DNA of 38,755 bases from assembly GCA_947459195.1 (NCBI GenBank), contig CANHCS010000012.1, forward strand, positions 1 through 38,755, read 5' to 3'. This document shows positions 1-38,755 of this stretch, one piece after another. The DNA is from Sphingobacteriaceae bacterium. GTDB taxonomy: Bacteria; Bacteroidota; Bacteroidia; Sphingobacteriales; Sphingobacteriaceae. The notes beneath the pieces were generated by a model, which saw only the letters and a list, made by a program, of their open reading frames with translations, did not search any database and was not told the origin of the DNA. The translations under genes and the position numbers were made by a program. How positions within the stretch are numbered: the first letter of the stretch is position 1; every line of letters starts with the position of its first letter.

Positions 1-61
1 TACGTAAACGCTTAGTTGCGTTTGCTCTGATTCTTTTGATGGACGATTTATGATTTGCCAT
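1..61 (-). CDS. rpsT: 30S ribosomal protein S20, N-terminal part (runs off left edge)
   Basis: Reading leftward from an ATG at 61-59, the frame gives MANHKSSIKRIRANATKRLR and stays open to the window edge. This is the characteristic basic N-terminus of ribosomal protein S20, a primary 16S rRNA-binding protein of the small subunit. About 20 of the usual 80-90 codons are present, so the 3' part lies outside the window. A well-formed Bacteroidota promoter sits just upstream (93-124). The gene is divergent from the predicted zinc hydrolase at 151. The identification rests on the N-terminal motif only, but that motif is distinctive. Confidence 0.9.
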   Translation of the reverse strand, partial: MANHKSSIKRIRANATKRLR

Positions 62-92
62 TATTCTTTCTTAGCTATTCTTTTTTGGACTG

Positions 93-124
93 CAAATATA
101 GGCTGATGTTTTTTAAAATACAAA
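93..124 (-). promoter_or_regulatory. Promoter of rpsT (TTTG-N20-TATATTTG)
   Basis: On the minus strand a -33 box TTTG (124-121) is followed after 20 bases by TATATTTG (100-93). This is an exact match to the Bacteroidota TAnnTTTG -7 element with the usual spacing. Transcription should start near 86-88, leaving a leader of roughly 25 bases before the rpsT ATG. Confidence 0.7.
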
Positions 125-150
125 CCCTTTGAAAAATTATTCTTTTGATC

Positions 151-1122
151 ATGAAGATTTATCATCGATTTTGGAAGCCTGCGGGTGTTTGCATTTTGAT
201 CATCTGCAGCTCTTGGGGATTTTTTGCGCATCAAAAAATTAACCGCATCGCAATTTTTACACTCCCTTCGGGGATGATTGGTTTTTATAAGAGCAACATC
301 GATTACTTGAGTGAGCACGCAGTTGATCCAGATAAAAGGCGCTATTCTGACTCGTTGGAAGCCAGCCGCCACTTTTTAGATGCAGATCATTATGGAGAGC
401 GACCCTTTGAAGTTATCCCTCAAAAATGGACAGAAGCAGTTGCTAAGCTGAGTAAAGACACTCTCGAGGCCTACGGAATCGTACCTTGGACCATTGAGCG
501 AAATTATTACAGCCTGGTGAAAGCATTCAAAGAAAAGGATTACCAAAAAATATTGCATTATTCGGCCGATTTGGGACATTACATCGGCGATGCCCATGTA
601 CCCCTGCACACCACCGAGAATTATAATGGACAGCTGACGGGACAGACCGGGATCCATAGGTTTTGGGAGAGCAGGCTTCCGGAATTATTTTCATCCGGTT
701 ACGATTTTTTTGTAGGAAAAGCTCAATATGTGTCCAATCCTCTAAAAAAAGCCTGGGAGATCCTCAAAAATACGTATAGCTACAAAGATTCTGTATTAGT
801 AATCGAAGCTCGATTGAATGCTCGTTTTCCTGCTGACAAAAAATATGGTTTCAGTACCCGGAATGGAAGGGTTCAAAAACAATATAGCGAAGCCTATTCT
901 TTGGCCTATCACGAAGCTTTAGACGGCATGGTAGAAAGGCAGATGAGAGCATCTATTTTAGCCATTGGCAGTTATTGGTATTCTGCCTGGGTGGATGCCG
1001 GGCAACCTGATCTAAAAAAGCTGAAAAGAGAGGCAATGAGCGAAGAAGCCAAGAAAAAGCTGGAAAACCAAGAGGAATACTACCGCAAGGGAAAAATAAA
1101 GGGCAGAAAAGAAGAGGAATAA
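151..1122 (+). CDS. Exported zinc-dependent phospholipase C / S1-P1 nuclease-type hydrolase
   Basis: Predicted secreted trinuclear-zinc phosphodiesterase; whether it cleaves phospholipid or nucleic acid cannot be told from sequence. I use the ATG at 151 rather than the in-frame TTG at 145. A hydrophobic signal segment covers about residues 9-21, and removal before W22 would expose an N-terminal Trp, which ligates zinc in this superfamily. The full ligand pattern can be proposed: W22, H27, D59, H74, H143, D147, H153, H169 and E173, with the motif HYIGDAHVPLH in the middle. W-to-H spacing resembles P1 nuclease, while the final Glu resembles phospholipase C. The last 35 or so residues are very rich in Lys and Glu. 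Length is 323 residues. It is divergent from rpsT and convergent with dedA, with a 7-base gap to the latter. Confidence 0.75.
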   Translation: MKIYHRFWKPAGVCILIICSSWGFFAHQKINRIAIFTLPSGMIGFYKSNIDYLSEHAVDPDKRRYSDSLEASRHFLDADHYGERPFEVIPQKWTEAVAKLSKDTLEAYGIVPWTIERNYYSLVKAFKEKDYQKILHYSADLGHYIGDAHVPLHTTENYNGQLTGQTGIHRFWESRLPELFSSGYDFFVGKAQYVSNPLKKAWEILKNTYSYKDSVLVIEARLNARFPADKKYGFSTRNGRVQKQYSEAYSLAYHEALDGMVERQMRASILAIGSYWYSAWVDAGQPDLKKLKREAMSEEAKKKLENQEEYYRKGKIKGRKEEE

Positions 1123-1129
1123 GCTGATT

Positions 1130-1768
1130 TTAGGATTTTTTGGGTTTTAAAGCAGCGTACAATGCAGGCAAAAGCGAAACCACAATGATTCCTATGATCA
1201 CCAAGGTGAAATTTTGCTTGATTACCGGAATGTTACCAAAGAAATAACCCAACACTAAAAAACTGCTGATCCAGGCCAAACCGCCTACTACATTGTAGAA
1301 GGTATAGGCAGCTAAAGGCATGTGGCCCACACCGGCAACAAAAGGGGCAACCGTTCTAAAAATTGGCAAAAAACGACTAAAAATGACTGCTTTAGCGCCA
1401 TGTTTTTTGAAAAAATCCTGCGTTTTCTGATAATATTCGAGTTTCAAAATCCGGTTTTCCGGCTTAAACACTTTTTTACCAAAGGCTGATCCAAGAAAAT
1501 AATTAAGCGTATTGCCCAATACTGCAGCTACAATTAATAAAGCACCCAGCAAAAAGATATTCAAACCTGTATCCCCTTTGGCGATAAGTGCACCAGCGGC
1601 AAATAGTAAAGAATCTCCTGGCAAAAATGGAGTCACTACAAACCCAGTCTCTGAAAAAATAATCAGAAAGAGGATCAGATAGGTCCAAGTCTGATAATTA
1701 TTGATCATGACGGATAAATGCTGGTCAATGTGAAGGATGAAATCGAGCAGGTTAGTGATAATTTCCAA
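1130..1768 (-). CDS. DedA family integral membrane protein (VTT domain)
   Basis: DedA/VTT-domain inner-membrane protein. Members are linked to lipid (undecaprenyl-phosphate or phospholipid) flipping and envelope homeostasis; the substrate here is not defined. It has 212 residues, about five hydrophobic segments, and the family hallmarks TPFLPGDSLLFAAG near residues 46-59 and FSRFLPIFRTVAPFVAG near 130-146, including the conserved Arg residues. The start is TTG at 1768-1766. No ATG or GTG precedes it before an in-frame stop, and the next ATG (residue 21) would lose part of the conserved N-terminal region. A minus-strand TATTTTTG (1796-1789) matches the -7 consensus and could supply a short-leader promoter. 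Confidence 0.85.
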   Translation of the reverse strand: MEIITNLLDFILHIDQHLSVMINNYQTWTYLILFLIIFSETGFVVTPFLPGDSLLFAAGALIAKGDTGLNIFLLGALLIVAAVLGNTLNYFLGSAFGKKVFKPENRILKLEYYQKTQDFFKKHGAKAVIFSRFLPIFRTVAPFVAGVGHMPLAAYTFYNVVGGLAWISSFLVLGYFFGNIPVIKQNFTLVIIGIIVVSLLPALYAALKPKKS

Positions 1769-1799
1769 GCAGATTATTTTAAGTTGCCCAAAAATAAAA

Positions 1800-1824
1800 A
1801 TATCACGGGGATTTCCCGTGATAT
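1800..1824 (-). terminator. Rho-independent terminator, leftward
   Basis: Perfect 10-bp arms ATATCACGGG / CCCGTGATAT with a 5-base loop. Read on the minus strand, it is followed by TTTTATTTTT. It lies just past the stop codon of the decayed tail at 1848-1967, not past any intact gene. Its T-tract overlaps the candidate -7 element of dedA. Confidence 0.6.
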
Positions 1825-1847
1825 ATCAATCCTAAAAAGATGCAGAA

Positions 1848-1967
1848 CTATTTATTGTGCACCATGATTTTGGCACCTAATTCGGCATTACCCACGTTAT
1901 TTTTAGATTCTTAGATAAAAAGAATGTAGACTTTTCTGGCTTCAAGCAAAAAATCAGGCACATTAAA
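1848..1967 (-). pseudogene. Possible decayed 3' end of an unidentified gene
   Basis: The 361-base gap between dedA and dnaN holds no intact gene. Read leftward, one frame gives NVPDFLLEARKVYILFI, a stop (TAA, 1913-1911), then ESKNNVGNAELGAKIMVHNK and a final TAG (1850-1848). Both pieces have protein-like composition. They are followed 24 bases later by a terminator hairpin, as expected for the tail of a former gene. Upstream, the frame meets further stops (TAG at 1970-1968). I do not recognise the family. A chance open stretch cannot be excluded. Confidence 0.3.
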
Positions 1968-2055
1968 CTACAAGGTGCAATCCTAACAATAGAATAGATT
2001 TCTAAAATGGTTAATGATTTCCTGGCTCAATAAAAAAACCGATAAAAACAAAGAA

Positions 2056-2075
2056 GCCCGGTTCAAAGACCGGGC
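2056..2075 (-). terminator. Terminator of dnaN
   Basis: Perfect 7-bp arms GCCCGGT / ACCGGGC around a 6-base loop. On the minus strand it is followed by TTCTTTGTTTTT. It lies 55 bases beyond the dnaN stop codon. Confidence 0.7.
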
Positions 2076-2129
2076 CAATGGGATTAACAAGAAAATCCTG
2101 GAGTATTTTATAAACAGACAATCCTGCTA

Positions 2130-3254
2130 TCAGGCATAACTGTTCAGCATAACGGGCATAACGAGCATCAATACATTCTCGTTTTCGTTATTAGTTTGGG
2201 GTACCAACAAGCCGGCACGATTTGGAGTACTCATTTCTAAAGTAACTTCATCACCTTCCAGGTTGCTCAACATCTCAATCAAAAATTTAGCATTAAATCC
2301 GATTTCCATGTCTTCGCCCTCATACTGACAGCTTAAACGTTCGTGAGCTTCGTTAGAAAAATCAACATCTTCTGAAGAAATATTCAATTCGCTACCGCTG
2401 ATTTTTAAACGCACCTGATGGGTAGTTTTATTGGCAAATATGACCACTCGGCGCAAACAGTTCAAGAACATGCCACGATCAAGGGTTAGTTTATTTGGGT
2501 TTGTTTGAGGAATCACCGCTTCATAATCTGGATAACGCTCATCGATTAAACGACAGATCAAATTAATATTACCAAAACGGAAGAATGCGCTGGTAGAATT
2601 ATACTCAACAGATACATTCACATCTTCGAGTGGTAAAGAAGACTTTAGTAGGTTGAGGGCTTTCTTTGGCAAAATAAAAGAAGCTACCGCTGAAGATTTA
2701 GTATCCATGCGACGATAGCGCACTAATTTATGCGCATCGGTGGCTACAAAAGTAATGTCTTGTGGGCTCAGTTGACAATAAACTCCCGTCATAGCCGGAC
2801 GTAGATCGTCGTTACTCACCGCAAAAATGGTTTTATTGATTGCTTCGGCTAATACCGATGCAGGCAAGCTCACCGAAGAGGCATTCTCCACCATAGGGAT
2901 TTTAGGGAAATCCTCACCGTTCTCTCCACTCAGTTTGTATTTACCATCACCGGCATTAATCTCAATGGCAAAGGTTTGGTCATCGATATGGAAAGCCACC
3001 GGCTGATCGGATAAAGTTTTAAGGGTTTCCAACAAAATTTTTGAAGGAATGGCCACTTTCCCATTTTCCTTGGCCTCTACCGGCAAAGAAGTGGTCATGC
3101 TGGTCTGCAAATCTGTAGCAGAAATGGTTAAAACACCATCTTTGATTTCAAAAAGGAAATTTTCGAGTATTGGCAATACCGTGCTGCTGCTCGAAGCACC
3201 ATTTACAGCTTGTAATTGCTTTAATAAGGTCGAAGTGGAAACTATAAATCTCAT
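2130..3254 (-). CDS. dnaN: DNA polymerase III subunit beta (sliding clamp)
   Basis: Ring-shaped processivity clamp that tethers DNA polymerase III and other partners to DNA. The 374-residue length is normal, and the three-domain composition is visible: an N-terminal MRFIVSTSTLLKQLQAVNG, internal segments GKVAIPSKILLETLKTL and FVATDAHKLVRYR, and a C-terminal LMLVMPVMLNSYA resembling the usual VMPMR-type end. The gene lies 34 bases after the gldF-gldG fusion on the same strand and is followed by its own terminator. No dnaA, recF or gyrB is adjacent. A candidate -7 element lies in the short gap. Confidence 0.97.
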   Translation of the reverse strand: MRFIVSTSTLLKQLQAVNGASSSSTVLPILENFLFEIKDGVLTISATDLQTSMTTSLPVEAKENGKVAIPSKILLETLKTLSDQPVAFHIDDQTFAIEINAGDGKYKLSGENGEDFPKIPMVENASSVSLPASVLAEAINKTIFAVSNDDLRPAMTGVYCQLSPQDITFVATDAHKLVRYRRMDTKSSAVASFILPKKALNLLKSSLPLEDVNVSVEYNSTSAFFRFGNINLICRLIDERYPDYEAVIPQTNPNKLTLDRGMFLNCLRRVVIFANKTTHQVRLKISGSELNISSEDVDFSNEAHERLSCQYEGEDMEIGFNAKFLIEMLSNLEGDEVTLEMSTPNRAGLLVPQTNNENENVLMLVMPVMLNSYA

Positions 3255-3274
3255 ACCTATCGGCTATTTAGGTT

Positions 3275-3282
3275 CAAATTTA
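3275..3282 (-). promoter_or_regulatory. Candidate -7 element for dnaN
   Basis: Minus-strand TAAATTTG fits TAnnTTTG, 20 bases before the dnaN ATG and between it and the gldFG stop. No good -33 box is visible at the usual distance, so dnaN may also be read through from gldFG. Confidence 0.4.
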
Positions 3283-3288
3283 TGAAAT

Positions 3289-5685
3289 TTAAACGGTATA
3301 CTTCCTTTTACGGTACCAATGTTGAAAAAATCCAAAAATTGCTAACAATATCAAGGGCAACAGGATATTAAAAGCCTGCCAGAAAAATTTTTCGTTTTGA
3401 ATTTTCGCCCGATCGAGCATGCGCAATTTGTATTCCTTATTTCTAAGTGCAATCAATTCGGCATCATTCAATAAATAATCCACAGCATTCAGCAAGAATG
3501 CTTTATTGCCATAAACCTGCTGCGTAAAGCGGTCATAGCCCAGGGGGTAAGGAGCTCCGTCCTGATCCTGCTGATTTTTTAGTAGATCACCGTCGGCTAC
3601 AACCAATAGTTTTCCCGACTTTATGCCAGCATTCAACTTAAAATCTGGATCCAAGCCTTCAGGAAGTAGCCGGTTTTTAAAAACAGAATTGAATTCTCCT
3701 TCCAATAAAACTGCAAAAGGCTTACTATTTCCCTTGAAACTTGCCGGATCAGGACTCTCTTCCAGCATTTGTAATGAAACCATGGCAGGCAAATCCATTG
3801 TTTTATTGTAGGGCGAGGAGCTCAACAAAATGGTTTTTTTGACGCCTTTTACTGCCAGCGTATCAATGCTACCAGCAAATTCGGCACGTATGCCTTCCAG
3901 GTTTTTCACCATTGGATGATCAGTATTGGGCATGATCACCGGATAAAATAACCATGGTAATAACTGTACTTGAGTTGCTCCCCCAAAATCGCCCACATTT
4001 AACGGAATCTGCGCACAATTCATATCGGCGAGCAAATGGTAATTTAATCGGACGCCATATTTGAACAGTAGATCATCTAAATTGAGTTTGTTCGCAGTAG
4101 CCAGTTGAGTCCCATTCTCTCTTAAACTATCTAAATTTGCATTGGATTGATCGATGGCCATCAAAAGCCGACCACCCTGCCTGATAAAATGATCTAGCTT
4201 GAACTTTTCCAGTTCAGAAAAAGCCTGCAAAGGTTTTGCAATGACCAATATTGAAATTTGATCTAAACCAGGACGGCTAATTTGTTGAAGATCTACCCGA
4301 CCGACCGTAAAACCAGTTTCCAGTGAACTCATCGCATCGCTCAACTCTACACCATTCAGCTCTCCATGGCCTTCTGTAAACCCGATTCTTGGTTTTTCAG
4401 ATTTTAACAATTGGTTAATGGCACTGATAAAGGCATATTCCAAATTTTCTATGGATTGATTCAACACTGTCGCTGGCGAGGCTCCCATTCTCGACTGCAA
4501 TAAATCCACCACTATTTTTTTACCTTGATATGCCAGCTGCGCTTTGGGAAAAATAAGTTTCTGAGTGACCCCCTCTTCAGTTTTTACACTCAAATTGGTT
4601 GGCTGAATGCCCTGCTCATACAAGAGCTGCAAAGTTTTTTCACGCTCTAAGGCATTTCCTTCATTCGGATTGATGAAAGAAACTTGAATCGGCTGCTCGG
4701 CTTCAACTTCCAAGTCTTTCAATAAATCGCGACTGGCTTGGCTCAATTGCCGGAAACCTGGAGGCAGCTCACCACTCAAATAAATATTCACCTGGAGAGG
4801 GTCCTGTAATTTGCGAACTGCATTTATGGAAGTCTCAGACAAAGAGTAGCGCTTTTCTGCCGTGAGATCATACCTCAAAGGCCGAATTGAGCTTGTTAAA
4901 TGAAAAGTGATAAAAGCAAGAATGAAAAGTTTAAACTTTTTATTGAATTTAACTGCAACAGGTAAACGTTTATCCAACTGATAGCTGGCTAAAAGCAAGA
5001 AAACCAGAATGATGTCCAGAAAATAAAATACATCATTGCTTAGCAATACCCCGCGACTCATCGATTGGTAATGGCGCTGCATGCCTAAATCCTGGAGAAT
5101 ATTTGTTACTTCATTGAACAAGGGCCAGTTACTGAGTAAATCGAAACCTACGAATAAGCAAAAAGCCAATCCGGCTGTGAGCAAAAATGCACTCACTTGA
5201 TTTTTGGTGATGGAAGAAGCAAAAATGCCGATGGCAGCCCATGTTGCAGCAATCAAAAACAAGCCAAGATAGGCACCAAACGTACCCCCAAAGTCTAAAT
5301 TGCCCTTCTCTGCCCCCAGTTGATCAATTGTAAAAACATAAAATAAAGTTGGCAGCAGACTAAGTAAACAGATAAAACATACAGCCAGGTATTTCGCTCC
5401 AATAATTTCAAAAACACTCAGGGGCTGTGTGCGTAATAATTCATCTGTGCCATCTTTGCGTTCTTCTGCGAGGGAACGCATACTGATAGCAGGAATCAAG
5501 AATAGAAAGAGGTAGGGTGCCAGTTCAAAAAAAGTTTGCATACTGGCATAGCCGGCCACTAAAAGGCTGTAATCGGGAAAAATCCAGAGTAAAATACCCA
5601 AAATCGACAAGAAAAGGCCAATGCTAATAAAGGCAATTTGTGAGCTAAAAGAGGTAGCTAATTCTTTTTTGAGTAGGGCAAACAC
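3289..5685 (-). CDS. gldFG: GldF-GldG fusion: gliding-associated ABC transporter permease plus auxiliary/substrate-binding subunit
   Basis: One 798-residue protein joins two proteins that are separate in Flavobacterium. Residues 1 to about 245 resemble the GldF permease: roughly six membrane segments and the conserved MRSLAEERKDGTDELLRTQP segment after the second. From about 248 the GldG part begins with a new membrane segment and RPLRYDLTAEKRYSLSETS, followed by a large extracytoplasmic ABC-auxiliary region (for example RIGFTEGHGEL). A last membrane helix and a basic tail close the protein. The combined length matches GldF plus GldG with nothing missing. The start is GTG at 5685-5683; no ATG precedes it before an in-frame stop, and the next Met is residue 49. 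The likely ATPase partner, GldA, is encoded at 7276-7983. Confidence 0.9.
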   Translation of the reverse strand: MFALLKKELATSFSSQIAFISIGLFLSILGILLWIFPDYSLLVAGYASMQTFFELAPYLFLFLIPAISMRSLAEERKDGTDELLRTQPLSVFEIIGAKYLAVCFICLLSLLPTLFYVFTIDQLGAEKGNLDFGGTFGAYLGLFLIAATWAAIGIFASSITKNQVSAFLLTAGLAFCLFVGFDLLSNWPLFNEVTNILQDLGMQRHYQSMSRGVLLSNDVFYFLDIILVFLLLASYQLDKRLPVAVKFNKKFKLFILAFITFHLTSSIRPLRYDLTAEKRYSLSETSINAVRKLQDPLQVNIYLSGELPPGFRQLSQASRDLLKDLEVEAEQPIQVSFINPNEGNALEREKTLQLLYEQGIQPTNLSVKTEEGVTQKLIFPKAQLAYQGKKIVVDLLQSRMGASPATVLNQSIENLEYAFISAINQLLKSEKPRIGFTEGHGELNGVELSDAMSSLETGFTVGRVDLQQISRPGLDQISILVIAKPLQAFSELEKFKLDHFIRQGGRLLMAIDQSNANLDSLRENGTQLATANKLNLDDLLFKYGVRLNYHLLADMNCAQIPLNVGDFGGATQVQLLPWLFYPVIMPNTDHPMVKNLEGIRAEFAGSIDTLAVKGVKKTILLSSSPYNKTMDLPAMVSLQMLEESPDPASFKGNSKPFAVLLEGEFNSVFKNRLLPEGLDPDFKLNAGIKSGKLLVVADGDLLKNQQDQDGAPYPLGYDRFTQQVYGNKAFLLNAVDYLLNDAELIALRNKEYKLRMLDRAKIQNEKFFWQAFNILLPLILLAIFGFFQHWYRKRKYTV

Positions 5686-5723
5686 TGAATAATTTTTGAT
5701 CGAAATTAATTAAAATCAAACAA

Positions 5724-5751
5724 AAAGCCCTTCCGAGATCGAAAGGGCTTT
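5724..5751 (-). terminator. Terminator after the beta-barrel gene at 5772
   Basis: Arms AAAGCCCTT / AAGGGCTTT (9 bp, perfect) with a 10-base interval. On the minus strand it is followed by TTG after the T-rich arm. It lies 20 bases past the stop of the 5772-6452 gene and separates it from gldFG. Confidence 0.7.
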
Positions 5752-5771
5752 GAACAAACAACTTATTAAAA

Positions 5772-6452
5772 TTATTTACCAAGGTGCCATTTCACACCTA
5801 AAGAAGGCATACCTTCATAATTAGTTTGATCCAATAAGACAAAACCAAAAGAATTATCGGTTTTATCACCTTGTTTTTCTGACTTAAAATAAAGATTTCC
5901 CAAAGACATTTCTATGCTGATTTTACCACTCGGAAAGAAAGCAAAAGCTGGGATTGCCTTCACACCAAAACTGGTAGATTTAACATCTACATCTACCCCG
6001 CCAGAAAGAGTTGTTTTTCGAGTCCCAAATGGCACCTGCAATTTGCCTAAAAAATGAAATTTTGGAGAGATCGGCAGGTAGTACCTCAAAGTTGGGGCAA
6101 CAAACAAAGTAGTGAATTTGTCCGATGCAGTACCATCTACTTTTGTTTGATTAGCTCCAAACCCGATTCCCAAACCAATGGAAAGCTCATCTTTTATAAA
6201 ATACCCGATCTCAGGTTGAAAACCGAGCGAACTGGTTTTAAAAACATTTGCCCCATCTTCCTGACTAGTGGAACTGATGCTGATGGATGGGCCCAAAAGC
6301 CATTTTCCTTTGGAAGTTGGGGATCCACCCATGCTTTGCATAGCAATGGATTTTGAAGCCGGTTGGCTGGCTGGAGCAGCTTTCTTAGTTTGTGCAAATG
6401 ATAGCGTTGAGCCAATCCCAAACACCAATAAAATGAGTACTAACTTTTTCAT
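5772..6452 (-). CDS. Outer-membrane beta-barrel protein (porin-like, OmpW/OMP_b-brl type)
   Basis: 226 residues. A signal peptide of about 20 residues (MKKLVLILLVFGIGSTLSFA, then Q) is followed by a low-complexity linker rich in Ala, Ser and Lys. The rest shows alternating hydrophobic strands typical of a small 8-strand barrel: GKWLLGPSISIS, LGFQPEIGYFIKDELSIGLG and TTLFVAPTLRYYLP. It ends in SLGVKWHLGK, with no C-terminal aromatic but a barrel-like last strand. The function is unknown. It resembles its upstream neighbour (6589-7185) in layout: both have GxW(L/M)xGxSI near the start of the barrel and a PxxGYFI segment, suggesting paralogues. It is monocistronic by its own terminator. Confidence 0.7.
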   Translation of the reverse strand: MKKLVLILLVFGIGSTLSFAQTKKAAPASQPASKSIAMQSMGGSPTSKGKWLLGPSISISSTSQEDGANVFKTSSLGFQPEIGYFIKDELSIGLGIGFGANQTKVDGTASDKFTTLFVAPTLRYYLPISPKFHFLGKLQVPFGTRKTTLSGGVDVDVKSTSFGVKAIPAFAFFPSGKISIEMSLGNLYFKSEKQGDKTDNSFGFVLLDQTNYEGMPSLGVKWHLGK

Positions 6453-6542
6453 AACAATGTTTTTTGGTTAAAGTGAACAAATTGATTTTTCATCAAAAAC
6501 GAGGCATGGTTAAAAATATTGTACACTTTATCAGAAATAAAA

Positions 6543-6564
6543 AGCCCCAATTAAAATTGGGGCT
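6543..6564 (-). terminator. Terminator after the beta-barrel gene at 6589
   Basis: Inverted repeat AGCCCCAATT / AATTGGGGCT. On the minus strand it is followed by TTTTTATTTC. It lies 24 bases past the stop of the upstream gene. Confidence 0.75.
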
Positions 6565-6588
6565 CAGTATCATTCGAAATTGGTTTTA

Positions 6589-7185
6589 TCAGCGGGATTT
6601 GCCGGGTAGGTATATCTGAAAACCAAAGGCTACACCCAGCCCTGAGTCGCCGCTGGAGGAGGCGATATCGGCCTTGGTAAAAGTATAACCTAAAGTCCCT
6701 TCAATGGCTACATTTCGTGCTACAAAATGGGCATATCCACCCCTAATACCCAAAAGAAGTGATACCGGCAAATCTTCCTGACTGTTCTTTTTGTGACTGC
6801 CATTGATACCTAAGGCACCTTCCCCAAACCACCGGCTGGTAGGGCTTGCAGTTTCTCGAAAGTAATACCTGATGAAGGGCGCTATGCCATAACTGATGGT
6901 CGATCCCCCTTCATAAAAACTGAGGCCAATGGTGCCTTGTCCGCCTATAGCGATGTTATTCCTGATAAAATAACCGACCTTGGGATCTACATTCAATTGG
7001 AATGTTTCGGTCGCGAAATTAAAACTGGTGGAACCAATGCTGCCTCCTACCATCCAATTACCAGCTTTAATGGGCGCATCGCCCACCTTGGCCGAAGTTT
7101 GCGGGGTGGTAGTGGTGATTTGTGCTTTGGTTGTGAGGGCTAAGCCAAGTAAAACTGCAATGAGTACTGAACAAATATTTTTCAT
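6589..7185 (-). CDS. Outer-membrane beta-barrel protein, paralogue-like
   Basis: 198 residues with a signal peptide of about 21 residues (MKNICSVLIAVLLGLALTTKA, then Q), a Thr/Pro-rich stretch, and a small beta-barrel: GNWMVGGSIGS, VDPKVGYFIRNNIAIGGQG and YGIAPFIRYYF. The alternating strand pattern and the internal PKVGYFI / APFIRYYF segments match the downstream barrel at 5772. The ligand and role are unknown. It sits between gldA and gldFG on the same strand, but its terminator and the gap argue against simple co-transcription with gldFG. Confidence 0.7.
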   Translation of the reverse strand: MKNICSVLIAVLLGLALTTKAQITTTTPQTSAKVGDAPIKAGNWMVGGSIGSTSFNFATETFQLNVDPKVGYFIRNNIAIGGQGTIGLSFYEGGSTISYGIAPFIRYYFRETASPTSRWFGEGALGINGSHKKNSQEDLPVSLLLGIRGGYAHFVARNVAIEGTLGYTFTKADIASSSGDSGLGVAFGFQIYLPGKSR

Positions 7186-7275
7186 AGGTGTGATTTTTAG
7201 TGAATAATTGGACTAACATTTACTGTTCTCAATTATTTAACACCTTGAAACTGGAAATGTTTATGATCGGATGAC

Positions 7276-7983
7276 TTAATTGCAGGTAAGTTGTGCAAAT
7301 ACCTGTTCCAGACTTTTACCAGGATAAAGACTCAAAAGCGTCTTTTTAGAATAATCGGCAACCAATGTACCATGAGAAAGGATCATCAGATGATCACAAA
7401 TCGCCTCCACTTCTTGCAGCATGTGTGTAGAGAGCAGCACCGTTTTCGTTTTGCCCAATTCTTTGATCAGATTCCGAATGTCTAGCACCTGGTTGGGATC
7501 TAGCCCGGAGGTGGGTTCGTCTAAAATCAGCACCGCTGGATCGTGGAGAATGGCCTGAGCCAAACCCAATCGTTGCCGAAAACCCTTTGACAGTGCTCCT
7601 GCTTTTTGATGTTGCTGCGGACCTAAACCCGTCATTTCAATCACTTCAGCGATTCGCGATTTTGTATTCTTCAGCTGATGAATATCAGCCAAAAATGCTA
7701 AACTTTCCTTCACATACAAGTCGAGGTACAAAGGATTGTTTTCTGGCAAATAGCCCAACAAGCGTTTTGCCGCTATGGCTTGCTCCACCATGTTTACACC
7801 CCCTATTTCTACCCTACCCTCATCGGGCTGTAAAAAACCACTCAGTATTTTCATGGTGGTCGATTTGCCGGCACCATTTGGGCCCAAGAAGCCTGTTACC
7901 TGTCCCTTTTGAGCAGTAAAGTTGAGGGAGTGTAGTACTTTTTGCGTTCCGTACGACTTAGAAAGATTTTCAACAACGATCAC
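7276..7983 (-). CDS. gldA: GldA-like ABC transporter ATP-binding protein
   Basis: Cytoplasmic ATPase of an ABC-2 type exporter, proposed to power the GldF-GldG protein encoded nearby. In Flavobacterium, GldA, GldF and GldG act together and are required for gliding. Walker A is GPNGAGKST at residues 34-42. The signature is the variant LSKGFRQR, Walker B is AVLILDEP, and the following D-loop and switch His (STHMLQEV) are present. At 235 residues it contains essentially the nucleotide-binding domain only, about 60 residues shorter than the Flavobacterium protein. GldA is assigned from sequence type plus proximity to gldFG; another ABC-2 exporter ATPase is the alternative. Confidence 0.8.
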   Translation of the reverse strand: MIVVENLSKSYGTQKVLHSLNFTAQKGQVTGFLGPNGAGKSTTMKILSGFLQPDEGRVEIGGVNMVEQAIAAKRLLGYLPENNPLYLDLYVKESLAFLADIHQLKNTKSRIAEVIEMTGLGPQQHQKAGALSKGFRQRLGLAQAILHDPAVLILDEPTSGLDPNQVLDIRNLIKELGKTKTVLLSTHMLQEVEAICDHLMILSHGTLVADYSKKTLLSLYPGKSLEQVFAQLTCN

Positions 7984-8102
7984 GGCTTAAAGTTAGGGCA
8001 TTAAAATTAATTATTCTGGTTTTGGCTCTTGGGCTTATTGATTAAGCCCCAAATCAAAACCGTAATAATCAGCCGCAATAAAGAAAAATTCACAAATCAG
8101 TT

Positions 8103-8110
8103 TATCTTTG
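8103..8110 (+). promoter_or_regulatory. -7 element of glyS
   Basis: TATCTTTG matches TAnnTTTG exactly and ends 7 bases before the glyS ATG, so the transcript may be almost leaderless. No convincing -33 box is seen at 19-21 bases upstream. Confidence 0.5.
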
Positions 8111-8117
8111 CTGCAAC

Positions 8118-9578
8118 ATGAGCAAGCATAACGACGAACTTTTCAAACAAGTAGTTTCCCATGCCAAAGAGTATGGATTTGTATTTCCTTCGAGTGAGAT
8201 TTATGACGGTTTAAGTGCCGTTTATGATTATGGCCAACTGGGTGCCGAGTTAAAAAATAACCTCAAAACCTATTGGTGGAAAAGCATGGTGCAAATGCAC
8301 GAGAATATTGTAGGAATCGATTCTGCAATTTTCATGCACCCTAAGGTTTGGAAAGCGTCTGGTCACGTGGATGGGTTCAACGACCCCATGATCGACAATA
8401 AAGATTCAAAAAAACGTTACCGTGCCGATCAGCTAATTGAAGACAAAATTGCCCGTTACCAAAAAGACGGCAAAACCGAAAAAGCACAAGCTTTACAGCA
8501 AGAAATGGATGCCGCACTAGAAGGTGATAACCTGGCAGCATTAAAAGATATAATTGAAAAGCATGAAATCGTATGTCCGGTTTCGGGAACACGGAATTGG
8601 ACAGATGTACGCCAGTTCAACCTCATGTTTGCGACCCGTATGGGCGCCATGACCGAAGGTTCAGATGAAGTTTACCTACGCCCGGAGACCGCTCAGGGGA
8701 TCTTCGTCAACTTTTTAAACGTACAGAAAAGCGGCCGTATGAAGATCCCTTTCGGGATTGCACAGATCGGTAAAGCTTTCCGCAATGAAGTGATCGCCCG
8801 TCAATTCATCATGCGTATGCGTGAATTTGAACAAATGGAGATGCAATTCTTCGTTAAACCCGGAACCGAAATGGAATGGTACGCCTACTGGAAAGAAGCT
8901 CGTTTGAAATGGCACAAGGCCATGGGCATTCCGGCTGAAAAATATCGTTACCACGATCATACCAAACTGGCGCACTATGCCAATGCCGCAGTGGACATTG
9001 AGTTCGAATTCCCTTTTGGATTCAAGGAAGTAGAGGGTATCCACAGCCGCACTGATTTTGATTTAAGCCAGCATCAGGTACATTCCGGCAAGAAGTTACA
9101 GTATTTCGATACGGAAATGAACCAAAATTATGTTCCTTACGTGATTGAAACTTCCATTGGCCTCGATCGATTGTTACTGCTCACTTTGTGCAGTGCTTAT
9201 GAAGAACAAGATCTGAGTACCGAGGAGAGACAGGATAGCCGAACCGTATTGCATATCCACCCGGCTTTGGCTCCGGTAAAGGCAGCTATTTTACCATTGA
9301 CCAAAAAAGATGGCTTGCCCGAAAAGGCAAGAGAGCTCATGAATCGCTTGAAACTGGATCATTATGTGCAGTATGACGAAAAAGATTCCATCGGTAAGCG
9401 TTATCGCAGACAAGATGCCATTGGTACACCTTTTTGTATTACCATCGATCACCAAACATTAGAAGACCAAACGGTTACCATCCGCCATCGCGACAGCATG
9501 GAGCAGGAAAGAGTTGCCATTACCGATTTGGATCAAATGATTGCTGATTTAGTGAGCTGGAAAAACCTTTTAAATTAA
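8118..9578 (+). CDS. glyS: Glycine--tRNA ligase (single-chain, homodimeric type)
   Basis: Class II aminoacyl-tRNA synthetase charging tRNA-Gly. At 486 residues it is the single-chain form, not the alpha2beta2 form. Class II motif 2 is seen around FRNEVIARQFIMRMREFEQM, and motif 3 is ETSIGLDRLLLL starting at residue 344. The N-terminal segment CPVSGTRNWTDVRQFNLMF and the PETAQGIF segment are typical of the family. A C-terminal anticodon-binding domain (from about residue 383) starts with LHIHPALAPVKAAILPL. The TauE/SafE gene follows after 10 bases, so the two are probably co-transcribed. Confidence 0.97.
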   Translation: MSKHNDELFKQVVSHAKEYGFVFPSSEIYDGLSAVYDYGQLGAELKNNLKTYWWKSMVQMHENIVGIDSAIFMHPKVWKASGHVDGFNDPMIDNKDSKKRYRADQLIEDKIARYQKDGKTEKAQALQQEMDAALEGDNLAALKDIIEKHEIVCPVSGTRNWTDVRQFNLMFATRMGAMTEGSDEVYLRPETAQGIFVNFLNVQKSGRMKIPFGIAQIGKAFRNEVIARQFIMRMREFEQMEMQFFVKPGTEMEWYAYWKEARLKWHKAMGIPAEKYRYHDHTKLAHYANAAVDIEFEFPFGFKEVEGIHSRTDFDLSQHQVHSGKKLQYFDTEMNQNYVPYVIETSIGLDRLLLLTLCSAYEEQDLSTEERQDSRTVLHIHPALAPVKAAILPLTKKDGLPEKARELMNRLKLDHYVQYDEKDSIGKRYRRQDAIGTPFCITIDHQTLEDQTVTIRHRDSMEQERVAITDLDQMIADLVSWKNLLN

Positions 9579-9588
9579 ATAACAACTG

Positions 9589-10317
9589 ATGCAGGCGGTC
9601 TTATTTTTCCTCTTCGCCTTCATTTGTGAGATTTTAGGCACGCTTGCCGGCTTTGGATCATCCGTTATTTTTGTACCTCTCGCAAACTTTTTTTACAGCG
9701 CCAGCCTGGTTTTGTCGCTCACCTCTATTTTGCATGTTTTCAGCAATACTTCCAAAATATGGCTCTTTTGGAAACATATCGACTGGAAATTATTCTGGAT
9801 GTATGGCATTCCCAGCCTTGTATTAACGATCGTTGGCGCCCTGTTGACCAATGTCTACCCCAGCACCTACATTGAATGGGGGCTGGCCAGTTTTCTGATC
9901 TTTTTTAGCGCACTGCTCCTTGTTTTTCCTCATCTCAAGCTCAATGCAGTACCCTCCAATGCCATTATTAGTGGTGGTTTAGCAGGTTTTCTTGCAGGCT
10001 TCATGGGAACTGGTGGTGCCATCAGGGGCATGAGCCTGGTGGCGTTCAACTTAGAAAAAAGTGCATTTGTAGGCACTTCGGCTGCAATTGATTTTGGAGT
10101 TGATTTCAGCCGGATGATTATTTATTTTCAGAATGGTTTTTTCGATTGGAAGTATTTGACTTACGTCCCTTTACTATTTGTAGCATCATTTTTGGGCTCC
10201 TATATTGGTAAAAAATTACTCGATCGTATTTCGGCCGACTATTTCAGGAAAGTAGTGTTACTACTCATCTTTTTCATCGGCATTGCTATGATTTTTAAAT
10301 TAAATCAGCTACCATAA
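9589..10317 (+). CDS. TauE/SafE family permease (sulfite/anion exporter-like)
   Basis: 242-residue, almost entirely hydrophobic inner-membrane protein with about seven or eight helices. It carries the two glycine-rich repeats of the TauE/SafE family: GTLAGFGSSVIFVPLANFF near the N-terminus and GGLAGFLAGFMGTGGAIRG near residues 125-143. The family moves small anions such as sulfite or organosulfonates, but no substrate can be assigned here. It follows glyS closely, which probably reflects read-through and not a shared function. Confidence 0.85.
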   Translation: MQAVLFFLFAFICEILGTLAGFGSSVIFVPLANFFYSASLVLSLTSILHVFSNTSKIWLFWKHIDWKLFWMYGIPSLVLTIVGALLTNVYPSTYIEWGLASFLIFFSALLLVFPHLKLNAVPSNAIISGGLAGFLAGFMGTGGAIRGMSLVAFNLEKSAFVGTSAAIDFGVDFSRMIIYFQNGFFDWKYLTYVPLLFVASFLGSYIGKKLLDRISADYFRKVVLLLIFFIGIAMIFKLNQLP

Positions 10318-10366
10318 ATGGGCTTATTCCTATTTGAGGTATATTTGATGGCTATTTAAACAAGCA

Positions 10367-12292
10367 ATGCTGCTACAAAAACCAATTCAAACAAATATTT
10401 ATTGGGCTTTGGTGATCAGATTTTTATTACTGATGATCATTTATTCCTTGTGCAGAATTGGCTTTTATCTTTTCAATGAGGATCTCTTTGGCGATATCAG
10501 TATCGGCAAGTTTTTAGTGATGATGAAAGGAGGTTTACAGTTCGATGTTGCTGCACTTATCTACCTGAATATTCTCTTTCTGCTCTTACAAATTATACCG
10601 CTCCCCTTTCGTTTTAGGGATGGATATCAACTGCTTTGTAAATATTTATTCATCATCACCAATAGTATCGGCCTGATGGCAAATTTCATCGATTTTGCTT
10701 ATTATCAGTTTACACTCAAAAGGACTACTGCAACGGTTTTTAAGCAATTTGGTAATGAGCAAAATAAATTAAAATTAGGGCTCGATTTCTTGTTAGATTA
10801 CTGGTATCTACTACTAATTTTCGTAATGGTGGTTTGGCTGTTGATCAAAATTTACGATTTCATCGAGCTCAAAAAACCGACTTTCAAATGGAGTATCTTG
10901 ATAAAAGACAGTGTCCTCATGGTTTTATTCGTAGGCTTGGCTATTGTTGGATTACGTGGCGGCTGGAGGCACAGCACCCGACCCATCACGCTGAGTAATG
11001 CCGGCGAATATGTGGAAGATCCTTCGGAAACCAGCATTGTGCTCAACACGCCTTTCGCCATTATTCGGACCCTTGGCGTAAATGATCTAAAAGAAGTTCA
11101 GTTTTTTGGTGAGGATGAATTAAATTCCATCTACACCCCGGTTCACGAGCCAAAATCTGAAGGTGCTTTCAAAAACTTAAATGTGGTTGTTCTGATCATC
11201 GAAAGCCTGGGAAAGGAACACATCGGCGGACTCAACAAAGATTTAGCGGACGGTAAATACAAAGGTTATACCCCGTTTATCGACTCCCTTTTGAATGAGA
11301 GTTTAACTTTTAGTACCACGCTGGCGAACGGAAGAAAATCTATAGACGGGCTACCATCCATTTTATCAAGTATCCCTTCCATCACCGAGCCTTTTGTGCT
11401 GAGCACTTACTCTAGCAACAAAACGAATAGTCTGCCACTTCTATTGAAAGAAAAAGGTTACCAGACTGCATTTTTTCATGGAGCACCCAATGGTTCCATG
11501 GGTTTTGCCGCTTATACCAAAATGGCAGGCATTGATCATTATTACGGCAAAACCGAGTACAATAATGATGCAGATTTCGATGGCATGTGGGGCATTTGGG
11601 ACGAGCCTTTTATGCAATACATGGCCAATACCATGAATGGTTTCAAACAACCTTTTTTCTCTGCCTTTTTCTCCACTTCCTCACACCATCCCTTCAAAGT
11701 ACCTGAAAAATATGAAGGTAGATTTCCGAAGGGACCACTCGAAGTGCAGGAATGTATTGGCTATACTGATATGGCTATTAGAAAGTTTTTTGAAAGCGCC
11801 CGCAAAATGCCATGGTTCAAGAATACCTTGTTTGTATTGACTGCAGACCATGCAACAATCTCTCATTTTCCTGAATATCAGAATGTGCTTGGCTATTATT
11901 CGGTACCGATTATATTCTACTCTCCTGCGGGTGATTTGAAAGGTAAACTGGACAAAACCGTCCAGCAGATCGATATCATGCCGAGTGTGCTCAACTATTT
12001 AAATTACGATCAACCTTATTTTGCTTTTGGTTTTGACGCTTTGTCAACCAACCAAGAGAATTTCGTGGTTAATAATAATGATGGCACCTTCCGATTTTAT
12101 TGGAAAGACTATCTCCTGCTCAACGATGGCCAAAAAAGCACAGCTATCTATACTTATAAAAAAGATCGCTTACTGAAGCAAAACCTTTTAGGGAAGTTAA
12201 AAGAACAAGTCGAAATGGAAACCCGACTGAAAGCGTTTATTCAGCAATTCAATAATCGTATGATTCATAATCAATTAACAATTAATCCATAA
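10367..12292 (+). CDS. LTA synthase-like / sulfatase-fold phospho-transferase
   Basis: 641 residues. The N-terminus has about five membrane helices (to about residue 200), and an extracytoplasmic alkaline-phosphatase-superfamily domain follows. Metal and catalytic residues can be placed by comparison with LtaS: E279 in VVLIIESLGKEH, nucleophile position S325 in NGRKSIDGLPS, and D494-H495 in LTADHAT. The family moves phosphoglycerol or phosphoethanolamine onto envelope glycans or lipids. As the organism should be Gram-negative, true lipoteichoic acid synthesis is unlikely, and modification of a glycan or lipid A-like acceptor is more plausible. The nucleophile position is Ser where LtaS has Thr. 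The gtrA-type gene starts 2 bases after its stop, suggesting a joint envelope role. Confidence 0.85.
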   Translation: MLLQKPIQTNIYWALVIRFLLLMIIYSLCRIGFYLFNEDLFGDISIGKFLVMMKGGLQFDVAALIYLNILFLLLQIIPLPFRFRDGYQLLCKYLFIITNSIGLMANFIDFAYYQFTLKRTTATVFKQFGNEQNKLKLGLDFLLDYWYLLLIFVMVVWLLIKIYDFIELKKPTFKWSILIKDSVLMVLFVGLAIVGLRGGWRHSTRPITLSNAGEYVEDPSETSIVLNTPFAIIRTLGVNDLKEVQFFGEDELNSIYTPVHEPKSEGAFKNLNVVVLIIESLGKEHIGGLNKDLADGKYKGYTPFIDSLLNESLTFSTTLANGRKSIDGLPSILSSIPSITEPFVLSTYSSNKTNSLPLLLKEKGYQTAFFHGAPNGSMGFAAYTKMAGIDHYYGKTEYNNDADFDGMWGIWDEPFMQYMANTMNGFKQPFFSAFFSTSSHHPFKVPEKYEGRFPKGPLEVQECIGYTDMAIRKFFESARKMPWFKNTLFVLTADHATISHFPEYQNVLGYYSVPIIFYSPAGDLKGKLDKTVQQIDIMPSVLNYLNYDQPYFAFGFDALSTNQENFVVNNNDGTFRFYWKDYLLLNDGQKSTAIYTYKKDRLLKQNLLGKLKEQVEMETRLKAFIQQFNNRMIHNQLTINP

Positions 12293-12294
12293 TT

Positions 12295-12774
12295 ATGCGG
12301 CTTTTGATCTTGAATTGTATCGATTTCTTCCATCAACCTTTTTCCCGATGGATACCCAAAGCCACTTTCAGGTACCTCGTAACCGGAGGTAGTACCGCCG
12401 CAACCGGCGTCATCGTCTATTTCATTGCTTATAATTTCGTGCTTCTCAAACAAGGCTGGAACACTCCTTTTATCTATATCAGTGGACCTATTGCGGCCTT
12501 GATCCTGGAGTTGTGCATCACTTTTCCACTGGGTTTTTTACTCAACAAATACCTGGTGTTTACCCAATCTAATCTCAAAGGCAGAATCCAATTGCTGAGA
12601 TACGGGACCATTGTGTGCATCAATATTTTCCTGAATTACATCCTCATTAAATCGATGGTAGAAGTGCTGCATTTCTACCCCACCATTGCTAAATTTAGCA
12701 CCACGGTATTGGTCACTGTCTTCAGCTACTTTTCTCAGAAGAATTTCAGCTTTGGAGTAAAAACCTCAAAATAA
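12295..12774 (+). CDS. GtrA family membrane protein
   Basis: 159 residues with four hydrophobic helices, matching the GtrA family of small proteins thought to flip or help transfer polyprenyl-linked sugars. Recognisable parts are the FRYLVTGGSTAATGVIVYF start of helix 1 and the final FSYFSQKNFSFG, close to the family's usual W/F-x-x-x-K-x-F-x-F end. The ATG follows the upstream transferase stop by only 2 bases, consistent with translational coupling and a shared role in decorating a surface glycan. Confidence 0.85.
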   Translation: MRLLILNCIDFFHQPFSRWIPKATFRYLVTGGSTAATGVIVYFIAYNFVLLKQGWNTPFIYISGPIAALILELCITFPLGFLLNKYLVFTQSNLKGRIQLLRYGTIVCINIFLNYILIKSMVEVLHFYPTIAKFSTTVLVTVFSYFSQKNFSFGVKTSK

Positions 12775-12808
12775 TTACAAAAAAGGAGGAATTAAATTGA
12801 GTGGAAGT

Positions 12809-12840
12809 CTTGGTAAAATACCCTGCTTCGTGTAATTTAG
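12809..12840 (+). promoter_or_regulatory. Candidate promoter of phhA
   Basis: CTTG (12809-12812), 20 bases, then TAATTTAG (12833-12840), close to the TTTG-N20-TAnnTTTG pattern with mismatches. The predicted start would leave a leader of about 15-18 bases. It lies in the 88-base gap after the GtrA gene. Confidence 0.35.
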
Positions 12841-12862
12841 TACCGATCAAAAAGCATCAGCA

Positions 12863-14629
12863 ATGAGCGATTTTAACGACTTTAATAATCCGCAAGTTGC
12901 CCGTCTACCTAAGCATCTTAAACAGTTTATCGTAGCGCAACATTACGAGCATTATACTCCGGTAGACCATGCCGTTTGGCGCTATGTGATGCGTCAAAAC
13001 TATAGTTATCTTAAAAATGCTGCTTATTACCCCTATATTCCGGGGCTTCAAAAGGCTGGTTTAACCATCGAAAAAGTACCATCCTTACAAGAAATGAATG
13101 ATGCCCTTGGAAAAATTGGTTGGGGAGCAGTTACGGTGGATGGTTTTATTCCTCCGGTTGCTTTTATGGAATACCAGGCTTATCGGGTATTAGTAATTGC
13201 CGCAGATATCCGCCAGATCAATCATATTGAATATACCCCAGCACCCGATATCATTCATGAATCGGCCGGACACGCTCCCATTATCGGAGATACCGACTAC
13301 AACAAATATTTAAGTTATTTTGGATCTATTGGTGCCAAAGCTATTTTTTCCTCTAAAGATTTCGAATTATACGAAGCAATCAGACATTTATCCATTTTGA
13401 AGGAAATGCCCGATGCCGACCCAGCAGAGATCAGCAAAGCGGAGAAAAAAGTAGCTTTTTGTCAGGAAAATTTAGGCGAACCATCTGAAATGGCCTTATT
13501 GAGCCGTTTACATTGGTGGACAGTTGAATATGGCTTGATCGGTAGCTTGGAAGATCCGAAAATTTATGGTGCAGGTTTATTATCGTCTATTGGTGAGAGT
13601 GCTTCTTGTATGAAGCCTGAGGTTAAAAAAATCTTGTATACCATCGATGCAGTAAACTACTCGTACGACATCACCAAACCACAACCACAATTATTCGTTA
13701 CGCCTACCTTCCAAAATTTAATAGATGTATTGGAACAATTTGCCGATACCATGTCTTTCCGCAGAGGGGGCACAGAAAGTGTATTGAAGGCCATTGAATG
13801 TAAAAATCCATGCACGGCAGTTTTCAGCTCCGGCTTGCAGCTGAGCGGCGTATTTACGGATGTAGGTTTTGATCAAGAGCATCAAACCACCTTTATTAAA
13901 ACAAGCGGACCAAGTGCCTTGGCTTATCACAATGAGCAATTGGCAGGACATGGAAAAGACTACCACCAACATGGTTTTTCATCGCCGCTAGGCAAACTAA
14001 AAGACAGCCAAAGGGCATTAGAAAACTTGAACGATGCTGAATTGAATGAATTGGGAATAGCGAAGGGGAAAGAAGTCCAACTAAGTTTTGAAAGTGGCAT
14101 CTGTGTTTCTGGAAAAGTAGAAAACTGGCTTCGTAAAGAAGATAAACTCATTCTGATCACCTTTAACGATTGCACTGTTAAAGATGAGGAGGACCGTATT
14201 TATTTTGAGCCTAGCTGGGGAATTTACGACATGGCGGTAGGAGAAAAAATCATCTCTGTATTTAATGGTGCGGCCGATAAAGACGCTTTTGAAGAAATTG
14301 CTATGGTTTCTAAAACAAACACCTATCATGCAGTTTACGATGAGCAGACCCTGCAATATCATCAACTTTTTAAAACAGTTAGATATTGTAGAGAAAATGG
14401 GAACGAGCCCGATCAATTAATTGCGGTCTGGGACACACTCCGTAAAAATCACCGGGAGGATTGGCTTTGTGCCATGGAAATTCTGGAAATCTTAGAAAAC
14501 CGTGGAGCGCTCCCAGAATTGGCTAAAGAGATCAGCATTTATTTGGAGCTCAAAGCTGCTGCTGAGCCAGAGTTTACAAAATTAATCAATGATGGCTTTT
14601 ACCTGATCAAACATCCGGTAAGTGCTTAA
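12863..14629 (+). CDS. phhA: Aromatic amino acid hydroxylase (phenylalanine 4-monooxygenase) with C-terminal extension
   Basis: Predicted pterin- and iron-dependent hydroxylase turning phenylalanine into tyrosine, the entry to the downstream homogentisate genes. Iron ligands are H132 and H137 (PDIIHESAGHAP) and E222 (WWTVEYGL). The second His to Glu spacing is 85 residues against 40 in the human enzyme, so about 45 residues are inserted, including a charged helix near 183-205. The catalytic part ends near residue 290. The remaining 300 residues have no counterpart in the roughly 260-300-residue bacterial PhhA. They contain two similar beta-rich modules, starting around FSSGLQLSG (321-329) and ESGICVSG (410-417), then a helical tail. 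No N-terminal ACT regulatory domain is seen. An SDR gene follows after 8 bases. Tyrosine or tryptophan hydroxylase activity is less likely given the pathway context. Confidence 0.88.
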   Translation: MSDFNDFNNPQVARLPKHLKQFIVAQHYEHYTPVDHAVWRYVMRQNYSYLKNAAYYPYIPGLQKAGLTIEKVPSLQEMNDALGKIGWGAVTVDGFIPPVAFMEYQAYRVLVIAADIRQINHIEYTPAPDIIHESAGHAPIIGDTDYNKYLSYFGSIGAKAIFSSKDFELYEAIRHLSILKEMPDADPAEISKAEKKVAFCQENLGEPSEMALLSRLHWWTVEYGLIGSLEDPKIYGAGLLSSIGESASCMKPEVKKILYTIDAVNYSYDITKPQPQLFVTPTFQNLIDVLEQFADTMSFRRGGTESVLKAIECKNPCTAVFSSGLQLSGVFTDVGFDQEHQTTFIKTSGPSALAYHNEQLAGHGKDYHQHGFSSPLGKLKDSQRALENLNDAELNELGIAKGKEVQLSFESGICVSGKVENWLRKEDKLILITFNDCTVKDEEDRIYFEPSWGIYDMAVGEKIISVFNGAADKDAFEEIAMVSKTNTYHAVYDEQTLQYHQLFKTVRYCRENGNEPDQLIAVWDTLRKNHREDWLCAMEILEILENRGALPELAKEISIYLELKAAAEPEFTKLINDGFYLIKHPVSA

Positions 14630-14637
14630 AACGAAAC

Positions 14638-15342
14638 ATGAATATAGTAATTAGTGGCGCCAGTAGCGGCGTGGGTTTTGAGGCGGTTCTGGAACTGATC
14701 TTAAACTCAGAAAACAAAGTATTGGCGCTGGCCCGCTCTGCGGATAAACTACAGCGCTTACTGGAGATTGCCAAAGGCCTTAACCCCGATTGTCAACTGT
14801 TCCTTGTTCAGTTCGACCTGGTAAATGACGATATTCAAAACGGACTTTTACCATTCATCAGGCAGCAGTTTGGCAAAATTGATATCCTGATCAATAATGC
14901 AGGCGCATTAGAAGTAAAACCCTTTGAACAAACAAACGAGATCGATTTTGTGGAGATGTTACAGAGCAATTTTCTGTCGCATGTACGATTAATTCAGGGA
15001 TTGCTTTCTGAGATGAATCAACCTTCACACATCGTCAACATCGGCAGCATGGGTGGCTTTCAGGGTAGCGTTAAATTCCCCGGACTTTCTGCTTACTCTG
15101 CCAGCAAAGCAGCTTTGCATTCGCTTACGGAGTGCCTGGCCTTAGAATTGGCCGATCGTAAAATTAAAGTTAATTGTCTGGCACTTGGTTCGGCACAAAC
15201 TGAAATGCTCGAGAAAGCATTTCCAGGTTACGAATCGCCGGTGATGGCTTTTGAAATGGGTAAATACATTGCCGATTTTGCCCGAACAGGACATCAATTC
15301 TTCAATGGAAAAGTATTACCTGTAGCCGTAACTACCCCTTAA
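14638..15342 (+). CDS. Short-chain dehydrogenase/reductase (SDR)
   Basis: 234-residue classical SDR. The cofactor-binding motif GASSGVG is at residues 7-13, NNAG follows near 84-87, and the catalytic YSASK has its Ser upstream in NIGSMGG. The substrate is not evident. Its start lies 8 bases after phhA, so the two are very likely co-transcribed. A role in reducing the pterin cofactor of PhhA (as dihydropteridine or sepiapterin reductases do, both SDR enzymes) is an attractive inference but unproven. The stop codon overlaps the stop of the convergent gene by 4 bases (TTAA shared). Confidence 0.85.
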   Translation: MNIVISGASSGVGFEAVLELILNSENKVLALARSADKLQRLLEIAKGLNPDCQLFLVQFDLVNDDIQNGLLPFIRQQFGKIDILINNAGALEVKPFEQTNEIDFVEMLQSNFLSHVRLIQGLLSEMNQPSHIVNIGSMGGFQGSVKFPGLSAYSASKAALHSLTECLALELADRKIKVNCLALGSAQTEMLEKAFPGYESPVMAFEMGKYIADFARTGHQFFNGKVLPVAVTTP

Positions 15343-16226
15343 AGTAATAAGATTTTCCAGGCAGTAGCTACTTCTCCCCTGTCTAAGTAGCTTTTGGCTA
15401 AGATTTGTAATTGAATATTTCGAGTTTTGGAATCCCCGATGGTGGCGTCTAAAACCTCCTTTACATCCGCTTGCGTTTGTATCGACTCAACAGCCTCTGC
15501 CGATGGCATAGTTTCTTCATTAGCCAGGGCGGCTAAATTATTAGCGGTTAAAATAGTTGAACTTTTAATCGCCGCTGGCAAAGCATCCATACCCATGCCT
15601 AATTGTGCAATGGGTTTGGCCACACTAAATAAATTATCAACACCTACCCGGCAATACCAGTCGCCACCCAAGCGAGCTACCAAATCAATCTTAGCTTGAT
15701 CGATCTTACCCTGATCGTCTAAAATTTCATCCTGAATATGAATCAATTTGATCTCAGCTAAAACCAAATTACCGGCTCCCGGCCCATCGCCCAAAGGAAT
15801 CACCTGATTGACCACACACTCCAACTGTACAGGTGCCTCTGCTACCCTCGGCGGACGAACCAATTCTGATTTTAATTCAGTAAAACCTGCTTTTACAAAT
15901 TCATTTACTCCTTTTGGGTACTCGGTGCTCGCTAATGAAGTTTGTTGCACCATATCATAATTTACGATGTTGATGACACATTCAGGGACTTCAAGAATAT
16001 TTTCTAAGGTATGTTTAGTGGTATTATCACGTACCCGACGGGCCGGTGAGAACACACAAATGGGTGGATTAGAACTAAAAAGGTTAAAAAAACTGTAAGG
16101 ACTCAAATTCACATTTCCGGCCTTGTCTATCGTAGAAGCAAAGCAAATCGGACGAGGTGCGATGGCATATTGCAGGTAGTTCTGCAATTCAGCGGGTTTT
16201 AAGTCGGAGGTTCTTAGGGTAAGCAT
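15339..16226 (-). CDS. Flavin reductase-like, FMN-binding split-barrel protein
   Basis: 295 residues. Residues 1 to about 205 match the flavin reductase-like split-barrel family: IAPRPICFASTIDKAGNVNLSPYSFFN near the start and SPARRVRDNTTKHT, which forms the flavin phosphate site. The last 85-90 residues are an Ala-rich, probably helical extension not found in simple flavin reductases. Some relatives are flavin reductases; others bind FMN without a known reaction. Its ATG overlaps the stop of the fumarylacetoacetase-like gene (TAATG), so the two are translationally coupled. That ties it to tyrosine breakdown, but I cannot name the step. Confidence 0.75.
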   Translation of the reverse strand: MLTLRTSDLKPAELQNYLQYAIAPRPICFASTIDKAGNVNLSPYSFFNLFSSNPPICVFSPARRVRDNTTKHTLENILEVPECVINIVNYDMVQQTSLASTEYPKGVNEFVKAGFTELKSELVRPPRVAEAPVQLECVVNQVIPLGDGPGAGNLVLAEIKLIHIQDEILDDQGKIDQAKIDLVARLGGDWYCRVGVDNLFSVAKPIAQLGMGMDALPAAIKSSTILTANNLAALANEETMPSAEAVESIQTQADVKEVLDATIGDSKTRNIQLQILAKSYLDRGEVATAWKILLL

Positions 16227-17227
16227 TATTTAGTCTTTTTCTGTTTCAAAATAGACCAATCGGTGTCTACTTTGCGGATGGTATTGCTCAAACGGCCTAG
16301 TCCTGTGATTTCCATTTCTACAACATCGCTAGGTTGTAGCCACTGCACTTGGTAGTTTGGATCGTTTAGCAAACCGGTACCATTCAATTCGAGGAAACAA
16401 CCAGTACCCACCGTCCCGGATCCGATCACATCGCCTGGTAAAATATCTGCACCATAAGCACAACGTTCAATAATTTCGGCAAAAGTCCAATCCATATCAC
16501 CCATAGAGCCGGTAGAAACCTCTACTCCATTCACCCAGCATTTCATTTTGAGATCATAATTATTACCTACATGACCCGGTTTTGCAGGGATTTTGTAAGC
16601 TTCGAGCTCATCTGGCGTAACCAACCAAGGACCAATTACCGTAGAAAAATCTTTTCCTTTTGCAGGACCGAGATTGAGCAACATTTCTTCCATCTGCAAG
16701 GTACGGGCGCTCATGTCGTTCATGATCATGTAGCCTGCAATGTATTCATCCGCTTCGGCGGCTTTGATATTTCTTCCTTTTTTACCGATCACCACGGCAG
16801 CTTCCAATTCGAAATCTAATTTTTCAAAATGATCGGGCATGCATTCAATTTCGCCCGGACCCTGGATGGCATTATGATTGGTGAAGTAAAAAATTGGATA
16901 TTGATCAAACTCAGGGATCATCTCTACCTTACGGTTGCGGCGTGCCGCAGCCACATGCTGGCGGAAAGCATATCCATCTCTGCAGGAAGTAGGATGAGGT
17001 ATAGGGGCTAGGATTTCAAAAAATATTTCTTCCTTAGCTGTTCTCTTACCTGTCTTGATTTCTTCATCTACTTTTTTCGCCCTTTCCATCAATTCAGCCC
17101 CACCCCACAAGAACTCATTCATATTATCAGGAATCAGTTTATCGCATGAGTTTAGATTATAAATATGACCATTTACATAAAGACCTAAATGTTCTCTGTT
17201 TTCGGTTTTGTAGGACACTAATTTCAT
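16226..17227 (-). CDS. Fumarylacetoacetate hydrolase family protein (probable fumarylacetoacetase)
   Basis: 333-residue FAH-fold hydrolase. In this context it most likely splits fumarylacetoacetate (or maleylacetoacetate directly) into fumarate and acetoacetate, the last step of tyrosine breakdown. Family segments are visible: DFELEAAVVIGKKGRNI with the metal-binding acidic residues, AGYMIMNDMSARTLQ, GKDFSTVIGPWLVTPDEL and the C-terminal GDVIGSGTVGTGCFLEL. It is shorter than the about 420-residue animal enzyme, as is common for bacterial members. It is transcribed away from hmgA, sharing a 145-base intergenic region, and is coupled to the flavin-reductase-like gene downstream. Confidence 0.85.
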   Translation of the reverse strand: MKLVSYKTENREHLGLYVNGHIYNLNSCDKLIPDNMNEFLWGGAELMERAKKVDEEIKTGKRTAKEEIFFEILAPIPHPTSCRDGYAFRQHVAAARRNRKVEMIPEFDQYPIFYFTNHNAIQGPGEIECMPDHFEKLDFELEAAVVIGKKGRNIKAAEADEYIAGYMIMNDMSARTLQMEEMLLNLGPAKGKDFSTVIGPWLVTPDELEAYKIPAKPGHVGNNYDLKMKCWVNGVEVSTGSMGDMDWTFAEIIERCAYGADILPGDVIGSGTVGTGCFLELNGTGLLNDPNYQVQWLQPSDVVEMEITGLGRLSNTIRKVDTDWSILKQKKTK

Positions 17228-17301
17228 AGACCAATTATTGTTTAATAGAGTTCAAAACTAAAAAAAATATACCGCATAAAAGCTGCTTCCATTTTTTACC
17301 T

Positions 17302-17335
17302 TTTGATAACCATGCAATGTGCCGATTTATGTTTA
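17302..17335 (+). promoter_or_regulatory. Candidate hmgA promoter in the divergent 145-base region
   Basis: TTTG (17302-17305), 22 bases, then TATGTTTA (17328-17335). A second -7-like TATCTTTA (17361-17368) lies too close to the ATG at 17373 unless the mRNA is leaderless. On the minus strand TAGTTTTG (17260-17253) could serve the divergent hydrolase gene. No clear operator palindrome was found by eye. Confidence 0.3.
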
Positions 17336-17372
17336 ATTTTAACCGGATTTTCTAACCAATTATCTTTAAAAT

Positions 17373-18539
17373 ATGCCTATTTATCATAGTTTAGGACAAA
17401 TTCCACAGAAAAGACATACTGTTTTCCGCAAACCGAATGGCGAGTTGTATGCCGAGGAATTAGTTTCTACTGAAGGTTTTTCGAGCCTGTATTCTCTGGT
17501 TTATCATACCCATCCCCCAACCATCGTCAAATCGTTGGGCGAACCTTATTCGGTTGAGCCAAAAATCGCCCGAGAAAAACACTTACGACATACCAGCTTA
17601 ATCGGTTTTAACATTCAACCTGAAGACGATTACCTGAAAAGTCGTAAGCCGGTTCTGGTAAATAGCGATCTACACATTTCCTTGGCAGCGCCTCGTAAAT
17701 CGATGACCGATTATTTCTACAAAAATAGTCAGGCCGATGAGGTAATTTTCATTCATGAAGGAAGCGGAACACTGAAAACAGGCTTCGGCAAAATCAAATT
17801 TGAATACGGTGATTATTTAGTAGTTCCGAGAGGTACCATTTACCAAATGGAGTTTGATACCGAAAATAACCGTTTGTTTATTACAGAAAGTTTTAGTCCG
17901 ATTCGTACCCCTAAACGTTACCGGAACGAATGGGGCCAGCTGATGGAACATTCTCCTTTTTGCGAAAGAGACATCAAACGACCAAGCGATTTGGAGACTT
18001 TTGACCAGGAAGGCGATTTCAAAGTCTTAATTAAGAAACAAGGATTGATTTATCCTTACGTTTATGGCACCCACCCTTTTGATTTCATCGGCTGGGATGG
18101 TTTCCATTATCCCTGGGCATTCTCCATTCATAATTTCGAACCGATTACCGGCCGTGTACATCAACCCCCTCCGGTACATCAAACTTTTGAGGGACATAAT
18201 TTTGTGATCTGCTCCTTTGTTCCTCGTAAATACGATTACCACCCTCAAGCCATTCCGGCACCATACAACCATAGTAATGTGGATAGCGACGAGGTTTTAT
18301 ACTATGTGGATGGAGATTTTATGAGCCGTAAGAGCGTAGTAAAAGGGCAAATCACCCTCCACCCAGGCGGTATCCCACATGGTCCGCACCCGGGTACGGT
18401 AGAAAAATCGATCGGCAAAGAAAAAACAGAAGAGCTGGCAGTAATGATCGATCCTTTTAAACCGCTGATGCTCACAGAAGATGCGATTAAGATTGAGGAT
18501 GAAAGCTACCACAAAAGCTGGCAGCACAATATTGAATAA
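17373..18539 (+). CDS. hmgA: Homogentisate 1,2-dioxygenase
   Basis: Fe(II) ring-cleaving dioxygenase turning homogentisate into maleylacetoacetate. At 388 residues it is shorter than the human enzyme (445). The C-terminal cupin holds the iron site: H300 in PAPYNHSNVDSDE, an acidic residue of that DSDE (304-307), and H336 in GGIPHGPHPG. The H300-to-H336 spacing of 36 equals that of human H335-H371. The exact acidic ligand is uncertain because the motif has one residue more than the human HRNCMSE. The segment FHYPWAFSIHNFEPITGRVH is also typical. hppD follows after 5 bases, forming a two-gene unit. Confidence 0.93.
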   Translation: MPIYHSLGQIPQKRHTVFRKPNGELYAEELVSTEGFSSLYSLVYHTHPPTIVKSLGEPYSVEPKIAREKHLRHTSLIGFNIQPEDDYLKSRKPVLVNSDLHISLAAPRKSMTDYFYKNSQADEVIFIHEGSGTLKTGFGKIKFEYGDYLVVPRGTIYQMEFDTENNRLFITESFSPIRTPKRYRNEWGQLMEHSPFCERDIKRPSDLETFDQEGDFKVLIKKQGLIYPYVYGTHPFDFIGWDGFHYPWAFSIHNFEPITGRVHQPPPVHQTFEGHNFVICSFVPRKYDYHPQAIPAPYNHSNVDSDEVLYYVDGDFMSRKSVVKGQITLHPGGIPHGPHPGTVEKSIGKEKTEELAVMIDPFKPLMLTEDAIKIEDESYHKSWQHNIE

Positions 18540-18544
18540 CAACT

Positions 18545-19669
18545 ATGGAAACACAAACTTTGAGTGCACAAACACAAACTACCGATTTTCTACCCCTAAA
18601 TGGCACCGATTATGTAGAGATTTATGTGGGGAATGCCAAACAAGCGGCTCACTACTATAAAACGGCTTTTGGGTTTCAGAGCCTGGCTTATGCAGGCCCA
18701 GAAACGGGTGTAAAAGACCGTTCTTCATACGTATTGGTACAAAATAAAATGCGCTTAGTACTCACTACCGCTTTACAACCAGAGCACCCCATCTCCGAAC
18801 ATGTTAAAAAGCATGGAGATGGCGTGAAAGTTTTGGCACTGTGGGTAGATGATGCCTACAAAGCCTTCGAAGAAACTACCAAAAGAGGAGCAAAACCCTA
18901 TTTAGAGCCAGAAACACTTACAGATGAATTTGGCGAAATACGCCGTAGCGGTATTTACACCTATGGCGAAACGGTCCACCTGTTCATCGAGCGTAAAAAT
19001 TACACCGGTCCTTTCATGCCCGGCTACCGAAAATTGGAGAGCGAATACAATCCAGAACCAACCGGATTACTTTATGTAGACCATTGCGTAGGAAATGTGG
19101 GCTGGAACCAAATGAACAAGTGGGTGAAGTTTTATGAAGAAGTGATGGGTTTTAAAAATATCCTCACTTTCGACGATAAGCAAATCTCTACTGAATATTC
19201 TGCCTTAATGAGCAAGGTGATGAGTAACGGGAACGGCTATGTGAAATTCCCGATAAACGAACCGGCAGAAGGTAAAAAGAAGTCGCAAGTTGAAGAATAC
19301 CTTGATTTTTATCATGGTGAAGGTGTGCAACACGTGGCAATCGCAACGAATAATATCGTTGAAACTGTGACCGCCCTAAGCCAAAGAGGTGTAGAATTTT
19401 TAAAAATACCTGGCACTTATTATGATGATCTACTCAACCGGGTGGGTCAGATTGATGAAGATATTGAACCACTTAAAAAATTAGGCATCTTGGTAGACCG
19501 TGATGATGAAGGTTATTTACTACAGATCTTTACTAAACCTGTTGAAGATCGCCCGACACTTTTTTATGAAATCATTCAAAGAAAAGGTGCCAAATCTTTC
19601 GGTGCGGGTAATTTTAAAGCCTTGTTCGAAGCTTTAGAAAGAGAACAAGCCGCTCGTGGAAACTTATAA
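18545..19669 (+). CDS. hppD: 4-hydroxyphenylpyruvate dioxygenase
   Basis: Fe(II) dioxygenase of the vicinal oxygen chelate fold that makes homogentisate from 4-hydroxyphenylpyruvate. It has 374 residues with two tandem VOC domains. The iron ligands are H180 (YVDHCVGNV), H263 (VQHVAIAT) and E342 (LFYEIIQRK), all in the expected contexts. The C-terminal FGAGNFKALFEALEREQAARG is the usual gating helix region. It is encoded directly after hmgA, and a strong terminator follows its stop. Confidence 0.96.
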   Translation: METQTLSAQTQTTDFLPLNGTDYVEIYVGNAKQAAHYYKTAFGFQSLAYAGPETGVKDRSSYVLVQNKMRLVLTTALQPEHPISEHVKKHGDGVKVLALWVDDAYKAFEETTKRGAKPYLEPETLTDEFGEIRRSGIYTYGETVHLFIERKNYTGPFMPGYRKLESEYNPEPTGLLYVDHCVGNVGWNQMNKWVKFYEEVMGFKNILTFDDKQISTEYSALMSKVMSNGNGYVKFPINEPAEGKKKSQVEEYLDFYHGEGVQHVAIATNNIVETVTALSQRGVEFLKIPGTYYDDLLNRVGQIDEDIEPLKKLGILVDRDDEGYLLQIFTKPVEDRPTLFYEIIQRKGAKSFGAGNFKALFEALEREQAARGNL

Positions 19670-19688
19670 CTGAGCATTTAACCCTAAA

Positions 19689-19714
19689 AAAAGCCGTTAA
19701 TACTAACGGCTTTT
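19689..19714 (+). terminator. Terminator of hmgA-hppD
   Basis: Perfect 11-bp arms AAAAGCCGTTA / TAACGGCTTTT with an ATAC loop, followed by further T residues. It sits 20 bases past the hppD stop. Confidence 0.85.
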
Positions 19715-19720
19715 TTTATT

Positions 19721-19752
19721 ATTGTTAAGCTTGTTGAGAAAAAATATATTTG
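19721..19752 (+). promoter_or_regulatory. Promoter of purN
   Basis: ATTG (-33, 19721-19724), 20 bases, then TATATTTG (19745-19752), a near-perfect Bacteroidota promoter directly after the hppD terminator. The predicted start near 19758 leaves a leader of about 20 bases before the TTG start of purN. Confidence 0.65.
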
Positions 19753-19779
19753 CAAGCACAGAATTGATACGAACATCTC

Positions 19780-20364
19780 TTGAAAAAACGCATCGCCATA
19801 TTTGCTTCCGGTTCCGGATCTAATGCCCAAAAAATTATGGAGCATTTTAGAAAGCACCCCGAAGCGGAGGTTGCCTTGATCTTAACGAACAATCCGGATG
19901 CTTATGTACTGCAAAGAGCTGATAATTTTGAGGTTCCCACCCATATTTTCGATAAGCAGGAATTCTATCAGACAGAGGAGATCATTGATCTTTTAAAGAA
20001 TTTAAAAATAGATTTGATCGTGTTAGCCGGATTTCTTTGGTTGATACCCCAAAATTTATTGGCAGCTTTCCCGAAAAAAATTGTCAACATCCATCCTGCA
20101 TTGTTGCCAAAGTATGGTGGCAAAGGCATGTACGGCGACCGGATTCATCAACAGGTTTTAGCAAATGTTGAGGAAGAATCTGGCATCACCATTCATTATG
20201 TGAATGAGGATTTTGATGCCGGAGAAATCATTTATCAGGCCAGGTTCAAAATTGAAAATGGAGATGATTTAGAGATGATCAAATTCAAAGGTCAGCAACT
20301 CGAACACCAATACTATCCCAAGATAGTTGAGCAAGTTTTGAAAAAAATCAAAACTGCAAAATAG
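19780..20364 (+). CDS. purN: Phosphoribosylglycinamide formyltransferase (GAR transformylase)
   Basis: Folate-dependent enzyme of purine synthesis that adds a formyl group to GAR. It has 194 residues. The phosphate-binding loop is ASGSGSNAQ, and the catalytic triad is N103, H105 (NIHPALLPKYGG) and D146 (DFDAGEI), close to N106/H108/D144 of the E. coli enzyme. The start is a TTG at 19780. An in-frame TGA at 19765 excludes upstream starts, and the encoded KKRIAIFASGSGSN is the expected N-terminus. purH follows after 64 bases. Confidence 0.95.
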   Translation: MKKRIAIFASGSGSNAQKIMEHFRKHPEAEVALILTNNPDAYVLQRADNFEVPTHIFDKQEFYQTEEIIDLLKNLKIDLIVLAGFLWLIPQNLLAAFPKKIVNIHPALLPKYGGKGMYGDRIHQQVLANVEEESGITIHYVNEDFDAGEIIYQARFKIENGDDLEMIKFKGQQLEHQYYPKIVEQVLKKIKTAK

Positions 20365-20428
20365 ATCCATTCAGCGCTTCCAAAGCTCCTACCAAAAAAC
20401 TATCTTAGCTGCTCCAAATAAAATTTGC

Positions 20429-21955
20429 ATGAGCCAGCCGGTTAAGATCAAAAACGCCTTAATATCAGTCTATTACAAAGATAATTTAGCCCCCCTTGTT
20501 CGTTTATTAAATGAACAAGGAGTTCAATTTTATTCTACCGGCGGCACCGAGCAATTCATCAAAGATTTAGGATTTCCTGTACACGCCGTGGAGGACCTGA
20601 CGGGTTATCCATCCATTTTAGGCGGACGGGTAAAAACGCTCCATCCAAAAGTATTCGGCGGTATCCTGGCTCGTCGCGAATTAACCCAAGATCAGGAGCA
20701 GTTAAGAGAATTTGAGATTCCAGAATTCGACTTGGTGATTGTGGACCTGTATCCCTTTCAGGAAACCCTGAAATCGGGAGCTGCAGAAGCTGAAATCATA
20801 GAGAAAATTGATATTGGCGGGATTTCACTCATCAGGGCTGCAGCAAAAAATTACAAGGATGTGGTGATCATTGCATCCAAAGATGATTATCAATTGCTGG
20901 AAGATATTTTGAGGGAAAATAAAGGAGCCACGGAGCTCAATCACCGGAAATCATTTGCTCAAAAAGCTTTTCATATTTCTTCAGATTACGATACCGCCAT
21001 TTTCCAATATTTCAATCAGGAAGCGCCTATGCAGGTGTTAAAATGGAGCGAAAGTCAATCCCAAACACTACGCTACGGTGAAAATCCACATCAAAAAGGA
21101 GTATTTTATGGAGATTTAAATGCTCTTTTCGATCAATTGAATGGCAAAGAACTCTCCTACAATAACCTGGTGGATGTAGATGCTGCAGTTGCACTCATTG
21201 ATGAATTTGACACGCCCACCTTTGCCATCTTGAAACATACCAATGCCTGTGGTGTGGCGAGTAGAAATAATTTACAAACAGCCTGGAAAGATGCCTTGGC
21301 CTGCGATCCGGTTTCTGCCTTTGGTGGAGTGATCATTTGCAACGGAAAAATTGATGCTTCCACCGCCAAAGAAATCAATCAGCTGTTTTTTGAAGTTTTG
21401 ATTGCTCCTGATTATGAGCAAGAAGCCATCGAAATTCTCCAGGAAAAGAAAAACAGGATCATTTTGAGAAGAAAACCCCTAGTATTGCCTGCTAAACAAT
21501 TTAAAACTTTGTTAAACGGCGTAATTGAACAAGACAAAGACCTTCAAATAGAGGGCCCCGAACACATGAATGCCGTTACGGTATTAAAACCAAGTGAGCA
21601 AGAGATCGCTGACCTGTTTTTTGCCAATAAACTGGTAAAACACACCAAATCAAATACCATCATTTTAGCCAAAAACCAGACCTTACTGGCCAGCGGGGTG
21701 GGCCAAACTTCGAGGGTGGATGCGCTGAGACAAGCTATTTTGAAAGCTCAGACCTTTGGTTTCGAACTAAAAGGAGCAGTGATGGCTTCTGATGCATTTT
21801 TTCCTTTCCCCGACTGTGTGGAGATTGCTGCTGAGGCGGGTATTTCTGCGGTTTTACAGCCCGGAGGATCCATCAAGGATCAAGATTCCATCAACATGGC
21901 CAATCAAAAAAATATCAGCATGGTGTGCACCGGAGTGCGGCATTTTAAACATTAG
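20429..21955 (+). CDS. purH: Bifunctional AICAR formyltransferase / IMP cyclohydrolase
   Basis: Catalyses the last two steps of IMP synthesis. It has 508 residues, the normal length. The N-terminal MGS-like cyclohydrolase domain spans about residues 1-150 (FYSTGGTEQFIKDLG, GRVKTLHPKVFGGIL). The formyltransferase domain follows, with the catalytic Lys-His pair K269-H270 in LKHTNACGVA and the C-terminal VMASDAFFPFPDCVEIAA, ending GVRHFKH. It lies downstream of purN on the same strand, and the two probably form a small purine unit. Confidence 0.97.
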   Translation: MSQPVKIKNALISVYYKDNLAPLVRLLNEQGVQFYSTGGTEQFIKDLGFPVHAVEDLTGYPSILGGRVKTLHPKVFGGILARRELTQDQEQLREFEIPEFDLVIVDLYPFQETLKSGAAEAEIIEKIDIGGISLIRAAAKNYKDVVIIASKDDYQLLEDILRENKGATELNHRKSFAQKAFHISSDYDTAIFQYFNQEAPMQVLKWSESQSQTLRYGENPHQKGVFYGDLNALFDQLNGKELSYNNLVDVDAAVALIDEFDTPTFAILKHTNACGVASRNNLQTAWKDALACDPVSAFGGVIICNGKIDASTAKEINQLFFEVLIAPDYEQEAIEILQEKKNRIILRRKPLVLPAKQFKTLLNGVIEQDKDLQIEGPEHMNAVTVLKPSEQEIADLFFANKLVKHTKSNTIILAKNQTLLASGVGQTSRVDALRQAILKAQTFGFELKGAVMASDAFFPFPDCVEIAAEAGISAVLQPGGSIKDQDSINMANQKNISMVCTGVRHFKH

Positions 21956-21973
21956 GAAAATCGAAAAAAAACA

Positions 21974-21981
21974 TAACTTTA
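21974..21981 (+). promoter_or_regulatory. Candidate -7 element of the rod-shape operon
   Basis: TAACTTTA resembles TAnnTTTG with one mismatch and lies 21 bases before the mreB ATG. No obvious -33 box is seen. The purH stop is only 47 bases upstream of mreB, so read-through is also possible. Confidence 0.3.
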
Positions 21982-22002
21982 CGAGATATTTAAATTTACA
22001 GA

Positions 22003-23025
22003 ATGGGATTATTTAACTGGTTTACTCAAGAAATTGCCATCGACCTGGGTACAGCAAATACGCTGATCATCCACAATGACAAAGTTGTGGTCGATGAACC
22101 TTCAATTGTTGCTTTTGAACGTCAATCGAACAAACTGATTGCCATTGGTAAGCAAGCCATGCAAATGGAGGGTAAAACCCACGAAAATATCCAGACCGTT
22201 CGTCCGTTGAAAGACGGAGTAATTGCCGATTTTAATGCTGCTGAACACATGATTCGCGGCATGATCAAAATGTTGAATAATGGCAAAGGCTGGTTTTTCC
22301 CATCACTTAGAATGGTAATCTGTATTCCTTCAGGTATCACCGAAGTGGAAAAAAGAGCGGTTCGAGATTCTGCCGAGATTGCCGGAGCTAAAGAAGTTTA
22401 CCTGATTCACGAGCCGATGGCTGCTGCCGTTGGGATCGGTATTGATGTGGAAGAACCCATGGGTAACATGATCATCGATATTGGCGGCGGTACAACCGAA
22501 ATTGCGGTAATTGCCTTATCAGGTATTGTTTGCGATCAATCTATCCGTGTGGCTGGTGATAACTTCGACAGTGACATTGTACAATACATCCGTCGTCAGC
22601 ACAACATCATGATTGGCGACAGAACTGCAGAAAAAATCAAAATTGAAGTAGGCTCGGCCCTTCCAGAATTACAAGATCCACCACCAGATTTAGCGGTTCA
22701 AGGTCGTGATTTGATGACCGGCGTACCGATGCAAATCACTGTATCTTATACTGAAATTGCACATTGCCTCGATAAATCAATTTCTAAAATTGAAGAAGCG
22801 ATTTTAAAAGCGCTGGAGATCACTCCACCGGAACTATCTGCTGATATCTATCAGACTGGTATTTATTTAACCGGAGGCGGTGCGCTTTTACGTGGACTCG
22901 ACAAGCGTATTTCTTCTAAAACCAAATTGCCTGTGCATGTGGCCGAAGATCCGTTGCGTGCCGTGGTACGTGGTACGGGTATCGCTCTAAAGAACATTGA
23001 AAATTTCAAATTCTTAATGCAATAA
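22003..23025 (+). CDS. mreB: Rod shape-determining protein MreB
   Basis: Actin-like ATPase that forms filaments under the inner membrane and directs lateral wall synthesis. It has 340 residues. The phosphate and nucleotide motifs are visible: DLGTANTLI near residue 14, IDIGGGTTEIAVI in the middle and YLTGGGALLRGLD near the C-terminus. The N-terminal MGLFNWFTQ is amphipathic and could help membrane binding. It is the first gene of a complete mreBCD-mrdA-rodA order. A 75-base gap with an inverted repeat separates it from mreC. Confidence 0.97.
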   Translation: MGLFNWFTQEIAIDLGTANTLIIHNDKVVVDEPSIVAFERQSNKLIAIGKQAMQMEGKTHENIQTVRPLKDGVIADFNAAEHMIRGMIKMLNNGKGWFFPSLRMVICIPSGITEVEKRAVRDSAEIAGAKEVYLIHEPMAAAVGIGIDVEEPMGNMIIDIGGGTTEIAVIALSGIVCDQSIRVAGDNFDSDIVQYIRRQHNIMIGDRTAEKIKIEVGSALPELQDPPPDLAVQGRDLMTGVPMQITVSYTEIAHCLDKSISKIEEAILKALEITPPELSADIYQTGIYLTGGGALLRGLDKRISSKTKLPVHVAEDPLRAVVRGTGIALKNIENFKFLMQ

Positions 23026-23027
23026 AA

Positions 23028-23088
23028 AGTTCGTAGTAATCAGTCATTTGTAGGCATTTCTCCAACTTATGACTGATGACTTGGAACT
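23028..23088. repeat. Imperfect inverted repeat between mreB and mreC
   Basis: Two 20-base arms (23028-23047 and 23069-23088) match in inverted orientation at 17 of 20 positions. This includes a perfect inner core ATCAGTCAT / ATGACTGAT with a 21-base loop. There is no T-tract, so it is not a classical terminator. The CAGTCAT/ATGACTG-rich content is typical of dispersed intergenic repeats, though I found no second copy in this window. It fills nearly the whole gap and could reduce or stabilise read-through from mreB into mreC. Confidence 0.65.
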
Positions 23089-23100
23089 CTGAAAGATACC

Positions 23101-23937
23101 ATGCGGAACCTTTGGATATTCATCAGTAAGTACAACGCAATCATCCTGTTTTTTGTCTTCTTTTTTATCTCCTTAGGTATACTCATTAATAACAATTCTT
23201 ACCAAAGAGCCAGTAGCTGGAATTCTTCCAATGAGTTAGTTGCTAAACAATACCAGAAGATCAACGAGTTTAAGAATTACCTGCGCTTAAGGGAAATCAA
23301 CGATAGCCTGGCTACAGAAAATTCGCGGCTGCACAACTTGCTACCACAACTTGATTCTGCGAGCCTTAGTAATCAAACTAAAAAAATTACCGATACGGTT
23401 TACCGTCAGCAGTACCGCTATTTGACTGCGGAAGTGATCAATAACTCCATCAACCAAAAAAACAACTACCTCACCATCAACAAGGGATCGAATGATGGTA
23501 TTAAACAAGGGATGGGGGTAATTGGACCCAATGGCGTGGTTGGGATTGTGCTGAATGTCTCGCCCAAATACGCCACCATCCAGTCGCTCTTACATAACGA
23601 TACCCGTATCAGTGCAAGTTTGAGTACCACCAAAGCTTTCGGTTCCTTAGTTTGGGGGGAGGGGAATTTTAATTCTCAATTTGCAATTCTCCAGGATGTA
23701 CCTAACCACATCAAGGTGAAAAAAGGTGAAAAAGTAATTACTTCAGGTTATTCATTATTTCCGGCGGGAATTAATATTGGACGGGTAGTAGAAACTGATT
23801 TGAAAGGCGGCAATAACTTCCTCAACATCAAAGTGATCTTATCTACCAACTTTGCTTCTTTGAGTTATGTTTATGTGATTACCGACGGAGGCGCAAGAGA
23901 AAAAGAGCAGCTGGAATCTCTAAATAAGAAAGAGTAA
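23101..23937 (+). CDS. mreC: Rod shape-determining protein MreC
   Basis: Periplasmic scaffold of the elongation machinery. It has 278 residues, with one N-terminal membrane helix (about 11-30), a polar region likely to form a coiled coil (about 45-80) and the two-barrel MreC domain. The latter includes YLTINKGSNDGIKQGMGVIGPNGVVGIV and a second barrel with GEKVITSGYSLFPAGINIGRV. Its stop overlaps the mreD ATG (TAATG), indicating translational coupling. Confidence 0.93.
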   Translation: MRNLWIFISKYNAIILFFVFFFISLGILINNNSYQRASSWNSSNELVAKQYQKINEFKNYLRLREINDSLATENSRLHNLLPQLDSASLSNQTKKITDTVYRQQYRYLTAEVINNSINQKNNYLTINKGSNDGIKQGMGVIGPNGVVGIVLNVSPKYATIQSLLHNDTRISASLSTTKAFGSLVWGEGNFNSQFAILQDVPNHIKVKKGEKVITSGYSLFPAGINIGRVVETDLKGGNNFLNIKVILSTNFASLSYVYVITDGGAREKEQLESLNKKE

Positions 23938-24449
23938 TGGAAAGAATTCCTATTTACATTGTGCGATTTATCTTGCTGATTTTTATTCAGGTATTTCTAC
24001 TGAAAAATATCGGCTTTTATAACCTGGCTACACCTTTCGTATACCTGCTCTTTATTTTAATTCTTCCCTTTAAAACACCCAATTGGCTGCTTTTTACCCT
24101 CTCTTTTTTGCTTGGCTTAAGTGTGGATGTATTTTACGATACCCTTGGCCTCCATGCATTGGCCAGTACGGTGCTGGCATTGGGGCGCATCTCCCTGATT
24201 CGCATCACGGTTTCTGCGGAAGACCAAGATAACGAACCCGAGCCCAGTATGAACCACATGGGATTCAGGTGGTTTTTAATTTATGCATTCATCCTCATTC
24301 TTTGTCACCACCTGGTACTGTTTACTTTCGAAACATTCCGCTTGAGCGATTTCGGAATTACTTTACTCCGCACTATTTTAAGTTCCTTTTTTACTTTATT
24401 TTTGATCCTACTCAGCGAATTACTTTTTTATCGTAACAAAAAGCGTTAA
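23937..24449 (+). CDS. mreD: Rod shape-determining protein MreD
   Basis: Small inner-membrane component of the rod complex. It has 170 residues and about five hydrophobic helices, with the family-like segment FLLGLSVDVFYDTLGLHALAS in the middle. Sequence conservation in this family is low, so the call leans on topology and on position between mreC and mrdA. The ATG overlaps the mreC stop and its stop overlaps the mrdA ATG, both as TAATG. Confidence 0.88.
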   Translation: MERIPIYIVRFILLIFIQVFLLKNIGFYNLATPFVYLLFILILPFKTPNWLLFTLSFLLGLSVDVFYDTLGLHALASTVLALGRISLIRITVSAEDQDNEPEPSMNHMGFRWFLIYAFILILCHHLVLFTFETFRLSDFGITLLRTILSSFFTLFLILLSELLFYRNKKR

Positions 24450-26347
24450 TGAACCCATTCTTTGCCAGAAAATATGTCATTCAGGGAATATTCATCACCG
24501 CTGCCATTTTCATTATCATTCGCTTATTTTACCTGCAAGTTATCAATGACGAATACCTCCTTTCGGCCAACAATAACGTTTTACGGAAGATCATCATTTA
24601 CCCGGCCAGAGGAATTATCTTAGATCGGGAAAACCGGATTTTGGTTCAAAATGAGCCTGTTTATGACTTAATGGTGATTCCCAGAGAGGTGAAACCTTTT
24701 GATACACTCGAATTCTGCAATCTATTGGGCATCACCAAAGAGCGTTTCGACAAACAATTCAAAAAAGCGAAGAACCATTCCATCTACCGGGCTTCGGTAT
24801 TGGAGAAACAACTATCGGCCAAAGTTTTTGCTGGCTTTCAGGAGAAATTATACTTATTCCCCGGTTTTTATGTCCAGAACCGCTCGGTGAGGTATTATCC
24901 TGATAGCATTGCCGCCCAGTTCTTAGGCTACATTGGCGAAGTGAATGAGCGAATGATAGAAAAATCGAATGGTTTTTATGCTAAGGGCGATTATATTGGC
25001 ATCAGCGGGATAGAACGCTCTTATGAAGACCTGCTGAGAGGTCAGCGAGGCGTACAGAATTTAATGGTCGATGCCTTTAGCCGCCCCAAAGGTCATTTTG
25101 CGGATGGGAAATATGATACACTGGCTGTTTCGGGCGAGGGTTTGCAATCTTCCTTAGACAGAGATCTGCAAAAATTAGGGGAAGAGCTGATGGCTCATAA
25201 AATTGGGAGCATTGTAGCCATTGAACCCGCAAGTGGCGAAATCCTCGCTTTTGTGAGCAGCCCTACCTATAACCCCAATTTGATGGTTGGCCGGCAAAGG
25301 GGCAATAACTATATGAAATTGCTCAACAATCCTTATAAGCCCATGTTCATCAGACCTATACAGGCAGAATATCCACCGGGCTCTATATTCAAGATCGTAA
25401 ACGCTCTGGTTGCTCAGCAGTTTGGCTCCATCACACCCAGTACTACTTATACTTGCGGCGGTGGTTATCGCTACGGCAACCGGGTAATGGGCTGTACCCA
25501 CGTACACGGGCCAACAGACCTCACGCAATCTATCCAATATTCTTGTAATACTTATTACGGACATATCTTCAATAGGATGATTGACCATTCGGGGATGCGA
25601 TCTATTGATGGATATAAAAGATGGCAAGCAGCTGTGGCCAAATTCGGTATAGGTTCCAAGCTCAACATCGATCTACCCAACGAACGAAAAGGCTTATTAC
25701 CCAGCGCCGATTATTATACCAAACGCTGGGGTAGCGACAAATGGGGATCGAGCTTTAATATTTCTCTTTCCATTGGTCAGGGAGAATTAGGAATTACGCC
25801 ATTGCAAATGGCAAATACCATGGCCATTGTGGCCAACCGTGGTTTCTACTATAAACCACACCTCATTAAGGCCATTGGTTCAAAAAAGGTAATCAGAAGA
25901 GAATTCACTAAAAAAATAGAGGTAGGTATCGCTCAGCAATATTTTGGTTCAGTAATTGAAGGGATGAGCAGAGTGGTGAACCAGCCAGGCGGAACAGCTT
26001 ATTATTCTAAAATTCCGGGGATTGAAATGTGTGGCAAAACAGGTACGGTACAAAACCCTCATGGTGCAGATCACTCTGTATTTGTGGCCTTCGCTCCTAG
26101 AGAAAATCCGAAAATTGCCATTGCTGTGGTTGTTGAAAATGCAGGCTTCGGTGCTACCTGGTCGGCGCCTATTGCCAGTTTAATGGTAGAAAAATATTTA
26201 CGTGATTCCATCAGTAGACCAGCTGTATACAAAGAACGAATCACACAGGCCAGTTTATTGCCGGCCATCAAGCAAAAATTAAATCCGAAAACACCTGTTA
26301 AAAAAGATTCGGCTAAAACAGCAAATAAAACTGTGTCCAGACCTTAG
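24449..26347 (+). CDS. mrdA: Penicillin-binding protein 2 (peptidoglycan D,D-transpeptidase)
   Basis: Class B PBP that cross-links new peptidoglycan during elongation, working with RodA. It has 632 residues, with one N-terminal membrane helix (about 10-28), a pedestal domain containing YPARGIILDRENRIL and a C-terminal transpeptidase domain. Active-site motifs are S312-x-x-K315 (GSIFK), S365-C-N367 and K530-T-G (CGKTGT). The C-terminal tail after about residue 600 is Lys/Pro-rich and probably disordered. It is coupled to mreD upstream, and rodA starts 8 bases downstream. Confidence 0.95.
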   Translation: MNPFFARKYVIQGIFITAAIFIIIRLFYLQVINDEYLLSANNNVLRKIIIYPARGIILDRENRILVQNEPVYDLMVIPREVKPFDTLEFCNLLGITKERFDKQFKKAKNHSIYRASVLEKQLSAKVFAGFQEKLYLFPGFYVQNRSVRYYPDSIAAQFLGYIGEVNERMIEKSNGFYAKGDYIGISGIERSYEDLLRGQRGVQNLMVDAFSRPKGHFADGKYDTLAVSGEGLQSSLDRDLQKLGEELMAHKIGSIVAIEPASGEILAFVSSPTYNPNLMVGRQRGNNYMKLLNNPYKPMFIRPIQAEYPPGSIFKIVNALVAQQFGSITPSTTYTCGGGYRYGNRVMGCTHVHGPTDLTQSIQYSCNTYYGHIFNRMIDHSGMRSIDGYKRWQAAVAKFGIGSKLNIDLPNERKGLLPSADYYTKRWGSDKWGSSFNISLSIGQGELGITPLQMANTMAIVANRGFYYKPHLIKAIGSKKVIRREFTKKIEVGIAQQYFGSVIEGMSRVVNQPGGTAYYSKIPGIEMCGKTGTVQNPHGADHSVFVAFAPRENPKIAIAVVVENAGFGATWSAPIASLMVEKYLRDSISRPAVYKERITQASLLPAIKQKLNPKTPVKKDSAKTANKTVSRP

Positions 26348-26355
26348 TAAACTCC

Positions 26356-27621
26356 ATGACCAATATCAGACCCAGAAATATCTTTTTTAATGTAGACCGG
26401 GTAAGTCTTTACTTGTTTTTGGCTTTATGCATCATTGGCTGGATCAATATTTATGCAGCCGTTTACGACCCCGAAAACGCCAATGCCTTTAACCTGGGAA
26501 CGAACTACGGAAAGCAGTTCATCTTCATCATCTCTGCCTGCATGCTGGGAACATTGATCTTACTCCTGGATGTAAAACTATTTAGCACTTTGAGCCCTTT
26601 ATTTTATGGGATCAGTTTATTGTTATTGGTAGCTGTATTGGTGGTGGGCAGGAATGTGGGGGGAAACCAGGCTTGGATACCCATAGGTAGTTTCAGACTT
26701 CAACCTTCAGAATTTGCCAAATTTTCTACCTGCCTGCTACTGGCGCAATACATTTCTACCACCAACTTTAAAACCAAATCATGGTTTTCAGTAGGCCTTG
26801 CCGGCTTAATTATTGTATTGCCGGTAGCTTTGATCATGCTGCAACCCGATACTGGTTCGGCACTTACCTTCCTTTCCTTAATTTTTGTATTGTACAGAGA
26901 AGGGCTCTCCGGGTATTTTTTAGTGATTGGGGCCGTAGCAATTGTCTTATTTCTACTTACTTTATTACTCAGTAAAGTGCTGCTTATTGCTCTACTGGTA
27001 TTGGTTGCCGGAATATTGCTTTACCAACTGAGAAGAAAGAAACAATGGATAAGCCCAATTATTTTAGGAACGATCTGTTCAATTTTCTATATTTTTTCGG
27101 TAGACTTTACCTATAAAAATATCCTTCAACCCCACCAAAGAACCCGTATTGATGTTTTGCTCGGTAAAGTTGAAGACCTCAGAGGGCAAGGTTATAATGT
27201 AAATCAATCTAAAATCGCGATCGGTTCGGGACGCATATTTGGCAAAGGATTTTTGCAGGGTACACAAACCAAGTACGATTTTGTACCGGAGCAGAGTACC
27301 GATTTTATTTTTTGTACCGTAGGCGAAGAATGGGGATTTGTAGGCAGTTTGGTGGTGGTGGGTTTGTATCTTTTCCTCTTGATGCGGATCATCTTTATCG
27401 CCGAAAGGCAAAGATCCTCTTTCTCCAGGATATATGGCTATGGCGTGGCTTCCATCCTATTTGTGCATTTCTTCATCAACATCGGCATGACCATCGGACT
27501 AGTTCCGGTCATCGGTATTCCGCTGCCTTTTGTAAGTTATGGTGGATCCTCTCTTTGGGGATTTACGCTCTTGCTATTTATCCTGCTTCGGCTGGATGCG
27601 AACCGGATGGGAATTATTTAG
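26356..27621 (+). CDS. rodA: Rod shape-determining protein RodA (SEDS glycosyltransferase)
   Basis: SEDS-family peptidoglycan polymerase that partners PBP2. It has 421 residues and about ten membrane helices. Recognisable segments are QAWIPIGSFRLQPSEFAKF, LIMLQPDTGSALTFL and, near the end, GMTIGLVPVIGIPLPFVSYGG, the SEDS signature. The extracytoplasmic loop includes a long stretch around YNVNQSKIAIGSGRIFGKGF and FVPEQSTDFIF. The protein is slightly longer than E. coli RodA (370), with an extra hydrophobic segment near 195-230. Its stop overlaps the 3' end of the convergent gene by 8 bases. Confidence 0.95.
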   Translation: MTNIRPRNIFFNVDRVSLYLFLALCIIGWINIYAAVYDPENANAFNLGTNYGKQFIFIISACMLGTLILLLDVKLFSTLSPLFYGISLLLLVAVLVVGRNVGGNQAWIPIGSFRLQPSEFAKFSTCLLLAQYISTTNFKTKSWFSVGLAGLIIVLPVALIMLQPDTGSALTFLSLIFVLYREGLSGYFLVIGAVAIVLFLLTLLLSKVLLIALLVLVAGILLYQLRRKKQWISPIILGTICSIFYIFSVDFTYKNILQPHQRTRIDVLLGKVEDLRGQGYNVNQSKIAIGSGRIFGKGFLQGTQTKYDFVPEQSTDFIFCTVGEEWGFVGSLVVVGLYLFLLMRIIFIAERQRSSFSRIYGYGVASILFVHFFINIGMTIGLVPVIGIPLPFVSYGGSSLWGFTLLLFILLRLDANRMGII

Positions 27622-28252
27622 CAAACTTTCTACGCATCAAATCATAGAATTTTTCCGCGGTAGCCGACTTCTCTGTCCAATTGTAGGCTTCCACATAATG
27701 AGTTTTAAGATATTGATCTGCGCTTTCAAAATCTTCTAAACGCTCGAGCTGATCTATTGCTTCCTGATAGGCCAAACTATACCCGTTGAACAAATCTTTC
27801 ACAAATACCAGTTTATCATTCAGACTGATGCTGCGTTTCAAATCCTGGATAGGCTCCTGACTAAACTTAGCGGCCAAGTTCTGTTCAGTGCGATTTGCCA
27901 TTAAATCATTCCTGCTGGGCACTAACTGTGGATTAGCTGGCTCCGTAACATCAGCGGCTGATTCCAGACTAACTGGTGAAGATATTGCTGGCTCGATTGG
28001 CGGTTCGTAATTATCTACATCCTGAACGAAATTTTCCTCCGGTTCGTCGACAGCAATTGGAGTGGAAATAGCAGCATCTTCGTGATTAAATTTTTGTAGG
28101 ATCTGAATATGATCAGCCAAAAACTTAGCATTTGCAGCAAAAAGTTCTGTTTCTAATCGATCTGAGCGATCACTTTGAGCTAAATGTTCATATTGCTCAT
28201 TGATATCAGCAATAATTTCACCAATTCTTTCCAGTATAGCCTTGCGGTCCAT
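27614..28252 (-). CDS. Hypothetical protein with acidic disordered linker
   Basis: I do not recognise a named family. I place the start at the ATG at 28252 ([14 protein letters not shown]), giving 212 residues. The frame could begin 42 bases earlier, but that would add a short basic hydrophobic stretch and run closer to the divergent tdk. An N-terminal helical part (1-65) is followed by a Pro/Glu/Val-rich acidic linker (about 66-130) and a compact helical C-terminus starting near [20 protein letters not shown]. That last part looks conserved and may bind a partner. The layout suggests a cytoplasmic two-domain protein. It converges with rodA (8-base overlap) and diverges from tdk. Confidence 0.65.
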
Positions 28253-28344
28253 CAAAAAACGCTTTATTGAGTAGATTACTTTCAAAAATAGCATTAAATT
28301 CTGATATTAGCCGGGCCTTAATCATCGCATCATACATCGAGAAA

Positions 28345-28923
28345 ATGCTCTACAACGAACATAAATATAAACGAAAACAAGAACCAGGGGGAAGCATTGA
28401 AGTGATCTGCGGATCGATGTTTTCGGGAAAAACTGAAGAGCTTATTCGCCGATTGAAGCGAGCGAAGATCGCTCAACTGAACGTAGAGATTTTTAAGCCT
28501 CAGACCGATGTGCGTTACGATGACTCGGACGTGGTTTCACACGATGCCAATTCCATTCCCTCTACCCCTGTCGAAAACTCTTCGGCCATACTTTTATTAG
28601 GTACCAATACCCAGGTGGTAGGTATTGACGAAGCCCAGTTCTTCGACATGGAATTACCTGCAGTTTGCACCCAATTAGCCAACAGAGGTATCCGAGTAAT
28701 TGTAGCCGGGTTAGATATGGATTTTCAAGGCAAGCCTTTTGGCCCCATGCCTGCACTAATGGCCATTGCCGAAGACGTAAGCAAAGTACACGCCATTTGT
28801 CTGCAATGCGGTGCACCGGCCAACCACTCCTATCGTACCGTGGCTAGTGAGCATACCATTCTATTAGGAGAAAAGGAGAGTTACGAACCTCGTTGTCGCG
28901 ATTGCTTTAATGCAAATAGCTAA
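28345..28923 (+). CDS. tdk: Thymidine kinase
   Basis: Salvage enzyme phosphorylating thymidine (type II, TK1-like). I choose the ATG at 28345 (192 residues). The longer frame from a TTG at 28267 adds 26 residues unlike the family and would crowd the divergent gene. The P-loop is GSMFSGKT at 23-30, the Mg/lid region has [10 protein letters not shown], and [15 protein letters not shown] follows. Two cysteine pairs (CLQC and CRDC) form the structural zinc site. It ends 2 bases before the convergent amidotransferase stop. Confidence 0.95.
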
Positions 28924-28925
28924 TC

Positions 28926-29495
28926 TTATTGTTTCAGCCAGTTCCGCATGATCTGCTCCCCACAGGGGCTCAATACGCTCTCCGGATGAAACTGAACACC
29001 TTGCAGGTCAAAATGTTGATGTTGCATGGCCATGATGTAACCACGTTCATCTCGTGCGGTCACGCTCAATTCAGCCGGTAAATTTTCATCAGCTACCACC
29101 CAGCTATGGTAACGACCCACTTCAAAAGTATCAGCCAACCCACTAAAAATAGGACTGCTATTAGATGTTTTAGAAATAGGAGTGGCAATACCATGATGCA
29201 CTTCCTCCAAATTAATTAAAATGCCACCCAAGGCTTGTGCAATGGCCTGGTGACCCAAGCAAACCCCCAGAATAGATTTAGAGTCTGCGTAAGCTTGAAT
29301 AAGTGGGATGAGCAAACCCGCCTCCTCAGGTATTCCAGGGCCGGGAGAAAGGATGATTTTATCGTAAGCTTTAATGTCCTCCAGATCGAGCTGATCATTC
29401 CGTACCACCTCCACCTTTTCATTCGTAATCATTTCGACCAAATGAACCAGGTTGTAAGTAAAGGAATCGTAATTATCGAAAATTAAAATCTTCAT
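28926..29495 (-). CDS. Anthranilate / aminodeoxychorismate synthase glutamine amidotransferase subunit
   Basis: Class I glutamine amidotransferase that supplies ammonia to a chorismate-using partner (TrpE or PabB). I start at the ATG at 29495 (MKILIFDNYDSFTYN), giving 189 residues, the usual length; a longer frame upstream is not family-like. The catalytic triad is C79 (GVCLGHQ), H170 and E172 (QFHPES). No trpE, pabB or other trp gene is adjacent, so it could serve folate synthesis, tryptophan synthesis or both. TrpG versus PabA cannot be settled from this window. Confidence 0.92.
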   Translation of the reverse strand: MKILIFDNYDSFTYNLVHLVEMITNEKVEVVRNDQLDLEDIKAYDKIILSPGPGIPEEAGLLIPLIQAYADSKSILGVCLGHQAIAQALGGILINLEEVHHGIATPISKTSNSSPIFSGLADTFEVGRYHSWVVADENLPAELSVTARDERGYIMAMQHQHFDLQGVQFHPESVLSPCGEQIMRNWLKQ

Positions 29496-29536
29496 GAATA
29501 AAAGCACTTTCTGAGAGAAAGAAGGCGTAAATATAC

Positions 29537-29570
29537 AAAGAAAGCAGCCCGAACAGGGGCTGCTTTCTTT
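29537..29570 (-). terminator. Terminator of the adhesin-porP unit
   Basis: Perfect 14-bp arms (29537-29550 and 29557-29570) with a 6-base loop, ending in TTTCTTT on the minus strand. It lies about 80 bases past the stop of the PorP/SprF-like gene. Its position upstream of the amidotransferase ATG would insulate that gene. Confidence 0.8.
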
Positions 29571-29651
29571 AATGTAATCTAGGTGGATAAAAATGCTGAT
29601 GAATAACAATAATATTGGACCTCAATAAGCCACAACATTGCAGTATTCAAT

Positions 29652-30542
29652 TTATAATTTAAGCCTGGCTTTACTCAAATGAATTTGCAAAGCCACTTCA
29701 AATACACCGTTTGCAGCATTGCTGATTGGGTTTGCAGTGGTATTGTAAAAGCCCGTGATCTCCCACTTCTCCTGATGCAGGTAGCTTAAGCCAAAGGTGG
29801 CACTTTTGTTAGTATGGTATATACCGGTGAAGCCTAACTTATCATTATTGGTCTTGAATTCCATTCCCATATCCACAATATTGGTATAGTTTCTTACTCC
29901 ACGATAAGCAATCTTGGTATTCAGCTTCCAATTTTCCATCGGGAATTTATAACCTACTGCTGAATAAAAGGTATTAAAGTCAGCAAAGTTATCGTCGTCT
30001 TTGCTGATCTGATCCAATACATTATAAACTGCAAACTCCATAGATAAGCGCTCACTGGTATAAGCCATCCCGAAATCGCCATCAAACTGGGTGCCTCGGT
30101 CATTGAAAGCAATCACTGATGGATCGTTAACATTACCTACTAAACCTTGCATATCATAACTGCCTGCTTGTGCACCCACATTCAAGCCAAAATGGATTTG
30201 GCGGCCGTAGTCGCTAATGGGTAAATGAAAGGCCATAGCTCCCGACACCCGGGTTTGGTTGATGTCGCCTTCTCTGTTATTATATACCCTGGCGCCAAAG
30301 CCTATCCTGTTGCTTTGTACATCGTACATGATGTGTTGCATGCGGGGTGAACCTGGTACATTGCTCCACTGGTTACGGTAACCTACGTTCAAGCGGGCAC
30401 CTTCGCTAAAGCCCGCCATCGCAGGGTTGGCGATATAGCCATTCCCAAAGAACATGGCATCGAATGGGTTGATCTGCGCCATGGCATTGCTTGCAAACAT
30501 GAATAGGCTAATGAATGCGGCCTTGATGATATTTCTTTTCAT
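29652..30542 (-). CDS. PorP/SprF family type IX secretion outer-membrane protein
   Basis: 296 residues with a signal peptide ending near NAMA-Q. The diagnostic PorP/SprF start follows: INPFDAMFFGNGYIANPAMAGF, then NVGYRNQWSNVPGSPR. Alternating beta strands through the rest suggest an outer-membrane barrel of about 14 strands. In gliding Bacteroidota, SprF is needed to bring the adhesin SprB to the surface, and PorP-type proteins are often encoded next to type B CTD adhesins. Here it lies 38 bases downstream of such an adhesin on the same strand, so its likely client is that protein. Confidence 0.93.
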   Translation of the reverse strand: MKRNIIKAAFISLFMFASNAMAQINPFDAMFFGNGYIANPAMAGFSEGARLNVGYRNQWSNVPGSPRMQHIMYDVQSNRIGFGARVYNNREGDINQTRVSGAMAFHLPISDYGRQIHFGLNVGAQAGSYDMQGLVGNVNDPSVIAFNDRGTQFDGDFGMAYTSERLSMEFAVYNVLDQISKDDDNFADFNTFYSAVGYKFPMENWKLNTKIAYRGVRNYTNIVDMGMEFKTNNDKLGFTGIYHTNKSATFGLSYLHQEKWEITGFYNTTANPISNAANGVFEVALQIHLSKARLKL

Positions 30543-30580
30543 TATTTATTTATTATAGATGTAATCCAATTGATAGTGTT

Positions 30581-33500
30581 TTAATCTCTGATGATGGTAA
30601 TGTATCCCTTCTTAATTTTCTTGCCGGAACCGAAATTGATCACGTAGTAATAAGTTCCTTCAGCCAATAAATTGGAGTTGATGGTTCCATCCCAGTTGTT
30701 CTGGTAATTTTTAACCTGATAAAGTATACGTCCGGCTTTGTCAAAGATTTGAACTTCATTATCAGGGTAAGAATCCAGATTATCTATCACCCAATAATCA
30801 TTGATACCGTCACCGTTTGGAGTAATGATATTAGTAGGAGTCACGTTATAGTCTTCCACTACGTTTACAGTAACATACAGAACAGTGGTTAAGCCTGCAG
30901 CATTGGTCACAGTTACCGTGTAGACGGTAGTTTGTGAAGGGCTTGCAATCGGGTTGGCCACATTCGTAGCACTCAATCCAATACTTGGGCTCCAAGAGTA
31001 AGTTACTAAACCAGGGCCAGCTACATTGAGTTGTGAGCTGTAACCTTTACTAATGGTTACATCATTACTTGAAGCCGTAATCTGATTGGTACCTGGCAAG
31101 TTACCGGTGCCTGAAGCAACTGGCGATTCGATGATGCTAATGGTAAAGGTTTTTTCAAAAGTCAAGCCTCCGGCATCGGTAGTTCTAATGCGGATGCTAT
31201 AGCTCTCCTTGTCTTTAAACTTGAATACCACCGCTGCTTTCAATTGGTTATTTACAATACTAAAGCTACTGTTGTCTGTGCTACCGGCTCCGCTCACCAA
31301 AGTATAAGTATGGGTATCGCCTGCATCCGGATCGGTAGAGGTTAAATTACTTACAGTAGCATTAGCTGCATTGTTCTCATAAATGGCTAATTGTGTTGAA
31401 TTGATATTGGTAGGTGCTTCGTTCAAATTACTTACCGTTACAGTAAATACTTTCTCGAAGCTCAAGCCGCCCGCATCGGTAGTTTTCACACGAATACTAT
31501 AAGATGATTTTGCTTCGAAGTTTAAAGCACTGCTCACTCTCAAGCTGTTTCCGCTGATGTTGAACGCTGCATTATCGGTGCTACCTGTACCACTTACCAA
31601 GGTGTAAGTATGGGTATCGCCTGCATCTGCATCCGTACTGCTCATTGTACCAACCGTAGCATTCGCTGCATTGTTCTCGGCAATGGTATTTGCACTGAGC
31701 GCAATGTCGCTTGGGGCTTCATTCACATTGTTTACCGTTACAGTAAATACTTTCTCGAAGCTCAAGCCGCCCGCATCGGTAGTTCTCACACGAATACTGT
31801 AAGATGATTTGGTCTCAAAGTCTAATACATTGTTTACTCTGAGGCTGTTTCCGCTGATATTGAACGCTGCATTATCGGTGCTTCCTGTACCACTTACCAA
31901 AGTATAAGTGTGCGTATCGCCGGCATCTGCATCGGTACTGCTCATTGTGCCAACTGTAGCATTCGCCGCATTGTTCTCAGCAATGCTGGTAGCACTTAGG
32001 GTAATATCTGTTGGAGCAGTATTGAAAATTAAGGTAATGGTAGCCGTAGCACTACCGCCCGAATTGGTCGCAGTAATGGTATAAACCTGAGAGCCTGTTT
32101 GTGCAGTAGTCGAAGTACCCGATACCACACCGGTAGTAGCATTGATACTAATTCCTGATGGTAATGACGGTGCAATTGTATAAGTGATTACTGCACCACC
32201 ACCCACTGTGGGTACCATGTTGGTAATGGCAGTACCCTGACGTACGGTTTGCGTGTTTGGATTATAAACCAAATTCAACGGCGGCGCATCATTTTTCACT
32301 TCTAAACTCAAGGTGTAGGTACTGGTACAACCAGCAGCCGTACTGGCCGTAACAACATAGTCTGCAGTTGCGGCCAAAGCAGTAGGTCTTCCACTAATCA
32401 CACCGGTAGCTGTATTGAGTGTTAAACCGGTAGGCAAAGCAGGTGAAACGCTGTAAGAACTTGGCGTTGGAGATCCTGCACCTAGAACTGGTGATAAGTT
32501 GATAATGGTATTGTTTCTGATAAATGAATACGTAGCTGCCGCATAGCTGATGCTTGGCAAGCTGCTTACGGTTACCGTACTTGCTTCTGAAACAGTAGTG
32601 ATCCCATTGGTCACCGTTTCAACCTTATAACTGCCCGCTTCGGCAACCCTCAAGGTTTGTTGAGTAGCACCGGCGATGGCCACATTATTTTTGAACCACT
32701 GATAGGTGTTTGCCAAAGATGCTTCCAGTACTACATCCGATCCTTGACAAAGATTCAAAGAGGCTGCATTATTATTGGTTCCGGCTTGCGGTGTAATGGA
32801 GGCTTGTTTGGTATAGCAATAATTGGTGATTTCTACTTGTTGCAAATTCACTGAACCACCAGTTGCAGCTGTTAATCCCCAAAACACATACTCAGCATTA
32901 TTGAAAATAGTGGCTTTCAAATCAACTGTGATGTCGAATCGTTTTACTCCATCGTACCATGCCTGGAAGTTTTTGGTATTGGCGGTCCACACAAAGCGTA
33001 CATTATGCCACTGTCCGTCTTCCATTTGAACTTCATACGGTGTAGCGTAGGTATTGTGAGCTCCAGCAGCAGCACCATTGGCAATAATGGCCATGTGATC
33101 CTGAACAGGCTCAAAAGATCCATTGTACCAGGTATCAAACTCTACCGCGAAAGAAGGGGTGATACCTTGGTACCCTAATCCTCCACCAGATGAACCGGCA
33201 TTGATGGATTGGTTCTGCAATACAAAGGCGATACCGTCTGCTCCATTCGCATCATTGGTTCCCAAATTAATTCTCGAGCTGATGTCAAAGTCTTTATCCA
33301 AAAAGATCTTGTTCACATTCCAGGCACCTCCACGCTGAGTATTGGTAGCTGTAGTCAAGGTAATGATGTTGTTACTTACTGTTGCATTACCGTTCAATCT
33401 AAAATCTGACGGCAAGAAGGTACTGCAATTCGGGTCGTTTACCGTAACCGTAAAGGTACTGGTTGCCGTACGGCCAGTTCCATCATTCACCGTTAAGGTA

Positions 33501-36346
33501 ATGGTTGCTGTACCAGTCTGACCACTTGCTGCGGTAACTACAACATTCCGGTTAGCTCCGCTTCCGCCAAGTACAATATTTGAATTAGGAATTAAAGTAG
33601 TATTACTTGAAGTGGCTGTAACCGTTAAACTGGCCGCTGCGGTCTCGGTATCTCCTACCGTAAAGTTTTGTGCAGTGGTTGGCGTTACACCACTGGTGGT
33701 TTGGTTAACTAATGAGGTAATGGTTGGTGGCGTATTGGCATAAGTAGCAGAAGCTGTTCCTGAACCAATACTATTTACTGCTCTAAGTTTAATACTGAAA
33801 TTCGTGTTTGAAATACCCGGAATCACAACAGGTGAAGAGGTCGATGCCGGAGACAACGTGATCCAGGTAGTTCCACCGTCAGTACTGTATTCGTAATTGG
33901 TTATGGCAGATCCTCCATTAGAGCTTGGTGCTGTGAAATTAACACTAGCACTTCCGTTAGCCACACTAACCGAAGTAATTGTAGGAGCCGATGGCGTTGT
34001 AGCCGTTGCTGCACCATAACCTATAGAAGTAGTAATGTTATCCACTTCGAAACCACCGCCACCAAATTCTAATCGGGTAAAATAAATGTCTGGGTTATCT
34101 AATTGCAGGTTAATGTAAGCAAAGGGTTCATTTGCAGCATTTGCACGTCTGTAAAGTGATGAATTATACTGGTTACCGTCTACAGCGGTTACTGTATTTT
34201 GGTTGAGTAAATTAATTACGGTTGAGGTAGTAAACTGAGCCAGCTGGATTTCATTTCCGCCGCATGTCCCATAAATGGTAACAGTATTGGCGTTATCACC
34301 TGCCCCCCACCAAAAACCAACATATCTTGAAGGATCAGTAAGATTTATACTAACAATAGAATTTAAGTATATCGCCAAGAAATTAGTACCTGTACCACCC
34401 CAAACCGAAGTTGGAAGAACTTGTAAGGTACCCACATTGTTTTTGGTATATGAACCAATGGCAAAATTACCTGTAGTCAAATTTACACCGGTACTCATAG
34501 AATTGAATGTCTCAGTTCTTGAGCCTACTTGACCTTCAATAGCCGAATTGGTAACATTAGGCGCTGATAGCTTGAACTGTACATTAGGCAGTGTAGTAGG
34601 GCAAGGTAGTATGGTAGCCGTTACCAAAGTACGAGTTGTACTCAAACAACCCGAACTGGTATTTCGGGTTTCCACATAATAATTAGTATTGGCAGAAATT
34701 ACCGGTGTGGTAAAAGTAGTTACACCACTACCGCCAGATAATACTGTTCCGCCCGTTTCGGTGGCATACCAGTCTGCGGTAGTGCCAGCTGGAACGGATA
34801 CAACCAGGTTAACTGTCCCTGCCCCTGTTCTAGTCCCCTGCGAAACTACCGTAGGTGCTACAGGGGTTTGACCGGCAGAACAATTGGCAACATAGGTAGT
34901 ACTTGCAATGTAAAAGTCTGTAAATGCTTGATCATCAGGATTGGTCCAAGTACCGTATTCAATTACATAGCCCTGAACACCAGAAGTATTACCATTGTTT
35001 AAATCATTCCATTTAGTACCGCCGTTCCACTTGGTTACTGCGTGGTCCTCACCCTGTGTCGAGAATGAATTGTTAGGCTCTCCAGTATCCCAGTTGGTAT
35101 AAAACCCGTTTTGCGCACTACCGCTGGAGCCATAAGTGCTGGTGTTACTGTTGGTGATGCCACTTGCAGAGGTTTGCCAAATCACTCTTCCCTCCTCAGG
35201 TCCATCATCAATATACCATCTTCCTTCAGAATTGGCATCAGACAATGCGAACCAAATATCTGTTGCAGTGGTATTAGAATTTATAAAATCTTGTTCTATT
35301 GCAGAAGTAATGGTAGCCAAATACCCCGCTTGACCTTTAAAAGTGGATGCTCTAGCTGCAGTTTTTGCATTAGCATAGGTAATACCACTAGAACTAATTG
35401 GTCTATAATAGTGTCCATTAACCGGGTTAAAATTATAACCAGATGTATTTACAGTGGCAGAAACAGAAATATTGATATTACCGGCATTAGAGCCGGTTGA
35501 TACACTCATGGAAGCCAGGGCAGCATTGATATCAGTTTGTGTTCCGGTAAAACTGATCCGCGTTAATCCGGTCCAGCTGGTATAGCCTGTCGAACGAGTT
35601 AATCCAGAGGTTACCGATAAATTGAAGGTGGTACCTGCTGGCGGATTTACCAAACCAATAGAACATAATAGCGTACCATTTGGAAATCTAACTAAAGAAA
35701 AATCTCCTGGGTCTTGATTTGCTGTACTCAGATTAAAATTTCTTGGACTGGGTGCAATCACTCTTGGTATTGCATCTATGTAGCCATTCAGTAATGCTAC
35801 ATCAATATTAGCCGCATTACCCGATTCAGATCCACCCGTGGCTTGTAACGTGTATGTTGAATTATTGAGCTTAAATCCAAAATTCGAATTACCATTTGCA
35901 GTACCGCCTTGTATGGTATAATTAGGCCCACCATAGGTATTCAAATTAACCGAAACACTTGAATTTGCCACAAAACCGAGCAATTCGTTTGTGTTTCCAG
36001 AATTAATTCGCCATACCAGAGCACCGGGTAAATCAACTTTACTACCATTGTTCAATTGTAACCTAAGCGTACCCGGAATATCATTCCCTTGATTTTCAAA
36101 ACGTCCGGAAGCTGTTCGTTGTACAAAATAAGCCCTTGAAATGGTTAGTGTTGAAAAACGTTGAATGCTATTAGCCTGTTGTGTATTTTGACCAATTAAT
36201 CCGATAAATCCATCATCAAAAGGAACACTTACTTCAATGGTTTGTTGGGCATGTAAACTCACAGGTAACTGTAAGGCAGCGACAAAAAGAAGTAAGAATG
36301 CCGAGAATTTAAAAGTAATGTTTTTGATAAGCTTGAATAGATGCAT
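30581..36346 (-). CDS. Giant multidomain lectin/cadherin surface protein with type B T9SS sorting domain
   Basis: 1921 residues, predicted to be secreted by the type IX system and surface-attached. A signal peptide (about 1-33, ending LHA-QQ) comes first. Domains read in order, approximate by eye: N-terminal beta region (34-300); C-type-lectin-like domain (about 308-467; WFALSDANSEGRWYIDDG, NWDTGEPNN); Ig-like (486-578); unnamed beta region; FN3-like (784-870); tandem Ig-like (871-970); L-type (legume-like) lectin domain (971-1182; NDANGADGIAFVLQNQ); Ig/PKD-like (1183-1260); two putative-Ig repeats (1260-1440); three 100-residue cadherin-like repeats (1441-1740); PKD-like (1740-1835); and a gliding-type CTD with TPNGDGINDYWVIDNLD near 1842, ending KKIKKGYITIIRD. 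The porP-like gene follows. It is probably an SprB-like adhesin binding glycans. The exact ligand is unknown, and I found no enzymatic domain. Confidence 0.92.
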   Translation of the reverse strand: MHLFKLIKNITFKFSAFLLLFVAALQLPVSLHAQQTIEVSVPFDDGFIGLIGQNTQQANSIQRFSTLTISRAYFVQRTASGRFENQGNDIPGTLRLQLNNGSKVDLPGALVWRINSGNTNELLGFVANSSVSVNLNTYGGPNYTIQGGTANGNSNFGFKLNNSTYTLQATGGSESGNAANIDVALLNGYIDAIPRVIAPSPRNFNLSTANQDPGDFSLVRFPNGTLLCSIGLVNPPAGTTFNLSVTSGLTRSTGYTSWTGLTRISFTGTQTDINAALASMSVSTGSNAGNINISVSATVNTSGYNFNPVNGHYYRPISSSGITYANAKTAARASTFKGQAGYLATITSAIEQDFINSNTTATDIWFALSDANSEGRWYIDDGPEEGRVIWQTSASGITNSNTSTYGSSGSAQNGFYTNWDTGEPNNSFSTQGEDHAVTKWNGGTKWNDLNNGNTSGVQGYVIEYGTWTNPDDQAFTDFYIASTTYVANCSAGQTPVAPTVVSQGTRTGAGTVNLVVSVPAGTTADWYATETGGTVLSGGSGVTTFTTPVISANTNYYVETRNTSSGCLSTTRTLVTATILPCPTTLPNVQFKLSAPNVTNSAIEGQVGSRTETFNSMSTGVNLTTGNFAIGSYTKNNVGTLQVLPTSVWGGTGTNFLAIYLNSIVSINLTDPSRYVGFWWGAGDNANTVTIYGTCGGNEIQLAQFTTSTVINLLNQNTVTAVDGNQYNSSLYRRANAANEPFAYINLQLDNPDIYFTRLEFGGGGFEVDNITTSIGYGAATATTPSAPTITSVSVANGSASVNFTAPSSNGGSAITNYEYSTDGGTTWITLSPASTSSPVVIPGISNTNFSIKLRAVNSIGSGTASATYANTPPTITSLVNQTTSGVTPTTAQNFTVGDTETAAASLTVTATSSNTTLIPNSNIVLGGSGANRNVVVTAASGQTGTATITLTVNDGTGRTATSTFTVTVNDPNCSTFLPSDFRLNGNATVSNNIITLTTATNTQRGGAWNVNKIFLDKDFDISSRINLGTNDANGADGIAFVLQNQSINAGSSGGGLGYQGITPSFAVEFDTWYNGSFEPVQDHMAIIANGAAAGAHNTYATPYEVQMEDGQWHNVRFVWTANTKNFQAWYDGVKRFDITVDLKATIFNNAEYVFWGLTAATGGSVNLQQVEITNYCYTKQASITPQAGTNNNAASLNLCQGSDVVLEASLANTYQWFKNNVAIAGATQQTLRVAEAGSYKVETVTNGITTVSEASTVTVSSLPSISYAAATYSFIRNNTIINLSPVLGAGSPTPSSYSVSPALPTGLTLNTATGVISGRPTALAATADYVVTASTAAGCTSTYTLSLEVKNDAPPLNLVYNPNTQTVRQGTAITNMVPTVGGGAVITYTIAPSLPSGISINATTGVVSGTSTTAQTGSQVYTITATNSGGSATATITLIFNTAPTDITLSATSIAENNAANATVGTMSSTDADAGDTHTYTLVSGTGSTDNAAFNISGNSLRVNNVLDFETKSSYSIRVRTTDAGGLSFEKVFTVTVNNVNEAPSDIALSANTIAENNAANATVGTMSSTDADAGDTHTYTLVSGTGSTDNAAFNISGNSLRVSSALNFEAKSSYSIRVKTTDAGGLSFEKVFTVTVSNLNEAPTNINSTQLAIYENNAANATVSNLTSTDPDAGDTHTYTLVSGAGSTDNSSFSIVNNQLKAAVVFKFKDKESYSIRIRTTDAGGLTFEKTFTISIIESPVASGTGNLPGTNQITASSNDVTISKGYSSQLNVAGPGLVTYSWSPSIGLSATNVANPIASPSQTTVYTVTVTNAAGLTTVLYVTVNVVEDYNVTPTNIITPNGDGINDYWVIDNLDSYPDNEVQIFDKAGRILYQVKNYQNNWDGTINSNLLAEGTYYYVINFGSGKKIKKGYITIIRD
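31126..32025 (-). repeat. Three tandem 300-base repeats encoding cadherin-like domains
   Basis: Units 31726-32025, 31426-31725 and 31126-31425 share an exact 300-base period. The first two are close at DNA level: in 31441-31680 against 31741-31980 I count about 26 differences in 240 bases. The third is more diverged. Each encodes about 100 residues with the pattern SIAENNAANATV, DADAGDTHTYTLVSG and SIRVRTTDAGGLSFEK, the acidic residues being typical calcium sites of cadherin-like folds. Confidence 0.85.
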
Positions 36347-36630
36347 GCTGTGGAGAATTTTAATAAATTTTGTAATAACCTACAATTATCGTAAAATTCA
36401 AGGTATTAAAACTATTTTCGGTACGTGAAAATGGTACAGATTTCAAAAAACAGGACTGTTACAAAACACTTAATGATTAACTTTTAAGTTATATAAATGC
36501 ACATTTTAGAAAACAACAGCTGCAGAATTGCATATAATTTTACTTTAATTTTCTGTACCAGAATTAGTGTATATTTGACCATATTTATGATGATAGATCA
36601 TATCTTTATAAATCAGTATTTTTGAACTAG
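36347..36630. promoter_or_regulatory. AT-rich divergent intergenic region with candidate -7 elements
   Basis: 284 bases between the leftward adhesin and the rightward AraC-type regulator, strongly AT-rich, with no gene visible. TATTTTTG at 36617-36624 ends 6 bases before the regulator ATG (36631), and TATATTTG at 36570-36577 is a second match; either could serve the regulator. No convincing -33/-7 pair was found for the adhesin on the minus strand. Confidence 0.4.
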
Positions 36631-37833
36631 ATGTTCCTGTTCATACCTATACTCACGGTATTTATTTCCATCATTCTGCTAATATTCAACTGGCGGATCA
36701 ACAAGAATGCCAGCTACCTTTCGCTGATATTCATTATTCTTGCGAGTTACGGTATTACCCATTATTTCACCTTGTATGGTCAATCCGAATTTTGGCTGGC
36801 CATTTTTTACACTCATTTCTCTGCATTCTGGTTATTACCGGGCCCATTCCTCTACTTTTATGTAAGAGGCACCCTCAGCGATGAGCAAGGACTGAGCTGG
36901 AGAGACAGCTGGCACTTTGTACCAGCCCTCGTCCATCTCATCGGCATTTTACCTTATCTCATTCAACCTTTTAGCTACAAGTTAGAGGTGGCGCAGAGTA
37001 TTCTCCTTAATATGGATGCCCTGAAAACCATCAAAGTAAGTTGGCTCTACCCCAGTACGGTCAGTTATTTTATGCGAACGGGTTTATTAATTGCTTATGC
37101 AGTGTACACCACTAAAATGTTGTGGGATTATAAACCCACACAAAAAGAAATGCGTCAAATACCACAGGAGCAATACCAAATTACCTTAAAGTACCTCGTA
37201 CTACTCCATGCTTGTATCCTCATTGCGACTTTGGGTTTTCTGTTTATCACTTTTGTATTCTCCAATACCAAAGTGAGCAGCGAAGTAATGAGTGCCATGC
37301 CTGTGCACTATGTGAGTGGTATTGCCTTTTTACTGATGTCGGGCGGTTTGTTGTTTTTCCCCGAAGTGTTATATGGGATGCCCGTGAATCGCACTAGGCC
37401 GCTACCAAACAGGGGCAAAAAGAATGAAAAAGTCCTCAAATCAAAAGAAAAACAAGCGGAAGAAGCAACAGCAATTGAGGAAGATCCTTTTAAAGAGCTG
37501 GCCGAACAAATTTTAAAGCACCTGGAAAAGAAAAAACCTTACTTGCACCCTAACTTCTCCTTGAGTGATTTGGCACAGGCGCTCAAAGTACCTCAACACC
37601 ACGTGTCTTATTGTTTCAATGCCATTATTAAAACAAAATTCACCGACCTCAAAACCCAGCTCCGAGTGGCCCATGCCAAAGCATTACTCCAAAAAGGCGC
37701 TTCTAACGAGCTTTCCATTGATGGGATCGGCAGAGAATCGGGCTTTGCCTCCCGCTCTAACTTTTACAGCGCCTTTAAAGCCGAAACCGGACTTACCCCC
37801 AACGAGTTTTTAGCACAATCAGCTCGGCAGTAG
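36631..37833 (+). CDS. Membrane-anchored AraC-family transcriptional regulator
   Basis: 400 residues. Residues 1 to about 250 hold around seven hydrophobic helices. A Lys/Glu-rich linker (about 255-285) follows, and an AraC-type DNA-binding domain occupies about 300-397 (two helix-turn-helix motifs: FSLSDLAQALKVPQHHVSYC and IDGIGRESGFASRSNFYSAF, then LTPNEFL). Such multi-helix AraC proteins are common in Bacteroidota and probably sense something in or at the membrane; the ligand is unknown. It is transcribed away from the giant adhesin, so it may control that gene, but this is inference from position. Confidence 0.87.
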   Translation: MFLFIPILTVFISIILLIFNWRINKNASYLSLIFIILASYGITHYFTLYGQSEFWLAIFYTHFSAFWLLPGPFLYFYVRGTLSDEQGLSWRDSWHFVPALVHLIGILPYLIQPFSYKLEVAQSILLNMDALKTIKVSWLYPSTVSYFMRTGLLIAYAVYTTKMLWDYKPTQKEMRQIPQEQYQITLKYLVLLHACILIATLGFLFITFVFSNTKVSSEVMSAMPVHYVSGIAFLLMSGGLLFFPEVLYGMPVNRTRPLPNRGKKNEKVLKSKEKQAEEATAIEEDPFKELAEQILKHLEKKKPYLHPNFSLSDLAQALKVPQHHVSYCFNAIIKTKFTDLKTQLRVAHAKALLQKGASNELSIDGIGRESGFASRSNFYSAFKAETGLTPNEFLAQSARQ

Positions 37834-37866
37834 CGCATTGCTGTAAATGGCTCCCCTCCTACCAAA

Positions 37867-37886
37867 AAGCCTCCTCTTTTAGGCTT
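37867..37886 (+). terminator. Weak candidate terminator after the AraC-type gene
   Basis: 6-bp arms AAGCCT / AGGCTT with an 8-base loop, followed by GTTTC. It lies 34 bases past the regulator stop. The stem is short and the T-tract poor. Confidence 0.3.
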
Positions 37887-37979
37887 GTTTCATCCATTTT
37901 GATGGGCCTTGCAATAAATTTTGTGTTCAGCAGTTTTTTAAGGTGTAAATCTTTATTGTTCAACCTAAAATTAAACATG

Positions 37980-38732
37980 ATGAGCAAAACTTATGAAACC
38001 GGCCATGCCAAAAACCTGGCCAACTTTAACAGCCTGATCAGCTTTTGTGAAGGCTATGGCAGTGCTTATAATCCGGCGGCACTTGCCTTACAATTGAGCA
38101 GCCTACAAACACAGGCTGTCGATGCCCAAAGTGCCTATGAGGAGGCCAAGAAAAAACAGCTGGCCTTTAACAAGGTGGTAGACGAACGCATGATTGCCTT
38201 CGCTCCACTCAGGTCCTTATCGCAAAGAATGTTGGCTGCGCTGGCCGCTAGTGGCTGTAGCAGCGAAACCCTGGAGGGCGCCAAAACCATCAACCGTAAA
38301 ATTCAAGGCCGGCGAAAGAAAAATATAGCGGCCGAGGTGAGCGAGCCTACAGATGATCCAACGGAGGGAAACAAACCAGCAAAAAGCATTTCAGCCTCTC
38401 AACAGAGTTATGATAACCTCAGCGCCAGTTTCAGTGCTTTTATAGAACTGCTGGTGGGGCAGATCGAATACCAGCCCAATGAAACCGAACTGCAAACTAC
38501 TTCCTTATCCAGCTACCTCGAAACCCTCAAAGCTGCCAATAAAGCTGTTATAGATGTCTACACCCTTTGGAGTAATACCCGAATTAATCGCAACAAAGTG
38601 ATGTATGCCAAAGGAACCGGCATGGTAGATATTGCCCAACTGGTAAAAAATTATGTAAAATCGGTGTTTGGCAATGGCAGCCCCGAGTACAAACAAGTGA
38701 GTCCACTTGAAATCAAGAAAGTCCCCAAATAA
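37980..38732 (+). CDS. Unrecognised all-helical protein with internal duplication
   Basis: No named family recognised. The frame is open from 37899, but MSKTYETGHAKNLANF from the second of two adjacent ATGs (37977, 37980) looks like the natural start; the earlier stretch is hydrophobic and unlike the rest. From 37980 it has 250 residues, with no signal peptide or membrane helix, and composition suggesting long helices. Two halves appear related. YNPAALALQLSSL begins the first, and YQPNETELQTTSL begins the second. Each continues with an Ala-rich helix, an Asn/Arg patch (NKVVDERM / NTRINRNKVM) and an amphipathic helix. A basic-acidic linker (GRRKKN to GNKPAKS) separates them. It lies about 145 bases after the AraC-type gene, and 23 bases follow to the window edge. 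Confidence 0.7.
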   Translation: MSKTYETGHAKNLANFNSLISFCEGYGSAYNPAALALQLSSLQTQAVDAQSAYEEAKKKQLAFNKVVDERMIAFAPLRSLSQRMLAALAASGCSSETLEGAKTINRKIQGRRKKNIAAEVSEPTDDPTEGNKPAKSISASQQSYDNLSASFSAFIELLVGQIEYQPNETELQTTSLSSYLETLKAANKAVIDVYTLWSNTRINRNKVMYAKGTGMVDIAQLVKNYVKSVFGNGSPEYKQVSPLEIKKVPK

Positions 38733-38755
38733 ATTTCCCCCTTCTCTTCGTTCTA

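Follow-up and report, generated by a model that had tools for sequence, protein, structure and literature searches.

Gene organization of the locus

The window, that is, the whole stretch of 38,755 nucleotides that was analysed, belongs to the genome (G000) of a small-genome Bacteroidota bacterium. It carries a large adhesin gene, a porP gene downstream on the same strand, and a divergent araC gene. The genes, the noncoding features, and the part of the locus that is absent from the sister genome G005, the closest relative, are as follows:

30581-36346, reverse strand: adhesin gene, 1,921 aa, T9SS type B CTD protein (open reading frame and domains)
29652-30542, reverse strand: porP, 296 aa, PorP/SprF-family shuttle and anchor, no cysteine (open reading frame and domain matches)
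36631-37833, forward strand: araC, membrane-bound AraC-type regulator, divergent from the adhesin gene (open reading frame and domain matches)
36440-36457, reverse strand: candidate operator half (AGTCCTGTTTTTTGAAAT) in the divergent promoter region (motif comparison)
29571-29536, reverse strand: intrinsic terminator with a 15-pair stem, between porP and trpG, closing the adhesin-porP operon
29575-37887, edges approximate, no strand: cassette extent absent from G005 (comparison with G005)

The open reading frames lie exactly where the original prediction had placed them. It had also described porP as starting 38 bases after the adhesin gene and being followed by a 14-bp terminator, and the 38-bp gap and the terminator were both found, the stem of the latter having 15 pairs. 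PorP was assigned to the PorP/SprF family by TIGR03519 (147 bits; cut-off, 90.6). The AraC-type protein has a hydrophobic N-terminal half with about five segments and a C-terminal HTH_18 domain. The cassette is surrounded in the window by trpG, tdk, rodA, and a DUF6261-like gene.

Domain architecture of the adhesin

Searches with Pfam, NCBIfam, and PDB gave the adhesin the order probable signal peptide, N-terminal region, C-type lectin, Ig_7, NF050191, FN3-like, and Big_9-like, and the order continued (Pfam and NCBIfam) with L-type lectin, Ig/He_PIG, three cadherin-like repeats, and the type B CTD. The mapped modules, all on the reverse strand, are the following:

36248-36346, residues 1-33: probable Sec signal peptide (...SLHAQ/Q), read from sequence
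35441-36247, residues 34-302: N-terminal beta-rich region (phmmer, 341 bits to L024)
34949-35440, residues 303-466: C-type-lectin-like domain (alignment, profile, and predicted structure)
34604-34864, residues 495-581: Ig_7 domain (Pfam)
34031-34552, residues 599-772: NF050191 (Npun_F0296) surface domain (82 bits; cut-off, 29)
33743-34009, residues about 780-868: FN3-like module (PDB search matches NCAM FN3 modules; fn3 in homologues)
32825-33412, residues 979-1174: L-type (legume-like) lectin domain (Pfam, and PDB single-sequence and profile searches)
31112-32269: stalk, consisting of He_PIG (residues 1360-1439) and three cadherin-like repeats (residues 1453-1745) (domain and PDB searches)
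30593-30835, residues 1838-1918: type B T9SS C-terminal domain, CHU_C/TIGR04131 (domain searches)

The type B CTD was clear with both models (CHU_C, 90.3 bits against a cut-off of 27; TIGR04131, 72 against 35), and the DNA of the stalk contains a tandem array with a period of 300 at 31278-31985. The Big_9 match at residues 871-968 reached 19.9 bits, which is under its cut-off of 23.6. Thus, the FN3/Ig modules, the three cadherin-like repeats, and the type B CTD that had been expected were all recovered by the Pfam, NCBIfam, and PDB searches. The region of residues 34 to 302 has a single other carrier, the homologous protein L024, and its structure model is of low confidence. The NCBIfam model NF050191 (exosortase-dependent surface proteins) matches a domain common to the window adhesin, L024, L025, and L098, and this domain may be a third recognition module. 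It is strongly conserved among the cassette adhesins (59 to 66% identity). The predicted fold of residues 586 to 775 was rejected as too weak to use (pLDDT, 49).

The C-type domain scored 22.3 bits with Lectin_C at residues 338-396 in Pfam, just short of the cut-off of 22.6, and for this reason it was put to three further tests. First, an alignment of eleven homologous stretches contained the calcium-site residues E423, N425, E433, N447, and D448 (EPN...E...WND), so that by sequence the domain has a mannose-type site (E423-P-N425, E433, and W-N447-D448). Second, a PDB search with the profile of the eleven sequences returned structures of mannose-binding proteins, CD23, and the mannose receptor, with E values of 1e-13 to 1e-17. 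Third, the predicted structure of residues 24 to 480 had pLDDT values mostly of 84 to 97 across the C-type domain and matched solved C-type lectins with Z scores of 16 to 18 and an rmsd of about 2 Å over about 125 residues, the CTLD fold being supported by a Z score of 18.2 and an rmsd of 1.9 over 127 residues. A chance match was rejected because the profile and the fold both support the domain. EPN is the mannose-type motif of the family, and sugar specificity in bacteria is not safely readable from it.

The L-type domain was matched by Lectin_L-type (PF18483) at 173 bits (cut-off, 78). The nearest solved protein is the legume lectin 7elv, with an E value of 1.8e-29 by single sequence and 1e-51 by profile, and the profile also reaches SraP of Staphylococcus aureus, plant lectins, and ERGIC-53 in the PDB. 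In addition to the legume-lectin fold, the domain has likely metal-site residues (E1069, D1071, N1075, D1083, and H1084) and a likely sugar-site residue, D1037 (GADG), all of them conserved. The original prediction had placed a C-type-lectin-like domain at about residues 308-467 and an L-type lectin at about 971-1182, and it had staked both on structure prediction. The predicted structure shows the first fold, PF18483 and 7elv identify the second, and a single surface protein is thereby confirmed to carry two lectins of unrelated fold. From these residues, both lectins are predicted to bind glycans.

Distribution of the two-lectin combination

Of 201 genomes of the family, 3 encode an L-type lectin above the curated cut-off; five relatives from the same genus have none. 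At the level of the phylum, samples of 395 genomes contained 23 with a match to the C-type profile (E ≤ 1e-15) and 28 with one to the L-type profile (E ≤ 1e-20). Among 33 L-type-matching and 20 C-type-matching reading frames, many cut by locus ends and some redundant, both folds occurred only in the window protein and L024. The combination is therefore rare but not unique, because L024 carries both folds. L024 (MAG GWA2_35_26) is up to 57% identical to the window adhesin over the N-terminal two thirds and shares with it the N-terminal region, the C-type lectin, NF050191, the L-type lectin, and cadherin, but its contig stops before the CTD and its upstream side (the recA side) has no AraC gene. 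L025 keeps the L-type lectin, NF050191, the stalk, the CTD, AraC, and PorP and has no C-type lectin; L042 has the C-type lectin, the CTD, and PorP and no L-type lectin. Bacterial proteins that combine C-type with L-type lectins were also sought in the literature, and nothing relevant came up. The same kind of C-type lectin was also seen in alphaproteobacterial, Micavibrio, and other Pseudomonadota proteins (L028, L030, L032, L033, and L034), and it was combined with cadherin repeats in all four that were scanned with Pfam (L028, L030, L032, and L033).

The cassette in related genomes

G005 lacks all 8.3 kb from porP through the adhesin gene to araC, and the absence is clean. The sequences corresponding to window positions 24993-29565 and 37888-38727 adjoin there with about 30 bp between them, and the neighbouring proteins (rodA and tdk) are up to 96 to 98% identical to those of the window. 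The empty site lies in L128 (G005:C13) at 4574-4608, and its junction has no repeats. Transposon carriage was considered and rejected, as the junctions share no repeats and the GC content is the same as that of the flanks. At the same place by trpG, genome G003 has porP and a 457-aa adhesin remnant that lacks the N-terminal part, without AraC. This remnant (L058, G003:C9, 3398-5706) is an N-terminally truncated adhesin, and its porP looks intact. Because the position is common to G000 and G003, the comparison suggests loss of the cassette in G005 rather than gain in G000. The cassette is probably dispensable.

AraC is divergent from a cadherin-bearing adhesin in all four close homologues (L025, L057, L098, and the window). 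By identity, AraC of the window is closest to those of G001 and G107 (42 to 44%). PorP follows the adhesin in the AraC-bearing relatives (G001, G107, and L025) wherever the contig continues. The adhesins of these three keep the stalk modules and differ at the N terminus, where the tips are IPT-like (G001), RCC1-like (G107), and another beta domain (L025), IPT and RCC1 being read from sequence. Linkage of AraC with the adhesin is common but not universal, since the homologues L024 and L026 have no adjacent AraC. The proposal that AraC completes a three-gene module is supported by these data, as the empty site removes all three genes and the four AraC homologues share the divergent arrangement. 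The adhesin-porP linkage is likewise present in relatives, including L025 and L042.

The G001 cassette (L057, G001:C9, 8-8781) has the AraC-adhesin-PorP order without lectins and lies beside a probable GH16 gene and a gene for a GH3-type beta-glucosidase. This neighbourhood, read from sequence, would fit a polysaccharide-use capture protein, with lectins that keep polysaccharides of algae or plants close to the enzymes degrading them, instead of a cell adhesin, and bacterial lectin modules often act as binding modules. However, no glycosidase or SusCD lies beside the window cassette, and the G001 homologue that adjoins such enzymes has neither lectin. We therefore regard a capture protein as unlikely and cell adhesion as the better reading.

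Candidate operator in the divergent promoter region

A palindrome, AGTCCT-N13-AGGACT (spacer T/A-rich, about 13), is common to the four divergent intergenic regions; the copies of L025 and L098 are clean, those of the window and L057 degenerate. Its best joint match exceeded those of 200 of 200 dinucleotide-preserving shuffles, with both strands allowed. Within the window, the palindrome occurs once at two or fewer mismatches, in the adhesin-araC spacer. It is treated as a candidate operator because it was found after looking. Through this site, AraC would regulate the adhesin-porP operon.

Secretion, PorP, and gliding

The host has a T9SS, as SprA, GldK-L-M, and PorV are encoded, with the SprA translocon elsewhere in the genome. 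In F. johnsoniae and Porphyromonas gingivalis, experiments identified PorP/SprF proteins as specific shuttles and anchors of type B proteins and not as the pore (PMC9143113, PMC12618676). In a non-random sample, 38 of 57 CHU_C frames are directly followed by PorP, and the pairing of type B CTD proteins with PorP was already known, as the original prediction had said. The neighbouring PorP had been proposed there as exporter or anchor. The cognate pairs of those experiments support the role of anchor or shuttle, and the term exporter should be replaced, as the SprA translocon is encoded elsewhere. On the evidence of its signal peptide and CTD, the adhesin would be secreted via the T9SS. A PorE-like gene, which would supply the static anchor to the wall that is proposed, was not found in the adhesin-porP operon, a point against the static reading.

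In F. johnsoniae, a disulfide formed by the Cys-X-Cys motif in the periplasmic tail of SprF links this protein to GldK, which belongs to the moving track, as does GldJ (PMC12635249). The window PorP lacks the SprF-type tail, as the protein contains no cysteine anywhere. In addition, the GldJ model found only a GldK-type protein in G000 and G005 and gave strong matches in four other same-genus genomes. The gene order in G003 (L093, G003:C1) is SusC-SusD-gldJ-porV-ispF, and in G000 (L118, G000:C57, 5705-5896) it is SusC-SusD-porV-ispF on one contig, with 190 bp from SusD to porV. The assembly is 93.5% complete, and an assembly gap behind the missing gldJ was rejected at this locus because the contig is contiguous with both neighbours. 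Relocation of gldJ to the 6.5% that the assembly lacks is possible. A supposed lack of GldB was also rejected, as its gene was found in two parts at two contig ends, and GldB is among the gliding genes that remain in the host.

The missing gldJ and the cysteine-free PorP make classical gliding in this host unlikely and the adhesin probably static. The label of a gliding-type adhesin in the original prediction was thus not borne out. An SprB-kind gliding adhesin, with its PorP/SprF partner carrying it on the moving track, would account for the gene order, which is the same as that of sprB-sprF, and for the T9SS motor genes and GldB of the host, and F. johnsoniae type B substrates are moved by the gliding machinery also without a PorE neighbour (PMC12618676). 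Against this stand the lack of gldJ, both at the syntenic locus, which is contiguous, and in the rest of the assembly, the same GldK-type-only result in the sister G005, and the PorP without the tail, and we consider such an adhesin quite unlikely.

Proposed function of the cassette

The most probable explanation is a regulated, dispensable cassette for a calcium-dependent glycan adhesin that leaves the cell through the T9SS and is kept in a fixed position by its own PorP. The membrane-bound AraC-type protein would sense a signal and control the divergent adhesin-porP operon via the palindromic site. The adhesin would enter the periplasm by Sec and exit through the SprA translocon by its type B CTD, and the co-encoded PorP barrel would collect and hold it. 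The cadherin/Ig stalk would then present two calcium-dependent lectins of unrelated fold to cell-surface or particle glycans, so that in this host the product would most likely be a static attachment device and not a gliding adhesin. Type II antifreeze proteins are ice binders of C-type lectin fold, the herring protein is among the structural neighbours of the C-type domain, and CTLD folds often bind no sugar. Still, it seems improbable that one or both folds are scaffolds blind to sugar or have protein or ice as their ligand, as the EPN-E-WND set is complete and diverged homologues conserve it together with the metal and sugar residues of the L-type domain.

The secretion and anchor pair is of a known kind; what is unusual is the two-lectin tip, in a cassette that differs among close relatives. 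In SprB-SprF of Flavobacterium johnsoniae, too, one operon encodes a large adhesin with a type B CTD and, after it, the PorP/SprF partner; the window differs from it in the PorP without a Cys-X-Cys tail, the host without gldJ, the lectin tip, and the divergent AraC. PG1035-PorP-PorE of P. gingivalis is also a PorP-anchored type B CTD protein in a nongliding T9SS host, but PG1035 is about 50 kDa with no lectin domains in its published description, and the window operon has no PorE gene. SraP of S. aureus (PDB 4m00/4m01) is an L-type lectin adhesin on a cadherin-like stalk (PMC4047093), but it is a Gram-positive surface protein with no C-type lectin and a sialic acid ligand. F. johnsoniae RemA is a surface lectin secreted by the T9SS, but it has a type A CTD and another kind of lectin domain and is a mobile gliding adhesin.

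More tentatively, the locus could represent a cassette family, in which a membrane AraC sensor, a common palindromic operator, an adhesin with a swappable tip on a conserved stalk, and a dedicated PorP are gained and lost as a unit across Bacteroidota families, and whose link with gliding was severed in a streamlined aquatic lineage once gldJ had been lost; we regard this wider scheme as possible but doubtful. The case bears on the rule by which some type B CTD/PorP pairs go to the gliding track while others end up at static sites. Here, a T9SS host has no gldJ and yet retains a type B adhesin with a PorP devoid of the track-binding cysteines, which makes it a natural test of this rule, and the sister species without the cassette offers a close comparison for surface attachment. 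Both lectin domains are small and foldable and are suited to glycan arrays.

Two other observations were made on the secretion genes of G000. Next to a collagen-like repeat protein lies its other clear type B CTD/PorP pair (L059, G000:C37, 4053-7821), in which the CTD protein has 183 aa. At G000:C5:12449-13510, a PorV-like paralogue is interrupted by one internal TAA stop, and an apparently intact paralogue is on C44.
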